A DNA stretch of 64,000 nt, taken from NCBI RefSeq assembly GCF_004342265.1, contig NZ_SMCS01000004.1:62001-126000 (forward strand), in the 5' to 3' direction. This document shows, in pieces, positions 1-64,000 of the stretch. Below the pieces are notes generated by a model. That model was not told where the DNA came from, did not search any database, and saw only the letters and a list, made by a program, of their open reading frames with translations. The first letter of the stretch is position 1. Each line of letters starts with the position of its first letter. The DNA is from Luteibacter rhizovicinus. GTDB lineage: Bacteria > Pseudomonadota > Gammaproteobacteria > Xanthomonadales > Rhodanobacteraceae. Made by a program: the position numbers and the translations under genes.

Positions 1-104
1 GCCGCGACCCGCAAGGAGTCCTTGCCGGTCCGGCTGCCGTCGCCGAGGCCGGTGCTGCCGTCGTCCCCGGTCCGGGTGTATATCTTCGAAAGACGATTGC
101 CCAC
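1..104 (-). CDS. ATP:cob(I)alamin adenosyltransferase (PduO type), 5' part only
   Basis: Translating the minus strand from a GTG at 104 gives 34 codons running off the window, beginning V/M-G-N-R-L-S-K-I-Y-T-R-T-G-D-D-G and then TGLGDG. This is the characteristic N-terminal nucleotide-binding segment of PduO-type cob(I)yrinic acid a,c-diamide adenosyltransferases, which convert reduced corrinoids to adenosylcobalamin in the cytoplasm. No in-frame ATG is nearby, so GTG is the likely start. The start lies 10 bases after the stop of the membrane-protein gene at 115-714, so the two are probably co-transcribed. The rest of the gene is outside the window. Confidence 0.85.
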   Translation of the reverse strand, partial: MGNRLSKIYTRTGDDGSTGLGDGSRTGKDSLRVA

Positions 105-114
105 GGAATGCCCG

Positions 115-714
115 TCAGTGGATCGGGCGGCCTGCGCCCTGGTCATGGCGCAGGGTGGCGGTGAGCTTCACGACCAGTACGTGCATGACGGCGCCGATGG
201 CGACATAGATAGCGGAAGTGCGCAGGTAAGGCAGATACCAGTCGGCCAGGTTTTCCATCCAGGCGCCCATGCTGCGCGGCTGGGGAACGCTGTTGCTCAG
301 CCAGTAGAAGCTGCCGTTGGAAATCAGGTAGCAGACACTGACGGTCGCCACCAGGCTGCCCACCAGCAGGCCGAAAGCCCTGGCGTCCAGCGCGCGAGCG
401 TGGCGAGCGAGCCAGCCGCCCCCGAGCCACATGCTGAAATAGGCCGGAACCAGGAACCAATAGGCCGCGGAAACGCAGTAGTGGCTCCAGAAATCCATGC
501 CCTGGTTCGTGATGACGATGAAGTCGACCAGCACGGCTTCGGCCATCAGTATCGGGAAAGCCCAGCGCGCGGAGCCGCGCAGCCAGAAACCGCCCAGGAA
601 GAAGACGGCCCACGAGGCATCGGGCAACGCGCCGAAGTGGTTCATGCGCGTGGCGGCCATCACGGCGGCCAGCGCGAGGAAAATGCCGACGCGGTGCTTT
701 TGCGTCAATGCCAT
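115..714 (-). CDS. Small integral membrane protein, DUF6580-like putative transport protein
   Basis: A 199-residue protein dominated by hydrophobic stretches (about five or six membrane segments) with short loops. The N-terminal pattern (ATRMNHFGALPDASWAVFFLGG) resembles small membrane proteins annotated as putative transport proteins (DUF6580), a name I give from memory. Function is unknown. It precedes the cobalamin adenosyltransferase gene by 10 bases, so a role in moving a corrinoid or related small molecule is a reasonable guess but not shown. It is transcribed divergently from ubiH with only 85 bases between start codons. Confidence 0.65.
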   Translation of the reverse strand: MALTQKHRVGIFLALAAVMAATRMNHFGALPDASWAVFFLGGFWLRGSARWAFPILMAEAVLVDFIVITNQGMDFWSHYCVSAAYWFLVPAYFSMWLGGGWLARHARALDARAFGLLVGSLVATVSVCYLISNGSFYWLSNSVPQPRSMGAWMENLADWYLPYLRTSAIYVAIGAVMHVLVVKLTATLRHDQGAGRPIH

Positions 715-799
715 GGGTCGAACTCCGGAAGCGACAGGCGCCTAGTCTACAGCGGCGAGCACTCCTACAGGCGCTCCGACAAGTCCTAGTGCCGGTATC

Positions 800-2017
800 A
801 TGACGCCCATGACCGCGAACGATCCCATCATCATCGTCGGCGGCGGCCTCGTCGGCGCCAGTCTTGCCATCGCGCTGGATGCCGCGGGCCGCGAGGCCGT
901 GCTTATCGAGGCGGCCGCGCCACGTACCGGCGCCCAGCCCAGCTACGACGAACGCAATCTCGCCCTTGCCCGTGCGACCGTGAACGGCCTGACCGCTATC
1001 GGCGTCTGGGAACTGGCGGCGCCACGGGCGACCCCCATCGTCGATATTCATGTCAGCCGCGCGGGCGATTTCGGTAGCGTCAGGATGAATGCCGCCGCGG
1101 AAGGCGTCGATGCGCTGGGCTGGACACTGCCCGCCCGCGAACTCGGCGAAGCCTTGCTTCGTCGGCTGGATACCTGCCGCCACCTGACGCGTATCGCTCC
1201 CGGGCGGGTCGGTGCCATCGAGGCCTTCGAGGGCGGATGGTCCGTTGCCGTGGAAACGCCCGATGGCCCACGCCGCCTTTCGACACCCCTGCTGGTCGCC
1301 GCCGATGGCACGCATTCCGAGGTACGGGCCCAGCTCGGCATCGGCACGCGTGTCCACGACTACGAGCAGACGCTGTTTGTCTGCACGATGACGCCGGAGC
1401 GCGATCATCGCGGGCGTGCCTTCGAACGATTCACGGATCGGGGACCCGTCGCCGTCCTCCCGCTGGCGGAGCGCAGGCTAGGGCTCGTCCTTACCGTGGA
1501 CGCGCACGAAGCCGCCGATGTCGCCGCGATGGACGACGCGGCTTTCAGCGCACTTGCCCAGGATCGTTTTGGCTGGCGCCTGGGCCGGCTTTCACGCCCG
1601 GGTAAGCGCCATCCGTACGAGATCCGCCGTGTCGCCGCCGAATCGCTGACCGGTCCGCGCGCCGTCGTGGTCGGCAACGCTGCACAAACAGTTCACCCGA
1701 TCGGGGCGCAGGGTTTCAACCTGGGCCTGCGCGATGCGCTGACGCTGTCCGAGCTGGTTGCCGGGGCGTCCGATCCGGGCGATGCGCGTCTGCTTGCAGA
1801 CTATGCGTCGCGTCGCGAGAGCGATCGCGAGGGCACTATGGCGATGAGTCACGGCCTGGTCCGGCTCGCCTGTCTCGAACAGCCGTTCCTCGGCCCCTTA
1901 CGTTCGCTCGCGATGCTGGCTTTCGACCGTGTGCCGCCCTTGCGTCGGGCCATGGCACGGCGCGGCATGGGTTTTCGCGAACACGCTCCCGCAGCGATCA
2001 GGGAGCCGACGCCGTGA
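800..2017 (+). CDS. ubiH: 2-octaprenyl-6-methoxyphenol hydroxylase UbiH
   Basis: A 405-residue FAD-dependent aromatic hydroxylase of ubiquinone biosynthesis, acting at the inner face of the cytoplasmic membrane. The N-terminal dinucleotide motif IIVGGGLVGASLAIALDAAG and the C-terminal FAD/ribityl motif GNAAQTVHPIGAQGFNLG are typical of UbiH, which has GN where most relatives have GD. Length matches the family. A second in-frame ATG lies three codons downstream, so the start could be 809. The stop overlaps the GTG start of the next hydroxylase gene (GTGA), indicating translational coupling. Confidence 0.9.
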   Translation: MTPMTANDPIIIVGGGLVGASLAIALDAAGREAVLIEAAAPRTGAQPSYDERNLALARATVNGLTAIGVWELAAPRATPIVDIHVSRAGDFGSVRMNAAAEGVDALGWTLPARELGEALLRRLDTCRHLTRIAPGRVGAIEAFEGGWSVAVETPDGPRRLSTPLLVAADGTHSEVRAQLGIGTRVHDYEQTLFVCTMTPERDHRGRAFERFTDRGPVAVLPLAERRLGLVLTVDAHEAADVAAMDDAAFSALAQDRFGWRLGRLSRPGKRHPYEIRRVAAESLTGPRAVVVGNAAQTVHPIGAQGFNLGLRDALTLSELVAGASDPGDARLLADYASRRESDREGTMAMSHGLVRLACLEQPFLGPLRSLAMLAFDRVPPLRRAMARRGMGFREHAPAAIREPTP

Positions 2018-3225
2018 ACGCGTCTATAAGCAACGAATCGTCGCGCCGTCGCGGCGGTCTTCTGGATATCGCCGTCGTGGGCGGCGGCATGGTGGGCGCG
2101 GCCACTGCATTGGCGCTGGCGCGCGCAGGCTTTTCGACCGCGCTGATCGACGTGCGTGAACCCGCGCCCTGGGACGCTTCGGCCGAAGTCGACCTGCGCG
2201 TGGTCGGTCTTGCCCCCTCGTCGGTGCGACTGCTCGATGAGCTGGGCGTCTGGTCCGCGATACGCGAGGCCCGCGCTTCGGCTTACGCGCGCATGTGCGT
2301 GTGGGATAGCGAGAATGGCGCCACGATCCATTTCGACGCCGCCGACGAAGGTCGCGACGTTCTCGGATTCATCGTCGAAAACAGTCTCGTGCAAACCGCG
2401 TTGTGGCGTGCACTCGACGAAGCCGGCGTACGCCGGATCGTCCCCGCCGAAGTTTCCGGCTACGCCATGCGGGAAGATCGTGCGCAACTGGAACTGGCGG
2501 ACGGGCAATTCGTTTCGGCGCGTGTGGTCGTCGCCGCCGATGGCAGCCAGTCGCCCCTGCGCGGCATGGTGGGCATCGGTACGCGCGGCCGCGATTATGC
2601 GCAGCGCGGCATCGTCGCTCATGTGCGCACGGCCCGCCCGCATGAGGCGACCGCATGGCAACGTTTCCTGCCCGGCGGTCCGCTCGCGTTCCTGCCTCTG
2701 TCCGACGGCCGTAGTTCCATCGTCTGGTCGTTGCCGGAGGTGGAGGCCACTCGCGTACTCGCCATGGACGACCGGGCATTTTGCGAAGCCCTCGGCGTGG
2801 CCAGCGATTTTCGGCTGGGGCCCATCGAAGCGACGACGGCCCGGGCCGCCTTTCCGCTCCGGTTGCAGCTTGCCGATCGCTACGAAATAGGCCGGCTCGT
2901 ACTTCTGGGCGATGCGGCCCATGCGGTGCATCCGCTGGCGGGACAGGGCGTGAACCTGGGTTTTCGCGATGTGACGGAGCTGCGCGATGTGCTGGTTGCC
3001 GCGCGCGACGCCGGCAGCGATATCGCGGCGTCGCACGTACTGCGCCGTTATGCCCGGCGCCGACGCAGCGCCGACACGCTCGATGCGCTGTCTTTCGATG
3101 CGCTAGGACGGGTTTATGGATGGCAGGCCGCACCGCTGGTCGCGGCGCGTGGCATGGGCGTGCGGTTGCTCGAAAAAACCGGACCTCTGAAACGCCTGCT
3201 CGGTCGGCATGCCGCGGGATTGTAG
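2014..3225 (+). CDS. UbiI/VisC-like FAD-dependent ubiquinone-biosynthesis hydroxylase
   Basis: A 403-residue paralogue of the preceding gene with GTG start. It has the FAD motif VVGGGMVGAATALALARAG at the N-terminus and LLGDAAHAVHPLAGQGVNLG in the C-terminal half, the standard UbiH/UbiF/UbiI family signature. By family knowledge it hydroxylates one position (C5, C1 or C6) of the prenylated ring. The paired arrangement UbiH plus UbiI-like is usual in Xanthomonadales, but which ring position it modifies cannot be read from sequence alone. The four-base overlap with ubiH supports an operon. Confidence 0.85.
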   Translation: MNASISNESSRRRGGLLDIAVVGGGMVGAATALALARAGFSTALIDVREPAPWDASAEVDLRVVGLAPSSVRLLDELGVWSAIREARASAYARMCVWDSENGATIHFDAADEGRDVLGFIVENSLVQTALWRALDEAGVRRIVPAEVSGYAMREDRAQLELADGQFVSARVVVAADGSQSPLRGMVGIGTRGRDYAQRGIVAHVRTARPHEATAWQRFLPGGPLAFLPLSDGRSSIVWSLPEVEATRVLAMDDRAFCEALGVASDFRLGPIEATTARAAFPLRLQLADRYEIGRLVLLGDAAHAVHPLAGQGVNLGFRDVTELRDVLVAARDAGSDIAASHVLRRYARRRRSADTLDALSFDALGRVYGWQAAPLVAARGMGVRLLEKTGPLKRLLGRHAAGL

Positions 3226-3314
3226 TGCGCTAAGCTCTTTCCCCGATTTCGCTTCACCGTGTTCGTTGGTTCCCGCGCGCTGGCGCGCTTCTATACGTTG
3301 CCCTGGAGAAGTCG

Positions 3315-4097
3315 ATGCGTCGTCTTGCCTTATTCCTACTGCTTGGATTCATGGGGGCGGCGCAGGCCGCGATGGTCAGCCGGCCGGTCGAGTGGACCGA
3401 GAACGGCACCACGTTCAAGAGCGTGCTCGTCTATGACGATGCGGTCACCGCCAAACGTCCCGGCCTGGTGATGGTGCCCAACTGGTACGGCGTGAACGAC
3501 ATGGCCGTGGCCAAGGCGAAAATGATCGCCGGCAAGGACTATGTGATTCTGTTGACCGATATGTACGGCGGTACGGTGCGTCCGACCTCCGACGATACGG
3601 CCCTGGCCGCGGTAAAGCCGCTTTACGCCGATCGCGGGCTTATGCGCCATCGCATCGTTCGCGCGCTGGACGAGCTGAAGGCGCAGGCGGGCAAGGCGCC
3701 CATCGATACCGGTCGCCTCGCGGCCATCGGTTTCTGCTTCGGCGGTTCCGCCGTCCTGGATCTCGCGCGCAGCGGTGCGAACATCGCGGGCGTGGTGTCG
3801 TTCCACGGTCTGTTGAGCACCGACGATCCGGCGCTGGCGAAACAGATCAAGGCGAAGGTGCTGGCGCTGAACGGTGCCGACGATACGAACGTGCCCGCCG
3901 AGCAGAAAGCCGCGTTCGAGTCGGAGATGCGCGACGCGAAGGTCGACTGGCGTCTGGTCGATTACGGCGGTGCCGTCCACTGCTTCACGGAGAAAGAAGC
4001 GGCGAACAAGCCGGGTAACTGCCGTTACGACGAACGCACCGCAACGCGCGCCTATGCGGCGATGCACACGTTCCTCAATGAGGTTTTCGCGAAGTAA
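3315..4097 (+). CDS. Exported dienelactone hydrolase family protein
   Basis: A 260-residue alpha/beta hydrolase. The first 19 residues form a signal peptide ending AQA, so the enzyme is probably periplasmic, unlike classical cytoplasmic dienelactone hydrolases. The Cys nucleophile elbow GFCFGGSA puts Cys at 141. Asp189/190 in NGADDTNVP and His222 in GAVHCF complete a Cys-Asp-His triad. A GGAG ribosome-binding site six bases upstream supports the ATG at 3315. The natural substrate is unknown; exported members of this family are common in proteobacteria. It converges on ispB with a REP hairpin between. Confidence 0.85.
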   Translation: MRRLALFLLLGFMGAAQAAMVSRPVEWTENGTTFKSVLVYDDAVTAKRPGLVMVPNWYGVNDMAVAKAKMIAGKDYVILLTDMYGGTVRPTSDDTALAAVKPLYADRGLMRHRIVRALDELKAQAGKAPIDTGRLAAIGFCFGGSAVLDLARSGANIAGVVSFHGLLSTDDPALAKQIKAKVLALNGADDTNVPAEQKAAFESEMRDAKVDWRLVDYGGAVHCFTEKEAANKPGNCRYDERTATRAYAAMHTFLNEVFAK

Positions 4098-4104
4098 CAG
4101 CATT

Positions 4105-4132
4105 TGTAGGAGCCCGCAAGCGGGCTCCTACA
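4105..4132. repeat. REP hairpin acting as bidirectional terminator
   Basis: A perfect 12-base-pair inverted repeat with a CAAG loop (tgtaggagcccg / cgggctcctaca). It starts with the GTAG tetranucleotide typical of RAYT-associated REP sequences and matches the arms at 50978 and 51089. It lies between two converging genes (ending 4097 and 4144), where it could stop transcription from both sides. Confidence 0.85.
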
Positions 4133-4143
4133 AGAGTCGTGAG

Positions 4144-5142
4144 TCAGAAGCGGCGTTCGACCGAATAGTCGGCCAGCGTCGCCAGCGCATCGCGATATTC
4201 CGACGGCGGCAGCGCGTCCAGTGCGGCGCGTGCCGCGTCGGCGTGCTGGACGGCCCGTTCGTGCGTGCGGTCGAGCGCACCCGAGTCGCGGATGGCCGCG
4301 ATGATGCGGTCCAGCGAATCCAGGCCGCCATGTTCGATCGCGTGGCGCAGCGACTGGACTTCTTCCGCGCTTGCCTTCTGCATGGCGTAAATCAGCGGCA
4401 GCGTCGGCTTACCTTCGGCCAGATCGTCGCCGATGTTCTTGCCCAGCGTGTCCGCGTCGGAAACGTAATCCAGCAGATCGTCGGCGATCTGGAACGCATA
4501 GCCCAGCTCCATGCCATAGCGGCGCAGGGCGGCGATCTGATCTTCGGGCAGGCCGCCCAGTACGCCGCCGAGTTCGGTCGCGGCGGCGAACAGTACCGCT
4601 GTCTTGCGCTCGATGACGGCGAGATAGGCAGCTTCGTCGACATCGGCGTTACCGATGTTCAGCAACTGGAGCACCTCGCCTTCGGCGATGGTGTTCGTGG
4701 TGTCGGCCAGGATGCGCATGATGCGCATGTCGCCCAGTTCGACCATCAGCTGGAACGAACGGGAATACAGGAAGTCGCCGACCAGCACGCTGGCGGCATT
4801 GCCCCATAGGGCATTGGCCGTTTTGCGTCCGCGCCGAAGGTCCGATTCGTCCACCACGTCGTCGTGGAGCAGGGTGGACGTATGGATGAATTCGATGATG
4901 GCCGCGAGCTTCGCGTGTTCGCCCCCGTTGTATCCGGCCGCCCGCGCGGCCAGCGTGTGCAGCATCGGCCGCAGGCGTTTGCCGCCGCTGGCGATGATGT
5001 GGTCGGCGATCTGGTTGATCAGCACCACGTCGGACGAGAGCCGGCGGCGGATCAGTGCATCGACCTCGGCCATGTCCCCGGCGGCAAGGGCGCGTACGCG
5101 GGCGAAATCGACTGGCTGACGGCTTACGGCGAGAGAATCCAT
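4144..5142 (-). CDS. ispB: Octaprenyl diphosphate synthase
   Basis: A 332-residue trans-prenyltransferase that builds the isoprenoid side chain of ubiquinone by successive condensation of isopentenyl diphosphate. The first aspartate-rich motif DDVVD is at residues 94-98, and the second (DDLLD) is near residue 220, following FQIA. The upstream GGKRLRPML segment is the usual substrate diphosphate-binding block. Length and motif spacing fit IspB. Its role fits the neighbouring ubiH/ubiI-like genes, although it is on the opposite strand. The chain length (octa- versus nona- or solanesyl) is inferred from taxonomy, not sequence. Confidence 0.92.
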   Translation of the reverse strand: MDSLAVSRQPVDFARVRALAAGDMAEVDALIRRRLSSDVVLINQIADHIIASGGKRLRPMLHTLAARAAGYNGGEHAKLAAIIEFIHTSTLLHDDVVDESDLRRGRKTANALWGNAASVLVGDFLYSRSFQLMVELGDMRIMRILADTTNTIAEGEVLQLLNIGNADVDEAAYLAVIERKTAVLFAAATELGGVLGGLPEDQIAALRRYGMELGYAFQIADDLLDYVSDADTLGKNIGDDLAEGKPTLPLIYAMQKASAEEVQSLRHAIEHGGLDSLDRIIAAIRDSGALDRTHERAVQHADAARAALDALPPSEYRDALATLADYSVERRF

Positions 5143-5268
5143 GGAGAGCGTTCGTATGCGGCGAATCAGCGCAGATTATAGGGTCTGGGCCGTCATGTCG
5201 CCGTTGACGGCTGCGCCATCCGTATAATCGCGGCTCGATCCCTTCCGTTCCGGCGCCCGATCCTACGC

Positions 5269-6444
5269 GTGAGCAAACTCAGTTCCCTCGAACTCCGCAG
5301 CGCACTGACCCTTGCCTGCGTGATCAGCCTGCGCCTGTTCGGACTGTTCCTTATCCTTCCGGTGTTCTCGCTCTATGCCCGGCACATGCCGGGGGCCACG
5401 CCGTTCCTTATCGGGCTGGCACTCGGCGTTTACGGCATCGGGCAGATGCTGTTGCAGATTCCCCTGGGCCTGCTGTCCGACCGGATTGGCCGTAAACCGG
5501 CGATCACGCTGGGCCTGGTGGTATTCGCCATCGGTGGCGGCGTCGCGGCATTGGCGCAGACGCTGGACGGCATCGTGCTCGGGCGGGCGCTCCAGGGCAT
5601 GGGCGCCGTGGCGGGCGCGGGTACCGCACTGGCGGCCGATCTGACCGACGAGGACAACCGTGGCAAGGTGATGGGAATCATCGGCGTATCCATTGGCCTG
5701 TCCTTCCTGCTGGCGTTGATCCTCGGACCCCCGCTGGAGGCGGTCGCCGGGCTCGGCGGCCTGTTCGGCGCGACATCGATCCTGGCGGTGCTGGCCATCG
5801 CCATGCTCTGGCTTCTCGTCCCGACACCCGAGCGTGTCCGGGCACCGGCCGCCGCGTCGGCGCGGGTTGTCCTGAGCATGCTCGGCGACGGCCGCATGCT
5901 GGTCCTCAACGGCTCGGTGTTCTTCCTGCATGCCCTGCTGACGGCGAGCTTCGTCGGCCTGCCGTTGCTGTTGGGCGACGTGCTGCACCTGCCGGTCGCG
6001 CGGCACTGGGAGCTCTACCTCCCGGTGATGGTCATCGCGGCGCTGGTCATGGGGGCGGCGCTTCCGCGCATGCGCGACGTCCGGCAAAGCCTGCGTATCG
6101 TCGTCGGGTGCATCGCCGCGCTTGGACTGGCATTGCTGGGTATGTCGATGGTGGGAACGCAGGTCCTTGCGTTGGGCGTGGCCGCGACCATGTTCTTCTC
6201 CGCCTTCAACCTGCTCGAAGCGGCACTGCCCAGCCTCGTGTCGCGACTTGCACCCGAGCATCTGCGCGGGGCGGCGATGGGTGCTTATTCCACGAGCCAG
6301 TTCTTCGGCGCGTTTGTCGGTGGCGCGATGGGTGGTGTTGCGCTGGGACAGTTCGGATTGCACGGTGTGTTCGTTGCCGCTGCTGCATTGACGCTTGTCT
6401 GGCTACCGTTGACGCTTTGGGGCGCGCAGCGTATTGCCCGATAG
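5269..6444 (+). CDS. MFS transporter (drug/solute efflux type)
   Basis: A 391-residue major facilitator with 12 predicted membrane segments. The loop 2-3 signature GLLSDRIGRKPAITLG and the antiporter-like motif C region (GISIGLSFLLALILGPPLE-like) suggest a drug:H+ antiporter of the YajR/Bcr type. The start is GTG, and no closer in-frame ATG fits better. In Pseudomonas and Xanthomonas a transporter of this kind lies directly upstream of ssb; here ssb is 14.4 kb downstream, after the kdp and pilus clusters. Substrate unknown. Confidence 0.85.
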   Translation: MSKLSSLELRSALTLACVISLRLFGLFLILPVFSLYARHMPGATPFLIGLALGVYGIGQMLLQIPLGLLSDRIGRKPAITLGLVVFAIGGGVAALAQTLDGIVLGRALQGMGAVAGAGTALAADLTDEDNRGKVMGIIGVSIGLSFLLALILGPPLEAVAGLGGLFGATSILAVLAIAMLWLLVPTPERVRAPAAASARVVLSMLGDGRMLVLNGSVFFLHALLTASFVGLPLLLGDVLHLPVARHWELYLPVMVIAALVMGAALPRMRDVRQSLRIVVGCIAALGLALLGMSMVGTQVLALGVAATMFFSAFNLLEAALPSLVSRLAPEHLRGAAMGAYSTSQFFGAFVGGAMGGVALGQFGLHGVFVAAAALTLVWLPLTLWGAQRIAR

Positions 6445-6487
6445 AAACTGAAGTAGCGCAGGGGCGACGGTGAGGGTGGGCATGGTT

Positions 6488-6540
6488 TTTACGCTGCGTT
6501 TACGCACCTGCCTGACCCACACGTAGAGCCTTTACGCCCC
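6488..6540 (+). promoter_or_regulatory. Candidate KdpE operator array upstream of kdpF
   Basis: Three copies of a TTTACGC(A/C/T)(C/G)C sequence occur at 6488-6497 (tttacgctgc), 6499-6508 (tttacgcacc) and 6531-6540 (tttacgcccc). They resemble the TTTACACCCC core of the Escherichia coli KdpE site. The offsets of 11 and 32 bases place them near the same DNA face. They end 47 bases before the kdpF start. Functional assignment is inference. Confidence 0.5.
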
Positions 6541-6587
6541 TCGCGACCACACTTTGCTCCGTGATCCCATCCGGAGTTCCAAGCGTC

Positions 6588-6677
6588 ATGAACGTGATCG
6601 ATATCGTGCTGCTGGGTGCCGTTCTGGCGCTCGGTGGTTACCTGCTTGTCGCCCTGCTGCATCCCGAGAAATTCTGA
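6588..6677 (+). CDS. kdpF: Potassium-transporting ATPase small subunit KdpF
   Basis: A 29-residue single-span membrane peptide (MNVIDIVLLGAVLALGGYLL, then VALLHPEKF). Length, one hydrophobic helix and the HPEKF end match KdpF, which stabilises the KdpABC complex. It is the first gene of the operon and ends three bases before the kdpA ATG. It is short enough to be missed by automated gene calling. Confidence 0.92.
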   Translation: MNVIDIVLLGAVLALGGYLLVALLHPEKF

Positions 6678-6679
6678 GT

Positions 6680-8398
6680 ATGGAAATTCTCATCGCATTC
6701 GGTCTGGCGATCCTTCTGGCATGGCCGCTCGGTCGCTATATGGCTGTCGTCATGCAGGGGCGGGCGAGTCGCCTGGACATAGTGTTCGCTCCCGTCGAAC
6801 GGCTTATCTATCGCTGGCTGCGCGTCGATCCCGCTCGTGGGATGGACTGGCGGAGTTATGCCGCTGCGTTTCTCGGCAGCAATGTCGCGCTGTTCGTACT
6901 GGCTTTCACGGTGTTCATGACGCAGGCGTGGCTGCCGTTGAATCCGGACGGCGTGCCCAACATGTCGTGGCATACGGCGTTGCATACGACGATGTCGTTC
7001 CTGACCAATACCGATCAGCAGCATTATTCGGGGCAGGCGCAGTTGTCGTACCTGGCACAGATGACCGGCATCGTGACGTTGCAGATGCTTAGTCCCGTCA
7101 TGGGACTGGCTGCGTTGGTCGCCGTGTTGCGTGGCATCGTGGGTGGACTGAACGTTGCGCAAGCACGCGAAGGCGAACCGCGCGATCTCGGCAACTACTG
7201 GGCCGACATGACGCGCGCGACGCTGCGTATCCTTCTTCCGCTTTGTCTGGTCCTGTCGCTGGCGCTTACCTGGCAAGGTGTCCCGGCTACGTTCGGTGGC
7301 GCACATCATGCCGTGCCCGTCGACAGTGCGGCAGGCATGGCGTCGCAAACCATTCCGGTCGGCCCGGTATCGCCGATGGTCGCGATCAAGCAGCTGGGTA
7401 CGAACGGCGGCGGCTGGTACGGCCCGAACAGCGCCGTGCCGCTGGAAAATCCGACGCCGCTTTCGAACCTGCTCGAAGTGGTCTCTATTCCGCTGCTGCC
7501 CATGGCCTGCATCTTCATGGCGGGCGCGTTCGTGGGCAGGCGTCGGTTCACGGCGCTGATCTTCGCCGTGATGGGTACGTTGTGCATTGCCCTGACGACG
7601 CTTGCCGTGACTTCCGAGCAACATCCGAACGCGGCAGCGCACGGCATCGTGGCCGACGCGCCGAACATGGAAGGAAAAGAGCAGCGTCTCGGCCCGGTCG
7701 ATTCCGCGCTGTGGGCGGCGTTGACCACACAGGTCAACAATGGCTCGGTCAATGCGATGCACGATTCGATGAACCCGGGTACGGGCCTGGCGACGATGTC
7801 CGCGATGCTGATCAACATGGTCTGGGGCGGCATTGGCTGCGGATTGCTGGGGTTCCTCATCTATATGTGGATTACGGCGTTCGTCTGCGGATTGATGACG
7901 GGTCGCACGCCAGAGGTCTTCGGGCGCAAGCTCGAAACGCGCGAAATCAAGCTGCTGTCGGCGTTGCTGGTCCTGCAGCCGATCGTGTTGCTGGGACTGA
8001 CCGCCATCGCCCTTTCGGTTCCGTCGATTACCGGTAATTCGAATCCCGCGTTCCACGGCCTGTCGCAGGTGTTCTACGAGTACACCTCCGCCTATGCGAA
8101 CAATGGCTCGGGTTTCGCGGGACTGAGTAGCGGCACGGTCTGGTGGGATATGTCGTGCTTCGTCGTGCTTGCCCTCGGCCGCTTCCCGGCGATCCTGATT
8201 CCGCTGGCCGTCGCGGGAAGCCTCGCCGCCAAGCGCGCGGCACCCGCCGGCAACGGCACGCTACGCGTCGAAACGCCGACCTTCGGCTTCGCGATGCTCG
8301 CGGTAATCGTGCTGTTCGCGCTTCTTTCTTTCATGCCTGTCCTGGTCCTCGGCCCTATTGGCGAGTGGCTGAGCCTGGCCGCTCCTTCGATCCGGTGA
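6680..8398 (+). CDS. kdpA: Potassium-transporting ATPase subunit A, K+ channel-like subunit
   Basis: A 572-residue inner-membrane protein that forms the potassium-selective path of the Kdp pump. Four selectivity-filter loops are visible: [22 protein letters not shown], a loop with NPGTGL, and [11 protein letters not shown]. The ATG at 6680 is preferred over an upstream extension because the segment [18 protein letters not shown] aligns with known KdpA starts, and it lies three bases after the kdpF stop. The length is slightly above the usual 557-560. Confidence 0.95.
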
Positions 8399-8402
8399 AC
8401 CC

Positions 8403-10445
8403 ATGAATAGCTCCGTCTCCCAATCCGCCGCTACGCGGGGAACACTGGACGCAACCGCCCTGCGCGAAGCCGTTATCGGAAGTGTCGCGAAACTGGCGCC
8501 ACGTGCCGCGGCGCGCAATCCGGTCATGTTTACCGTGTCGGTCGGCACGGTGATCTGTGCCGCGTTCACCGTACATGCGGCTTTTACTGCCCAGCCTTTT
8601 GGATTCTCCGCGGCCGTAACGCTCATTCTTCTGCTGACCGTACTGTTCGCGAATTTCGCGGAAGCGGTCGCTGAGGCACGAGGGCGCGGACAGGCGCAGA
8701 GTCTGCGTTCGACGCGCGCCGAACTGAGTGCGCGACGTGTTCGTGCCGATGGCGGCGAAGACATCGTTCCGGCGACCCAGCTGCGTCGCGGCGATCGTGT
8801 CCGCGTATCCGCGGGCGAAGCCATTCCCGCCGATGGCGATGTGGTCGAAGGCGTCGCAAGCATCAACGAGGCAGCCGTTACCGGTGAATCCGCCCCCGTG
8901 CTGCGCGAAGCCGGTACCGACCGGTCGGGCGTGATCGGCGGTACCTGGGTGCTTTCCGATGTCATCGTCGTCGAGGTCGCGACCGATCCCGGCGACAGCT
9001 TCCTCGATCGCATGATTGCGCTCGTCGAAGGCGCAAGCCGGCAGAAGACGCCGAACGAACTTGCACTGACCGTACTTCTGTCCGCGTTGACGATCGTGTT
9101 CCTCGCCGTCGTGGCAACGCTGCCGGGGCAGGCTGCCTTCGTCGGTGCGAAAGCCGATGTGGTGCTACTGATCGCTCTGTTGGTCTGCTTGATTCCCACG
9201 ACGATCGGCGGTCTGTTGCCGGCCATCGGTATCGCGGGCATGAATCGCGCGCTGAAGGCGAACATCATCGCCAAGTCGGGCAAGGCGGTCGAAGTGGCCG
9301 GCGATATCGACGTCCTGCTGCTGGACAAGACAGGCACGATTACGCACGGCGATCGTCGCGCGACCGTTTTCGTTCCAGTGGGCGACGTGCGCGATGTGGA
9401 ACTGCGCGACGCCGCGTTGCTCGCCTCGCTGGCCGACCCGACACCCGAAGGCAAGTCGATCGTCCAGCTGGCCCGCGAGCGCGGTTCGGTTATCGAAGGG
9501 CGCGGCGGCGAATTCGTGCCGTTCACCGCGCAGACGCGCATGTCCGGCGTCGACTTCCCCGATGGCCGCGTCCTTCGCAAGGGTTCCAGCGATGCGATGC
9601 ATACATGGGCGAGTGCGCGCGCCATGGTCATTCCCGGCGATCTGTCGACGGCCGTGGAGCGGATCGCTCGCGCCGGCGGTACGCCGCTCGTGGTGGCGGA
9701 CGATCGCCGCCTGCTTGGTGTCATCGCGTTGTCCGACGTCGTGAAACACGGTGTGCGCGAACGCTTCGCCCAGCTGCGCGCCATGGGTGTGCGCACGGTC
9801 ATGATCACGGGCGACAACCCGCTAACCGCCGCGGCCATTGCCGCCGAAGCGGGCGTCGACGATTTCATGGCCGAGGCGCGCCCGGAGGACAAACTCCAGC
9901 GCATCCGCGACGAGCAGACCGGCGGCCGCATGGTCGCGATGGTCGGCGACGGTACCAACGATGCGCCGGCGCTGGCACAGGCCGATATCGGCCTTGCCAT
10001 GAACTCGGGCACGCAGGCGGCGCGCGAAGCCGGCAACATGGTCGACCTGGATTCCGATCCGACCAAGCTGCTCGCGGTAGTGGAGATCGGCAAGCAGTTG
10101 CTGATCACCCGTGGCGCGCTGACGACGTTTTCGCTGGCCAACGACGTGGCGAAATACTTCGCCATCATTCCGGCCATTTTCGCGGGAAGCATTCCCGCAC
10201 TCGGTGCCCTGAACCTGATGCACCTGGCCAGTCCGACCAGCGCGGTGCTCTCCGCACTGGTGTTCAATGCGCTGATCATTCCCGCGTTGATTCCGCTCGC
10301 ACTGCGCGGTGTACGCGTGCGTCCGATGAGTGCGGAAGCGCTGCTACGCCGGAACCTGCTGATCTACGGAGCGGGCGGTGTCGTGCTGCCCTTCATCGCG
10401 ATCAAGGCCATCGATCTATTGCTGTCGCCCCTGCTGGGCGCGTGA
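8403..10445 (+). CDS. kdpB: Potassium-transporting P-type ATPase subunit B
   Basis: A 680-residue P-type ATPase that powers K+ uptake. The phosphorylated aspartate is Asp308 in DKTGTITHG. The actuator TGES motif is at residues 160-163, and its Ser163 corresponds to the inhibitory phosphorylation serine (Ser162) of the Escherichia coli protein. The hinge motif [16 protein letters not shown] is intact. Four bases separate it from kdpA. All catalytic elements are present, so the pump should be functional. Confidence 0.96.
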
Positions 10446-10453
10446 GGTTTTCC

Positions 10454-11119
10454 ATGAATTCCCGTAACTACTACCTCGAAGACGACGGCATCGACGTCGA
10501 GCCCTCGGTGCACGGTATTCCCGGCACGCTGAGCAGCGATAGCGCGGCGCGACGTCCCTCCGTTGTCTGGCCGAGCATCGCGTTCGCCGTGGTTTTCATC
10601 GTCATCTGCGGACTGCTCTATCCGTTGGTCGCCACGCTCGCCGGCCACGCACTGTTTCCGGCGCAGGCCGAAGGCAGCCTGCTGCGTAGCCAGGGTCGCG
10701 TTGTCGGAAGCGCACTGGTCGCGCAGCCGTTCGTCAGCGACCGCTATCTGTCGCCGCGCCCTTCGGCGGCGGGTTACGACACGCTGACCATGGCCGGCAG
10801 CAATCTCGCGCCCAGCAATCCGGATCTCCGCAAGGCGATCTCGGAACGCGCCGCAGCGGTTGCCCTGCGCGAAGGTATCGCGCCGTCGGCCGTGCCGGTC
10901 GACCTGGTGACGGTTTCGGGCTCGTCCATCGACCCGGATATCTCGCCCGCCGCCGCCGATGTGCAGGTGGCGCGTATCGCCCGGGCACGCGGCATCAGCC
11001 CGGACCAGGTACGGGCTGCCGTTGCCGCCAGCACGCGTCAGCCGACGTTCGGCGTCCTCGGACAGGCACGCGTCAACGTGCTGGAAGCGAACCTCGCGCT
11101 GGATCGGGCGACTCCATGA
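10454..11119 (+). CDS. kdpC: Potassium-transporting ATPase subunit C
   Basis: A 221-residue protein with one N-terminal membrane helix (residues about 39-65) and a periplasmic domain carrying the conserved DPDISPAAA motif, the KdpC hallmark. KdpC is needed for assembly and high K+ affinity. The ATG at 10454 is chosen because it gives the family's N-terminal layout and follows kdpB by eight bases. The N-terminal cytoplasmic tail of about 35 residues is longer than in Escherichia coli. Confidence 0.93.
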   Translation: MNSRNYYLEDDGIDVEPSVHGIPGTLSSDSAARRPSVVWPSIAFAVVFIVICGLLYPLVATLAGHALFPAQAEGSLLRSQGRVVGSALVAQPFVSDRYLSPRPSAAGYDTLTMAGSNLAPSNPDLRKAISERAAAVALREGIAPSAVPVDLVTVSGSSIDPDISPAAADVQVARIARARGISPDQVRAAVAASTRQPTFGVLGQARVNVLEANLALDRATP

Positions 11120-11171
11120 AGGCAACCGGTGTGGGCTACCATGCCGGCATGCCATCCCGGGACGCCATCGC

Positions 11172-13844
11172 ATGACGGGTAACGATCGAAGCGCTCGCGC
11201 GGACGCCTTGCTTGATGTCGCGGACGAAGCGCGTGGTGGCGGCCTCAAGGTCTTCCTGGGTGCGGCGCCCGGCGTGGGGAAAACCTACGCCATGCTCTCG
11301 GCGGCAATCGAGCTCAAGCGGCAGGGCATCGACGTCGTGGTGGGGTTGGTGGAAACCCATGGCCGCATCGATACGGAGGCGTTGCTGGCGGGTCTCGAGG
11401 TGCTGCCGCGCCTCGCCGTGGACTATCAGGGCCGTCGATTCGGGGAGTTCGATCTGGACGCCGCGCTCGCGCGGAAACCAGCCGTCATCCTCGTCGACGA
11501 ACTGGCTCATCGGAACCTTCCCACCGGTCGTCACCAGCGACGCTGGCAGGACATCGCCGAGCTGATGGAGGCGGGGATCGCCGTCTACAGCACGCTCAAC
11601 GTGCAACACGTCGAAAGCCTGAACGATCAGGTCCGCCGCATTACCGGCGTGGCGCAGCGCGAAACCGTTCCGGATGCTTTCCTCGACCGGGCGCGCGATA
11701 TCGTGCTGGTGGATCTGCCGCCGCGCGAACTGATCGAACGGTTGCGCCAGGGCAAGGTGTATCTGCCCGATACGGCGAATCATGCGCTGAACGCATTCTT
11801 CTCGCCGGCGAACCTGGCGGCGTTGCGCGAGCTGGCGGTCGAAACCGTCGCGCAGCATGTCGATAGCGAACTGCGCGAACAGATGCTCGCCCATGGCGGA
11901 GCCATGCCGGTGCGTCGCCGCGTTCTCGCGGCCATCGACGGATATCCGCACAGCGATTATCTGGTCCGCGTCGCGCGACGGATCGCGGAGCGTCGCGGCA
12001 CGCCCTGGACTATCGCGTTCGTCGATACCGGCGCGACGTTGTCGGTCGAGCGTCGCGAGACGATCGATGCCGCCATGCGCCTGGCGCGGCGGCTGGGTGG
12101 CGATGCCGTCGTATTGCGCGGCCATGCGGTGGCGGAAGAGTTACTTGCCCATGCGGATCGGGAGGGCGTGGCGCAAATCGTCCTGGGACGTACGCGCGAG
12201 CGTCCCATCGCGCGCTTTCTGGGTTTGTCGCTCACGCAGCAACTGCTTCGCCGCGGTGCCCATCTCGAACTGACGATTATTGCGACACCCAGCGAGCGCG
12301 CCATCGCGCGTCGCCGCCTGCGTATGCCGGGCGGCAAGGGTTCGCGGAGCGAGTACGTGTTCGCGACCGTGGCTGCGCTCATTGCTTTCGGACTGTCGTT
12401 CATCGCCGACCGCTATCTATCCGTTGCCAACCTGTCGCTTATTTTTCTCACCGCCGTGCTGATCGTCGCGGTAAGAACGCGGATGGCCGTGGCGGTCTAC
12501 ACCGCGTTGCTGTGTTTTTTCGGATACAACTTTTTCTTCGCGCCGCCGCGTTACACGCTCGCGATAAGCAATCTCGACGACTTGCTCGCCGTATGCCTGT
12601 TCCTCGTCGCGGCGCTGGTATGCAGCCGGCTCGCCACGCGCCTGTCCAGTCAGGTGCAGGCGTTACGCAGCGCGCATGCGCAAAGTCGCGCACTGCTTTC
12701 GCTGGGCCAGCACCTGACTGCCAGTACCGATGCGGACAGTGTCCGTATGGTGGGTGCCGATGCGCTTTCGCGTTCGCTTCGCTGCACCGCCGCGGTGCTG
12801 GTGCGCGAAGCCGACGGCACCATGCGCGTCGGGGCTGCCGCGCCGCATCGTTTCGAACTGGATACGCACGACGGTGCCGCCGCGGACTGGAGCGACCGGC
12901 ATCGCGAGCCCGCAGGCCGGTACACGGACACGCTCAATGCCTCCGCCAGCTGGGTTCTTCCCCTGGGCGGCGAACCGAGCGTCGGCGTGCTCGCGCTTCG
13001 TTTCGCACCCGGCGAGTCCGAGCCGGACATCGAACGCCGGAGCCTGGCATTGGCCATGGCGCAGGATATCGGGCAGGCGCTGCAGCGCGTGCGGTTGTCC
13101 GGCGAGCTGGAAAGCTCCCGTCTCGAGGGAGAAACGGAGCGGTTGCGCAATGCGTTGCTGTCGTCGGTGTCGCATGACCTGCGCTCGCCGCTGGCATCGA
13201 TGATCGGTTCGGCGGGCACGCTCGCCGCTTATTGGGACTCGGTGCCCGCGGGCGAGCGGCGCGAATTGCTCGATGCCATTCTGGGCGAAGGGCAGCGGCT
13301 CGATCGTTACATCCAGAATCTTCTGGACATGACCCGCCTGGGCCATGGCGGACTCAAACTCAACCGGGACTGGGTCGATCTGAACGAAGTCGTTGCTTCG
13401 GCCACGTCGCGCCTGAGGTCCCCATTCCCCGATACGCGTGTCGAGGCAACGGTCGCTCCGGATATTCCGCTGCTTTACGTCCATCCCGCACTGGTGGAAC
13501 AGGCGCTGTTCAACGTGCTGGAGAACGCGGCGAAGTTTTCGCCGCCGGACGAGCCCGTTCGTCTCCTTGCGCGCATGGAGAACCAGCGTCTGCTGATCGA
13601 CGTCAGCGACCGTGGGCCGGGCATCCCGGAAGACGAGCGTCGCCGTATCTTCGACATGTTCTACTCGGTGGCCCGGGGCGATCGCGGCGCGCACAGTACC
13701 GGTCTGGGCCTTGCCATCTGTCGCGGCATGATCGGCGCGCACGGCGGTGCCGTGGAAGCCTTGCCCGGAGCCGGGGGGCAGGGCACCACGATCCGTATCT
13801 CGCTGCCCATGACGTCCGGTTCGCCCGAATCCGCGCCACAATAG
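11172..13844 (+). CDS. kdpD: Osmosensitive K+ channel sensor histidine kinase
   Basis: An 890-residue membrane sensor kinase that phosphorylates KdpE when K+ is scarce. Domain order: KdpD N-terminal domain with Walker A GAAPGVGKT (Lys37); a universal stress protein-like domain (about 240-370); four closely spaced membrane helices (about 395-490, DUF4118); a GAF-like region; HisKA with His668 in SVSHDLRSPL; and an HATPase with RGPGIPEDE and GLGLAICRG. The ATG at 11172 is the one that begins the conserved N-terminal domain. Length matches the family. Confidence 0.95.
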   Translation: MTGNDRSARADALLDVADEARGGGLKVFLGAAPGVGKTYAMLSAAIELKRQGIDVVVGLVETHGRIDTEALLAGLEVLPRLAVDYQGRRFGEFDLDAALARKPAVILVDELAHRNLPTGRHQRRWQDIAELMEAGIAVYSTLNVQHVESLNDQVRRITGVAQRETVPDAFLDRARDIVLVDLPPRELIERLRQGKVYLPDTANHALNAFFSPANLAALRELAVETVAQHVDSELREQMLAHGGAMPVRRRVLAAIDGYPHSDYLVRVARRIAERRGTPWTIAFVDTGATLSVERRETIDAAMRLARRLGGDAVVLRGHAVAEELLAHADREGVAQIVLGRTRERPIARFLGLSLTQQLLRRGAHLELTIIATPSERAIARRRLRMPGGKGSRSEYVFATVAALIAFGLSFIADRYLSVANLSLIFLTAVLIVAVRTRMAVAVYTALLCFFGYNFFFAPPRYTLAISNLDDLLAVCLFLVAALVCSRLATRLSSQVQALRSAHAQSRALLSLGQHLTASTDADSVRMVGADALSRSLRCTAAVLVREADGTMRVGAAAPHRFELDTHDGAAADWSDRHREPAGRYTDTLNASASWVLPLGGEPSVGVLALRFAPGESEPDIERRSLALAMAQDIGQALQRVRLSGELESSRLEGETERLRNALLSSVSHDLRSPLASMIGSAGTLAAYWDSVPAGERRELLDAILGEGQRLDRYIQNLLDMTRLGHGGLKLNRDWVDLNEVVASATSRLRSPFPDTRVEATVAPDIPLLYVHPALVEQALFNVLENAAKFSPPDEPVRLLARMENQRLLIDVSDRGPGIPEDERRRIFDMFYSVARGDRGAHSTGLGLAICRGMIGAHGGAVEALPGAGGQGTTIRISLPMTSGSPESAPQ

Positions 13845-13858
13845 GGGCGTTCCGTCTC

Positions 13859-14566
13859 ATGGCCGCCCGTATGAATGCAGCTCCCCGTGTCCTCGTCATC
13901 GACGACGAAACGCAGATCCGTCGTTTTCTCGACATCGGCCTGCGTGCGCAGGGGTACGAGGTTCTGCTCGCGGCCAACGCCGCCGAGGGTCTTGCCATGG
14001 CCGCGACGCGGACGCCCGACCTGGTGATTCTCGATATCGGCCTGCCGGACAGGGAAGGGCACGATGTGCTGGCCGAACTGCGGCAGTGGTCGCAGGTGCC
14101 GGTGTTGATGCTTTCGGTACGCGATAGCGAAACCGAGAAGGTGCGCGCGCTCGACGCCGGTGCCAACGACTACGTCACCAAGCCTTTCGGCATTCAGGAG
14201 CTGATGGCGCGACTGCGCGTACTCCTTCGGCAGAAAGCGCCCGATGGCGCGATCGCGTCGCCGGTCTACGACGACGGTCGATTGCATATCGATTTCGCGC
14301 GGCGGGAAGTCAGTCTCGACGGGCAGCCGCTAGCGTTGACGCGGAAAGAATACGGTGTGCTTGCCGCGCTGATCGCGCACCGGGGGCGCGTAGTGACCCA
14401 GCAGCACCTGCTTCGCGACCTGTGGGGACCGACCCACGTCGAAGACACCCACTACCTGCGCATCGTCGTGGGGAAGCTCAGGCAGAAGCTTGGCGACGAT
14501 CCCGCATCGCCCGTATGGCTGAAGACCGAAGCGGGCGTCGGCTACCGGTTCCTCGGTACGGGTTGA
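13859..14566 (+). CDS. kdpE: KDP operon response regulator KdpE
   Basis: A 235-residue OmpR-class regulator: receiver domain with acidic pocket DDE and phosphorylatable Asp59 in ILDIGLPD, conserved KPF, then a winged-helix DNA-binding domain (DFARREVSLDGQPLALTRKE to GVGYRF). It is 14 bases after kdpD. An alternative ATG at 13871 would shorten it by four residues; 13859 has a weak AGGGG site upstream. It probably binds the TTTACGC repeats upstream of kdpF. Confidence 0.94.
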   Translation: MAARMNAAPRVLVIDDETQIRRFLDIGLRAQGYEVLLAANAAEGLAMAATRTPDLVILDIGLPDREGHDVLAELRQWSQVPVLMLSVRDSETEKVRALDAGANDYVTKPFGIQELMARLRVLLRQKAPDGAIASPVYDDGRLHIDFARREVSLDGQPLALTRKEYGVLAALIAHRGRVVTQQHLLRDLWGPTHVEDTHYLRIVVGKLRQKLGDDPASPVWLKTEAGVGYRFLGTG

Positions 14567-14841
14567 TCGGAAGGCGCGGGCTCGCCCTGCCGCACATACA
14601 TACCCTTTGAACACGACGACCGATCCTTGTGTGGGCGGTTACGACGGCATTGTGCGACTTGCATTCGTGGAGGCCACGGGTGGTGTCCACGCCCCGCACT
14701 TTTAATTGCGCCGAATTTTCAGAATTGCCTTATCGGCGCGGAGCGTCGCGATCCCGATACTTGTCATCGAGGCGTCGCGGATAGACATCCCCCTGTCCGC
14801 ACAGCTTCGACCATTTCCTTTTCCTTATTGCAGGATTCACC

Positions 14842-15399
14842 ATGAAAATCTCAACCATCACATTGGCTATCGCCATCACGCTGGGCGCGACCAGCTTCAC
14901 CGCAGGCGCTGCGGACCTCGATGGTACGATCAATTTCACCGGCTCCCTCACCACGTCCACCTGTCTCATCGAAGGTAAGCCGCCAGGCCAGAATCTCGCG
15001 AAGAAAGATGTCGATCTGGGCGGCGTTCCGATTGGCAAGCTGGCTACGGCCGGCGCCACGGCGGGCGACCGTGGATTCAGCATCACGATTGGCGGCAGCG
15101 GCGACACCGGTTGCGAGGACGGCAAGCTGGCACGAGTCGGCTTCGATACGAGCAGCCCGCTTCTCGATACGACGACCGGACGTCTGAATGTCGATGCCGG
15201 CGGCGCGACGGGCGTGCAGATCGAAGTGGCCAACCAGGACGACGACAAGGCTATTCATATGTTCACCGAGCGGTCGCACCCGGTCGTGATCGCGAACCAC
15301 ACAGCTGTCATTCCTCTTATTGCCCGCTATCACAGCCTGGGTAATCCGGTGGCCGGCACGGCGAACAGCCGCATTGGCTTCAACGTGACATTCGACTGA
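14842..15399 (+). CDS. Type 1 fimbrial major subunit (chaperone-usher pilin)
   Basis: A 185-residue secreted pilin: signal peptide of about 23 residues (ending TAGA), then DGTINFTGSLTTSTC with the first conserved Cys, a second Cys (DTGCEDG) and a C-terminal beta strand NSRIGFNVTFD of the kind donated between subunits. It is first in the cluster, upstream of chaperone and usher, and is followed by a strong hairpin, as expected for the abundant shaft subunit. A 275-base gap separates it from kdpE and must hold its promoter. Confidence 0.85.
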   Translation: MKISTITLAIAITLGATSFTAGAADLDGTINFTGSLTTSTCLIEGKPPGQNLAKKDVDLGGVPIGKLATAGATAGDRGFSITIGGSGDTGCEDGKLARVGFDTSSPLLDTTTGRLNVDAGGATGVQIEVANQDDDKAIHMFTERSHPVVIANHTAVIPLIARYHSLGNPVAGTANSRIGFNVTFD

Positions 15400-15413
15400 T
15401 CGATTAAGTCGAT

Positions 15414-15460
15414 CCGCGCGAGTCCGCGCGGCGGGGCTCGTCGCATGTGCGACGAGCCCC
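15414..15460 (+). promoter_or_regulatory. Tandem intercistronic hairpins between pilin and chaperone genes
   Basis: Two hairpins follow the pilin stop: ccgcgc/gcgcgg (15414-15419 with 15426-15431) and a 12-base-pair perfect stem ggggctcgtcgc/gcgacgagcccc with loop atgt (15433-15460). No T-run follows, so this looks more like an attenuator or mRNA-stabilising structure that leaves the pilin transcript in excess than a simple terminator. Confidence 0.7.
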
Positions 15461-15483
15461 TTCCGGATCAAGGAATATGAACC

Positions 15484-16233
15484 ATGCCTGGTTATAGAAA
15501 ACTTTTCGTACTCGTCGGCATCGCCGCCTTTTTTGCGTTTTCTTCGTTGCCCACATGGGCGGGCGTTATTATTGGCGGTACGCGTGTCGTTTTTCCGGCG
15601 AAAGCCCGGGAAGTGACGGTGAGACTGCAGAACAAGGCCACCGATCCCGCGCTGGTGCAGGCATGGGTGGACAATGGAGACGAACGATCCAGTCCCGACA
15701 CGGCGGACGCTCCCTTCACGCTATCTCCGCCTATCTTTCGTATGGAGCCAGGCAAGGGGCACTCGCTTCGCCTTATCCATACGGGCGAGCCGTTGCCTAC
15801 GGACAAGGAAACCCTGTTCTGGCTTAACGTTCTCGAGGTTCCACCCAAACCGAAAGACGCCGCGGGGCAGAATATTCTGCAGTTCGCGTTTCGTATCCGG
15901 ATCAAGCTGTTCTACCGGCCGGAAAATCTGGCTTATGCGTCCGTCGAAGCGCCGCAGAAACTCACCTGGACCCTGATTCGCGAAGGCCAGGAAGTCCAGC
16001 TCGAAGTCACCAATCCTACGCCGTACCACGTCACGTTCAGCGACGTTGCCCTGGTATCCGGTAGCCAGCGCTTCGCCAAGCGCGAAGCAGGTGGCGGAAT
16101 GGTTTCGCCGGGCGAAAAAACTCGTTTCCCGATCGTCGGTGTCGATGCTTCCGCAAAGGAACTCACCGTCGAGTTCAAGACGATCAACGATTACGGTGCG
16201 ATGGTTTCCGCGAACGCGCATCTGACTCATTAA
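15484..16233 (+). CDS. Periplasmic fimbrial chaperone
   Basis: A 249-residue PapD/FimC-like protein. Signal peptide of about 26 residues (ending TWA), first immunoglobulin-like domain starting GVIIGGTRVVFPAKAREVTV with the conserved early beta strand, and the FWLNVLEVPPKP motif near residue 117. The second domain starts after FRIRIKLFYRP, which carries the chaperone signature. It caps pilin subunits in the periplasm and hands them to the usher encoded next. An AAGGA ribosome site supports the ATG at 15484. Confidence 0.93.
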   Translation: MPGYRKLFVLVGIAAFFAFSSLPTWAGVIIGGTRVVFPAKAREVTVRLQNKATDPALVQAWVDNGDERSSPDTADAPFTLSPPIFRMEPGKGHSLRLIHTGEPLPTDKETLFWLNVLEVPPKPKDAAGQNILQFAFRIRIKLFYRPENLAYASVEAPQKLTWTLIREGQEVQLEVTNPTPYHVTFSDVALVSGSQRFAKREAGGGMVSPGEKTRFPIVGVDASAKELTVEFKTINDYGAMVSANAHLTH

Positions 16234-16324
16234 CTACCTGCCGACGCTCCATCGGCGCCGTAAGCAAGTTCCCTGCTCGGCCGCTAACTGCGGTGGATCG
16301 GACGCGCCTGCGCGACCGCCGCGA

Positions 16325-18934
16325 ATGACTAATGGACTGGACACAATGCGACCGCGACTGAGCATCACTACCCCAAGGCATGCGGAACGACCGCATGTCC
16401 TCGGCGCTTTTATCCACGCCGCGCTTCTCGCAGGCGTCAGCGGCACGGCCGTTGCCGCCGAAACGAGCGTGAATGACGAAGCGGTTGAGTTCGATAGCCG
16501 GTTCTTTCCGACGGGCAGCCGTGCGGCTGCCGATGTATCGCGGTTTGGCCGGGCCAATGTCGTACTGCCCGACGTCTATTCCGTGGACGTGTACTTCAAT
16601 GGCGAACGGAAGGGGCAACGCGATGTGCGTTTCGCCGTCATTGACGACAATATGGGCGCCCGACCATGCATCGCGCGCAACTGGCTTATTGAATACGGAG
16701 CCAAAGCGGGTGACGTGACCCTTCCCGCATCCCGTAGCGAAAGCCCGGCATGCGAGACCATCGACCAGATTATTCCCGGTGCCACGGCGAACTTCGACGT
16801 CTCGGACCAGACGCTCGAACTCACGGTTCCCCAGGTTTACGTCAATCGTCTGCCGCGCGGTTACGTGCCTCCCGAACTGTGGGATCCGGGTATCGATGCC
16901 GGTCTGTTGTCTTATCGGGCCAGCTCATATCGAACAACGACTGGTCGCAGTTCCACGACAACGTCATATGTCGGCCTGGACGCGGGGGCCAATCTGCGCG
17001 GTTGGCATTTTCGTCATACCGGCACGTTGAACGCAGTGTCTGGCAACGGTATCCGTTACCAGAAGAATGCCAGCTACGTGCATCGCGACCTGCCCTCGAT
17101 GGGCGCGCAGCTATACCTCGGCGATACCTATACCGACGGCAGCATGTTCGACAGCCTCCGCGTGCGGGGTGTGCGGCTTGCCAGGGATCAGCGCATGTTG
17201 CCGGGATCGCGCAACGGCTACGCGCCGGTCATTCGAGGCGTGGCCGCGACGAATGCGCGGGTAGCGGTGACGCAGCGCGGCATCAGCCTTTATGAAACCA
17301 CCGTACCTCCTGGGCCTTTCGTCATCGACGATCTTTATCCGACAGGTTACGGTGGCGACCTCGACGTGACCGTGACCGAGGCGGACGGTCGCCGCGTTGA
17401 GTTCAAGGTGCCGTATGCCGCAACGCCGAATCTCTTGCGGGAGGGACAGACGGACTATGCCGTCAGTGCCGGCCATCTGAACGAAGTGGAGCAGGTGGAG
17501 CGGCCCTATATCGCGCAGGCCACGCTCCGTCACGGTATCAGCAACAACGTCACGGGCTATGTTGGCGGCGTGATGTCGCGTGGCTATGGCGCATATCAGT
17601 TCGGCGCGGCGTTCAACTCGCGCATCGGCGCGCTATCGGCCGATATCACCTATGCGCGGGCGAACGTACCCGGCCTCGGTGTGTCCAATGGGCATAGTGT
17701 GCAGCTCCGTTACAGCAAGACATTTTCCGAAAGCGGCACGATCTTCGCCCTTGGCGCGTACCGTTATTCCACTGCCAGCTATCTCAGTCTTCTTGACGCA
17801 AGCCGTCTGCGTTCGCTGTATCGGCAGGGAAACGACATCCACGACTACGAACGCATCCGCAGTCGCTTCGAGCTGACGCTCAACCAGTCGTTGGGCGACC
17901 GGCGTGGTTCGCTGTTTCTTTCCGGGTCGGCAGAGAGCTTCTGGAATGCGAAACGAAATTCGGTCACGTATTCCGCGGGGTACAGCACGACGATCCGCTC
18001 GGCGACCGTCGGTATCGGTGTCCAGCGGGTACGGACGGCGCTGGCGACGACCGGCAGGAGCCGCACGGAAACACGTGCCCAACTCACCCTGTCGTTGCCT
18101 CTCGGTAGCGCTCCGCGTTCCCCTTATTTTTCCTCGGAAGTGGGGCACGAGACCTCCGGTGGCAGGCATGTGCGAGCCGGTATCAGCGGAACCGCCGGCA
18201 GCATGGGTCAATACAGTTACGCAGGTAGCGCCACGCGCCGCGGCGGCCGGACTTCGATCGAGGCGACGGGGAACTACGCGGCGCCCGTCGCGGACGTCTC
18301 CCTCGGTGCCAGCAGCGACGGCGAGATTCGTACCGCGTCGGCGGGTGTTTCAGGTGGTCTCGTGGTGCATGGCGGAGGCGTGACCCTGGCGCAGACGCTT
18401 GGCGAAACGATCGCCATTGCCCATGCGCCCGATGCGAAGGGCGCGGTGCTCTCCAACACGCGCGGTGCGAAGCTCGATCGTCGTGGTTACGGTGTGGTCC
18501 CGTATCTCACGCCATATCAGATGAACGAGGTCGCGGTCGACCCCGTCGGCACATCGCTCAATGTGGAAATCAAAGCGACCAGTCAACGCGTTGCACCCCA
18601 TCGCGGCGCCGTCGTGCTGGTGAAGTATGAAACGGTCAACGGACGCGCTCTGCTGGTCAAGACGCGCGCCGATGACGGTCAGACGCTGCCTTTCGGTGCC
18701 GAAGTGCTCGATCACCAGGGACAGGTGGTCGGTGTCGTGGGGCAGGGCGGCCGCATCTTCGTACGCGACGGCGGCGATAGCCTCACCCTGACCGTACGTT
18801 GGGGCGCCGGTGCCGGTCAGCACTGCGAAATCGCATTGCCTGCCGACCTGCCAAAGACATCCGGTAAGACGCTTACCACCGTCACGTCATCGTGTGCACG
18901 AACGACGCCTGTTGCCACGGCTCGTTCGCACTAA
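16325..18934 (+). CDS. Fimbrial outer-membrane usher
   Basis: An 869-residue FimD/PapC-family usher that secretes and polymerises chaperone-bound subunits. After a signal region ending AVAA, the N-terminal domain begins VEFDSRFFPTGSRAAADVSRF. It is followed by a large beta barrel and middle domain (including the conserved YPTGYGGDLDVTVTEADG), and C-terminal domains ending in a two-Cys region. A start at 16346 (MRPRLS) would give a more conventional signal peptide. No frameshift is visible. Confidence 0.92.
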   Translation: MTNGLDTMRPRLSITTPRHAERPHVLGAFIHAALLAGVSGTAVAAETSVNDEAVEFDSRFFPTGSRAAADVSRFGRANVVLPDVYSVDVYFNGERKGQRDVRFAVIDDNMGARPCIARNWLIEYGAKAGDVTLPASRSESPACETIDQIIPGATANFDVSDQTLELTVPQVYVNRLPRGYVPPELWDPGIDAGLLSYRASSYRTTTGRSSTTTSYVGLDAGANLRGWHFRHTGTLNAVSGNGIRYQKNASYVHRDLPSMGAQLYLGDTYTDGSMFDSLRVRGVRLARDQRMLPGSRNGYAPVIRGVAATNARVAVTQRGISLYETTVPPGPFVIDDLYPTGYGGDLDVTVTEADGRRVEFKVPYAATPNLLREGQTDYAVSAGHLNEVEQVERPYIAQATLRHGISNNVTGYVGGVMSRGYGAYQFGAAFNSRIGALSADITYARANVPGLGVSNGHSVQLRYSKTFSESGTIFALGAYRYSTASYLSLLDASRLRSLYRQGNDIHDYERIRSRFELTLNQSLGDRRGSLFLSGSAESFWNAKRNSVTYSAGYSTTIRSATVGIGVQRVRTALATTGRSRTETRAQLTLSLPLGSAPRSPYFSSEVGHETSGGRHVRAGISGTAGSMGQYSYAGSATRRGGRTSIEATGNYAAPVADVSLGASSDGEIRTASAGVSGGLVVHGGGVTLAQTLGETIAIAHAPDAKGAVLSNTRGAKLDRRGYGVVPYLTPYQMNEVAVDPVGTSLNVEIKATSQRVAPHRGAVVLVKYETVNGRALLVKTRADDGQTLPFGAEVLDHQGQVVGVVGQGGRIFVRDGGDSLTLTVRWGAGAGQHCEIALPADLPKTSGKTLTTVTSSCARTTPVATARSH

Positions 18935-18962
18935 CCCGTTCACTCGAAGGAAAGCATTGTCC

Positions 18963-19496
18963 ATGATTCATCCAAACAACGCCGCGCCGCACCGACTGCA
19001 CGCATCGGGCCTGATACTGCTGGCACTCTGTTCGTGTTCCTTACCCGCGCTTGCATCCACGCCAGGTCCTCAACTCCACTTTGCCGTCACTGGGAATCTG
19101 ATCAGTAGTTGCGGGTTCAGAACGACCAACGTCCTGTTCGATATTGGTGACGTAAAGGCGAGCGACTTCCTCCAGGTGGGCACCGAAGTGGGCAACGCCG
19201 AGAACGCCATTGAGTCGACCGGTTGCCACGGTGTAACGAATGTAAAGATGGCGTTCGTGGGCACGGGTGAGCCCGGCTATCCCAATCTTTTCGCTCTCGC
19301 TCCCGGCGGCGCCGCAGGTATCGCCGTTAATCTCCAGACGAAGGATGGCAGGCAAGTCAAGCCGGGGGGCAGTCTTAACTGGGCGCCTCAGCCAAACGGG
19401 GGCAAGTACCCGTTCAAGGCGAGCTATGTGCGGACGGGCGAGATGAAAGCCGGCGCGGCCAACGCCCAGATCAGGGTGGACATTACCTATGACTAG
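18963..19496 (+). CDS. Minor fimbrial subunit-like protein 1
   Basis: A 177-residue secreted protein (signal peptide ending ALA) with two Cys (SCGFRTT and STGCHG) and a C-terminal beta strand ending QIRVDITYD, typical of usher-exported pilins. It resembles the next two genes in Cys spacing and in the block C-[GA]-F-x-(5-8)-[IFL]-G-[DQ]. It is the first of three tandem paralogues and a candidate tip or adaptor subunit. The stop is overlapped by the next start by eight bases. A longer upstream reading is possible, but the signal peptide fixes this start. Confidence 0.75.
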   Translation: MIHPNNAAPHRLHASGLILLALCSCSLPALASTPGPQLHFAVTGNLISSCGFRTTNVLFDIGDVKASDFLQVGTEVGNAENAIESTGCHGVTNVKMAFVGTGEPGYPNLFALAPGGAAGIAVNLQTKDGRQVKPGGSLNWAPQPNGGKYPFKASYVRTGEMKAGAANAQIRVDITYD

Positions 19497-20022
19497 CAGA
19501 TCAGGAGTGTTCGCGGTCGCTATGGCCACCGCATGCCTTGCGATCTCGTTCGCGTCGAGTGCCGGTGCATCGGTGCAACCGGGCGCCTCGGAGAGCGTCA
19601 ATCTCTGGGTGAATGGTCGCATCGTCGGCGGATGCGCGTTCGAAACGGCGGACCTCAAGATACCTCTTGGACAGATCAAGGCGAGCGAACTTCCTGCTGT
19701 GGGTGCACCGGGTCCGTGGGTCGAGCGGGCATTTCGCGCGACGGCGTGCGATGCGGTAAACCGTGTCCTGATGAGTTTCGACGGCGTGCCTGACGTCGAC
19801 GACGCGAATTTGTTCGCCGTGGACGATGCATCGCGAGGCATTGCTATCGAACTGCAGACCGCAGACGGTCGTCCCGTCGTGCCCCGATCCCTTCAGCCGG
19901 TGGTCTGGGATCCTCTGCCTGCTCGGGGAGAGTTCGGTTATCGCGCGCGTTACAAGCGCGTGCGCGACATGACCCCAGGCAACGCCGACGCCACGGTAAC
20001 CGTGGGCATGATGTTCGAGTGA
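19489..20022 (+). CDS. Minor fimbrial subunit-like protein 2
   Basis: A 177-residue paralogue of its neighbours: signal peptide ending GA or SAGA, Cys in GGCAFETADLKIPLG, second Cys in RATACDAVNRVLMSF, conserved LFAVDDASRGIAIELQT block, and a C-terminal strand VTVGMMFE. It overlaps the previous gene by eight bases, so they are co-transcribed and probably coupled. Role inferred as minor or tip pilin; no adhesin domain is visible because the protein is one pilin domain long. Confidence 0.72.
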   Translation: MTSRSGVFAVAMATACLAISFASSAGASVQPGASESVNLWVNGRIVGGCAFETADLKIPLGQIKASELPAVGAPGPWVERAFRATACDAVNRVLMSFDGVPDVDDANLFAVDDASRGIAIELQTADGRPVVPRSLQPVVWDPLPARGEFGYRARYKRVRDMTPGNADATVTVGMMFE

Positions 20023-20082
20023 TCGTTTGCGATCGGTCGACCCACAGGGAGCGTCCTCTTTTAAACTCATCAATGGATTGAT

Positions 20083-20601
20083 ATGAAAATTGTCGCGCTG
20101 AGGTTGGCCCTGAGCGTCCTGCCCATGGGTGCTTCAAGCCTCCATGCCGCTCGCGCGGACCGGATCGACGCCAGGGTTCAGGGGCGCCTGACGGGTAGCT
20201 GCGGCTTCGACCAGTCGCGCGACGTGAGGTTCGAGCTGGGGGATGTATCTGCGTTGTCACTGCCTGAGGTGGGTGATGTGGGCAGTTGGGTGGCGGGCGA
20301 TATCGTGACGACAGGATGTTTCGCCGTCGAAAAGATTCTGATGACCTTCAACGCGCCATCCGCCGCAACCGACGGTCATCCGGAACTTTTCTTCGCGTCC
20401 GGTGGCTCGAAAGGCGTGGCCATCGAGCTGCAGACGCAGGACGGTCAGGCCATCCTGCCCAACGACACCAACGCGCCACTTATCTGGATGCCCGCCAGTC
20501 AGGGAAATCGCTTTGGGCTCCGTGTACGCTACCGTCGCATCGGCGCGCTGGGAGTGGGCGACGCCAATGCCTGCATTGTCGTATTCATCGATTTCGCCTG
20601 A
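20083..20601 (+). CDS. Minor fimbrial subunit-like protein 3
   Basis: A 172-residue third tandem paralogue: signal peptide, SCGFDQSRDVRFELGDVSAL, second Cys in TTGCFAVEKILMTF, and the shared block GGSKGVAIELQTQDGQ. It ends in a strand finishing VFIDFA and has an extra Cys near the C-terminus (ANACIVV), unlike its neighbours. A 60-base gap precedes it. It is the last gene of the pilus cluster; beyond it 292 bases lead to ssb. Confidence 0.72.
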   Translation: MKIVALRLALSVLPMGASSLHAARADRIDARVQGRLTGSCGFDQSRDVRFELGDVSALSLPEVGDVGSWVAGDIVTTGCFAVEKILMTFNAPSAATDGHPELFFASGGSKGVAIELQTQDGQAILPNDTNAPLIWMPASQGNRFGLRVRYRRIGALGVGDANACIVVFIDFA

Positions 20602-20893
20602 TGACCGGTCCCCGGTGGGACGCGGGCCGGGCTGGCAAATGCCATCCGCGAAGCCCTTCGTTCGTCCTCCTTCATGCCTCTGGACCCGTCGGCGCGGGTC
20701 GGGCAGCCTCAGAGGTCGCGCTCTGGGGCCGTTTCCGGGCAACCGTTTGCAGGCCCCGGACGGATACCGGAAAATAACCGGTCCGATCCGCCCGGCCCGT
20801 CGACCCCAGCAGGGGGAGCGTGGTTAGATGGGCGGACTCGACGCCGGTTCGTCCTTCGGGTCGCGGTGAACAGACAGCAAACGAGGGAAATCC
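20602..20893. other. Intergenic region upstream of ssb
   Basis: This 292-base GC-rich gap between the pilus cluster and ssb contains no convincing gene. Short open frames here lack ribosome sites and family resemblance. It must carry the ssb promoter, but I cannot place a clear -10/-35 pair. It also marks the right-hand junction of the block that separates the MFS gene from ssb. Confidence 0.5.
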
Positions 20894-21490
20894 ATGGCAC
20901 GCGGCATAAATAAAGTCATCATCGTCGGCAACCTCGGCGCGGACCCGGAAACCCGGTACACCGGCAGCGGTACGGCGATCACAAGCTTGCGCATCGCCAC
21001 GTCCGAGGCCTGGACCGACAAGGCGAGCGGTGAGAAGCAGGAACGCACCGAGTGGCACCGCGTCAAGCTCTTCGGCAAATTGGCCGAAATCGCAGGCGAA
21101 TACCTGAAGAAGGGCCGTCAGGTCTATATCGAAGGTTCGCTGCGCACCGACAAGTACACCGATAAAGACGGCGTCGAGCGCTACTCGACCGACATCATCG
21201 CCAACGAAATGCAGATGCTCGGCGGCAACGCCGGCGCGGAAGGTGGCGGCGGCTTCGGTGGCGGCCAGGGCAACGCCCGTCCGCAGCAGGCACGCAGCGG
21301 TGCAGCCGCTGGTGGCGGTGGCGGTGGCGGTGGCGGTGGCCAGCGTTCGGGCGGTGGCGGCAACTACGGCAACCGCGGCGGCGACGACTACGGCCAGTCG
21401 CGCGGCGGCAACGACCGCGGCGCCCCGACGCGCCAGGCACCGCCTCCGGTCAGCAACGAAGGCTTCGACGACGACGATATTCCGTTCTGA
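20894..21490 (+). CDS. ssb: Single-stranded DNA-binding protein
   Basis: A 198-residue SSB. The OB fold occupies about residues 1-108 ([18 protein letters not shown], then [12 protein letters not shown] and [16 protein letters not shown]). A glycine-rich linker (about 112-185) and the acidic tip DDDDIPF that recruits replication and repair proteins follow. The linker is unusually long and repetitive. AGGGAAATCC precedes the ATG. Confidence 0.97.
21311..21340 (+). repeat. Perfect (GGTGGC)x5 tandem repeat within ssb
   Basis: Five exact six-base units encode a run of ten glycines in the SSB linker. Because the unit is six bases, gain or loss keeps the frame and changes only linker length. Confidence 0.9.
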
Positions 21491-21787
21491 TCTTCACCAC
21501 GTCGGCCGTTGCTACGCGGCCTTTGCTACGCATAAATAAAGGCTCTTCACGTATTACCGGAAACGACCTGGCGGGTCAGGTCGCTCTTCGGTCAAGGACA
21601 GCCGCTTCACGCTCGTGCGTCGCGGAGGCCGCGGCCGGGTCGGCCCTTGGGCCTTCATGCTGTCCCTTCGGGCACGGGCCGTAGCTCCGCTTTCACTTCG
21701 TAAATGAGTCATCGCGGCCCTCAGCTCAGGCGGCCCCAAGGGTCGACCCGGCTGAGGCGCCGCAGGCTGCGTTTTGCTGATTGCAGG
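21491..21787. other. Structured intergenic region with inverted repeat
   Basis: This 297-base gap between ssb and the convergent LprI-like gene has an inverted repeat of 17 bases with one mismatch (21635-21651, ccgggtcggcccttggg; 21735-21751), arms 100 bases apart, and a small hairpin ggccg/cggcc at 21504-21521 followed by TTT that may end ssb transcription. No convincing gene is present. The 61-codon minus-strand frame across it looks like a translated repeat. Confidence 0.5.
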
Positions 21788-22192
21788 CTACTTCGATGGC
21801 ACGGGACAACTCATATCGCCTTCTTCGCATGTCATGTAGCCCTTGAGGTCGTCGATGCGGCGGCGGGTCAAGCCATCGCGGCATTGAGCCACGAGCATCG
21901 GATAAATGCTTCCCTGCGCGCTGGCCGATGTCGTGAAGGTGCACTCGGCGTCGCGAAAAGCCAGCCAGTTCTTCTGCGCCACGAGTAGGAGCTTTGTTTT
22001 CTCCTTATCGTCTTTCAGGCGACTGGTGATTTGCCTGTAGACCGTATTGAGTTCTGCGTCGGTCTTCTTGTAAGCCTGGTCGGCACACATGTTCATAGCC
22101 GACTGGCTCATGGCGCTAGCGCAATCGTCCGCCTGAGCGGTGGCTACGGGCAGGACTGCGATGAGCGCGAAACACGTGAAGAGCATTCGCAT
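21788..22192 (-). CDS. LprI/DUF1311-family secreted protein (putative lysozyme inhibitor-like)
   Basis: A 134-residue protein with a signal peptide (cleavage near AQA), then the DUF1311/LprI pattern DCASAMSQSAMNMCADQAYKK, a central LLLVAQKNWLAFRDAEC and a C-terminal CRDGLTRRRIDDLKGY. LprI-like proteins are periplasmic or lipoprotein and some inhibit lysozyme; here there is no lipobox. Function for this protein is only family-level. Confidence 0.85.
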   Translation of the reverse strand: MRMLFTCFALIAVLPVATAQADDCASAMSQSAMNMCADQAYKKTDAELNTVYRQITSRLKDDKEKTKLLLVAQKNWLAFRDAECTFTTSASAQGSIYPMLVAQCRDGLTRRRIDDLKGYMTCEEGDMSCPVPSK

Positions 22193-22274
22193 CGGGCTTC
22201 CTCCAACGATCGGTTCGGATTATCGCCACCGGCTCGGCGCCGGCTGGAATCGTGATACGTGAAGTGTGGTGACC

Positions 22275-22811
22275 CTACGTTACGTCGCTTCCCAGTCGCA
22301 TATTGATGCGAAGGTCGGTAGCCAGTTCGCGCATGGGTTCGTTGTCGCGGGTCTGGGTGATCCATCCTGCGTAATTGCCTTCGTCGGTTTCCCACGCCCA
22401 TAAGGTGTAACCGAACTGGGCCAGATAGTCGTAGGCCGTAGAAAACAGCGACGCCGCGTCCATGTCGTCATGGAAATCGTCGTCGTCCGGATCGCCATTC
22501 CAATCGATGGACAGATTCCAGCGCGCCGCCAGTTCGTCGACAGCCTGCACCAGTGCATGCGTATCGTCGGCATCTACCTGGAAACCCGAGCGCCAGTCGA
22601 TGATGCGGGCGATCACTTCGACCGGATCGGTGTCTTCAGCCGCCTCGGTCATGGCCTCGCGATACGCCGCGAACTGCTGCATCGCCATATCCTCGTCGCC
22701 GGGATTGATCAGGAGCAGCAAATGCCAGATGCGTGCTTCCACCGGATCGCCGCTCTCCTCATCGTGGTCGAGGTCGTGTTCGGAATCGAAATCGTCGTCG
22801 AATGAAGTCAT
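22275..22811 (-). CDS. Conserved acidic protein of unknown function
   Basis: A 178-residue cytoplasmic protein, very acidic at its N-terminus (DDDFDSEHDLDHDEESGD) and with no membrane segment or signal. It contains helical segments (DMAMQQFAAYREAMTEAAED) and ends NEPMRELATDLRINMRLGSD. It may belong to the DUF6630 group, but I am not certain. It starts seven bases after the stop of the DUF2459 gene, so the two probably form an operon. The ATG at 22811 is preferred to a longer frame because that extension overlaps the upstream gene. Confidence 0.65.
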   Translation of the reverse strand: MTSFDDDFDSEHDLDHDEESGDPVEARIWHLLLLINPGDEDMAMQQFAAYREAMTEAAEDTDPVEVIARIIDWRSGFQVDADDTHALVQAVDELAARWNLSIDWNGDPDDDDFHDDMDAASLFSTAYDYLAQFGYTLWAWETDEGNYAGWITQTRDNEPMRELATDLRINMRLGSDVT

Positions 22812-22818
22812 GATCGGA

Positions 22819-23562
22819 TCACTGATGGGGGTGGGGCGGCACGCCAGGCAACGTATTATCGCCGGAAGCGTCCCGGCGCAGCTGCCAGAATAGCGGCTTG
22901 TCGAACGGCGCCCACCAGGGAGCGCGAACGCCTGCCGCCGAAAGCGCGTCGCGGACCCATTGGTTGCAGGTCGTGAACAGGCTGTAGTGGCCCTGCGCCT
23001 CGTAAAACGCATCGTTCTCCCCGTAGCCATGCCCCTCGATCGGGACAGCGCGGCCATTGGCATCCATCGTCGTGCTTGCACGAATGAAAGCCACCAGCCT
23101 TCCGTAAGCCTCCGGCGTAAGCGTCAATGCCACCGCGTCCGGCCCCGGAACCGGCGATTTTTCGTACTCGACGTGCATCACGGTCCGATCGAGACCGCTC
23201 AGCGCGTAAAGCGCCGTCGACGCATCCAGATCGTTCCACGTCGGCACGTTGAGGAAAAAGGTCCGGTCGCCCCATCCAACCGTCACGACCTCTGGCGAAG
23301 AGCCCGATGGACCGTCGGGCGGACGCACGGGAAAAAGCGCCGTCCAGTCCATCGATTCGTTGCGAATGGGCATGGTCAGACCTGCGTGCACGCCGTTGGT
23401 CGTCAACCACACAGTGATGCCCCGGTCGGCGTCGTGCCAGTCGCGATTGACGGGAAGCCAGCCCAGCAGCAGGGCGGCGACGAGGTAGACGACGGGAAGC
23501 AGAAAAATGGCGAGCATGCCGCGCCACAGGATCGACCATAGCCGGGCGGGTGCCGTGGTCAC
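22819..23562 (-). CDS. TIGR02117/DUF2459 family membrane-anchored protein
   Basis: A 247-residue protein with one N-terminal membrane helix (about residues 14-36) and a periplasmic domain. The pattern VWLTTNGVHAGLTMPIRN, GWGDRTFF and the late TCNQWVRDALSAAGV with a Cys is that of the DUF2459/TIGR02117 family, sometimes described as urease-associated by genome location only. The conserved His in NGVHAGL and Cys in TTCNQW suggest a papain-like fold, but activity is unproven. It is upstream of the acidic hypothetical gene. Confidence 0.8.
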   Translation of the reverse strand: MTTAPARLWSILWRGMLAIFLLPVVYLVAALLLGWLPVNRDWHDADRGITVWLTTNGVHAGLTMPIRNESMDWTALFPVRPPDGPSGSSPEVVTVGWGDRTFFLNVPTWNDLDASTALYALSGLDRTVMHVEYEKSPVPGPDAVALTLTPEAYGRLVAFIRASTTMDANGRAVPIEGHGYGENDAFYEAQGHYSLFTTCNQWVRDALSAAGVRAPWWAPFDKPLFWQLRRDASGDNTLPGVPPHPHQ

Positions 23563-23666
23563 GGGGCAGTCTTCTGTCTGGGTAATCCCGTTTTCAGATA
23601 CATCGGCCAGTGCCCTCCGCTGGCGGACAATTCAGGTGTCCGTCAAATCTGGACAAGCTTACACGG

Positions 23667-24132
23667 CCCCTCACCGTTGCTCCTGCGCAGGCAGCAGCCC
23701 AGTGCGGTGCATGCGGTTGTCGCGACCGCATACGATCAACTCTTCGCCGTAGCGCGGTACATCGTTAGCGCACGGCACAGAGCCTGCCGCTACCCTCGTC
23801 GCGCCCACGTCGCGCAATCACTGCCTCGTCCTTCCCGATTCACGCGCGCTCCTACCGGTCGCGACGAGGGCAGCGGCAGGCTCTTCCGGGTGTTGGGGTT
23901 TGTTGTGGGGAAGAGCGGCAGTTTTCCGCTCTCAGTAAAGCGCACGCGTTTTCGGATCAAGTCGAAAGCGTCCACTCGCCCTCACCGTCATTCCGGCGCA
24001 CGCCGGAATCCGCGGCGAGGCGGTCGGTTGTCGCGACGACCATGGTCGCTTTAAAAGCGGGAACCTCAGCGTTCGGGCTTGTCCCCGCGTGGTCGCTGCG
24101 GACCCCGGCGTACGCCGGGGTGACGGTGAGGG
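23667..24132 (+). repeat. Mosaic intergenic repeat element, copy 1
   Basis: A noncoding block that begins CCCTCACCGT and ends ACGGTGAGGG, i.e. with short terminal inverted repeats. It contains three palindromic hairpins (tcctgcgcagg-type near 23681; ttccggcgcacgccggaa at 23991-24008; ccccggcgtacgccgggg at 24103-24120). The first 270 bases (23667-23935) match the reverse complement of 24984-25262 closely, including identical runs of 26 and 34 bases. No transposase is present, so it resembles a MITE or a REP cluster. The gap 23563-24181 holds no gene otherwise. Confidence 0.8.
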
Positions 24133-24181
24133 GGATGACGTCGTGAGGCGAAGGGAGGTCTTCGACTTTTTATCGTCCGGG

Positions 24182-24454
24182 TCAGGCCGCTTGAGTCGAG
24201 GCGTTTACGACATGACCTTTCTCGCGCCAGATCGCCACGACGAACTCAGCCGCCTCGTCGACCAAGCGACGCACCGACGATAGCGCCTGCGACATCGACG
24301 TCGCATCGAAATCGGTGTGTGTCGAAAGCGCCAGCTGACTCAAGATCGCCGTCGAGGCGGTAAGTCGCATCTGCGCAGCATCGTGCAACTCGTCGACGGA
24401 AAGCGCGAGGTTGCCGTGGCAAACGGGGCAGGAGGAAATGAGGGAAGAGGACAT
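24182..24454 (-). CDS. Small helical protein of unknown function under a C4-like leader
   Basis: A 90-residue cytoplasmic protein: a CPVCHGN segment near the N-terminus (one CxxC pair), then two or three amphipathic helices (ELHDAAQMRLTASTAILSQL and SMSQALSSVRRLVDEAAEF). I do not recognise a characterised family. The helix pattern recalls the small DUF3077/DUF6124 proteins of Pseudomonas, which is a weak impression. The ATG at 24454 has a GGAG site six bases upstream. The leader (24455-24652) is highly structured, and the gene is flanked by inverted repeat elements, suggesting an accessory, mobile or regulatory module. Confidence 0.6.
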   Translation of the reverse strand: MSSSLISSCPVCHGNLALSVDELHDAAQMRLTASTAILSQLALSTHTDFDATSMSQALSSVRRLVDEAAEFVVAIWREKGHVVNASTQAA

Positions 24455-24652
24455 ACACGGCTCCGCGTGACCGATGAGCCGCCACCGCGCATGACGCGAG
24501 GTGGCGGACGTGTCGGGGTAGAAAACCGGCTGCAATACCAAACCCGGCCAGGCCGAAGCCTGCCCGACACGTCCGCCATAAACACGCGGGAGTGAACGCA
24601 GGGACCGAAGTCACCTGCGTGGTATTGCAAGATCGGGTTTCTACGCCCGGCC
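24455..24652 (-). ncRNA. C4-like antisense RNA and its cis target in the leader of the 90-codon gene
   Basis: Read on the minus strand the order is a, b, a', b', start codon. Segment a (24644-24621) and a' (24539-24518) are complementary over GTAGAAA and TGCAATACC. Segment b (24577-24563) and b' (24517-24503) are perfectly complementary over 15 bases. The upstream half also has a 7-base-pair hairpin (24597-24620) and CAGGC-TTCG-GCCTG (24549-24562). b' can instead pair in the hairpin ccgccacc/ggtggcgg (24479-24507). A further hairpin, ggctc/gagcc (24459-24480), covers the ribosome-binding site. Two interleaved complementarities upstream of a start codon are the design of phage C4 antisense RNAs; this identification is inference. 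Confidence 0.5.
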
Positions 24653-24763
24653 ATCGAAAGGGTCGACGGCCCGGCAAGCATCGCAACCCCTCACCCACGC
24701 ATCCATCCGATTATTCCGAAAAATGCGTGGTAATTGTTTGAGAGTGCGATGAAGCCACACCAT

Positions 24764-25262
24764 CCCTCACCGTCATTCCTGCGCAGGCAGGAATCCAGTG
24801 CGGTGCAGTGGGTTATCGCGATAACGGTGATTCAGCACTTCCCGCAACCTCGAGGACATCGCGCTCAAGAGCGTTCCTGCGCAAGATCTGCCAAGACTGC
24901 CGAGTGACCTGAGTGCGGAAAGCCGCCGCCCACTCATCGTCACCCCGGCGTACGCCGGGGTCCGCAGCGACCACGTTGGGTAAGACTGAGAGCAGCAAAA
25001 GTCGCCGCTCTTCGCCACAACACGCCCCGCCATCCGGAAGAGCCTGTCGCTGTCCTCGTCGCGACCCGTAGGAGCGTGCGTGAGTGCGGAAGGGCGAGGC
25101 AGTGATTGCGCGACGTGGGCGCGACGAGGGCAGCGGCGGGCTCTGTGCCGTGCGTACCGATGTGCCGACGGCCGACGCTACGGCGAAGAGCTGATGAGCG
25201 TGATCGCGACAACCGCATGCACCGCACTGGGTCCCTGCCTGCGCAGGGACGACGGTGAGGGG
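24764..25262 (-). repeat. Mosaic intergenic repeat element, copy 2 (inverted relative to copy 1)
   Basis: A block with terminal inverted repeats of about 45 bases (ccctcaccgtcattcctgcg at 24764 against the reverse complement ending 25262). Internal hairpin ccccggcgtacgccgggg at 24943-24960. Its right 280 bases (24984-25262) are the inverted counterpart of 23667-23935. It fills the gap between the leader of the small gene and the autotransporter; no gene is evident in 24653-25289. Confidence 0.8.
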
Positions 25263-25289
25263 CGCGTGAGGCGCGGCGATTGATCGTCG

Positions 25290-27971
25290 TCACCACGAAT
25301 AGCGCGCACCCAGTGTCCCGCCCAGCGAGCGGTAATGGCTTTTCCCGACGCTGGACTCGACGTTCGTCCAGACCGACCAATGTCCGGCGAGACGGGCTTC
25401 CAGGCCCGCCGTGACCGCATGCCTGCGACCCGGTGCGCCCGTGGCGACGTCTTCGCCATTGAAGGTCATGCGATCCAGCGAGCGCTGACGATACAGCCAG
25501 TTCCAGCCGAGGAAAGGTTGAATGACGGTTCCGTTATGCAGGATATGGCGAGCGTGGATACGCATGCCGATGCGCGACGACATGCCCGCTGCATGGTCGA
25601 AGACGACGAGGGTGCCCTGGGCTTCGCGGTGAGGCGTTCCATCGATTGCGGTATAGGTCAGCTGCGCCTGCGGCTCGACGAAAACGGTTGTCGTTCCCGA
25701 TGCGGCAACAGGCCACGCGTATCCGGTTTCGACCGAGCCGTCGAGCGTGCCGGCGCTATAGCGCTCGCGGGGAAGTCCCGAACCTTCGACGCTGTTGCTG
25801 AAGTGCGCGTACTGCGTCCATGCATCGACACGAAAGCCTTCGATCGCGGCCGGGTCCGCGTACCACGTTGCGTAGACGCCGAGTGCCGCGCCGCGCACCT
25901 TGCCACGGGATGCATATCCGCTGATATGCGAATAGGTACTCGTATGCGCCTGTCCGGTGGACAGCATGACGCCCGCCATGCCCAGGCCGCGGCGTTCCCA
26001 GTGCGCGAGATCGCGGCCGATGCGAAGCGACCAGGTATTGCTCGTCGTCGCAAGTTGGTCGCCTGCGTCGTACGTGGCATGGCCGTGATCCATACGTGCC
26101 CATGTGCCCTGTGCGGTGACATCGCCGCGGAGGTCGTGCGGCGACGTCTGGAAGATGTCGGTCATCGCTCGCTGGTTCGCCGGATAGGTGCCTGCTTCGG
26201 GACGCCAGACATAGGGCGGCGGAGGTGTGACGGGTGGGTCGATGGCCGGATCGGGGCTAATACCTATCTCGGGGTCCGGGCCAGGATCGTTCGGCGCCGT
26301 GGAACGCAGATACCAGTCGCCGTCGCCCGCGCGCTGCGCGTCGCCCTTTACCAGAAAGTACTCATACGCGCCGGCAACGGCGCGACCGCCCAGAACAAAT
26401 TCGCCCGCCGACGTGCCATCCACGCCGACGAGCCGGATGCCTCGTAGCGTAAGGCCGCCCACGCCACCCGCGTTGTCGACGGCAATCGTCGTGCGTCCCG
26501 ACGTATTGCCTGCTACATGGAAAAGATCGCCCAGCGCGTCGTCGCCGGCCAGTGCGACATTCATTCGAAGGAATGCGTCGTTGCCGACATAGTCGCCATC
26601 GACGCGCAACGTTCGGAACTGGCCGTCGACCGGTGGCGCGAAGACGATCGAACTGCCGTCGACGCGCAGGTTGCCGACACGCGAATCGTTCGTCATCGTC
26701 CAATGGCTGCCATGGTTCAGGGTCAGGCTATCCAGAATGCGGCTCGCACCGGTCCATTGCGATGTTTTGTCCAGCGAAAGCACGACGCGTTCGCGGTCGG
26801 GCATCGCTCCGCGGCCGACGATGTCGCCACTGGCAAAGACGTTATCGCTCATCGTTACCGATAGCGGAGCGTCGGCGGTTCCGCCGACCGATAACAGCGT
26901 ACCGTTGCCTCCGGTAATTCGCGCGCCGGCTGTCGCGTCGATGGCGGAGGCGCCGATGGCAACGATAGCGCCATAGCGTTCGCTTATCAGGGTGCTGCCA
27001 ACCAGTTTCAGCGACGACCCCTCGGTGATGGCCGCCGCCCAGGACTTCTCGCCCTCGGTCGCGATTTCGCTCTGGAATACATGCAATTTGCTTCCGCCCT
27101 GGCCGTGCAGGGCATGCGCACCTGTGCCCGTCGTGCGGATGCTGCTGTTTTCGATGTCGACGTTTCCAGCCATATACGCCCACAAGCCGGTAGCGCTCGC
27201 GCCGGTCGTCAGGATCCGGCTGCCATTCAGTATCAGATTTCGTGTGCCGCTATTGGCATTGATTCCGTAGCTGAATTCGCCCGTGGTACTGATCGTTACG
27301 TTTGCCAGACTCGCCGACGCGCCGTCCAGCAGGTAAATACCTTCCGCCGCGTTACCTTCGGTGACGAGCGTCGTGTCGCGCAGCTCGACGCTGGCGTTCG
27401 CGCCGTTGATATCGACGGCATAGGCTTTATCTCCCAGCGTGTGGATAACCGTATCTTCCGCGAACGCACGCGACCCCGCGCCGACCGCGAGGCCGTACGC
27501 GCCGATGCCGTGGGTGCCGATGGTGCTTCGGTACACCCAGGCCTGTGCACCGCCGAGAGTCTTCACGCCCGCGGAGCTGTTTCCCCAGGTATGCACATCG
27601 ACACTGCGCAACTCCACTCGTCCCGCAACGGGGGCCGGACCGTCGCGGCCGACCAGCACACCGTCCGCCACATCGCCGTGTGTATGGACTACGCCACCCT
27701 GTAGTAGCGCCAGACTACTGTCGTGCAGTACGCGTAGCCCATTGGCCTGGGAGCCGTGCGCGACGAATTCGAGGTCGGTCGAGAAAGCTCTGCCACCATT
27801 CAGTACGTGCAGGGCGTGGACGCCATTGCCTTTCACTTTCGCACCTGCGAGCAGGTAGGCGCGCTCGCCGTCCACCACCAGACCTTCGTCCTCCGCCACG
27901 CTGACGCCGGGCGCCAGCAGCAGCGCGACGGACTGGGCCAATACACTTAATCGTTGTAGTCCGTGTTGCAT
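25290..27971 (-). CDS. Autotransporter adhesin-like protein (type Va secretion)
   Basis: An 893-residue outer-membrane protein. A signal peptide of about 26 residues is followed by a passenger rich in short beta repeats with Gly/Ser/Thr/Asn turns (about 27-540), consistent with a right-handed beta helix. A Pro-rich linker (PDPAIDPPVTPPPPYVW) follows. The C-terminal barrel (about 615-893) has alternating strands and ends GARYSW with an aromatic last residue, as needed for BAM insertion. It resembles AidA/pertactin-type autotransporters. No protease motif is evident, so an adhesion or biofilm role is likely but inferred. Confidence 0.88.
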   Translation of the reverse strand: MQHGLQRLSVLAQSVALLLAPGVSVAEDEGLVVDGERAYLLAGAKVKGNGVHALHVLNGGRAFSTDLEFVAHGSQANGLRVLHDSSLALLQGGVVHTHGDVADGVLVGRDGPAPVAGRVELRSVDVHTWGNSSAGVKTLGGAQAWVYRSTIGTHGIGAYGLAVGAGSRAFAEDTVIHTLGDKAYAVDINGANASVELRDTTLVTEGNAAEGIYLLDGASASLANVTISTTGEFSYGINANSGTRNLILNGSRILTTGASATGLWAYMAGNVDIENSSIRTTGTGAHALHGQGGSKLHVFQSEIATEGEKSWAAAITEGSSLKLVGSTLISERYGAIVAIGASAIDATAGARITGGNGTLLSVGGTADAPLSVTMSDNVFASGDIVGRGAMPDRERVVLSLDKTSQWTGASRILDSLTLNHGSHWTMTNDSRVGNLRVDGSSIVFAPPVDGQFRTLRVDGDYVGNDAFLRMNVALAGDDALGDLFHVAGNTSGRTTIAVDNAGGVGGLTLRGIRLVGVDGTSAGEFVLGGRAVAGAYEYFLVKGDAQRAGDGDWYLRSTAPNDPGPDPEIGISPDPAIDPPVTPPPPYVWRPEAGTYPANQRAMTDIFQTSPHDLRGDVTAQGTWARMDHGHATYDAGDQLATTSNTWSLRIGRDLAHWERRGLGMAGVMLSTGQAHTSTYSHISGYASRGKVRGAALGVYATWYADPAAIEGFRVDAWTQYAHFSNSVEGSGLPRERYSAGTLDGSVETGYAWPVAASGTTTVFVEPQAQLTYTAIDGTPHREAQGTLVVFDHAAGMSSRIGMRIHARHILHNGTVIQPFLGWNWLYRQRSLDRMTFNGEDVATGAPGRRHAVTAGLEARLAGHWSVWTNVESSVGKSHYRSLGGTLGARYSW

Positions 27972-27982
27972 TCGTCATCCAA

Positions 27983-28006
27983 AGTTTGCGTTAAACGCTG
28001 CAAACT
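27983..28006. promoter_or_regulatory. Inverted repeat directly upstream of the autotransporter gene
   Basis: agtttgc (27983-27989) and gcaaact (28000-28006) form a 7-base-pair dyad with ten bases between, lying 12-35 bases upstream of the autotransporter start codon. It could be an operator or a 5' leader hairpin. No regulator is identified. Confidence 0.35.
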
Positions 28007-28080
28007 AAGGGGCGAGCCCACGTTGACGAATACGACTAGTCTGAATTTTTACTCTGAATTAGTGGGGCATGGCGTCCGGC

Positions 28081-29094
28081 TCAGATGTCGTCCGCCACGC
28101 GCAGTACCAGTTTGCCGCGATGGCTGCCGTCGAACAGGCGATTCAGCACGACCGGCGCGTTGGGCAATCCTTCCGCCACGGTTTCTTCGGCCTTGATGCG
28201 GCCGTCCCTGACCCAGCCGACGAGTTCGCTCGCCGCGCGTTGGCTGTCGGGGAAGTCGAATGCAAGGAAGCCGCGAACGGTGAGGCGCTTGACGATGATG
28301 ATGCTGTAATCGTCGCTGGGCTTTTCGTTGCTGTTGTAGTTGGCGATGAGCCCGCACAACGCGACACGTCCACCGTTGACCATGCGTCCGAGGACGGCGC
28401 GCATCACCGCTCCGCCGACGTTTTCGAAGTTGACGTGGACGCCATCGGGCGTCGCGGCGGCGAGAGCCTGCTTCCAGTTCTCCGCCTTGTAGTCGACGGC
28501 GGCATCGAAGCCCAGCTCCTCGGTGAGATAGCGGCATTTGTCCGCGCCACCGGCAATACCGACGACGCGGGCCCCCTTGAGCTTGCCGATCTGTCCGGCG
28601 ATCGAGCCGACGGAGCCGGCCGCCGCGGACACGACCAGGGTCTCGCCGGGCTGAACGGGGGCGATTTCGGTCAGGCCGTAGTAGGCGGTGAGTCCGCTGA
28701 AGCCACACGCGCCAAGCAGGGTAGGCAGCGGTACGCCGGGATGGGATGGCAGCTTCGCGAACTGTTTCGCCTGCTTATCGTCGATGACCGCATAGTCTTG
28801 CCAGCCGAGCAGCCCCTGGACGAGGTCGCCCTCCGCAAAATGATTCGACCGGGAGGCGACGACGCGGCCAAGGCCGAGTCCCCGCATGGTTTCGCCGATG
28901 GCGACCGGCGGCATGTACTGCGGCTTGTCCGTCATCCACACGCGATTCGTGGGGTCCATCGACAGATAGAGCACGCGGACCAGCGTCTGGCCCTCCGCAA
29001 TCTCGGGTGTCGTTTCCTCGACGAGATCGAAATCCTCGCGGCGAACGAGACCCTCAGGGCGGGTTTTCAGGCGTAACTGACGGTTTAACAGCAT
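28081..29094 (-). CDS. NADP-dependent oxidoreductase, medium-chain reductase (CurA/YncB-like)
   Basis: A 337-residue zinc-independent medium-chain reductase of the leukotriene B4 dehydrogenase/curcumin reductase group, which reduces the double bond of alpha,beta-unsaturated carbonyls. N-terminal LYLSMDPTNRVWM, catalytic-domain GLTAYYGLTEI and the Rossmann motif AAAGSVGSIAGQIGKLKGARVVG are diagnostic. The ATG at 29094 is fixed by an AGGAGG ribosome site nine bases upstream; a longer frame upstream is not supported. Natural substrate unknown. Confidence 0.9.
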   Translation of the reverse strand: MLLNRQLRLKTRPEGLVRREDFDLVEETTPEIAEGQTLVRVLYLSMDPTNRVWMTDKPQYMPPVAIGETMRGLGLGRVVASRSNHFAEGDLVQGLLGWQDYAVIDDKQAKQFAKLPSHPGVPLPTLLGACGFSGLTAYYGLTEIAPVQPGETLVVSAAAGSVGSIAGQIGKLKGARVVGIAGGADKCRYLTEELGFDAAVDYKAENWKQALAAATPDGVHVNFENVGGAVMRAVLGRMVNGGRVALCGLIANYNSNEKPSDDYSIIIVKRLTVRGFLAFDFPDSQRAASELVGWVRDGRIKAEETVAEGLPNAPVVLNRLFDGSHRGKLVLRVADDI

Positions 29095-29373
29095 GAAACG
29101 ACCTCCTGCGTCGAAAACAATGGCGGCCACGACCGGCCTCTGGCGCCTCGCAGGCGGGAGGTATAGCACTGCCGGACGGGCTTGTCCGGTGATCGTGCCG
29201 TCTCGAAACCTTCACCCATGTCTGAACGGCTTACACCGAACGATCTGTCGCCCGGAACGGTATTCGTGGCATGGTATATAGGCAGGCGCGGCGATTCGCC
29301 GTGGAATGCGCGCCGTCTGGCGTATGTCGAGACGCCGCGCCTGTCCCTATTTGGATAATTAAGAGGAGCCATC

Positions 29374-29583
29374 ATGAAGACTGTATCGACCTTAGCCCTT
29401 GCCCTGGTCGCGGCCGCCCTGCTGGCCGGCTGCAGTAAGACGGAAGACACGCCGCCGGCAGCGGCCACGCCGCCTGCTGCATCCACCGCTGCTCCTGCGG
29501 CACCGGCTGCGGCACCCGAAACGGCGCCTGCGGCTACCGGTACGGCAGCAACGCCGGCACCCAGCTCCACCGCGGCCAAGTAA
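29374..29583 (+). CDS. Small Ala/Pro-rich lipoprotein
   Basis: A 69-residue lipoprotein. The lipobox LLAGC places the lipidated Cys at residue 20, followed by SKTEDT and a low-complexity Ala/Pro/Thr tail. Asp is not at +2, so outer-membrane sorting is expected. An AAGAGGAG ribosome site precedes the ATG, and a strong terminator follows, making this a monocistronic unit. Function unknown; the flexible tail suggests a spacer in the periplasm. Confidence 0.8.
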   Translation: MKTVSTLALALVAAALLAGCSKTEDTPPAAATPPAASTAAPAAPAAAPETAPAATGTAATPAPSSTAAK

Positions 29584-29587
29584 GAAC

Positions 29588-29619
29588 AAACCTGCGCGAA
29601 GTTCGCTTCGCGCAGGTTT
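29588..29619 (+). terminator. Terminator hairpin after the small lipoprotein gene
   Basis: A perfect 14-base-pair stem (aaacctgcgcgaag / cttcgcgcaggttt) with a TTCG tetraloop begins five bases after the stop codon. The T-run is only three long, but the stem is very stable. Confidence 0.85.
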
Positions 29620-29717
29620 GGCTGGATCGGCGACGCGGTAACCGGGACTTTCGGCCGGTTTCCACCAGCATCTGAATGGGGCACGATCACCCGATTACTA
29701 TCAGGGTGAAAGCACGC

Positions 29718-30617
29718 ATGTCCCGTTTCCGTCTGACCCTCTTCTGTGGCCTGGCTGTTCTCGTTGCCGGCTGCCATGCGCCGGTGCGCACGACCGCACC
29801 CGCTACCCCCCTGAAAATCGTTACCTGGAACATGGAGCATCTGGCCGAGGCCGATGGCACGGGCTGCCGCCCGCGCACGGAGGCGGACTATGCGGCGATG
29901 CGCCGCTATGCCGACCAGATGGATGCGGACGTCATCGCATTCGAAGAAGTGGAAACCGCCAAAGCCGCGGCACGGGTGTTCACGCCCGACAAATACCATG
30001 TGGTGTTTTCCGAACGGCCCGACAGTGGCCGCCACGGCGCGTGCGGCGGTTCGCGCGATGGCCTGACGATCCGGAAGCAGGATGTGGGCTTCGCTATTCG
30101 CAACGGCATCCCGTTCACCCGGCATGACGACGTACGCGAACTGGGTGTCGGCAATCCGGACCTGCGCTGGGGTGTGGACATCACCGTCGAAGGCCGTCAG
30201 CCGCTTCGCCTGCTGGGTGTCCACCTGAAGAGCGGTTGTTTCAAGGGCGACCAGGGCAGTGCCTGCCCGGTCCTGCTCGATCAGGTGCCCGTACTGCAAA
30301 AATGGATCGGAGAGCGCGAAAAAGAAGGCGCCGCCTTCGTCATCCTTGGCGACTGGAACCGTCGACTCGACCTGCCCGGCGATCGCGTGTGGCTGGACCT
30401 CGGCCGCAGTGCACCGGGTGTCAACCTCGTCGACGCGACAGCCGGACATTCGGCCACGTGCGAGGCGAAATATCCCGACTTCATCGATCACCTCGTGATG
30501 AATCGCGCGGCGAGCACGCGTATGGTCACGGGGTCGTTCAACGAGTTCACCTATGGCGTGCCGGAAGCGGAACATCCCTCCGACCACTGCCCCGTGTCGA
30601 TCATGCTGACGCGGTGA
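29718..30617 (+). CDS. Endonuclease/exonuclease/phosphatase family lipoprotein
   Basis: A 299-residue lipoprotein (lipobox LVAGC, Cys at residue 19) with the EEP metal-dependent fold: IVTWNMEHL with the catalytic Asn, AFEEVET with the metal-binding Glu, LLGVHLKSG, VILGDWNR with the catalytic Asp/Asn pair, and HPSDHCPVSI with the terminal Asp-His. Members hydrolyse phosphodiesters or phosphomonoesters. Being exported it could be an extracellular nuclease or phosphatase. A start 14 codons upstream (29676) is possible, but the lipoprotein signal begins at 29718. Confidence 0.87.
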   Translation: MSRFRLTLFCGLAVLVAGCHAPVRTTAPATPLKIVTWNMEHLAEADGTGCRPRTEADYAAMRRYADQMDADVIAFEEVETAKAAARVFTPDKYHVVFSERPDSGRHGACGGSRDGLTIRKQDVGFAIRNGIPFTRHDDVRELGVGNPDLRWGVDITVEGRQPLRLLGVHLKSGCFKGDQGSACPVLLDQVPVLQKWIGEREKEGAAFVILGDWNRRLDLPGDRVWLDLGRSAPGVNLVDATAGHSATCEAKYPDFIDHLVMNRAASTRMVTGSFNEFTYGVPEAEHPSDHCPVSIMLTR

Positions 30618-30707
30618 CTGTTCGCAAGACTGCTGGGAAGCCCCAATAGCATGCATCGACGGACGCGGTAGGGGCCGCGTCCGTCCCATCGTTACAGAGG
30701 AACTTCA

Positions 30708-32633
30708 ATGACCGTTCGTCGCACGTTGTTGCCTATGCTTGCCCTGTCCGCCGCGCTTGCCGTATCGCTTGCCGCCGCGCAGACACCGCCGATGACGCCG
30801 GATATTCCGCCGAAGTTCGACAGTCCGACCGCGAACCTCGACTACGTCAAACGCGACGTCATGATCCCGATGCGCGACGGCGTGAAGCTGCATACCGTCA
30901 TCGTGATACCCAAGGGAGCGAAGCACGCGCCGATCGTGCTCACGCGTACGCCGTACAACGCCAGCGGCCGCGCCGCGCGCCTCGAATCGCCGAAGATGCG
31001 CGACCTGCTGCCCCAGGGCGACGAAGTCTTCGTCGATGGCGGCTACATCCGTGTTTTCCAGGACATCCGCGGCAAGTACGGTTCGGAAGGCGACTACGTC
31101 ATGACGCGCCCCCTGCGCGGACCGCTGAATTCCAGCGAAGTCGATCACTCGACCGACGCCTACGACACGATCGACTGGCTGGTGAAGAACCTGCCCGAAT
31201 CCAACGGCAAGGTCGGCATGATCGGTTCGTCGTATGAAGGCTTCACCGTCGTCATGGCGCTGGTCAATCCGCATCCCGCGCTGAAGGTCGCCGTGCCCGA
31301 AAGCCCCATGGTCGATGGCTGGATGGGCGACGACTGGTTCCATTACGGTGCCTTCCGCCAGACGAATTTCGATTACTTCATCGGCCAGACCACGGCGCGT
31401 GGCAAGGGCTCGACGACGGCGCGCGAAGGTTACGACGACTACACCAATTTTCTTGCCGCCGGTTCGGCGGGGGACTATGCGCGGCTCACGGGCATGGACG
31501 TACTGCCGTACTGGAAGAAGGTCAGCGAGCATCCGTCCTACGATGCGTACTGGCAGGGACAGGCGCTGGACAAGGTGATGGCCAAACAGCCCCTGAAAGT
31601 GCCGACCATGTGGCTACAGGGTCTGTGGGACCAGGAAGACATGTGGGGTGCCATCCATAGCTACGAAGCGATGGAGCCGAAGGACAAGGGTAACGACCAC
31701 AATTACCTGGTCATGGGGCCGTGGCGCCATAGCCAGGTGAACTACGACGCGGCTTCGCTGGGCGCGTTGCAGTTCGATGGCGATACGGCATTGCAGTTCC
31801 GCCGCGACGTGCTGCGGCCGTTCTTCGACCAGTACCTGGTGGACGGCGCGCCGCGCGCCGATACGCCGCCGGTACTGATCTACAACACGGGCGAGAATCA
31901 CTGGGACCGCCTCAAGTCCTGGCCGCTCAGCTGTGCCGAAGGCTGCAAGTCGAAATCGAAGCCGCTTTACCTCAACGCGTCCGGCGTCCTGTCGTTCACG
32001 GCGCCGGCGGCAGGGCAGGCCGAGCACGACGACTATGTATCCGATCCCGCCAAGCCGGTGCCGTACGTGCCGCGTCCGGTGCGTTTCGGCGACCGCACGT
32101 CGTGGACCACCTGGCTCGTGCAGGACCAGCGCTTTGTCGACGGACGCCCCGACGTGCTCACCTATGTCACCGAGCCGCTGACCGAGCCGCTACGTATTTC
32201 CGGTGTGCCGCAGGTCAATCTGTATGCCGCGACCAGCGGTACGGACAGCGACTGGGTCGTCAAACTGATCGACGTCTATCCCGAAATCGTGGCGTCCAAC
32301 CCGGCCATGGGCGGATACGAGCTGGCGGTATCCATGGATATTTTCCGTGGCCGCTATCGCGAGAGCTTCGAAACGCCGAAGGCGCTCGCGTCGAACGAAC
32401 CGTTGCTCTACAAGTTCGGCCTGCCCACCGCCAATCACGTGTTCAAGCCGGGCCATCGGGTGATGGTCCAGATTCAATCGTCCCTGTTCCCGCTGTACGA
32501 CCGCAATCCGCAGACCTACGTGCCGAACATCTTCTTCGCGAAGCCGACCGATTACGTAAAGGCGACGCAGCAGGTATGGCATGCGCCGGGTAAGGCGAGC
32601 GCGATCGAGCTGCCGGTAGTGCAAGGAAAGTAA
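30708..32633 (+). CDS. Alpha-amino acid ester hydrolase / CocE-NonD family hydrolase
   Basis: A 641-residue exported serine hydrolase. The signal peptide ends near LAAAQ. The nucleophile is Ser175 in GSSYEG, and an acidic cluster in GLWDQEDMWG (Asp308, Glu310, Asp311) matches the amine-recognition cluster of Xanthomonas citri alpha-amino acid ester hydrolase (from memory Ser174, Asp307, Glu309, Asp310). The C-terminal jelly-roll domain of the X-Pro dipeptidyl peptidase/CocE type ends IQSSLFPLYDRNPQT. Such enzymes act on esters and amides with a free alpha-amino group, including some beta-lactam side chains; the physiological substrate is unknown. Confidence 0.88.
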   Translation: MTVRRTLLPMLALSAALAVSLAAAQTPPMTPDIPPKFDSPTANLDYVKRDVMIPMRDGVKLHTVIVIPKGAKHAPIVLTRTPYNASGRAARLESPKMRDLLPQGDEVFVDGGYIRVFQDIRGKYGSEGDYVMTRPLRGPLNSSEVDHSTDAYDTIDWLVKNLPESNGKVGMIGSSYEGFTVVMALVNPHPALKVAVPESPMVDGWMGDDWFHYGAFRQTNFDYFIGQTTARGKGSTTAREGYDDYTNFLAAGSAGDYARLTGMDVLPYWKKVSEHPSYDAYWQGQALDKVMAKQPLKVPTMWLQGLWDQEDMWGAIHSYEAMEPKDKGNDHNYLVMGPWRHSQVNYDAASLGALQFDGDTALQFRRDVLRPFFDQYLVDGAPRADTPPVLIYNTGENHWDRLKSWPLSCAEGCKSKSKPLYLNASGVLSFTAPAAGQAEHDDYVSDPAKPVPYVPRPVRFGDRTSWTTWLVQDQRFVDGRPDVLTYVTEPLTEPLRISGVPQVNLYAATSGTDSDWVVKLIDVYPEIVASNPAMGGYELAVSMDIFRGRYRESFETPKALASNEPLLYKFGLPTANHVFKPGHRVMVQIQSSLFPLYDRNPQTYVPNIFFAKPTDYVKATQQVWHAPGKASAIELPVVQGK

Positions 32634-32706
32634 TACGAGGCAGCCGCGAAACGCCCACTGCGCCCTCCTTAGTGGGTGCGGGACGTTATTGCCATTTCCT
32701 CGACGT

Positions 32707-32737
32707 AGCTGGGCGTAGTTCTCTACGCCCAGCTTTT
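32707..32737 (+). terminator. Rho-independent terminator
   Basis: A perfect 12-base-pair stem (agctgggcgtag / ctacgcccagct), loop ttct, followed by TTTT. It lies 73 bases after the ester hydrolase stop. Confidence 0.9.
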
Positions 32738-32754
32738 CGTTCGGGAGTCTCACC

Positions 32755-32805
32755 ATGATCCGCAGGTCGATGAAACAAGCCTCCGCGAAGCATCGGGCGG
32801 GCTGA
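32755..32805 (+). other. 16-codon leader ORF with strong ribosome site
   Basis: ATG at 32755 preceded by CGGGAGTCTCACC, encoding MIRRSMKQASAKHRAG. Its stop lies three bases before the ATG of the LigD-Pol gene. Translational coupling would explain why the downstream start has no ribosome site of its own. Whether the peptide matters is unknown. Confidence 0.4.
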
Positions 32806-32808
32806 GCG

Positions 32809-33675
32809 ATGGCGAGCTTCAAGGTCACGCATCCCGAACGCGTGGTATACGCCGAGGGCAATATCACGAAGCAGGACGTCGCCGATTACTACGCCGCCGT
32901 CGCGCGCTGGCTGCTACCCGAACTGGCGAACCGCCCGTTGTCGGTGGTGCGTTGTCCTCACGGCGCGGAAGGTCAGTGTTTCTTCCAGAAACATCACGCC
33001 GATACGCTGGGTGCGCACGTACCAGCGGTGAAACTCACGGAGAAAGACGGCGATCCGGCCGAATACATCTATGTCGACAGCATCGAAGGCGTGCTGGAGC
33101 TGGTGCAGATGAACACGCTGGAGTTTCATCCCTGGGGCGCACGTGTCGACGATCCGGACAAGCCGGATCGTCTCATCTTCGATCTCGATCCGGCGGAAGG
33201 CGTGGAGTGGAAAACGGTAGCCGCGGCGGCACGGGATATTCGCGATGTATTGCTCGGCGCCGGGATGGAAAGCTTTGTGCGGACGTCGGGCGGCAAGGGG
33301 CTGCATGTCGTCGCACCGTTCCAGCGGGGACCGTCGTGGGGCGAGGTCAAGACGTTCTGCGAAAGCGTGGCGGATGCGTTGGTGACGAAGCGGCCGGCGC
33401 GTTACATCGCCGAAGCCAGCAAGGCGAAGCGCGAAGGGCTGATCTTCATCGACTGGTTGCGCAATACGCGAGGTGCGACGAGCGTGACCGGGTGGTCGCT
33501 GCGCGCACGGGCCGGGGCGCCCGTGGCCATGCCGGTGCGATGGGAGGAGATCGGGCGGTTGAAGACGGGTGGGGCGTTTGGATTGAAGCGGGCGTTGAAG
33601 CGGGCGCGGGATTTGCGGGAGGATCCGTGGGAGGGGATGGCGGTGTCGCGGCAGGTGTTGGGGGAGCTGCTCTAG
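32809..33675 (+). CDS. Stand-alone LigD polymerase/primase domain protein
   Basis: A 288-residue archaeo-eukaryotic primase-like polymerase of bacterial non-homologous end joining. Catalytic acids are Asp125 and Asp127 in IFDLDPAEG and Asp215 in IFIDWLRN. The nucleotide-binding RTSGGKGLHVVAPF is intact. It corresponds to the polymerase domain of full-length LigD but has neither the ligase nor the phosphoesterase domain; separate ligase and Ku genes would be needed elsewhere. Length matches one complete domain, so it is not a fragment. Codon use appears like that of its neighbours. Confidence 0.9.
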   Translation: MASFKVTHPERVVYAEGNITKQDVADYYAAVARWLLPELANRPLSVVRCPHGAEGQCFFQKHHADTLGAHVPAVKLTEKDGDPAEYIYVDSIEGVLELVQMNTLEFHPWGARVDDPDKPDRLIFDLDPAEGVEWKTVAAAARDIRDVLLGAGMESFVRTSGGKGLHVVAPFQRGPSWGEVKTFCESVADALVTKRPARYIAEASKAKREGLIFIDWLRNTRGATSVTGWSLRARAGAPVAMPVRWEEIGRLKTGGAFGLKRALKRARDLREDPWEGMAVSRQVLGELL

Positions 33676-33692
33676 GCGAGTTTCGCTTCATC

Positions 33693-33790
33693 GCTTCGTA
33701 GGCTATCGCGCGCAGGCGCGCTCCCACAGAGAGCGGGTACACGCTCTTGATTCCTGTGGGAGCGCGCCTGCGCGCGATAGCCTACGAAGC
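33693..33790. repeat. REPIN: paired inverted GTAG-type REP sequences
   Basis: Two perfect 36-base inverted arms (33693-33728 and 33755-33790; outer ends gcttcgtaggctatcgcgcg) are separated by 26 bases that contain a small hairpin gagcg/cgctc. It lies between converging genes (ends 33675 and 33814) and can fold into one long cruciform or act as a two-way terminator. Confidence 0.92.
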
Positions 33791-33813
33791 GGTGTAGCCG
33801 CTCCTTTGCTACC

Positions 33814-35031
33814 TCAGGGCTTCCCACCCCGCCGGATAAGCGCCATAACTTCATAGCACGCACCCATCGTGTGGTAATCGGTTTTCCCGGCTGGACTCTT
33901 CTCGTCGTCGTACTTCCTGTTATCGCGCGTAAGAATGCGATACCAGGCACCGTACTTGTGATCGACGAAGTGTTCCCACGAATACGCCCAGATCCTGTCG
34001 TACCACACCGCATAACGCGGCTCGCCGGTGCGATCGTGCAACAGCGCGGCGGCGGCGAGCGATTCGGCCTGAACCCAGAAATACTTGTCGTCGTCGCACA
34101 CATCGCCTTCGGGCGAGAAGCCATAGGCGATGCCGCCGTGCTCGTCGTCCCAGGCATGGGCTAGTGCTTTGTCGAAGAAATGCTGTGCCGTCGGTACTAG
34201 CCAGTCGATCGACTGGCCACGCTTGGTCGTATAACGATCCAGCATCAGCAGCAGCTTCGCCCATTCGGTCTGATGGCCGGGCTGGAATCCCCACGGGCGG
34301 AACAGATGTTTGGGATTGTCGAGGTTGTACTTCCAGTCGACGTTCCAGTGAATGTCGTAATGCTCCCAGATCAGCCCGTTGCCGAGCTTTGCCTGACGCT
34401 GCGTCATGTTGTCGGCGAGCAGCAGCGCGCGATCGAGATAACGGTCGTTACCCGTTGCCTCGTAAGCGGCGATCATCGCCTCGCACGTGTGCATATTGGC
34501 GTTCTGGCCGCGATAGCCCGAGAAATTCCAGTGCTTGTCGGCTTCGTCCTTGTACAGGCCGTATGCGGGGTCCCAGTAGCGCTTTTCGAACAGGTCCCAG
34601 GTTTCGTCCATCCATGCGGCGGCTTCGGTAATGCCGGCTTTCACGCCGCAGGAATACGCCAGCAGGACGAAGGCCACGCCGTAGCAATGATAGGTTTCGT
34701 CCTCGGGCTTGCCGGACTCGATGGTCCACGCGTAACCGCCGGTTTCGGGATTGCGGTGGACTTCGCGCAGATACTTCAGGCCATGCCGGGCGGCTTCGAC
34801 GTCCTCGGCCTTGCCGAACTCGATAGCCGCCATCGCGTGATTGAAAACGAAACGCGTGCTGCTGACCAGATGACGGTGCGTGCGGTTGTACACGCTGCCG
34901 TCGTCTTTGAAGTACTGGAGGAAACCACCCGCCGGATCGATCTCGTTGGGCTTGTAGAACGCCATCGTTTTGGCGATGTGCGCACGAAGGACATCGGCGG
35001 AGCGGAAATCGGGAAGAGGTACGGTTGTCAT
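33814..35031 (-). CDS. AGE-family sugar isomerase (probable D-mannose isomerase)
   Basis: A 405-residue (alpha/alpha)6-barrel enzyme of the N-acylglucosamine 2-epimerase family. Conserved segments include PGHQTEWAKLLLMLDR with the active-site His, RGQNANMHTCEAMIAAYEATG and a terminal YHTMGACYEV. Family members interconvert mannose and fructose, epimerise cellobiose, or act on N-acylglucosamine. Next to a fructokinase, a sugar permease and an alpha-mannosidase, mannose-fructose isomerisation is the best reading. Its ATG overlaps the fructokinase stop (ATGA). The start at 35031 begins MTTVPLPDFRSAD; the longer upstream frame is not supported. Confidence 0.87.
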   Translation of the reverse strand: MTTVPLPDFRSADVLRAHIAKTMAFYKPNEIDPAGGFLQYFKDDGSVYNRTHRHLVSSTRFVFNHAMAAIEFGKAEDVEAARHGLKYLREVHRNPETGGYAWTIESGKPEDETYHCYGVAFVLLAYSCGVKAGITEAAAWMDETWDLFEKRYWDPAYGLYKDEADKHWNFSGYRGQNANMHTCEAMIAAYEATGNDRYLDRALLLADNMTQRQAKLGNGLIWEHYDIHWNVDWKYNLDNPKHLFRPWGFQPGHQTEWAKLLLMLDRYTTKRGQSIDWLVPTAQHFFDKALAHAWDDEHGGIAYGFSPEGDVCDDDKYFWVQAESLAAAALLHDRTGEPRYAVWYDRIWAYSWEHFVDHKYGAWYRILTRDNRKYDDEKSPAGKTDYHTMGACYEVMALIRRGGKP

Positions 35032-36008
35032 GTGTGTTTCTCCATGAAGGCGCGTACTTCGGCCTGATCGGGGATGGCCGTGAACGAGCCCTTGCGGGTG
35101 ACCGTGATCGCGCCGCACGCGGCGGCGAAACGCAGCAGGTCGTGGAAGCGCGACGTGTCGGCGAGCAGCCCGGACAACGTTTCGCGCGTGATTTTTTCGT
35201 CGGTCAGACGGCTCAGCAAGCCGCCGACGAAGGCATCGCCCGCCGCTGTCGCATCGACGGTCGTGACGGGCCAGCCGGGGATCGTGCCGCGTCCGTCGCG
35301 GGTGAACCAGAGCATCGGTTCGCTACCGTCGGTCACGAGCAGCACCTTCGCTTCGCCACGCCACAAGCGGGCAAGCAGTGCATCGTCGGAACCGGCGCCC
35401 GCATGGATGAAGGCGAACTCCTCGGCACTGAGTTTCACGATGTCGGCTTCGAGCAGCGCGTTCCACAAGCGCGGCATCGGTGCTTCGTCGCGCGGCCAGA
35501 GTGCAGGGCGCAGATTCATGTCGAAACTGACCAGCGCACCCGCGGCGCGGGCACGGCGCATGCCGTCGATGGTGGTGTCGGCGATAGCCGCTTCCGTCAG
35601 GCTGTTCGAGCAGACATGGAAGATGGCCACATCGTCGAACGTCTCCGCACGGAAGTGTTCCGGACGGAAAAGCAGGTCGGCGGCTGGCGGACGATAAAAG
35701 CTGAAACTGCGCTCGCCGAGTTCGTCGAGCGCGACGAAGGCAAGTGCGGTACGCGCCTCGTCGGTGCGCACGACATCGACCGTGCCGACGCCGAGTTCGT
35801 CGAGACTCTTCAGCAGGAAATCGCCGAACATGTCGCGGCTGAGCATGCCCGCGAAACGCGAGCGGGCGCCCAGGCGAGCGGCCGCGACAGCGACATTGGC
35901 GGGAGCGCCGCCGGCAAAGGGAACGAATGCAGGCGGCTGGTTGCCGCCAGCTTGCGGCTGCGCGTGAAAGTCGATCAGCGCTTCGCCGAAGCAAAGAATG
36001 GATGCCAT
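35028..36008 (-). CDS. PfkB-family fructokinase
   Basis: A 326-residue ribokinase-fold sugar kinase. The start ILCFGEALIDFHAQ and FVPFAGGAPANVAVAAARLG form the substrate-binding lid region; DATAAGDAFVGGLL near residue 247 carries the catalytic Asp and anion hole, with Ala where DTxGAGD is usual. By context it phosphorylates fructose made by the AGE isomerase to fructose-6-phosphate. Four-base overlap with the isomerase gene. Confidence 0.88.
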   Translation of the reverse strand: MASILCFGEALIDFHAQPQAGGNQPPAFVPFAGGAPANVAVAAARLGARSRFAGMLSRDMFGDFLLKSLDELGVGTVDVVRTDEARTALAFVALDELGERSFSFYRPPAADLLFRPEHFRAETFDDVAIFHVCSNSLTEAAIADTTIDGMRRARAAGALVSFDMNLRPALWPRDEAPMPRLWNALLEADIVKLSAEEFAFIHAGAGSDDALLARLWRGEAKVLLVTDGSEPMLWFTRDGRGTIPGWPVTTVDATAAGDAFVGGLLSRLTDEKITRETLSGLLADTSRFHDLLRFAAACGAITVTRKGSFTAIPDQAEVRAFMEKHT

Positions 36009-36083
36009 GCGATTGAAGCCTGTCCTATGGCGAGGAAACTGCGCGACGGCCGGTCGAATGCCGGCCGTCGCCAGACGTGATGG

Positions 36084-37403
36084 TCAGTGCGTGGTGGTGG
36101 GGACCGCACGAACCTTGGAGCCGCTGAATCCGTAGAACACGATGTACGCGTAACCGATGAGCGGAATGAAGAAGGCGTGCTGCACGCCGATGTGGTCGGC
36201 GAAGAGACCCTGGATATAGGGCATCAGCGCACCACCGACGATCGCCATGATCAGCAGGCTGGACGCCTTGCCGGTCAGGGGGCCGAGACCCTCGATACCC
36301 AGCGAGAAGATCGTCGGGAACATGATCGAGTTGAACAGGCCGATGGCCACGACGCTGTAAACCGCCACCATGCCGGTTGTCGTCATGGTGGTCAGCAGCA
36401 GCACGAGGTTGATGATGGCGAACAGGCCAAGCAGCAGGCGCGGCGAGACCTTGACCAGCAGGGCCGAGCCGATGAAGCGACCGATCATCGCCAGCGTCCA
36501 GTACGCCGAAACGTAGTGGGTGGCTTCCTTCTCGCTGAAATTGCCGATCTCCGGCATGTGCAGGTAGTTGACCAGGAAGCTGCCGATCGATACTTCAGAG
36601 CCCACGTAGAAGAAGATGCCCAGCACGCCGAAGAACACATGCGGATAGCGCAGGGCGTCCTTCAGTGTGTGCTTCGAGGTGTCGGCCTTCTCGGTGGACT
36701 CTTCCAGTGCCGGCAGGCGGAACAGCCAGACGAAGATAGCTAGCAGGAACAGCACGACGGCGAGGCCGAGGTACGGGCCCTGTACCGAGCTGGCTTCCTG
36801 CGCGCGGTAGGCCGCCTGTTCGACGGCCGACATCTGGGAGACTTCGTCGCCGCTCTTGACTGTATTGGCCAGGATCAGCAAGCCGCCGAAGATCGGGGCA
36901 ATGGCCGTACCGGCGGAGTTGAGCGCCTGGGCCAGCGTGAGACGGCTGGAGCTGGTGCGCTCGGGTCCGAGCAGGGCGACATACGGGTTGGCTGCGACCT
37001 GGAGCACCGTGATGCCGGTGGCCAGGACGAACAGCGCGCCGAGGAACGCCTCGTAATTATGCAGCGCGGCGGCCGGCCAGAAGCCGAGTGCGCCGATACC
37101 CGCGATGGCCAGACCGGCCACGATGCCCTTCTTGTAGCCGAGCGCCGCGACCAGACGGCCGGACGGCAACGACATCAGGAAGTACGCGCCGAAGAAGGTG
37201 AACTGGATGAGCATGACGCGCGCATAGCTCAGTTCGAACACGGCTTTCAGGTGGGGAATCAGGATGTCGTTCAGGCAGGTAAGAAAACCCCACATGAAGA
37301 AGATCGTGGTCATCACGCCAAGGGCGAGAGGGAAGTAGGTGTAACGGGTGTCGCCAGCCTTGGCGGACGACGCGGGCGGTGTTGGCGCGGAAGCAATAGC
37401 CAT
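36084..37403 (-). CDS. FucP-type sugar:H+ symporter (MFS)
   Basis: A 439-residue major facilitator of the fucose/glucose-galactose permease family. Start TYFPLALGVMTTIFFMWGFLTCLNDILIPHLK is characteristic, with the Asp/Asn pair used in proton coupling and sugar recognition. Twelve membrane helices are visible and length equals FucP. Located 17 bases after the LacI-family gene and upstream of fructokinase and isomerase, it probably imports mannose or fructose. The 539-codon open frame overextends at the 5' end; 37403 is the real start. Confidence 0.9.
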   Translation of the reverse strand: MAIASAPTPPASSAKAGDTRYTYFPLALGVMTTIFFMWGFLTCLNDILIPHLKAVFELSYARVMLIQFTFFGAYFLMSLPSGRLVAALGYKKGIVAGLAIAGIGALGFWPAAALHNYEAFLGALFVLATGITVLQVAANPYVALLGPERTSSSRLTLAQALNSAGTAIAPIFGGLLILANTVKSGDEVSQMSAVEQAAYRAQEASSVQGPYLGLAVVLFLLAIFVWLFRLPALEESTEKADTSKHTLKDALRYPHVFFGVLGIFFYVGSEVSIGSFLVNYLHMPEIGNFSEKEATHYVSAYWTLAMIGRFIGSALLVKVSPRLLLGLFAIINLVLLLTTMTTTGMVAVYSVVAIGLFNSIMFPTIFSLGIEGLGPLTGKASSLLIMAIVGGALMPYIQGLFADHIGVQHAFFIPLIGYAYIVFYGFSGSKVRAVPTTTH

Positions 37404-37420
37404 GAGGCGCTCCGTTGGGG

Positions 37421-38470
37421 TCAGGAAGAATGGGGTGCGCAGCTGCTTTCGCGAATCACCAGCTGCACGGGCGCGATGGTGTGGCCCGGTGCCGCGTCTG
37501 GATTGGAAAGTCTGCTCAGGATGAGTTCTGCCGCCTGCCTGCCGCGACCGCGTGGATCGACGGCGATGGTGGTAAGAGGCGGGACGCTGACGGAAGCCTC
37601 GGCGACATCGTCGAAGCCGGTGAGGGCGAAATCCTCGCCCGGACGCCGTCCACGCCGGGTGAGGCCAAGCATCAGGCCAAGCGCGACGGCGTCGTTGTAG
37701 CAAACCGCGGCCGTGGGGGCGGGATCGCGCAGGAAGAGCGCGCCCGTCTGCCGGGCGGCTTCGAGGCGTGTGGGAGCGCTTTCGATCAGCCAGGCGGGGT
37801 CGATGGGGAGTCCCGCATCGCGCATGGCGCCGGTATAGCCGCGGCGGCGTTGCTCCACGGAGCTGGAGTCGCGGTGGCCGCCGAAGAAAGCGATGCGCTG
37901 GTGGCCCAGGCCGATGAGATGTTCGGTGGCGAGGCGGGCGCCACGCTCGTTGTCCATTTCCAGCGTGTCCCAGCGATGTTCGCCCTGGGCGTCGGGCAGT
38001 TCGCGGTTGAAGACCAGCAGGGGCGTATGGACGCCGACCGCGGCAAGCACGCGTTCGCCTTCGCTGCCCTCGGCGGGCGAGAGAATGATGCCCGCCGGAC
38101 CGTGTTCGACCAGCGAGTTGAGTACCGCCTGCTGGCGCTCGGGCGATTCGCCCGTATTGCCCAGCAGGGTGACGAAGCCGGCGCGGCCCAGCGCTTCGTC
38201 GGCACCTGCCGCGAATTCGGCGAAGAAGGGGTTGCCCAGGTCGTTGACGACCAGGCCGATGCTGGACGAGGTTCGGCGGCGCAGGTTGGCCGCGGCGCGG
38301 TTGTACACGTAGCCCTGCCGCTTCAGTTCGGCCTCGACCCTGGCCCGTGTGGCTGAATTGACCAGCGGACTGCCGCGGAGTACCAGCGAGACGGTGGCAC
38401 GCGAAACGTCACACCCCAGCGCGATATCGGCGAGGGTGACCTTGCGGCGCTGCGGGGGTGGCTTGGGCAT
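37421..38470 (-). CDS. LacI-family transcriptional regulator of the mannose locus
   Basis: A 349-residue repressor: helix-turn-helix VTLADIALGCDVSRATVSLVLRG at residues 11-33, hinge helix with NRAAANLRRR, then the periplasmic-binding-protein-like effector domain (IGLVVNDLGNPFF). It is first in the operon with the permease, kinase and isomerase and faces the GH92 gene across 161 bases, so it probably controls both directions with mannose or a phosphorylated sugar as effector. Confidence 0.92.
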   Translation of the reverse strand: MPKPPPQRRKVTLADIALGCDVSRATVSLVLRGSPLVNSATRARVEAELKRQGYVYNRAAANLRRRTSSSIGLVVNDLGNPFFAEFAAGADEALGRAGFVTLLGNTGESPERQQAVLNSLVEHGPAGIILSPAEGSEGERVLAAVGVHTPLLVFNRELPDAQGEHRWDTLEMDNERGARLATEHLIGLGHQRIAFFGGHRDSSSVEQRRRGYTGAMRDAGLPIDPAWLIESAPTRLEAARQTGALFLRDPAPTAAVCYNDAVALGLMLGLTRRGRRPGEDFALTGFDDVAEASVSVPPLTTIAVDPRGRGRQAAELILSRLSNPDAAPGHTIAPVQLVIRESSCAPHSS

Positions 38471-38608
38471 CGGCTCGTTCCTTCAAACGATCTAAATCCG
38501 GGCGATCATCGCTCGGGACGGCAAACAAGGCATCACGCACTGCAACATGCATCGGCGAAGCAAGTTTGATAGCTTCAGTCCGTTTATCACGATCCAAATC
38601 CTTTGTAA

Positions 38609-38619
38609 CGATCCGATCG
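38609..38619. promoter_or_regulatory. Candidate LacI-family operator
   Basis: The 11-base palindrome cgatccgatcg lies between the LacI-family and GH92 genes, just before the GH92 ribosome site (gagggga). LacI-family operators are usually centred CpG palindromes, and this one is centred C, so the assignment is weak. Confidence 0.25.
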
Positions 38620-38631
38620 AGGGGAAGCCGA

Positions 38632-40974
38632 ATGTCGAAGTTCATCCGTCTGCGTCGTGGCCTGCTGGCCGCGGCGCTGTCCGTCCCCTTCGCGGCCGGG
38701 GTCGCGGCGGCCGGCAAGCCAGTGAGCGCCTGGTCCGCGGTCGACCCCATGGTGGGCACGGGTGGCGACGGACATACCTTCCCAGGCGCCACGGTGCCCT
38801 TCGGCATGATCCAGCTCAGTCCCGACACGGCCATGCCCGACTTCAAGCACGCCTATAAGTGGGCGGCCGGTTATCAGTACGGGGACAGCAGCATCCTCGG
38901 TTTTTCGCATACCCACTTCTCCGGCAGCGGACATTCGGACCTGGGTGACGTACTGGTGATGCCGATCGCCGGCGACGTGCGGCTGGACCCCGGTACCCCG
39001 GACCAACCGGGCAGTGGCTATCGGTCGCGCTTCGATCACAAGAGCGAGAAAGCCGAGGCAGGTTACTACGCGGTCACGCTGGCCGACTATGGCATTCGCG
39101 CGGAACTGACCGCGGGGACGCGCGTGGGCTGGCATCGCTACGCCTTCCCGAAGGGCAAGCCGGCCCACGTGCTGATGGATCTTCGTCCCAGCATTTACGA
39201 CTACGACGGCAAGGTCCTGTGGGCGAGCCTGCGCGTTCGCGCCGACGGTACGGTGACCGGCGGTCGTTCGACCCGCGGCTGGGCGCCGGGTCGGCAGCTC
39301 TTCTTCGCCATGCGTTTCAATCAGCCGATGACCTCGCGCATGCTCTACAACCGCGAGAAGGACATCGTCTATCACGGCTTCGGCGGCCCCGGAAATCGCG
39401 CGGAAGACCGCGACGGGCAGACCGGCCGGGCGCTGGAGGGTGTGTTCGACTTCGGGCCGCTCGATAAGCCGTTGATCGTGAAGGTCGCCGTGTCCTCGGT
39501 CAGCGAGGACAACGCGATCGCCAATCTCGACAAGGATGGCGCCGGTTTCGACTTCGACGCCCGTCGCGCCGAAGCGCGCGGGGCGTGGGAAAAGGCGCTG
39601 GCCACGGTCGATGTCGACGCTCCGGCGAAGACGCGCGAGACGTTCTACACGGCCCTGTATCACGCGATGATCGCACCGGGTCTGTCCATGGACGTCAATG
39701 GCGAATATCGCGGTCCGGACAACCAGGTGCATACGGCGAAGGGCTTCGACTTCTATTCCACGTGGTCGCTGTGGGACGTGTTCCGCGCGCAGCAGCCGTT
39801 GATGACCCTGCTCCAGCCGGCAAAGAGCAACGATTTCGTCAGTTCGCTGATTGCCTCGCAGCAATCCAGTCCGTTCGGCATCCTGCCCGTGTGGGCGTAC
39901 CAGGGCATGGAGACGTGGTGCATGATCGGCTACCACGCCGTCCCCGTGATCGCCGATGCCTATATGAAGGGCATCCGCGGTTACGACGCCAAGGCCGCGC
40001 TCGATGCCATGGTGGCCAGTGCGTCCTATGGTCCGTACGGTGGCCTCGACGACTATATGAAGCTCGGTTACGTGCCGATCGACCGTCAGCCGGAAGCCGC
40101 GTCGAAGACGGTCGAATACGCATACGACGACTGGTCGCTGGCGCAGATGGCCCGCGCCATGGGACAGAACGACGTCGCCGATACGTTCACGAAGCGCGCC
40201 GGTAACTGGCGCAACAGCTTCGATACGAAAACCGGCTTCGTGCGTGCGCGCAAATCCGACGGGGCCTTCCGCGAGCCGTTCGATCCGGGGCAGGCCGGTT
40301 ACGGCAGCGACTTCACCGAAGGCAATGCGTACCAGTATTCCTGGTTCGTGCCGCAGGACATCGCGGGCCTGGTCACCGCGCTGGGTGGCGAGGACAACTT
40401 CGTGAAGAAGCTCGACGAGGTATTCGACGCGAAGGTCGATCCGAAAGCGTTCGCGCACGTCGAAGACATTACCGGCCTGATCGGCTGGTATGCGCACGGC
40501 AACGAGCCGAGCCATCACATGGCTTATCTGTACGATTTCGCGGGTCAGCCGTGGAAGACGCAGGAACGCCTGAAGACGGTCATGGACACCCAGTACACGC
40601 CCACGCCGACCGGACTGGTGGGTAACGACGACCTGGGCCAGATGTCGGCTTGGTATGTGTTCACGGCGATGGGCTTCTATCCGGTCACGCCGGCCAGCAA
40701 CGAATACGTCATTGGTCGCCCCTTCGTGAACAAGGTGACGCTGAATCTTCCGGGCGGCAAGCGTTTCACCGTGTCCGCCGAGCATCTGGATGCGTCGCAT
40801 CCGTATGTGGGGCAGGTCACGTTGAACGGCAAGCCGCTCGATCGCACGTATGTGCGGCATGAGGAAATCGTTGCGGGTGGCGAACTGAAATTCACGATGC
40901 AGGCGCAGCCGAATAAGACTTGGGGTACCGCGCCTTCCGCACGGCCGTCGTCGATGTCGAAGGTCGCGCCGTAA
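38632..40974 (+). CDS. GH92 family exo-alpha-mannosidase
   Basis: A 780-residue exported glycoside hydrolase; the signal peptide ends near VAAAG. The family start VDPMVGTGGDGHTFPGATVPFGM forms part of the N-terminal beta-sandwich, and the catalytic (alpha/alpha)6 domain carries GNEPSHH with the general acid Glu625 and GNDDLGQMSAWYVF with the general base Asp pair (666-667). GH92 enzymes release mannose from alpha-1,2 and related mannosides in a calcium-dependent inverting mechanism. The start at 38632 has a GAGGGGA ribosome site; the frame upstream overlaps the regulator gene. Confidence 0.93.
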   Translation: MSKFIRLRRGLLAAALSVPFAAGVAAAGKPVSAWSAVDPMVGTGGDGHTFPGATVPFGMIQLSPDTAMPDFKHAYKWAAGYQYGDSSILGFSHTHFSGSGHSDLGDVLVMPIAGDVRLDPGTPDQPGSGYRSRFDHKSEKAEAGYYAVTLADYGIRAELTAGTRVGWHRYAFPKGKPAHVLMDLRPSIYDYDGKVLWASLRVRADGTVTGGRSTRGWAPGRQLFFAMRFNQPMTSRMLYNREKDIVYHGFGGPGNRAEDRDGQTGRALEGVFDFGPLDKPLIVKVAVSSVSEDNAIANLDKDGAGFDFDARRAEARGAWEKALATVDVDAPAKTRETFYTALYHAMIAPGLSMDVNGEYRGPDNQVHTAKGFDFYSTWSLWDVFRAQQPLMTLLQPAKSNDFVSSLIASQQSSPFGILPVWAYQGMETWCMIGYHAVPVIADAYMKGIRGYDAKAALDAMVASASYGPYGGLDDYMKLGYVPIDRQPEAASKTVEYAYDDWSLAQMARAMGQNDVADTFTKRAGNWRNSFDTKTGFVRARKSDGAFREPFDPGQAGYGSDFTEGNAYQYSWFVPQDIAGLVTALGGEDNFVKKLDEVFDAKVDPKAFAHVEDITGLIGWYAHGNEPSHHMAYLYDFAGQPWKTQERLKTVMDTQYTPTPTGLVGNDDLGQMSAWYVFTAMGFYPVTPASNEYVIGRPFVNKVTLNLPGGKRFTVSAEHLDASHPYVGQVTLNGKPLDRTYVRHEEIVAGGELKFTMQAQPNKTWGTAPSARPSSMSKVAP

Positions 40975-41028
40975 TTAGTTGGGGTTTCTGCGTCGCCGCT
41001 CCCACCCCTCACGACGGTTTCACGCCAC

Positions 41029-41058
41029 GTCCTGCAAAAAGCACGCCTCCTGCAGGAC
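41029..41058. terminator. Inverted repeat after the GH92 gene
   Basis: gtcctgca (41029-41036) and tgcaggac (41051-41058) form an 8-base-pair stem with 14-base loop, 55 bases after the GH92 stop. Possible terminator without a clear T-run. Confidence 0.35.
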
Positions 41059-41238
41059 AGGCGCACACTCGCTCCCGGTCGCATTCCGTTAAATCGGACG
41101 CGTCCGGGGTAAGCGAAGGGGCGCCTGTTGCATCGATTCCGAGGCCTCCGTGACCGTCCCGTCAACAGCATGCACGCGCGAAGCGTGCCAGAATGCGTGT
41201 CCGTCCCGGGCAGGAAGGGCTGTGAGGGTAGTGGTCGC

Positions 41239-43038
41239 ATGATCCAACGTATCGGACTGCGCTGGCGCATGGCCGGCCTGCTGGTCGCCGTCGTGGTGAT
41301 CGTGGGGCTTCCCTATATCGTGACGCGCTCCAGCGCCGACGATGCACTCGTTTCGCGCGACTGGGTTACGCATACCGCCGAGGTCAAGACCAGCGTCTAT
41401 CGCCTCGAAGCCGCCCTGCGCGATAACGAAGCGGCCGTCTACACCATGCTTGCGCCGGGTGCCGTCGTCGATCCCGTGCTGGAAGATCGCGCCGTAGGCG
41501 CGCGAAAGGTCGTTCCCGGCGTTCTCGGCAACCTGCGCGACATGATGCGCGACAATCCTTCGCAGATGACGCGTCTTGGCGCGCTGGAGGCCGTGGCGAA
41601 CGGCCGCATCGTACTGATGGATCAGGCACTCAAGCGCCTGCATGCCGGCGACCGCACCGGTGCGCTCGAATCGATGGAAGATTCACGCAAGCTCTTCGCC
41701 TTTCGCGATCTGATCTCCCAGGTCGTGGCCGAAGAAGACACCTTGCTCACCGCGCGTCGCGAACGCGCGAACGAACTGGCCACGAATAACCGGCTCGTAC
41801 TGCTGATCGCCGCGCTGGCGCAGATAGCCTTGCTCGGTATCGTCGTCGTCGTTTCCGAGCGGCAGATAGCCATCCGTCTGAATGCCGAATCGAGAATGCA
41901 GGAAGCCGTGCAGCGGTCGCTGCTGATCGTGCAGGCCGTCCGCGAGCCGATCGCCATGCTCGACGACGACCTGCGCACGTTGCTGGTGAACACCGCCTTC
42001 GGCGAGCTCTACGGTATCGACAGCGACCGGGATAGGAACATTCCGCTTCAGGACGTCGGCGACGGTGCCTGGACCGATGGCGCTCTGTTGCAGCGGCTGA
42101 ACGATGTGATAGCGCGCGATCGCGAACTGTGGGACTACGAACTTACCCAGCGCACGGTCGATGGCATCGACCGTTTCGTGGTGATCAACGCCCGTCGCAT
42201 CCATCAGCCCGACAGCAAGAAGCCGGCATTGCTGCTGACGGTAAGCGATATCACCGCGCGTGCGCTGGTCGAGCAGAAGGTCAACGAACTGAACCGTCAG
42301 CTGGAAGGCAAGGTCGAACAGATATCTGACGTGAATCGCGAGCTCGAAGCGTTCAGCTATTCGGTATCGCACGATCTGCGCGCCCCGCTGCGGCATATCT
42401 CCGGTTTCGCCGGCAAGCTGGAAGCCCAGCTGGGGGAAGATGCCGACGAGCGCTCGCGTCATTACATCGACGTCATCAGCAGTTCTTCCCGGCGCATGGC
42501 CCAGTTGATCGACGACCTGCTGGTTTTTTCGCGGCTCGGCCGCGGCGCGTTGCGTCTGCAGCCGGTCGACATGCAGTCGCTGGTCGAAGAAGCGAAGGCG
42601 CTTCTCGAATCGGATACGCAGGAACGACATATCGACTGGCGTATCGCACCGCTGCCCATCGTGATCGGCGACGAAAACATGCTGCGCACGGTCTGGCAGA
42701 ACCTGCTGGGCAATGCGGTGAAATATACGTCTCACCGGGAGCGCGCGCTGATCGAGGTCAAACTCGGCCGCACGGGTGCCGGGGACTACGAATTCACGGT
42801 ATCGGACAACGGTGCCGGTTTCGACATGCAGTACGCGGGCAAACTTTTCGGCGTGTTCCAGCGTCTGCATCGCGCTTCGGAATTTCCCGGCAACGGCATC
42901 GGCCTGGCCAACGTACGCCGCATCATCGCGCGCCACGGCGGACGGACCTGGGCCGATGGCGAAGTCGACCGCGGCGCCACTTTCCACTTTTCACTACCGG
43001 CCTCCGATGTGCCGGGCTCAAGAATGGGTGACACATGA
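41239..43038 (+). CDS. Membrane sensor histidine kinase with CHASE3 and PAS domains
   Basis: A 599-residue kinase: membrane helix (about 12-30), CHASE3-like periplasmic domain with HTAEVKTSVYRLEAALRDNEAAV, second helix (about 190-211), PAS domain (about 230-345), HisKA with His378 in YSVSHDLRAPLRH, and an HATPase with NGAGFDMQYAGKLFGVFQRLH. The histidine-kinase region is of the phytochrome-associated (Cph1-like) subtype that pairs with single-domain receivers. Its stop overlaps the start of the receiver gene (ATGA). Signal unknown. An upstream in-frame start exists, but it would add unstructured residues. Confidence 0.88.
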   Translation: MIQRIGLRWRMAGLLVAVVVIVGLPYIVTRSSADDALVSRDWVTHTAEVKTSVYRLEAALRDNEAAVYTMLAPGAVVDPVLEDRAVGARKVVPGVLGNLRDMMRDNPSQMTRLGALEAVANGRIVLMDQALKRLHAGDRTGALESMEDSRKLFAFRDLISQVVAEEDTLLTARRERANELATNNRLVLLIAALAQIALLGIVVVVSERQIAIRLNAESRMQEAVQRSLLIVQAVREPIAMLDDDLRTLLVNTAFGELYGIDSDRDRNIPLQDVGDGAWTDGALLQRLNDVIARDRELWDYELTQRTVDGIDRFVVINARRIHQPDSKKPALLLTVSDITARALVEQKVNELNRQLEGKVEQISDVNRELEAFSYSVSHDLRAPLRHISGFAGKLEAQLGEDADERSRHYIDVISSSSRRMAQLIDDLLVFSRLGRGALRLQPVDMQSLVEEAKALLESDTQERHIDWRIAPLPIVIGDENMLRTVWQNLLGNAVKYTSHRERALIEVKLGRTGAGDYEFTVSDNGAGFDMQYAGKLFGVFQRLHRASEFPGNGIGLANVRRIIARHGGRTWADGEVDRGATFHFSLPASDVPGSRMGDT

Positions 43039-43481
43039 ACCAACGCGACCTGCGCACCATCCTGCTCGTCGAAGACTCCAGTGCCGACGCCGAAATGGCG
43101 ATGGATGCACTACGCGAGGCCAAGCTCGCCAATCCCATCGTCCATGTCGAGGACGGTGTCGATTGTCTCGACTATATCTATCGTCGCGGCCGCTTCGCCG
43201 ATCGTCCCGAGGGCGATCCCGCCGTCGTGCTGCTCGACATCAAGATGCCGCGAATGGATGGTCTCGAAGTGCTGAAGCAGTTGCGTACGGACGAACAGCG
43301 CCGGCGCCTGCCCGTGGTCATTCTTTCCTCGTCCCGCGAGGAAAGCGATCTGGCGCGGAGCTGGGATCTGGGCGTCAACGCCTATGTGCTGAAGCCCGTC
43401 GACGCGCAGCAATTCTTCACCGCCGTGCAGACGCTCGGTCATTTCTGGGCAGTGCTGAACCAGCGCCCCGATCCCATCTGA
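43035..43481 (+). CDS. Single-domain response regulator (Rcp1-like)
   Basis: A 148-residue receiver domain without output. Acidic pocket VEDS, phosphorylatable Asp68 in VVLLDIKMPRMDG, SSSREE and the Lys in VLKPVD are present. The long loop between beta 2 and alpha 2 (DYIYRRGRFADRPEGDP) is typical of Rcp1-type regulators that serve phytochrome-like kinases. It overlaps the kinase gene by four bases and probably relays phosphate to another protein. Confidence 0.92.
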   Translation: MNQRDLRTILLVEDSSADAEMAMDALREAKLANPIVHVEDGVDCLDYIYRRGRFADRPEGDPAVVLLDIKMPRMDGLEVLKQLRTDEQRRRLPVVILSSSREESDLARSWDLGVNAYVLKPVDAQQFFTAVQTLGHFWAVLNQRPDPI

Positions 43482-43533
43482 ACCACCCCATCCGAACCAG
43501 AGTCACGAGCGGAACGACGAGATCCATACCCAC

Positions 43534-45090
43534 ATGAATGGACAAGCGCAAAAGGTCCGGATTCTCCAGGTCGAGGACAGCCCGCTCGACGCGGAGCTCG
43601 TGCTTTCGGAGCTCGATATGGATGGCCTCGAGTACGAGGTACGTCTGGTCGAGGACGAGGCGGCCTTCACGCAGGCGCTGGACGAATTCCACCCGGATAT
43701 CATTCTGTCCGATCTGAGCATGCCGGTATTCAGCGGCGAACGTGCGCTGGAAGTGTTGCGCGAACGCAGCAGCGATATCCCGTTTATCTTCGTTTCGGCG
43801 ACATTGGGCGAAGAGGCGGCCATCGAAGCGTTGCGCAACGGCGCCACCGACTACATCCTCAAGCAGAACACCGTGCGTCTTGCGTCCGCGGTGCGTCGCG
43901 CATTGCGCGAGGCCGAAGAGCAGCGTGCGCGTGCGCGCGCCGAGCTGGAGCTGATTCGTGCGCAGCGCTTCGAGAGCCTGGCGTTGCTGGCTGGCGGTCT
44001 CAGTCACGATCTGCGCAATCTTCTTCAGCCGTTATTGCTGGCTGGGGATACGTTGCAGGACTACGCCGACGATCCGCGCCTGGCGCGTCTCGGTGCGCTG
44101 GTGCGCGACTGCGGACGGCGTGGGCTGGAAATGGTTTCGTCGATGCTTTCGTTCGCCCGTGGCGCACGTCGCGCGGAGCAGGTACGCCTCGGGGCGCTGC
44201 TCGACGCGCTGAAATTATTGATGCAGGGCAGTGTGCCGCGCACGGTGCAGATGGATGTCGATGTCTTCGACCCGGAAATTTCCATCGAAGGCAACCACAC
44301 CGAACTGCAGCAGTGTCTGCTGAACCTGTGCCTCAATGCGCTTCAGGCTATGCCCGATGGCGGGCAGCTTCGTGTCGAAACGGCACAGATCAATCTTCCC
44401 GAGGACTTCTTCGTCGAAGGTGAGCAGCCCGCCGCGGGTCGCTATCTTCGCCTGAGCGTGATCGATTCTGGCGTAGGGATGTCGCAGGACGTCCTCCAAC
44501 GTCTGTTCGAGCCGTTCTTTACCACCAAGGAAACCGGTACCGGGCTCGGTCTGCTTTCGTGCAAACGCATCATCGCCAGCCATGGCGGTGTCATGCGTGT
44601 GCGCAGCAAACCCGGCGAAGGCACGCAATTCCATCTGTACCTGCCGCTTGCCGAGGGCGACGACTCGATCGCGGAAACGATGCGCACCGAAACCGGTCTG
44701 CTTGGCGAAGCCGAGCGCGTACTGGTTGTCGTCGAAGAAGCGATGCAGCTCTCGCTGCTGGTCGATACCCTGGACGCTTACGGCTATCAGGCGGGCGCGA
44801 GCCAGAGCGGCACCGCCGCGTTGCAATGGATCGAAGCGCACGGCATTCCCGATCTCGTCGTACTGGATGCCGACATGAATCTGTTCACGGGCGTGCGCAC
44901 GCTGGCGGCGTTGCTGGAACGCGGCTACAAACGTTCGGTACTTCTCCTTGCCCGCCCCGAATCCCCGCCGAACCTCGACGAACTTCCGACCCTGGAACAT
45001 CTCTACGTACTGGACAAGCCCGTGCAGGCACGGGCGTTGTTGCGCACGGTGCGCGAGGCGCTGGATGCAAGCGAAGGGAAAGTCGTTTAA
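43534..45090 (+). CDS. Hybrid receiver-histidine kinase with degenerate C-terminal receiver
   Basis: A 518-residue cytoplasmic protein: N-terminal receiver with Asp60 (IILSDLSMP), a helical region, then HisKA-like dimerisation with His158 (GGLSHDLRNLLQP) and an HATPase (DSGVGM, EPFFTTKETGTGLGL). The C-terminal receiver-like domain has VVVEEAM in the acidic pocket and VVLDADM with a possible phosphoacceptor Asp. No DNA-binding domain. It follows the single-domain regulator by 52 bases, giving a three-protein phosphorelay whose output is not in the window. Confidence 0.88.
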   Translation: MNGQAQKVRILQVEDSPLDAELVLSELDMDGLEYEVRLVEDEAAFTQALDEFHPDIILSDLSMPVFSGERALEVLRERSSDIPFIFVSATLGEEAAIEALRNGATDYILKQNTVRLASAVRRALREAEEQRARARAELELIRAQRFESLALLAGGLSHDLRNLLQPLLLAGDTLQDYADDPRLARLGALVRDCGRRGLEMVSSMLSFARGARRAEQVRLGALLDALKLLMQGSVPRTVQMDVDVFDPEISIEGNHTELQQCLLNLCLNALQAMPDGGQLRVETAQINLPEDFFVEGEQPAAGRYLRLSVIDSGVGMSQDVLQRLFEPFFTTKETGTGLGLLSCKRIIASHGGVMRVRSKPGEGTQFHLYLPLAEGDDSIAETMRTETGLLGEAERVLVVVEEAMQLSLLVDTLDAYGYQAGASQSGTAALQWIEAHGIPDLVVLDADMNLFTGVRTLAALLERGYKRSVLLLARPESPPNLDELPTLEHLYVLDKPVQARALLRTVREALDASEGKVV

Positions 45091-45302
45091 GCCGTCGCGC
45101 TCCTGCAACGAGCAGTTCCTCCCGACGAGCGCCGTTGAGGATCAGTCGTGGGCGGTCTTGCGAAACGTGCACTCAGCGGCGTCGCCGCGTGGTGGACGCC
45201 GCGATCGTTGACGATTGCCGAGGGGCGCGGGCAATGGTCCACGACCTGCGCCGATGCCATGGGTGATGCAAGGAGCGCGAATAGTGCCAGGGATTTCCGC
45301 AT
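45087..45302 (-). CDS. Small exported protein, hypothetical
   Basis: A 71-codon frame with a plausible signal peptide (MRKSLALFALLASPMASA) and a GGAG site seven bases before the ATG. The mature part is Arg/Pro-rich, has two Cys and resembles no family I know. It overlaps the end of the previous gene by four bases and occupies most of the 332-base gap before pilR, which otherwise holds nothing I can identify. Confidence 0.4.
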   Translation of the reverse strand: MRKSLALFALLASPMASAQVVDHCPRPSAIVNDRGVHHAATPLSARFARPPTTDPQRRSSGGTARCRSATA

Positions 45303-45422
45303 GCCTGAGCTCCGTGAGAGCGACCGCGGTATGCGGACGCCGTTGCGGAGTATGGAAATCCGGGAGCCGTGCGGTTGTCGGCGCAGGGCGAACGGATCTG
45401 TCAGATTCGATCGCCCTATGTG

Positions 45423-46811
45423 TCAGTCGATGCCCAGCTTCTTCAGCTTGTAACGCAGCGCACGGAACGTGATGCCGAGTTTCCGCGCGGTAGCGGTCTT
45501 GTTGTAGCGGGCCTCTTCGAGCGCTTTCACGATCGTGTCGCGTTCGATGTTGGAAATGTAATCTTCCAGCGGTACATCGCTGTGTGCCGTTCCGCGCAAT
45601 GCGGACGTCGCGGGGACAGCCGCGCCGCCCGTGCCGTCGGCGGTATGGGTGCGCTGGGGAAGCATCAGATCGCCCGCTTCGATCGTGTCGCCTTCGGCCA
45701 TGGCCATGGCGCGCTCGAGGATGTTTTCCAGTTCGCGGACGTTGCCCGGGAAATGATAGGACTCCAGGGCCGCGAGTGCGTCGGGCTTCAGGCGACCGCT
45801 GGGCATGCCCGATTCGGTGGCCAACTGCTGCAGGATGAAATCGGCCAGCGCGGGCACGTCGCCGCGACGTTCGCGTAGCGGTGGAACGCGCAGCTCGATG
45901 ACGTTGATGCGGTAGAAAAGATCCTGGCGGAACAGACCTTGCTCGACGAGCGCGGCCAGATCCTTGTGCGTGGCGGACAGAATGCGCACGTCGACGGGAA
46001 TTTCGTCGCGGCCGCCGATGGGGCGTACCGCTTTTTCCTGGATGGCGCGCAGCAGTTTGACCTGCATGTGCAGCGGCAGCTCCGCGACTTCGTCGAGGAA
46101 CAGCGTGCCGCCCTGTGCCGCCTGGAACAGGCCTTCCTTGTCCGCGTGGGCGCCGGTGAAGCTGCCTTTGCGATGACCGAAGAACTCGCTTTCCATCAGC
46201 TCCGACGGAATGGCGCCGCAGTTCACGGGCACGAAGGCGCCGGGAGCGCGCGGGCCCATTTCATGGATCAGGCGGGCGACCAGTTCCTTGCCCACGCCCG
46301 ATTCGCCGCCGATATAGACCGGCGCCTGGTTGCGCGAGAGCTTGGAGATGGTGGAGCGCACCTGCTGCATCGCGGCCGAAGTGCCGATGAGGCGATCGGA
46401 GGACTGGGCACCCTTCGCGCCGCCGGCTTCGGCTTTGCGTTCTTCGGAGAGCTTCAGCGCGGTACGCACCAGCCGTCGCAGCAACTGGATGTCGACGGGT
46501 TTCGACACGAAGTCGAAAGCGCCGGCTTTCAGTGCGTTCACGGCCGCGTCCACGTTGCCGTAGGCCGTGATCATGGCCACCGGCGTTTCCGGATAGGTCT
46601 CGCTGATCAGTTCGATCAGCTCCTGACCGCTGCCGTCGGGAAGGCGCATGTCGGTGAAGCAGAGGTCGTAACGACGACCGGCCAGTGCGCTCCGCGCTTC
46701 GCTGACGCTGCCTACCGCGTCGACGTCGAGTTCCATTCGACCGAGTGTGATGGTCAGCAACTCGCGGATATCGCGCTCGTCGTCGATGACCAGTACGGTC
46801 TGTTTGCTCAT
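45423..46811 (-). CDS. pilR: Type IV pilus two-component response regulator PilR
   Basis: A 462-residue NtrC-class activator: receiver with Asp54 (CFTDMRLPDG), sigma-54 AAA+ domain with Walker A GGESGVGKE, the sigma-54 contact loop GSFTGA, Walker B GGTLFLDEVAEL, and a C-terminal Fis-type helix-turn-helix (NKTATARKLGITFRALRYKL). PilR activates pilin transcription from sigma-54 promoters. It follows pilS by 68 bases. Confidence 0.93.
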   Translation of the reverse strand: MSKQTVLVIDDERDIRELLTITLGRMELDVDAVGSVSEARSALAGRRYDLCFTDMRLPDGSGQELIELISETYPETPVAMITAYGNVDAAVNALKAGAFDFVSKPVDIQLLRRLVRTALKLSEERKAEAGGAKGAQSSDRLIGTSAAMQQVRSTISKLSRNQAPVYIGGESGVGKELVARLIHEMGPRAPGAFVPVNCGAIPSELMESEFFGHRKGSFTGAHADKEGLFQAAQGGTLFLDEVAELPLHMQVKLLRAIQEKAVRPIGGRDEIPVDVRILSATHKDLAALVEQGLFRQDLFYRINVIELRVPPLRERRGDVPALADFILQQLATESGMPSGRLKPDALAALESYHFPGNVRELENILERAMAMAEGDTIEAGDLMLPQRTHTADGTGGAAVPATSALRGTAHSDVPLEDYISNIERDTIVKALEEARYNKTATARKLGITFRALRYKLKKLGID

Positions 46812-46879
46812 GAGTTCCGGTCGATGTCCTTAAGCGTGAAAGGTTAACCCTGCCCGGACGCCTTCGCAAAGCGCGGCGT

Positions 46880-48523
46880 TCACGCTCTTGCCGCCACGGG
46901 GGCGGAGGCAGCGGTTCGTGCGGGGGGAGTGAGGCTGATCCGGAAGCAGCTGCCGCCACCGGCCACGCGTACGTATTCCAGTGCGGCCTGATTGGCCTCG
47001 CTCATCTGGCGAGCCAGGTAGAGGCCAAGCCCCGTGCCGTATTCGTGCGTGGTGAAGAAGGGTTCGAATATCTGTGCGGCGACTTTCGGGGGGATGCCGG
47101 GACCGCGATCGATGACTTCGAGGATGGGCGTGCCCGTGTCGGAGTTGCGCGCCACGATCATCACCCGTGCCGGCTCGTTCGGCATGCGCCCGTAGCGCAG
47201 TGCATTCTGGACGAGATTCCAGGCGACCTGTTGCAGATGCTGGGGATCGGCGACGGCGGCCACCGGCTCGCCCGGCGCCACGGCGCGCAGGATGTCGGCG
47301 CCCAGGTCGTTGCCCTGGCGGTATTCGGCCACGAAGTGGTGGACCCACTGGCTGAGGTCGAGCGTTTCCGGCCGGGAGCGCTCGCGGCGCGACAGCTGGA
47401 GGATGTTCTCGATGATTTCGTTGAGGCGCGAACAGTGGTTGTTGATGATCTCGACCATGCGCAGGTCGGTGTCGTTCATGTCCGTCGATTCGGCCAGCAA
47501 CTGCGCCGAATAGTGGATGGCGGCCAGGGGATTGCGGATTTCATGGGCGATCGACGCCGAAAGCCTCCCCAGCGAGCTGAGGGTCAGTTCCTCGGCGCGG
47601 CGCGACAGCAGCGAGGTGTCGTCCAGGAAGATCAGGACGTGGGAATCGTCGTTGGGCGCCAGCCGGGAGAAGCGGGGCACGACCTCGGGGACGCCGTCGG
47701 CGAGTGCCGTGGCCGTTTCATCCAGTTTGCCCGCTGTGCGCCAGTGATAGAGGCGTCGGGACAGTTCCGGGGCCAGCGTGCCCAGGTCGCGCTGGTCGGC
47801 CGAGGGATTGCCCATGAGCATCCACGCCGATTCGTTCAGCTGGTGGATGCGATTGCCCTCGTCCACCAGCAGCACGCCGGTTTTCATGCGCCGGATGATG
47901 AGTTCGTTGACCTGCGAGAGGTTGGCCAGGTCGATGCCGCGCTGCTCGGCCAACGCCTCCGATGCGCGGATATTCCGGCCGAGTACGTAACACAATGATG
48001 CGGAAGCGAAATAGGCCACGCCGAACAGTGCGTATTCCAGCATTTCGCGGTCGCCGCTGCCCGGCTGCTCGTCGAAGAAGGTATGCCCCAGCATGGCCAG
48101 CGAGGCCACGGCGGCGAAGAACATGGATAGCCGCAACGGCAGCAGCAGCGAGCCGGTGGCGATATTCACCACCAGCATCATCGCCACGCCCATCCGCACA
48201 TCGTGCATCAGGATCAGGGCGACCGCCGCGGCCAGCACGTCGAAGACGAGGCCGGCGGACACGACCAGAACAGGGTGATTCAGCGCCTGCCGGGTGCGGG
48301 CCACCATGACCAGCGCGACCAGCAGGTAAGCCAGTGCCATGACCCGGGCCAGCAACGGATCGGGCAGGGTGGGCCACGCCAGGTGGCCCGGCCGGAAAGC
48401 CAGGGCGATATAGACAGCGGCCTGGCCCAGGCGGAAATAATTGAAAAAGAAGAGCTCGTGACGCGCCGTGCTCTGATTTCCCCCGCTGTTCCTCGTGGTG
48501 AGGTTCGACGCGATAGTTGACAC
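46880..48523 (-). CDS. pilS: Type IV pilus sensor kinase PilS
   Basis: A 547-residue membrane kinase with about six N-terminal helices (residues 25-185), a PAS-like region (about 200-320), HisKA with [20 protein letters not shown], and an HATPase ([21 protein letters not shown]). The arrangement of six helices, cytoplasmic PAS and kinase is that of PilS, which senses pilin in the membrane and controls PilR. The pilRS pair facing sucCD is a known Xanthomonadales arrangement. Confidence 0.92.
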
Positions 48524-48857
48524 GGTTCGAGCCTCCGCCTGGCGTCCCTCAGTCCCCGGCAGTATAGGCGTGGACGGAAGCCGTCATGACACATTTCGGG
48601 TTATCGGGGGCATTTGGGCTTCTCCGGAGCCGCTAAAGGCCTTCGCGGACGGGCAACGGCACCGCGCCCCTTTCCATCTGGGCGCCCTTCCGGGAAAATA
48701 CCCGGCCGTATTGTGTGAAAACCCGACGACGTCCTGTCGGCTCCACGCACTGCATGAAGGCGCCGCGCCCCCGCGCGCACCATCCCCCATGCCCGTACAA
48801 GCCGCGTGCTGGCTTGTACGCATTCGTACGTTTTCTTCCGTTCGCTCGAGGTATCGA
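48524..48857. other. Divergent intergenic region between pilS and sucC
   Basis: This 334-base gap holds the promoters of pilS (minus) and sucC (plus) and no gene. The most striking element is the dyad at 48794-48820 listed separately. I could not place a convincing -10/-35 pair for either gene. Confidence 0.6.
48794..48820. promoter_or_regulatory. Perfect 10-base dyad upstream of sucC
   Basis: cgtacaagcc (48794-48803) and ggcttgtacg (48811-48820) with a seven-base spacer lie 38-64 bases upstream of the sucC ATG; a further half site tacg follows at 48827-48830. It could be an operator or a leader hairpin. Confidence 0.5.
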
Positions 48858-50021
48858 ATGAATTTCCACGAGTACCAGGCTAAAGAGCTCTTCGCGAAAT
48901 ACGGCATCGCCGTACCGCCGGGCAAAGTCGCCAACTCTCCCGATGCCGCTGTCGACGCCGCCAAGCACCTTGGTGGCACGCAGTGGATGGTCAAGGCCCA
49001 GATCCATGCCGGCGGTCGCGGCAAGGCCGGTGGCGTCAAGTTCTGCCGCAGCCTGGACGACGTCCGCGCCGCTGCCAAGGGCATGCTCGGCACCAACATG
49101 GAAACCTACCAGTCGGCCGGCCGTGCGCTGCCCGTCAACCTGGTGCTGGTGACCGACGCGACCAACATCGCCCGCGAGCTGTACCTCTCGATCCTCGTCG
49201 ATCGCGATACCAAGGCCATCTCGTTCATCGCCTCCAAGCACGGCGGCGTGGACATCGAGCAGGTTGCCAAGGAGACGCCGGAAGACATCCACACGTTCTC
49301 CGTCGACTTCGTCGAAGGCCTGCAGCCGTACCAGTGCCGCCAGCTCGGTTTCGCGATGGATCTCAACGCGAAGCAGGTCGGCCAGCTGACCAAGATCATG
49401 CTTGGCCTGTACAAGCTGTTCAACGAGAAAGACCTCGCGCTGGTCGAGCTGAACCCGCTCGCCGTGCTCGAAGACGGCAACCTTGCCGCCCTCGACGGCA
49501 AGGTCGACTCGGACGACAACGCCGAATTCCGTCACGCCGATCTGGCCGCCATGCGCGACCTGACGCAGGAAGACGCAGCCGAAGCCGCCGCGATCCGCCA
49601 CAACCTCAACTACGTGACGATGGACGGCACGATCGGTTGCATGGTCAATGGTGCCGGTCTCGCGATGGCCACCATGGACGTCATCAAGCTGGCGGGCGGC
49701 GAGCCGGCCAACTTCCTCGACGTCGGTGGCGGCGCCACCAAGGAACGCGTCACGGAAGCGTTCAAGCTGATTCTGTCGTCGGACAAGGTGCAGGCCATCC
49801 TGGTCAACATCTTCGGCGGCATCGTTCGCTGCGACCTCATCGCCGAAGGCATCATCGCCGCGGTGAAGGAAGTCGGTCTGAAGATCCCCGTCATCGTGCG
49901 CCTCCAGGGCACGAACGTAGAGAAAGGCCGCGAACTGCTGGCGAACTCCGGTCTGGCGATCACGCCGGCCGACGATCTCAACGACGCGGCCCAGAAAGCC
50001 GTGGCTGCGGCCAAGGGCTGA
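48858..50021 (+). CDS. sucC: Succinyl-CoA synthetase beta subunit
   Basis: A 387-residue ATP-grasp subunit of the TCA-cycle enzyme that makes succinate and ATP or GTP from succinyl-CoA. [16 protein letters not shown] is the canonical start, [12 protein letters not shown] the nucleotide-binding loop, and NPLAVLEDG and [11 protein letters not shown] late conserved motifs. Length equals Escherichia coli SucC. A GAGG ribosome site supports the start at 48858 rather than a longer frame. Confidence 0.97.
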
Positions 50022-50031
50022 GGAGAGAACC

Positions 50032-50904
<873 letters not shown>

Positions 50905-50928
50905 GAGCGCGCAAGCGTTCGTAGTACG

Positions 50929-50957
50929 AAAGGCCGCGGCATTGCCGCGGCCTTTTT
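50929..50957 (+). terminator. Rho-independent terminator of sucCD
   Basis: A 12-base-pair stem (aaaggccgcggc / gccgcggccttt), loop att, followed by a T-run. It begins 25 bases after the sucD stop. Confidence 0.93.
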
Positions 50958-50977
50958 GTTTGGCGACACACTTTTTT

Positions 50978-51116
50978 TGTAGGAGCCCGCTTGCGGGCGA
51001 AAGCCAACAGGGCGAGGAAGACGGATGCTCACATCCGCTAGCCCGATCTGTTGGCTGCGGATGTCACGTATGGCATCGCCGCTTCGTCGGCTTTCGCCCG
51101 CAAGAGGGCTCCTACA
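50978..51116. repeat. REPIN: paired inverted REP sequences at a convergent junction
   Basis: Arms 50978-51005 and 51089-51116 (28 bases, one mismatch; left arm begins tgtaggagcccgcttgcggg) are 83 bases apart. They share the core of the hairpin at 4105. The right arm overlaps the last codons and the stop of the minus-strand D-amino acid dehydrogenase gene. Confidence 0.9.
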
Positions 51117-52260
51117 AGAGCGGGTCGCGTCTTAGTCTCGCCGGCCCAAGCATTTCCGCAGAAAGCCCCGCATCCACCAGATGCGCCGGCAATGGCCGGT
51201 GCAGCACGAGGTTCGCACACGCCTCGGCCATCGCCGCCGAGGTCTGTATGCCATAGCCGCCCTGCGCAGCAAGCCAGAAAAAACCCTCCACGTCAGTGTC
51301 GTAACCGCCGACGAGATCGCCATCGGCCACGAACGAACGCAATCCCGCCCACGTACGCGTCGGACGGCGGATCGTCATCGTCGTGGCTTCCTCGATGCGA
51401 TGGATGCCGAGCGCGATGTCGTATTCCTCCGGCTGCACGTCGTGCGGCGAGACGGGGTCGGCGTTCGCGGCCGAGCCCAGCAGCAGCCCCGCGTCGGGTT
51501 TGAAATAGAAGGTCTCGTCGATATCCACGACGAAAGGCCATGTGCTCGTATCGATGGCCGGCGGCGGCTCGAAAAGAAATGCGGAGCGGCGTCGGGGTTC
51601 GAGTCCGATGGGAGCGACGCCGGCCTGCACGGCCACCTCGTCCGCCCAGGCACCGGCGGCGTTCACGAGCACCGGCGCGCGATAGGCCCTCTCCGTGCAG
51701 GCGACTTCCCAGCGACCGGCGTTACGCGCGATGCCGCGAATATCGGCATCGAGACGTAATTCGCTTCCCCGTGCGCGTGCGCCACGCAGAAAACCCTGAT
51801 GCAATTCGTTGACGTCGATATCCGCGGAACTGGGTTCGAACAGCGCGATATGCGCGGCTTCCGGACGCAGCACCGGCACCATCGCCAGAAGGCGACGAGC
51901 TTCGATTAATTCGAGGTCGTGCGTGTGCGGCTTCACGGTCTCGTACTCCTCGCGCACGCGATCGGCCTGCGCGACGTTGCCGATAACGACATTGCCGCGA
52001 CGGAGCAGCAGCGGATGTCCTGCGAAGCCGGCGGGCGGACGGTCGAGAAACGGACGCGTGGCGCGGGTCAGCGCACGCACCTGCGGCGATCCGTAGGACT
52101 CGCTGAAGTGCGCGGCCGAACGGCCCGTCGTATGCATGCCCGCGAAGGCTTCGCGTTCCAGGATAAGCACGCGCGCGTGCGGTGCGAGGAACCAGGCGAT
52201 CGACGCACCGGCGATGCCGGCGCCGATCACGATGATGTCGAAGTCCGTGGTGTCGTTCAT
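51112..52260 (-). CDS. FAD-dependent D-amino acid dehydrogenase, DauA-like
   Basis: A 382-residue DAO-family flavoprotein closely resembling Pseudomonas aeruginosa D-arginine dehydrogenase DauA as I recall it: IIVIGAGIAGASIAWFL, GRSAAHFSESYG with His51 and Tyr56, a late AGLRSFVADG and GGYGIQTSAAM. Such enzymes oxidise D-amino acids to 2-oxo acids and ammonia. The DauA residue Glu87 that contacts the substrate side chain corresponds to Asn90 here, so a substrate other than D-Arg or D-Lys is likely. It is the last gene of the seven-gene operon and overlaps the symporter by four bases. Its stop codon lies inside a REP arm. Confidence 0.87.
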   Translation of the reverse strand: MNDTTDFDIIVIGAGIAGASIAWFLAPHARVLILEREAFAGMHTTGRSAAHFSESYGSPQVRALTRATRPFLDRPPAGFAGHPLLLRRGNVVIGNVAQADRVREEYETVKPHTHDLELIEARRLLAMVPVLRPEAAHIALFEPSSADIDVNELHQGFLRGARARGSELRLDADIRGIARNAGRWEVACTERAYRAPVLVNAAGAWADEVAVQAGVAPIGLEPRRRSAFLFEPPPAIDTSTWPFVVDIDETFYFKPDAGLLLGSAANADPVSPHDVQPEEYDIALGIHRIEEATTMTIRRPTRTWAGLRSFVADGDLVGGYDTDVEGFFWLAAQGGYGIQTSAAMAEACANLVLHRPLPAHLVDAGLSAEMLGPARLRRDPLL

Positions 52261-53501
52261 GCGTCGTCGTCTTTACGCGATTGAGCGGCGACGACGCTCG
52301 TCGCCGCCAGGTCCGCGGTGACGTTGCCCAGCGTCGCCAGCGCATCGGGAAGCGTGTCCACCGCCAGCATCAGGCCCAGCGGTCCTACCGGCAAGCCCAT
52401 CGCCTGTGCGACGGGAAGATTAGTGGCGATAAAGGTCACCTGTCCCGGCAGCCCGATCGAGCCAAGGCTGATCACCACCGCGAGGGCCGCACCGGCGGCC
52501 AGTTGCGCCACGCCAAGATCGATCCCGTAAGCCCATGCGATAAAACTCGCCGAGACGACGTACTGCACGGGGCTGGTCAACCGGAACAGCGAGACCGCCA
52601 TGGGCAGCACGAGCGCGGTGACGGCCGGCGGGTAGCCCAGTCGTCGATCCGCGCTTTCCAACATGGCGGGCATCGACGCCAGCGACGACTGCGTGCTGGC
52701 CGCGACGATCTGCGCCGGGACGATGGCGACGGCGAAACGGCTCATCGATTCGCGGCCCCACACGCGAACGACGGGCAACATCAGTGCGGTGACGACGATA
52801 TAAATCGCGCATTCCACCAGCACGTACACGCCGAGCGCTCCAAGCATATGCAGGCCGGCGCGTGCGCAGACGGCCAGAATCAGCGCGAAGACGCCGAACG
52901 GCGCGACCGCCAGTACCCAGCCCACGATGACGATCATCGCGTCCGCGACGGCCTGGAAAAAGCCGACGACCAGCGTACGGCGCGTCGTGTCGATGCGGGT
53001 CAGCGCGAAACCGAAGAACATCGCGAACACCACCAGTGGCAGCATGGCGTTCTGCGCCGCCGCCATGATCGCGTTGGTGGGCACGATGCCGCCGAGCCAG
53101 TCCGCCCAACCGACAGGCGCCGCGGCAACGGGTGCATGCGTCGCGACCGCATGGTTCAGTGCGTCGGTCAGTGCCGCGCTGCGCGGAAACAACGCGAACA
53201 ACATGGGCGCGGCAAGCGCGGCGACCGCGGCACCCAGGGCAAGGATCACGATAAAGACGATCAGCGCGCGCCGGGCGATACGTCCCGAGGCAGCGGCATC
53301 CGTTGCGGCATTCGCGCCGACGACAACCAGCGCCAGTACCAGCGGCACGACGGTCATCTGCAACGCGCTCAGCCACAGTTTGCCAAGCGGCTGCACGGCA
53401 TCCGCCACGTGCACGGCGGTATCCGGCGCGTACGAGGCGAGCGCGATGCCGAGGATGGCGCCGGCGGCCAGACCGATGAGTACCCGTCGCGTCGGCGTCA
53501 C
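52257..53501 (-). CDS. Dicarboxylate/amino acid:cation symporter (DAACS family)
   Basis: A 414-residue inner-membrane symporter of the glutamate/C4-dicarboxylate family. It has about eight membrane segments, two re-entrant loops (a Ser-rich AASTQSSLASMPAML motif is the HP1 signature) and LGSIGLPGQVTF near the C-terminus. GTG is the likely start, overlapping the YkuD-gene stop (GTGA). In this operon glutamate, D-glutamate or a related amino acid is a plausible substrate; this is inference. A much longer upstream frame runs into the preceding gene and is not used. Confidence 0.85.
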   Translation of the reverse strand: MTPTRRVLIGLAAGAILGIALASYAPDTAVHVADAVQPLGKLWLSALQMTVVPLVLALVVVGANAATDAAASGRIARRALIVFIVILALGAAVAALAAPMLFALFPRSAALTDALNHAVATHAPVAAAPVGWADWLGGIVPTNAIMAAAQNAMLPLVVFAMFFGFALTRIDTTRRTLVVGFFQAVADAMIVIVGWVLAVAPFGVFALILAVCARAGLHMLGALGVYVLVECAIYIVVTALMLPVVRVWGRESMSRFAVAIVPAQIVAASTQSSLASMPAMLESADRRLGYPPAVTALVLPMAVSLFRLTSPVQYVVSASFIAWAYGIDLGVAQLAAGAALAVVISLGSIGLPGQVTFIATNLPVAQAMGLPVGPLGLMLAVDTLPDALATLGNVTADLAATSVVAAQSRKDDDA

Positions 53502-54268
53502 GGTGCCGGCAGCCGCCAGGTGTTGCGCAGCCGGGCGTATTCGTTCTTCGGCAGAAGTACGAAGACCGGTTGTTTCTTCGGGTCGAGCCAGGCAAGCAGA
53601 CGTTCCATCGTGGTATCCGTCATGGCCGTACAGCCCGCGGTCGGCGAGGTGGGCGACTTCCACAGGTGCGCGAAAATGCAGCTGCCCTTGCCCTTGCGTG
53701 CATCCGGGTTGTGTTCGATCACGAAGCCGATCCGGTAGGCATGGTCGCCGTTGAAATGCAGGTCGCGCCGCATCGGTTCCGTGGAGCCTTCGACGGCTTT
53801 CTCTCCGACCTTTCGCGTGTCGACGAGCTGGTTGTAATAAGGCGAGTCGCTGACGTCGACGCAGTAATCGGATGCCGTGAGCCCGCGATACGGCATGCCG
53901 GTTCCGCTCGTTTCCGCGTAACCGAATGCGGGGCCGATGCGAAATACGCCGGCCGGGCTACGGTTGTCGCCTTCGACTTTTACGGGTCCGTTGGACGGGG
54001 CCGGGTTGAGACCGATGCCCCACGCCGCACCGTTGCTTCCGATCGTCACGTCCGATGTTGCGCCATCCGGCCGCCATGCATCGCCATCGCGCGTATACGT
54101 ACGCAACGTCCCGTGATCGGTATTCCAGTCGTCGACGATCACCAGCACCATCTGCCGGGAACTTGTCCATGCGACAGGTGCATCGGTTGCACGGGCATAC
54201 GGCATCGCACTGACAAACAACATCAGGGCAGCGGTGACAGCGCGCGGATAACGTCGAAGTTCTGGCAT
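53498..54268 (-). CDS. Exported YkuD-fold L,D-transpeptidase-like protein
   Basis: A 256-residue protein with a signal peptide (ending YARA) and a YkuD catalytic domain. The active-site block HLWKSPTSPTAGCTAM gives His201 and Cys213, a variant of the usual HGT-SHGC form in which SPTAGC replaces SHGC. Such exported variants cross-link peptidoglycan or trim tetrapeptides (L,D-carboxypeptidase). Its place between the regulator and transporter genes of a muropeptide operon supports a peptidoglycan role. It begins 22 bases after the regulator gene ends. Confidence 0.85.
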   Translation of the reverse strand: MPELRRYPRAVTAALMLFVSAMPYARATDAPVAWTSSRQMVLVIVDDWNTDHGTLRTYTRDGDAWRPDGATSDVTIGSNGAAWGIGLNPAPSNGPVKVEGDNRSPAGVFRIGPAFGYAETSGTGMPYRGLTASDYCVDVSDSPYYNQLVDTRKVGEKAVEGSTEPMRRDLHFNGDHAYRIGFVIEHNPDARKGKGSCIFAHLWKSPTSPTAGCTAMTDTTMERLLAWLDPKKQPVFVLLPKNEYARLRNTWRLPAP

Positions 54269-54289
54269 GGGCGTTGGCGTCCGGTCGGG

Positions 54290-55141
54290 TCAGGAATCGA
54301 GCGTTTGCTGGATGCGGTCGAGGTTGGCAACCAGCTGCGCATGACGCGTGTCGTCGCTTTCGCAAAGGCTGACGAATACGGTATCGAGCAGGTGCTGCAA
54401 CGAGGACTGGTACACCAGCGACTGGATGTACGGCAGGTCGTCGTGTGCGGAAACGACCAGGGCGATATCCGCCAGAGCGCGCAGTGGATTGGAGGTGTGC
54501 CGCGTGACCGTAATCACCTGGCCGCGGCGTTCATGGAAAAAGCGTGCGATCTTGCATAGTCCCGGATGCTTGCCATGCTCGGAGAACGCCAGCAGTACAT
54601 CGCCCGGCTGCGCGGTGGATATATTGGCGGCCATGCGCGCGGCATCGAACTGGTAAATGGCGAGAATGCCGAGCAGCGACAGCTTTAGCGCGAATCCCCG
54701 CGCGTAAATATCGTCCTCGCCCAGGCCGATGATGAACACCTTGCCCGACCGGCCGGCTGCGTCGATGGCCTGCACCGTACGCTCGACGGTTTCGCGCGAG
54801 TTGATCAGTCGTGTGGCTTCCTCCGCTTCGTTCTTGCGTCGCCACAGAACGGTGCCGGGCGGATCGTCCGACGCGTCGGCGGCCGTCGCCACGTTATCCG
54901 CGTCGCCATTGTCGCGTGCGATGGCCTCGCCTACCGAATACTTGAGGTCGGGATAACCGCGGAAGCCCAGCTTCTGGGTGAATTTCACGACGCTGGACTG
55001 GCTGATGCCGAGCGCGTTCGCCAGTTGCTGCGAGGAATAGTCGCGCAGCAACAGCGCGTTCTCGAGGATGAAGTCGGCGATACGCCGCTCTACCGCCGAC
55101 ATGCTGTCGCGTTCGGAACGAATCTTGACCAGTGGCGACAT
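54290..55141 (-). CDS. RpiR/MurR-family transcriptional regulator
   Basis: A 283-residue regulator with an N-terminal helix-turn-helix (ERRIADFILENA, SSQQLANALGISQSSVVKFTQKLG, residues about 18-60) and a C-terminal SIS domain (about 130-250) that usually binds phosphosugars such as MurNAc-6-phosphate. The operon context suggests it senses a peptidoglycan-derived compound. It starts 11 bases after the epimerase gene ends and probably autoregulates the operon through the palindrome at 58883. Confidence 0.9.
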   Translation of the reverse strand: MSPLVKIRSERDSMSAVERRIADFILENALLLRDYSSQQLANALGISQSSVVKFTQKLGFRGYPDLKYSVGEAIARDNGDADNVATAADASDDPPGTVLWRRKNEAEEATRLINSRETVERTVQAIDAAGRSGKVFIIGLGEDDIYARGFALKLSLLGILAIYQFDAARMAANISTAQPGDVLLAFSEHGKHPGLCKIARFFHERRGQVITVTRHTSNPLRALADIALVVSAHDDLPYIQSLVYQSSLQHLLDTVFVSLCESDDTRHAQLVANLDRIQQTLDS

Positions 55142-55151
55142 GGGGGCAACC

Positions 55152-56246
55152 TCAGCCGCAGGGTTCGAGGCCGCGAATTTCGCGGATGCCCAGGCCGGGC
55201 GCGTCGGTCACCGATATCTCGGACTCGTTGAAGATCACGCCGCCATCGACGGGGTTGTACAGGCACAGCGAGGGTCCGTCGAGATCCACCTTCGTAATGA
55301 TATTGGCATGGGCTACGGCAACATGGACGGCGGCGGCGACGCTGATGCTCGTTTCCAGCATGCATCCGATCATGCATTCCACGCCGTACATGCCGGCGAT
55401 ATCGGCAATGCGGACGGCGTTGGATATACCGCCGGTTTTCATGAGTTTGATGTTGATGATATCGGCCGCGCGCATTCGGATCAGGTCGATGACTTCCATC
55501 GGGCCGAACACGCTTTCGTCGGCCATGATCGGCGTGTGCACGCGTTCGGTCACGTAGCGCATGCCTTCGAGATCGCGCGCCTTCACGGGCTGTTCGACCA
55601 GTTCCAGGCGGACGCCTGCATTCTCCAGCGTGTTGAGTGCGTAGACCGCTTCCTTGGCTGTCCAGCCCTGGTTGGCGTCCAGGCGCAACAGGGCGCGATC
55701 TTCGACGGCGGCATAAATGGCGCGCACGCGCTCGATGTCGACGCCGATGTCCTTGCCGACCTTGATCTTCAGCGATTCGAAACCCCGTTCCACGGCATCG
55801 ATCGAATCGGCCACCATTTTGTCGATGTAGTCGACGCTGATGGTGATATCGGTGGTGATTACCGGATCGCCGCCACCGAGCAACTTGTAGAGCGGTGCGC
55901 CGTAAAGCTGGCCCCACAGGTCGTAGACGGCGATTTCGACCGCCGCTTTCGCGCTGGAGTTCTTTTCCATCGAACCCTGGATCAGCTGGGTCAGCCGGTT
56001 GAGGTCCGCGACGTCCTGGCCGATCAGCCGGGGCGCGATGTAATGCCGGATCGCATCCACGATCGAGCCATGGGTGTCGCCGGTAATGACGGCGGTCGCG
56101 GGCGCCTCGCCATAGCCGATGTTCCCGTCGTCGGTATGCACCATGACGACGATGTCCTCGACTTTGTCGACGGTCCTGAGCGCCGTCTTGAAGGGCGTCT
56201 TCAACGGCACGCGCAGCATGCCGAACTGGATATCGGTGATTTTCAT
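55152..56246 (-). CDS. L-Ala-D/L-Glu epimerase (dipeptide epimerase)
   Basis: A 364-residue enolase-superfamily enzyme. KIK supplies Lys160 and Lys162, metal ligands are Asp190, Glu218 and Asp243, and Lys267 is the opposite base in NIKLMKTGG. The pattern FKTALRTVDKVEDIVV, GEAPATAVITGD and MADESVF matches Bacillus subtilis YkfB closely. It converts L-Ala-D-Glu to L-Ala-L-Glu so the dipeptide can enter normal metabolism, the classic step of murein-peptide salvage. Directly follows the NlpC/P60 gene that would supply its substrate. Confidence 0.93.
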   Translation of the reverse strand: MKITDIQFGMLRVPLKTPFKTALRTVDKVEDIVVMVHTDDGNIGYGEAPATAVITGDTHGSIVDAIRHYIAPRLIGQDVADLNRLTQLIQGSMEKNSSAKAAVEIAVYDLWGQLYGAPLYKLLGGGDPVITTDITISVDYIDKMVADSIDAVERGFESLKIKVGKDIGVDIERVRAIYAAVEDRALLRLDANQGWTAKEAVYALNTLENAGVRLELVEQPVKARDLEGMRYVTERVHTPIMADESVFGPMEVIDLIRMRAADIINIKLMKTGGISNAVRIADIAGMYGVECMIGCMLETSISVAAAVHVAVAHANIITKVDLDGPSLCLYNPVDGGVIFNESEISVTDAPGLGIREIRGLEPCG

Positions 56247-56286
56247 TGATTCCCGCTGATCGAGAGAAAGGGGCGCACGGATGACT

Positions 56287-57687
56287 TCAGGGACGGATAC
56301 GGACGATGCTGGTCATGCGGTCGACGAACGTCTGGCGGTCGTTGAACATCATGGGCAACAGCGGGGTGACCGATACCTCGTTGAGTTTGACGTGACGCAT
56401 CGTGCCGTCGGCCGTGCGATAGCTCATGCCGCCGACGTCGTGGATCACATAGGGCTGGCCATCGATTTTCCCGATGACCATCATCACGTGGCCGGGGATG
56501 TAAACCAGGTCGCCGACCTCGAGCGCAAGCGCGGCTTTTTCGCGCGCATCGTGACTGTCCGCATCGGTGAACCGGCGATGGTCGAGCCCCGGACTGATGC
56601 TCTGGTCGCTGGTATTGCGCGGCATCTGCACGCCCATGCTGCGGTAGACATCCGACACGAAGCCGCTGCAATCGCGACCGTTGTACGCATGTCCCCAACC
56701 ATAGCGTTCGCCGAGGAACTTGAATGCCTGACGGATGACGTTGGCGCGGGTCAGCGGGAGGTAGTCGGCAGCCGAATCCTGATTCCGTTGCAGCAGGGCC
56801 GGCTGGAAGGACAGCGAGCCATCGGCGCCACGGACGGGCAGGGTAAGCACGCACGAGGTATACGGACTCTGGCCGTTGACGGGCTGATCGGGTGGCAGCG
56901 ACGTGTCGAGTGGAAAGCGCGTTCCCATATCCAGCTGCACTTCGGAAACGGCCGGCGCTTCGGGCGTGAACACGGTACGCGGCTTCGCGCCGGTGACGAC
57001 GCGATACGGCGTTCGGTCCGTGTATGCGAACACCTTGTCGGCCGATCCTTCGGCGACATCCTCGCGGACGACCCACGCGGCGTAGCGCGGACTGACGACG
57101 AACAGCCAGCGGCCGTCGCGGCTGGTATGGGCGATGACCAGCGGATCGCCCGGGAATAACGTGCTTTCCTGAAAGCGATCGATATCGGTATCGCCGGCGT
57201 GACTGAACACGCGCGCATCGGTAGGATAGCCGCGAAGGGCGGTGCGGCGTACCGCCATGCCGTAGCGTGGCGATACTTCGGCGGGAATGGCGGCGAGCGC
57301 GACGTTGTCCATTACCGCGTCTATCGCGGACGAGGGTACCGGTTTACCGGCGGCGTCGAACAATGCTCCGGACGGCCGCTTCGACAGCTTCGCGATCCAT
57401 GCCCCGACCCGATCGTGCGGCAGCGTGGCGGGAAGGTGGCGAATGTCGTGCATCGATGGATCGAGGCGCGCGACCTTCGCATTGAGCGCGGCGATAGCCG
57501 CGGTATCGAGCACGACGGCGTCGGGAGCGGTGAGCCTGCCCACCCAGAACTCCGGCGTGAGCTGCGCATCGGCGATGCCCATGACGCCGGACGGAGGAAC
57601 GGGCAACGCGTCGCGTGCGAGGACCGGAGCACCCACCATTGCCAGTGCGAGTGTCGCGGCGAGCAGGGAACGTCTCAGGGTATGCAT
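56287..57687 (-). CDS. Exported SH3/NlpC-P60 (C40) peptidase, YkfC-like
   Basis: A 466-residue exported peptidase. The signal peptide ends near VLARD. An N-terminal stabilising region and bacterial SH3-type domains (about 140-310) precede an NlpC/P60 domain with Cys340 (GRDCSGF), His400 (PGHVMMVIG) and a third polar residue near His416. Such enzymes cut gamma-D-Glu-diaminopimelate/Lys bonds and release L-Ala-D-Glu from muropeptides. It lies between the DUF819 permease and the epimerase in a salvage operon. Confidence 0.92.
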   Translation of the reverse strand: MHTLRRSLLAATLALAMVGAPVLARDALPVPPSGVMGIADAQLTPEFWVGRLTAPDAVVLDTAAIAALNAKVARLDPSMHDIRHLPATLPHDRVGAWIAKLSKRPSGALFDAAGKPVPSSAIDAVMDNVALAAIPAEVSPRYGMAVRRTALRGYPTDARVFSHAGDTDIDRFQESTLFPGDPLVIAHTSRDGRWLFVVSPRYAAWVVREDVAEGSADKVFAYTDRTPYRVVTGAKPRTVFTPEAPAVSEVQLDMGTRFPLDTSLPPDQPVNGQSPYTSCVLTLPVRGADGSLSFQPALLQRNQDSAADYLPLTRANVIRQAFKFLGERYGWGHAYNGRDCSGFVSDVYRSMGVQMPRNTSDQSISPGLDHRRFTDADSHDAREKAALALEVGDLVYIPGHVMMVIGKIDGQPYVIHDVGGMSYRTADGTMRHVKLNEVSVTPLLPMMFNDRQTFVDRMTSIVRIRP

Positions 57688-57700
57688 ACCGTCGTCCTTA

Positions 57701-58849
57701 TCAGGTAGCCAGTCTCGACAGGACGGTCGCTACCACCAGACCGAAGCCCGTACCGATGATATAGCCGAGCAGTGCGAGCAGGATGCCCACGGGTACCAGC
57801 GAACGCGAGTACGTGGCGGCCAGCACCGGTGTCGCGGCCACGCCGCCGATGTGCGCCAGCGAGGAAATGCCGCACAGGTAAAGATCGAAATGGAATACGC
57901 GTGCCGCCAGCGCGAGCAGCACCGCATGGATGGCGATGACGCTCAGGCCGCACAGTAAATACATGGGCGCGGCGGCGATGCCAGCGAAGCTGCTCTGCGA
58001 CGCCAGTACCGCGACGACGGAAATCAGCAGCGCGCTGGACACCGCCTGCGCGCCGGGCAGGCGCGACAACGGCGTATGCGCGGCGACCAGTCCCGCGCCC
58101 GTGGCGAGCAGGATCGTCCAGGTAGTGCCCGTCACCATGCTGCCGACGGGAAGTTCCGCGCCCAGCCATGCGGACAACGCGGCGACGAGCAGCGCGAGCC
58201 CCAGCCACAGCAGCACGCTGTCCCCCGTGGCGGGCGCGCGCGGCGCCGTTTCGGCGACGGCCATATCCGCACTGGATTTGGCGCGGGCCCAGCGATTGAA
58301 CGCCGGTGCGAGTCGCGCTACCGAAAACAGCACCACCACCCACATCGAATAACCCAGCGCGTCGGTCAGCAGTGTCGTCGCCAATGCGGTGTCGGACATG
58401 CCGATCGCCTGCTTCACGGCGATCATGTTCGCCGTGCCGCCCACCCAGCTACCACTGAGGGACGCCAGCGGCATCCATCCGTCGCCCGGCAACCAGCGGC
58501 GAAACATCAGGAAAGTGACGACGAAGGCGATGAACAGGCTGATCGACGTGCACACGAACACGGCGAGCACGCGCGGGCCGAGCGCGAAGATCGCCCGCAG
58601 GTCGCAGTTGATCATCAGCAGGAACAGCAGGGCGGGAACCAGCCGGGCGACGAGCATCGACTGCGCCGCGTGGATCTCCTCGCTGGCGCCCCAGAGGCCG
58701 GCAACCGACAGCGCCGTGACCATCAGATAGGTCAGGACGATGGGGGGAAGAACCTCGAATACCTTCCAGCCGAAGCGGCGTTCGATGGCTGGCCAGAAAC
58801 CGGCGGCAAGCAGCATTACGGCGAGATAAGGCCAAACCGACTGGATCAT
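57701..58849 (-). CDS. DUF819 family integral membrane protein, candidate muropeptide permease
   Basis: A 382-residue protein of about 11 hydrophobic segments matching the DUF819 (PF05684/YjcL-like) pattern, with ASLSGSWVGGTANMIAVKQA and SSLAHIGGVAATPVLAA as symmetric Gly-rich loops, as in transporters built from two inverted halves. The first gene of the operon, 13 bases before the NlpC/P60 gene. Substrate unproven; the company of a dipeptide epimerase and a muropeptidase suggests peptidoglycan-derived peptides. Confidence 0.85.
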   Translation of the reverse strand: MIQSVWPYLAVMLLAAGFWPAIERRFGWKVFEVLPPIVLTYLMVTALSVAGLWGASEEIHAAQSMLVARLVPALLFLLMINCDLRAIFALGPRVLAVFVCTSISLFIAFVVTFLMFRRWLPGDGWMPLASLSGSWVGGTANMIAVKQAIGMSDTALATTLLTDALGYSMWVVVLFSVARLAPAFNRWARAKSSADMAVAETAPRAPATGDSVLLWLGLALLVAALSAWLGAELPVGSMVTGTTWTILLATGAGLVAAHTPLSRLPGAQAVSSALLISVVAVLASQSSFAGIAAAPMYLLCGLSVIAIHAVLLALAARVFHFDLYLCGISSLAHIGGVAATPVLAATYSRSLVPVGILLALLGYIIGTGFGLVVATVLSRLAT

Positions 58850-58882
58850 GGGGTCCCTTTGGGTGCCGCCGGGGCGGAGTCA

Positions 58883-58940
58883 GGAATATCTATTCCGATT
58901 GTCTACGCCTGAAGCATAAATTATTGACCGCGCTTTGCAA
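58883..58940 (-). promoter_or_regulatory. Promoter and palindromic operator of the salvage operon
   Basis: On the minus strand a TTGCAA box (58940-58935), 16-base spacer and TATGCT box (58918-58913) form a good sigma-70 promoter. Just downstream, ggaatagatattcc (58896-58883) is a perfect 14-base palindrome, 34 bases before the DUF819 start. Its position over the first transcribed bases suits a repressor, most simply the RpiR-type protein encoded in the operon. Confidence 0.55.
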
Positions 58941-59017
58941 GCATGTTACACAGCCTCGAAGCGATGCAGCGACAGCAGCTTCTTTCGAGAAGGGGACCTG
59001 GGGCGGTGAAACCGGCA

Positions 59018-60511
59018 ATGGCACGTCAAAACGCGATCGGGCGTACCGCCTGTGTCGCCATCCTGTTGCTCGCGGCGTCCTTCGGCGCGATCGCGGCGGA
59101 GGCCGGCGATCCGGTGCGGCAGGTCGTCGGGCTGATCGACGCGGGCCACTTTCGAGAGGCTGAAGCCGATATCGCCAAGGCCCTTTCGGCCCCCGGCGTC
59201 TCCGCACAGAAGAACGACGAGCTGCTGTTCCAGCGCGAGCGCATGCGCCGGATACTCATCGACTTCACGCTCGACGCGGATGCGGTGAAGACGCGTCTGC
59301 GCAAGCAGATTCCCGATCTTACCGACGCCGAATTCGCACGATGGGATGCAGCGGGACTGCTGGAAAAGCAGGTCATCGACGGACGTACCCTTTACTTCAA
59401 GCGATCGCCCGGCAACCTGTTTCGCGTAAGTCCCGAAGCGCTGGCTCGCCGCAAAGTACAGACGCCGTTCGACGACGGCCCGAACGAACTCCTCAACGAT
59501 CACCATCGCGCCGTACGCGACGCCGCGCTGGCCAGCGGGAAAAACAGCGTGTTGCCGCGACGTGTCCGCGTGACGCAGACCGTAACCGTAAACGCCGATG
59601 CGGTGCCCGCCGGAGAGACGATACGCGCCTGGATTCCGTATCCGCGCGCCATCGCCGGTCAGCAGGAAGACGTCCGCCTGATCCGCAGCGAACCCGTGAA
59701 AGCGGATATCGCACCGGAAGCGACGTTGCAGCGCACGGCCTATCTGGAGCAGCCGGCACGGTCGGGCAAGCCGACGACCTTCGCCGTGACCTACGAGGTC
59801 ACGCTGTACGCACGCTATCAGGCCATCGACGCGAAGAAAGTCGTGCGTGCGCCGATGACTCCCGAGCTGGCGCCTTACGTCGCCGAGCGCGCGCCGCATA
59901 TCGTTTTCACCGATGCGATGCGCAAGTTCTCGCGAGATGCCGTCGGTAACGAAACCAATCCGTATCTTGTCGCGCAGAAGCTGTTCGCCGCGGTGGACCG
60001 TATTCCCTGGGCGGGCGCTCGCGAGTACTCGACCCTTTCGAATATCGGCGACTACACCTTGCATGCCGGCCATGGCGATTGCGGCGAACAGACGCTGCTG
60101 CTGATGACGCTGCTGCGCATGAATGGCATCCCCGCGCGCTGGCAGTCCGGCTGGATATTCTCCGATGGCAAGTACAACAACATCCACGACTGGGGTCAGG
60201 TGTATCTGGCGCCGTATGGCTGGGTGCCCATGGATGTGACCTTCGGTCGCCTGCATCCGGGGCCGCATGCGAAGCCCGGCGATGCCGCGCTGGAATGGTT
60301 TTACCTCGGCGGCCTCGATGCGTATCGCATCGCTTTCAACGACGACTATTCGCAGCCGCTGGTACCGGCGAAGCGCTTCTTCCGGTCCGAGACCGTGGAT
60401 TCGCAGCGTGGCGAAGTCGAGTGGAAGGGCGGCAACCTGTATTTCGACCAGTGGGATTACGACTTTCAGTGGCAGACGGTGGCGCCAGCGCAGGGGAGCG
60501 GCGGCGGCTAA
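59018..60511 (+). CDS. Exported transglutaminase-like protein
   Basis: A 497-residue protein with a signal peptide (ending AIAAE). The N-terminal 300 residues are helical and sandwich-like. A transglutaminase/papain-like core follows, with Cys in GHGDCGEQTLLLMTLLRMNG, His in NIHDWGQVYLAPYGW and Asp in MDVTFG, the complete triad of the TGc family. Microbial members are often proteases rather than crosslinkers. It is divergent from the salvage operon and 51 bases upstream of the TonB-dependent receptor gene, so it may help release or process peptides. The start at 59018 begins the signal peptide; a GTG at 59006 is an alternative. Confidence 0.87.
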   Translation: MARQNAIGRTACVAILLLAASFGAIAAEAGDPVRQVVGLIDAGHFREAEADIAKALSAPGVSAQKNDELLFQRERMRRILIDFTLDADAVKTRLRKQIPDLTDAEFARWDAAGLLEKQVIDGRTLYFKRSPGNLFRVSPEALARRKVQTPFDDGPNELLNDHHRAVRDAALASGKNSVLPRRVRVTQTVTVNADAVPAGETIRAWIPYPRAIAGQQEDVRLIRSEPVKADIAPEATLQRTAYLEQPARSGKPTTFAVTYEVTLYARYQAIDAKKVVRAPMTPELAPYVAERAPHIVFTDAMRKFSRDAVGNETNPYLVAQKLFAAVDRIPWAGAREYSTLSNIGDYTLHAGHGDCGEQTLLLMTLLRMNGIPARWQSGWIFSDGKYNNIHDWGQVYLAPYGWVPMDVTFGRLHPGPHAKPGDAALEWFYLGGLDAYRIAFNDDYSQPLVPAKRFFRSETVDSQRGEVEWKGGNLYFDQWDYDFQWQTVAPAQGSGGG

Positions 60512-60562
60512 CTCAAGTCACTTTTTGCGGTATCGATAACATCATCTTATGGGAGTGGGGAG

Positions 60563-63556
60563 ATGGGGGAGATCAACACGAGCCGGCGCATGCTGCGTCG
60601 GGGGGCTTTGTGTGTGGCAATCGGGCTTTGCTTCGCGGCGTGGCAACCAGCGCATGCGGCGAATACCGACGGTTCCGTGGTCGGCCGTACCAAGGCGGGC
60701 GCCACGGTAACGGTGCGCGATCCGGGCACCGGGCTCACCCGGTCGGTCACGGCGGACGATAGCGGCAATTACCGTTTTCCGTTCCTGCCTATCGGTCGCT
60801 ACACGCTGGAAAGCAGCAAGGACGGCAAGCCGGTCGGCGATCCGGTGAACGTCAACGTCAGTCTCGGCAACGCCACCACGGTGAATATCGGCGAGAAGAG
60901 CGGTACCCCCACCGAGCTGGAAGGCGTGAGCGTCACCGCGTCCAGCGTCGTGACCGCGGTGGACGTTACCTCGACGGAAACGGCGACGAATATCAGCCGC
61001 GACCAGCTCGCGCGACTGCCCGTGGACCAGAGCGTCCAGTCGGTGGCGCTGCTGGCGCCAGGCGTCAACAAGGGCAATGCCGGATTCGGCGGTATCTCGT
61101 TCGGCGGTTCGTCCGTGGCCGAGAACTCGTTCTACGTGAACGGCCTCAACGTTACCGATTTCTATAACCGCAACGGTTTCTCCGAGGCGCCGTTCGCGTT
61201 CTATCAGGAATTCCAGGTAAAGACCGGCGGCTATTCGGTAGAATTCGGTCGCACGACCGGTGGCGTGGTCAATGCCGTCACGCGTTCGGGTACCAATGAG
61301 TTCAAGGCCGGTACCGAAATGACGTTCGAGCCGGGTGCCTGGCAGGCACAGCAGAACGATCGTTACTGGGATGGCGAGCGGTACATCACCTCGTCGGACG
61401 ACCGCTACACGCGCACGAAGATGAACGTGTACGCGTCCGGTCCCATCGTAAAGGACAAACTGTTCTTCTTCGCGATGTACGAGGCGCGCGGTTATACCCC
61501 GCGCAACACGGACAACACCGGCACGGTCATGACCCAGAACGATACGGACAGCGGCTTCTGGGGCGCCAAGATCGACTGGCATATCAACGACAAGAACCTG
61601 CTGGAGCTGATGGCGTTCTCCGATAAGGACAAGAACATCGGCTCGGTCTACAACTACGATTTCGACACGAAAACCACCAGCGCGAAGAACGACGAAATCT
61701 ACAGCGACACCGGCGGCAAGAACTGGAATCTCACCTATACCAGTTATCTGACCAACGACTTCTCGATGAAGCTGATGTATGGACGCAACGAGCGGGAGGC
61801 ATTCACCCGGGCCCAGAGCGATCTGGAGTGCAATCCCGTCGCCAGGACATCGGCCGTGCCGGCGCCCGGCGTTCCGCTGGGTTGCAGTACGAGCACGTCG
61901 GTGCAAAAGCGCAAAGACGTGCGCAAGCAAGGTCGCGCCGATTTCGAATGGAACCTCGGCGAACACCTTGTGCGTTTCGGTTACGACCACGAAGTCGATT
62001 CGTCCGATTACCAGCGCCACTATCCCGGTCCGGGCGCCTTCTACTACAACATCTACGCGACGACGCCCGGCGCGACCATCGAGAACGGCGGTGTCGTGCC
62101 GGCGGGTTATACAGCCTACGTGCGAGCACGTCGCTATGAGATCGGCGGCAATTTCGAAACCACCAACTCTGCGTACTACCTCGAGGACAACTGGTCGATC
62201 ACACCGAACTTCCTGCTCAATGTCGGCCTGCGCAGCGACGCCTTCGACAACAAGGCGGGCAATGGTGCCAGCTATATCAAGATGGACAACATGATCGCGC
62301 CGCGCCTCGGGTTCTCATGGGATCTGCACGGCGACGGTACGACCAAGATCTTCGGCAATCTGGGCCGCTATTACCTGCCCGTGGCCAACGTGATCAATAT
62401 CAAGCAGGCGGGCGGCTTGCTCGACGAGCGCACGTACTACGCCTTCAACGGTTACCAGATACTCGACCGCAACGGTTCGCCTTACGCGATGCCGATCCTC
62501 GGGCCGCAGATCGGTCAGGTCGACAACTCGCAGGGCAACGGTACCGTGGGCGATCTGCGTTCCGAAGTGGACCGCGATATGGACTCGGTCTACCAGGACG
62601 AGGCGATCCTCGGTTTCCAGCAGGCGATCGACGACAAGTGGTCATGGGGTGTCAGCGGAACCTACCGCAAATTGCATAACGCGATTGACGACATGGAGAT
62701 CAGCGCGACGCCCCAGTGCGGCGGCAATGGCTACGTCGGTTGGGTGATGGCCAATCCAGGCTCGAAGGTCACCGTTTATGGGGACACCAACTGCGACGGC
62801 AAGCCGGACGGCTGGCTGACCGTCGACACGTCGAAGCAGGGCTGGGCGATGTACGACGCGCAGGGTAATTATCTTGGCCAGCGCGGATGGAAGAAGCCGA
62901 AGCGCACCTATGCCTCCATGGAGCTTCAGGTGGATCGCGCATGGGACGAGAAGTGGGCGTTCAATGCGTCGTACGTGCTGTCATGGAACCGCGGCAATGC
63001 GGAAGGCCCGGTGAATTCGGACACCAACTTCGACGACACCGGCCGCACGGAAAACTTCGACGATCCGTGGGTCAACCTCAGCAGCGGTTATCTGCCGAAC
63101 GATCATCGCCACCAGTTCAAGTTCCGTGGCACGTACGCAATCAACAAGCACTGGCAGGTGGGCGCCGATCTGGTCCTGCTCTCGGGCAGCCCGATCACCG
63201 GCTATGGCGTGGGCAATCCATACGACGCGACCGTGTACCACAGCTATTTCATCTGCGTGCAGAACTGTGCGGACCCGGTGTCGGAAAACCGGGTTTACCA
63301 GTCCTCGCCGCGTGGCAAGGAGCGGACGCCGTGGACGTATAACCTCGGCGCGAGCGTGACCTATCTGCTTCCCGTCAGCGATAAGAACAATCTGCGCGTG
63401 AAGCTTGCCGTCTATAACCTGCTTAACCAGCAGCGCACCCTTGGCGTGGACCAGGACCTCCAGACCTCGGTCGGCGGCACCAGTTCGACCTATCTCCAGC
63501 CGCAGCGGTTCCAGTCTCCCCGCTTCGGCCAGTTGACGGTTTCGCTGGATTTCTGA
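60563..63556 (+). CDS. TonB-dependent receptor with carboxypeptidase-regulatory-like domain
   Basis: A 997-residue outer-membrane receptor of the Oar type. The signal peptide ends AHAAN, a CarboxypepD_reg-like beta-sandwich (VVGRTKAGATVTVRDPGTG, about residues 37-108) precedes the plug (ISRDQLARLPVDQSVQSVALLAPGV, NGLNVTDF), and a 22-strand barrel ends PRFGQLTVSLDF. It imports a large substrate using TonB energy. Substrate unknown; neighbours suggest peptides or cell-wall fragments. It may be co-transcribed with the transglutaminase-like gene. Confidence 0.92.
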   Translation: MGEINTSRRMLRRGALCVAIGLCFAAWQPAHAANTDGSVVGRTKAGATVTVRDPGTGLTRSVTADDSGNYRFPFLPIGRYTLESSKDGKPVGDPVNVNVSLGNATTVNIGEKSGTPTELEGVSVTASSVVTAVDVTSTETATNISRDQLARLPVDQSVQSVALLAPGVNKGNAGFGGISFGGSSVAENSFYVNGLNVTDFYNRNGFSEAPFAFYQEFQVKTGGYSVEFGRTTGGVVNAVTRSGTNEFKAGTEMTFEPGAWQAQQNDRYWDGERYITSSDDRYTRTKMNVYASGPIVKDKLFFFAMYEARGYTPRNTDNTGTVMTQNDTDSGFWGAKIDWHINDKNLLELMAFSDKDKNIGSVYNYDFDTKTTSAKNDEIYSDTGGKNWNLTYTSYLTNDFSMKLMYGRNEREAFTRAQSDLECNPVARTSAVPAPGVPLGCSTSTSVQKRKDVRKQGRADFEWNLGEHLVRFGYDHEVDSSDYQRHYPGPGAFYYNIYATTPGATIENGGVVPAGYTAYVRARRYEIGGNFETTNSAYYLEDNWSITPNFLLNVGLRSDAFDNKAGNGASYIKMDNMIAPRLGFSWDLHGDGTTKIFGNLGRYYLPVANVINIKQAGGLLDERTYYAFNGYQILDRNGSPYAMPILGPQIGQVDNSQGNGTVGDLRSEVDRDMDSVYQDEAILGFQQAIDDKWSWGVSGTYRKLHNAIDDMEISATPQCGGNGYVGWVMANPGSKVTVYGDTNCDGKPDGWLTVDTSKQGWAMYDAQGNYLGQRGWKKPKRTYASMELQVDRAWDEKWAFNASYVLSWNRGNAEGPVNSDTNFDDTGRTENFDDPWVNLSSGYLPNDHRHQFKFRGTYAINKHWQVGADLVLLSGSPITGYGVGNPYDATVYHSYFICVQNCADPVSENRVYQSSPRGKERTPWTYNLGASVTYLLPVSDKNNLRVKLAVYNLLNQQRTLGVDQDLQTSVGGTSSTYLQPQRFQSPRFGQLTVSLDF

Positions 63557-63569
63557 TGTTCTCTCCCCT

Positions 63570-63600
63570 GGCGCCCCGATGGATGGGGCGCCTTCTTTTT
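63570..63600 (+). terminator. Rho-independent terminator of the receptor gene
   Basis: An 8-base-pair stem ggcgcccc/ggggcgcc with loop gatggat, then TTCTTTTT. It ends 15 bases before the lysA start codon, so lysA must have its own promoter or depend on read-through. Confidence 0.9.
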
Positions 63601-63615
63601 CCGGGAATGCCCATC

Positions 63616-64000
63616 ATGATCGCCAGCTCCGATAGTCATGCCGTCGAAACCGTATTCGACGGCGTCGATCCGCACGCGCTCGCGCAGGCGGTCGGCACCC
63701 CCTGTTACGTGTACTCGGCCGCGACGATCCGCCATCGCATCGCCAGTCTTGCGACGGCACTTCGCAGCCGGCCGGCTACGCTTTGTTATGCCGTGAAGGC
63801 CAATCCCAGTTTCGCGGTCCTCCAGCTGATGGCTGCCGAAGGTGTCGGCGCGGATATCGTTTCCGAGGGCGAAATGTGGCGCGCGTTACGCGCGGGCATT
63901 CCCGCCGGGCGTATCGTCTTTTCCGGTGTCGGGAAGCAGGACAGGGAAATTCTCGCCGCGCTGGACGCCGGCATCTCGCGTTTCAACGTCGAATCGGCGG
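63616..64000 (+). CDS. lysA: Diaminopimelate decarboxylase, 5' part only
   Basis: The first 128 codons of a type III PLP enzyme that converts meso-diaminopimelate to lysine. TPCYVYSAATIRHRI and the PLP-lysine motif LCYAVKANPSFAVL are present, followed by GADIVSEGEMWRALRAGIPAGRIVFSGVGK. The ATG at 63616 has the weak site CCGGGAATG before it. The rest of the gene is beyond the window. In this place it could use diaminopimelate released by murein-peptide salvage, or it may be ordinary lysine biosynthesis. Confidence 0.9.
   Translation, partial: MIASSDSHAVETVFDGVDPHALAQAVGTPCYVYSAATIRHRIASLATALRSRPATLCYAVKANPSFAVLQLMAAEGVGADIVSEGEMWRALRAGIPAGRIVFSGVGKQDREILAALDAGISRFNVESA

Follow-up and report, generated by a model that had tools for sequence, protein, structure and literature searches.

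The window, the whole stretch of 64,000 nucleotides that was analysed, holds on its minus strand a 90-codon gene (24182-24454) whose product carries a CPxC motif followed by two predicted long helices and is a member of a paralogous family. The Shine-Dalgarno sequence of this gene, GGAG (24461-24464), lies within a weak GGCTC/GAGCC hairpin (24459-24480), which is the hairpin over the ribosome site that an earlier note on this DNA had described from the sequence alone. The annotated neighbours of the unit encode SSB, DUF6630, DUF2459 and LprI proteins, an autotransporter, a dehydrogenase and an endo/exonuclease family protein. Among them was no phage gene, as the same note had stated, and no antirepressor gene.

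C4 antisense RNA and leader architecture

Upstream of the gene, the minus strand from 24583 to 24497 matched the C4 antisense RNA family (RF01695) over the full length of the Rfam covariance model (positions 1-87 of 87). The score was 69.6 bits against a gathering cut-off of 45 bits, with an E value of 1.8e-11 for the whole window, and this was the sole Rfam family match in the 64 kb. The likeness to C4, first made by eye with this very search proposed as its check, was therefore correct.

The leader of the gene had been described as two interleaved complementary pairs in the order a-b-a'-b', and this order was found in the minus-strand sequence. The pair of 15 perfect bases, called b/b' in that description, corresponds to C4 helix P1. 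Its 5' strand, GGCGGACGTGTCGGG (24563-24577), was placed by sequence and by the covariance-model alignment, and its 3' strand, CCCGACACGTCCGCC (24503-24517), by sequence and predicted folds. P1 starts with a GG (24577). An alternative partner of the P1 3' strand, GGTGGCGG (24479-24486), was located by sequence and predicted folds. The other pair, of 9+7 bases, matches two loops of the C4 RNA with an upstream leader segment, a1b1. By loop parsing and permutation tests, loop b' (24531-24540) pairs with leader target b1, TTGCAATACCA (24620-24630), and loop a' (24517-24524) with leader target a1, GGCGTAGAAA (24638-24647). Both loops are copy-specific and are referred to below as the code of a copy.

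Between a1b1 and C4 lies a stem-loop, ACGCAGG...CCTGCGT (24596-24620, minus strand), without a U-tract; relatives have an intrinsic terminator at this place. The leader part at 24630-24683 resembled the c4-a1b1 family (RF03163) in a covariance-model search but scored below the gathering cut-off (25.3 against 46.7 bits, E 3e-4 in 601 nt). The isrK model (RF01394) also remained below its cut-off in this leader (21.0 against 50 bits), and no U-tract was present. A putative -10-like element, GATGCT (24678-24683), was present in seven of seven aligned subfamily-1 copies. Further upstream, a conserved block, CTCTCAAACAATTACCACGCATTTTTCGGAATAATCGGATGG (24699-24745), formed in the alignment the upstream limit of homology among subfamily-1 copies. 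Compared with shuffled sequence, the folding of the leader gave a z of -5.6.

Copies of the unit and the linked small genes

The unit is not a single-locus curiosity; it belongs to a large dispersed family. The genome that holds the window (G000, here the own genome; 4.47 Mb in 22 contigs) gave 17 C4 matches, 16 of them above the cut-off, and no C4 match was found in 14 control genomes. A protein search revealed three further complete leader/C4 units, bringing the own genome to at least 20 C4 copies. These copies are nearly all dispersed and follow one layout, namely the conserved upstream block, a leader hairpin, a1b1, the stem-loop, C4 and then a gene of 77-106 codons. At one locus (L024), C4 was present without a leader target or small gene. 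At two others, L174 (G000:C14:1-2500) and L177 (G000:C3:29800-32500), the small gene was present without C4; one of these was truncated at a dispersed repeat and the other had a promoter-like region only.

The unit in the window had been placed between inverted repeats. The repeats are real, the right arm (24985-25268) being 84% identical to the left (23663-23937), but they are dispersed repeats. They were rejected as boundaries of the unit because they are found elsewhere too and the homology common to all copies stops short of them. Pieces similar to these repeats were also seen near several other subfamily-1 copies. For subfamily-2 units the upstream limit of homology is a palindrome, CTCAGACTAATCTGA, about 40-50 nt upstream of a TTGAC element. 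It was present at L009-L011, L014, L016-L018, L024, L175, L176 and L178 of the own genome, and genome-wide gave 13 forward and 14 reverse matches with at most one mismatch (a palindrome matches both strands), nearly all at these units. This palindrome is possibly an operator.

Within the genus the distribution was patchy, with 12 copies in a related species (G016), one copy in each of three genomes and none in the other 18. C4 was found in 43 of 233 genomes of the family and in 24 of 369 sampled genomes of the class. G145, G224 and G225 carried from 10 to at least 18 copies each, and at least 10 units were present in G506, which belongs to another family of the same order. According to PMC5320573, C4 had been predicted in Xanthomonadales by Weinberg et al. 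2010. In G506 (L144-L153) the b' loops were unusually long, up to about 25 nt, and the units preceded a different paralogous small-protein family. G224 (L056-L073) had at least 18 C4 units, 18 being the number of candidates scored, so that further copies are likely; several of the units stood before a paralogous family with a YSIHDVL-like motif, located farther downstream of C4.

Judged by substitution rates, the small genes are under purifying selection. The window gene gave dN/dS values of 0.12-0.20 against its four nearest relatives, and close paralogues mostly gave 0.05-0.3, with a minority of pairs higher (maximum 0.89). The low values between close paralogues indicate that the 90-codon ORF is real. 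The genes fall into two subfamilies which have in common the CPxC motif with a helical stretch after it, and one gene (L022) was without the motif. A single-sequence model of the window protein suggested two long helices at low confidence (pLDDT 65).

The product had been called unlike anything that could be named, and this held. Neither the window protein nor any of seven other downstream ORFs gave a convincing match in Pfam, NCBIfam or PHROGs. In the family scans, neither the window protein nor other downstream ORFs matched a toxin family, and a suspected likeness to the Pseudomonas DUF3077/DUF6124 small proteins received no support. Phage, plasmid and viral collections contained no relative of the window protein, nor was one detected when a genome collection was scanned for the CPxC family. 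The family of the window protein was present in only two of 233 genomes, plus one weak match.

In other genera C4 stands before yet other small proteins. A Dyella family found after C4, different from that of the window, was predicted to form a two-helix hairpin (pLDDT 79). Members of this family also occurred without C4, behind another leader, indicating that the RNA device and the gene are separable modules. In the C4-less loci (L183 and L186-L198, from Dyella and MAGs) the conserved leader was a different one, containing GCAGGATTTTTCCTGC, and a short ORF lay upstream.

Pairing of leader and C4 copy by copy

Within each genome, every leader was scored against every C4, and the sum over cognate pairs was compared with 20,000 permutations. 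For loop b, the cognate z was 9.3 in the own genome, 7.2 in G016, 11.0 in G224, 6.5 in G225, 6.1 in G145 and 6.6 in G506 (p<=5e-5 in all six). For loop a, the corresponding values were 5.5, 3.8, 5.4, 4.6, 1.9 and 5.4, the a pairing alone being less discriminating in some genomes (G145, p 0.03). When copies of the own genome were permuted within subfamilies, the z values were 3.5 and 2.8 (7 copies) and 6.3 and 4.1 (12 copies). A thermodynamic duplex score agreed, with a mean of -31.6 kcal/mol for cognate and -23.1 kcal/mol for non-cognate pairs. Each copy scored had its own a'/b' combination, in 19 of 19, 12 of 12, 18 of 18, 10 of 10, 9 of 9 and 10 of 10 copies of the six genomes.

Near-duplicates with a common b differed in a, with both sides changed to match, as seen for L020/L021 in the own genome and for L043/L044 and L045/L049 in G016. 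Since the leader and C4 are not mutually homologous, their complementarity could not survive such changes through common descent alone, and the pattern of substitutions indicates that leader-C4 pairing is maintained by compensatory change within each copy. The interaction between upstream leader and antisense RNA that the earlier note put forward is thus supported by copy-specific compensatory pairing in about 20 paralogues and several genera. The permutation tests likewise place the locus in the C4 family, in that loops a' and b' are complementary to a target pair, the upstream a1b1. That the window locus is not a product of chance follows from the folding z of -5.6, the Rfam E value and the retention of pairing in paralogous copies whose sequences differ. 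Covariation together with dN/dS ruled out a chance or decayed repeat.

A parallel in copy number is found in Acinetobacter baumannii. PMC5320573 describes Group 1 C4-like sRNAs of this species with, as here, about 20 chromosomal copies and variable a' loops; RNA-seq detected these RNAs and showed that they are cleaved, as phage C4 is, at a GG motif. There, the variability is mainly in a', and phage or unlinked bacterial targets were proposed; here, a' and b' both vary, both are matched in the copy's own leader, and a conserved small gene follows nearly every copy. Recruitment of the C4 RNAs to unlinked chromosomal mRNAs, as that source suggests for the Group 1 RNAs, would account for variable a' loops. 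It would not require the variation of a' and b' to be mirrored in the copy's own leader, and we regard it as very improbable for the present family. In the literature searched, no report was found of copy-specific, self-targeting C4 RNAs with linked small genes.

The genes on either side of the window unit are collinear in G016 and adjoin each other there, with a gap of 169 bp compared with about 1800 bp here, so the site of the window unit is empty in that species. Two pairs of loci, L009/L052 and L014/L055 (own genome/G016), were apparently syntenic on one flank and had different codes, which suggests that some C4 loci are probably old and that their codes turn over. The empty site, the dispersed and patchy copies and the uniqueness of the codes would all suit selfish or toxin-antitoxin-like units, in which each small protein would have a private C4 as its immunity RNA, with diversification mirroring phage heteroimmunity. 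In phage P1, Icd inhibits cell division (PMC8198154), and P1 and P7 are set apart by as little as 4 nt of difference in a' (as cited in PMC5320573). The family scans, however, found no known toxin family, no mobility gene was seen, and the two syntenic pairs of loci count against this reading. Such units are a minority possibility, compatible with the private feedback favoured below rather than opposed to it.

Ribosome-site target and proposed leader attenuation

The mature phage C4 is an RNA of about 77 nt, released by RNase P at a GG motif. The window unit shares with C4 of phages P1 and P7 the full-length covariance match, loops a' and b' complementary to targets, the position of C4 before a small gene in one transcript unit, and codes that differ between relatives. 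It differs from them in belonging to a chromosomal multicopy family with no phage gene beside the window copy, in having only the upstream a1b1 target, and in that its small gene encodes a CPxC protein where the phages have Icd/Ant.

The operon on which C4 acts in P1 contains icd and ant (PMC8198154), and the b' loop of C4 partly covers ribosome-binding sites (PMC5320573). By analogy, a processed C4 would repress translation of the downstream gene by acting in trans on its ribosome-binding site. The match to the C4 model is as expected for such action, as is the small gene after C4, like icd in P1 (PMC8198154). The downstream complementarity at the ribosome site (a2b2) was nevertheless absent from the window copy, with z values of -0.6 (b) and 0.7 (a). 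In phage-type loci, used as controls, the same test by contrast matched b' to both the upstream leader and the ribosome site, with z about 3-6 in most; an example of such a doubly matched b' is CTACGAAAGGAG in G493. Some phage-type loci had antirepressor-like ORFs downstream. The own genome, G016, G224, G145 and most copies of G225 and G229 kept the upstream match and had none downstream (z about 0), while a few G225 and G229 copies retained the downstream match. On this z test a P1-type downstream target was rejected for the window copy and most others of the multicopy loci, leaving translational repression of the P1 type improbable. Of the phage-C4-like action on a target suggested earlier, the upstream a1b1 pairing was supported and the ribosome-site part was not found. 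As far as sequence comparison goes, the ribosome-site target of P1 C4 is lost here, and the unit is a C4 variant that is chromosomal, multicopy, privately coded and without that target. At L163 (G493:C9:1000-4000), tandem C4 units about 350-600 nt apart had identical b' loops but differed in a', and in each case a matching a2 lay downstream.

An a1b1 leader upstream of C4 is also a feature of the c4-a1b1 and IsrK RNAs of Gifsy-type prophages. In Dyella lipolytica (L181), c4-a1b1 (62.0 bits) and isrK (51.3 bits) were both past their cut-offs and occurred together with C4, whereas in the window both models were below cut-off and the leader stem-loop had no U-tract.

Many relatives carry an intrinsic terminator between a1b1 and C4, and in these a competing hairpin has a strand with which b overlaps (the GG of GGCGC). 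When b was made unavailable in the 64 copies that have a leader terminator, the predicted probability of the terminator rose from 0.67 to 0.94. It was 0.66-0.67 when a was blocked, or when an equal-length stretch 6-18 nt upstream was blocked (p 4e-10 for the b block against the shifted control). A block between b and the terminator also raised the probability, to 0.91, as would follow if the competing hairpin were formed by that stretch. The rise on occupancy of b supports a C4 RNA, bound to its own leader, stopping transcription before C4 and the gene, and these models suggest self-directed attenuation in the wider family.

The earlier note had also envisaged an on/off switch through the second partner of the P1 3' strand. 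That partner exists, but over 30 copies the accessibility of the ribosome site did not differ consistently between the two folds (p=0.66), and a ribosome-site switch between them was rejected as a general rule. In a purely cis version, no RNA would act in trans; the nascent leader would itself alternate between the C4 fold and pairing of leader with C4, so that the ribosome site is masked in one state and open in the other. The interleaved pairing, with two competing folds 0-18 kcal/mol apart, lends itself to this, as do the second partner that the P1 strand has near the ribosome site and the window copy itself, in which the ribosome site was predicted to be freer in the cis-paired fold. Besides the lack of a consistent difference in accessibility, a cis switch gives no reason for each copy to have a different code, whereas avoidance of cross-talk between codes implies action in trans. 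We consider it unlikely; in the models, leader attenuation is a better fit to the wider family than a ribosome-site switch.

For the window copy, leader-C4 pairing was the predicted minimum free energy structure (-124.7 kcal/mol, against -118.1 kcal/mol with the C4 fold enforced). The cis-paired fold was thus predicted to be about 5-7 kcal/mol more stable than the C4 fold, and C4 might therefore rarely form in this copy.

Taken together, the window unit is postulated, with fair probability, to belong to a set of about 20 dispersed units, each with a C4-type antisense RNA that is encoded in the leader of a small gene, recognises the a1b1 of its own locus and provides private negative feedback. 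The C4 part would be released from the leader transcript, as by RNase P in phage C4, and the freed C4 would bind a1b1 of further transcripts from its own locus. This binding would disfavour read-through from the leader into C4 and the gene. Each paralogue would in this way have its private negative feedback, of a strength tracking its own output and without cross-talk. In relatives, the decision would be the predicted intrinsic termination just before C4. In the window copy and most own-genome copies the leader stem-loop is kept and the U-tract is missing, and in the window copy the last attenuation step may instead be Rho-dependent termination, altered processing, or cleavage of the duplex by RNase III. 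The CI RNA of phage P4, a small stable leader RNA linked to premature termination of its own transcript, is similar as a leader-derived RNA stopping its own transcript, and differs in serving single-copy phage immunity. The sign of the control could be the opposite, as the IsrK leader RNA of Gifsy-1, which has its own terminator with read-through, acts in trans on its read-through transcript, on which the paired region lies, and activates translation of the antirepressor gene anrP (PMC4825925).

More broadly, it seems rather more probable than its negation that some bacteria of the order carry genome-wide sets of 10-20 or more mutually distinct, self-addressed switches derived from phage C4, with the ribosome-site target lost, that drive genus-specific small-protein paralogues. 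Selection against cross-talk would have given these switches private two-part codes, and the sets would form a natural library of orthogonal RNA regulators. Synthetic biology values mutually orthogonal sets of antisense RNAs highly, and nature offers few of them; in the present case single genomes hold natural sets with up to about 20 members, in which target and antisense change together. Cross-talk between paralogues is usually studied in two-component systems or toxin-antitoxin pairs, and the C4 sets would allow one to ask how duplicated RNA regulators escape it. The C4 family may also show how a phage immunity RNA was turned into chromosomal gene control, and a family of small proteins is placed in a testable regulatory frame.
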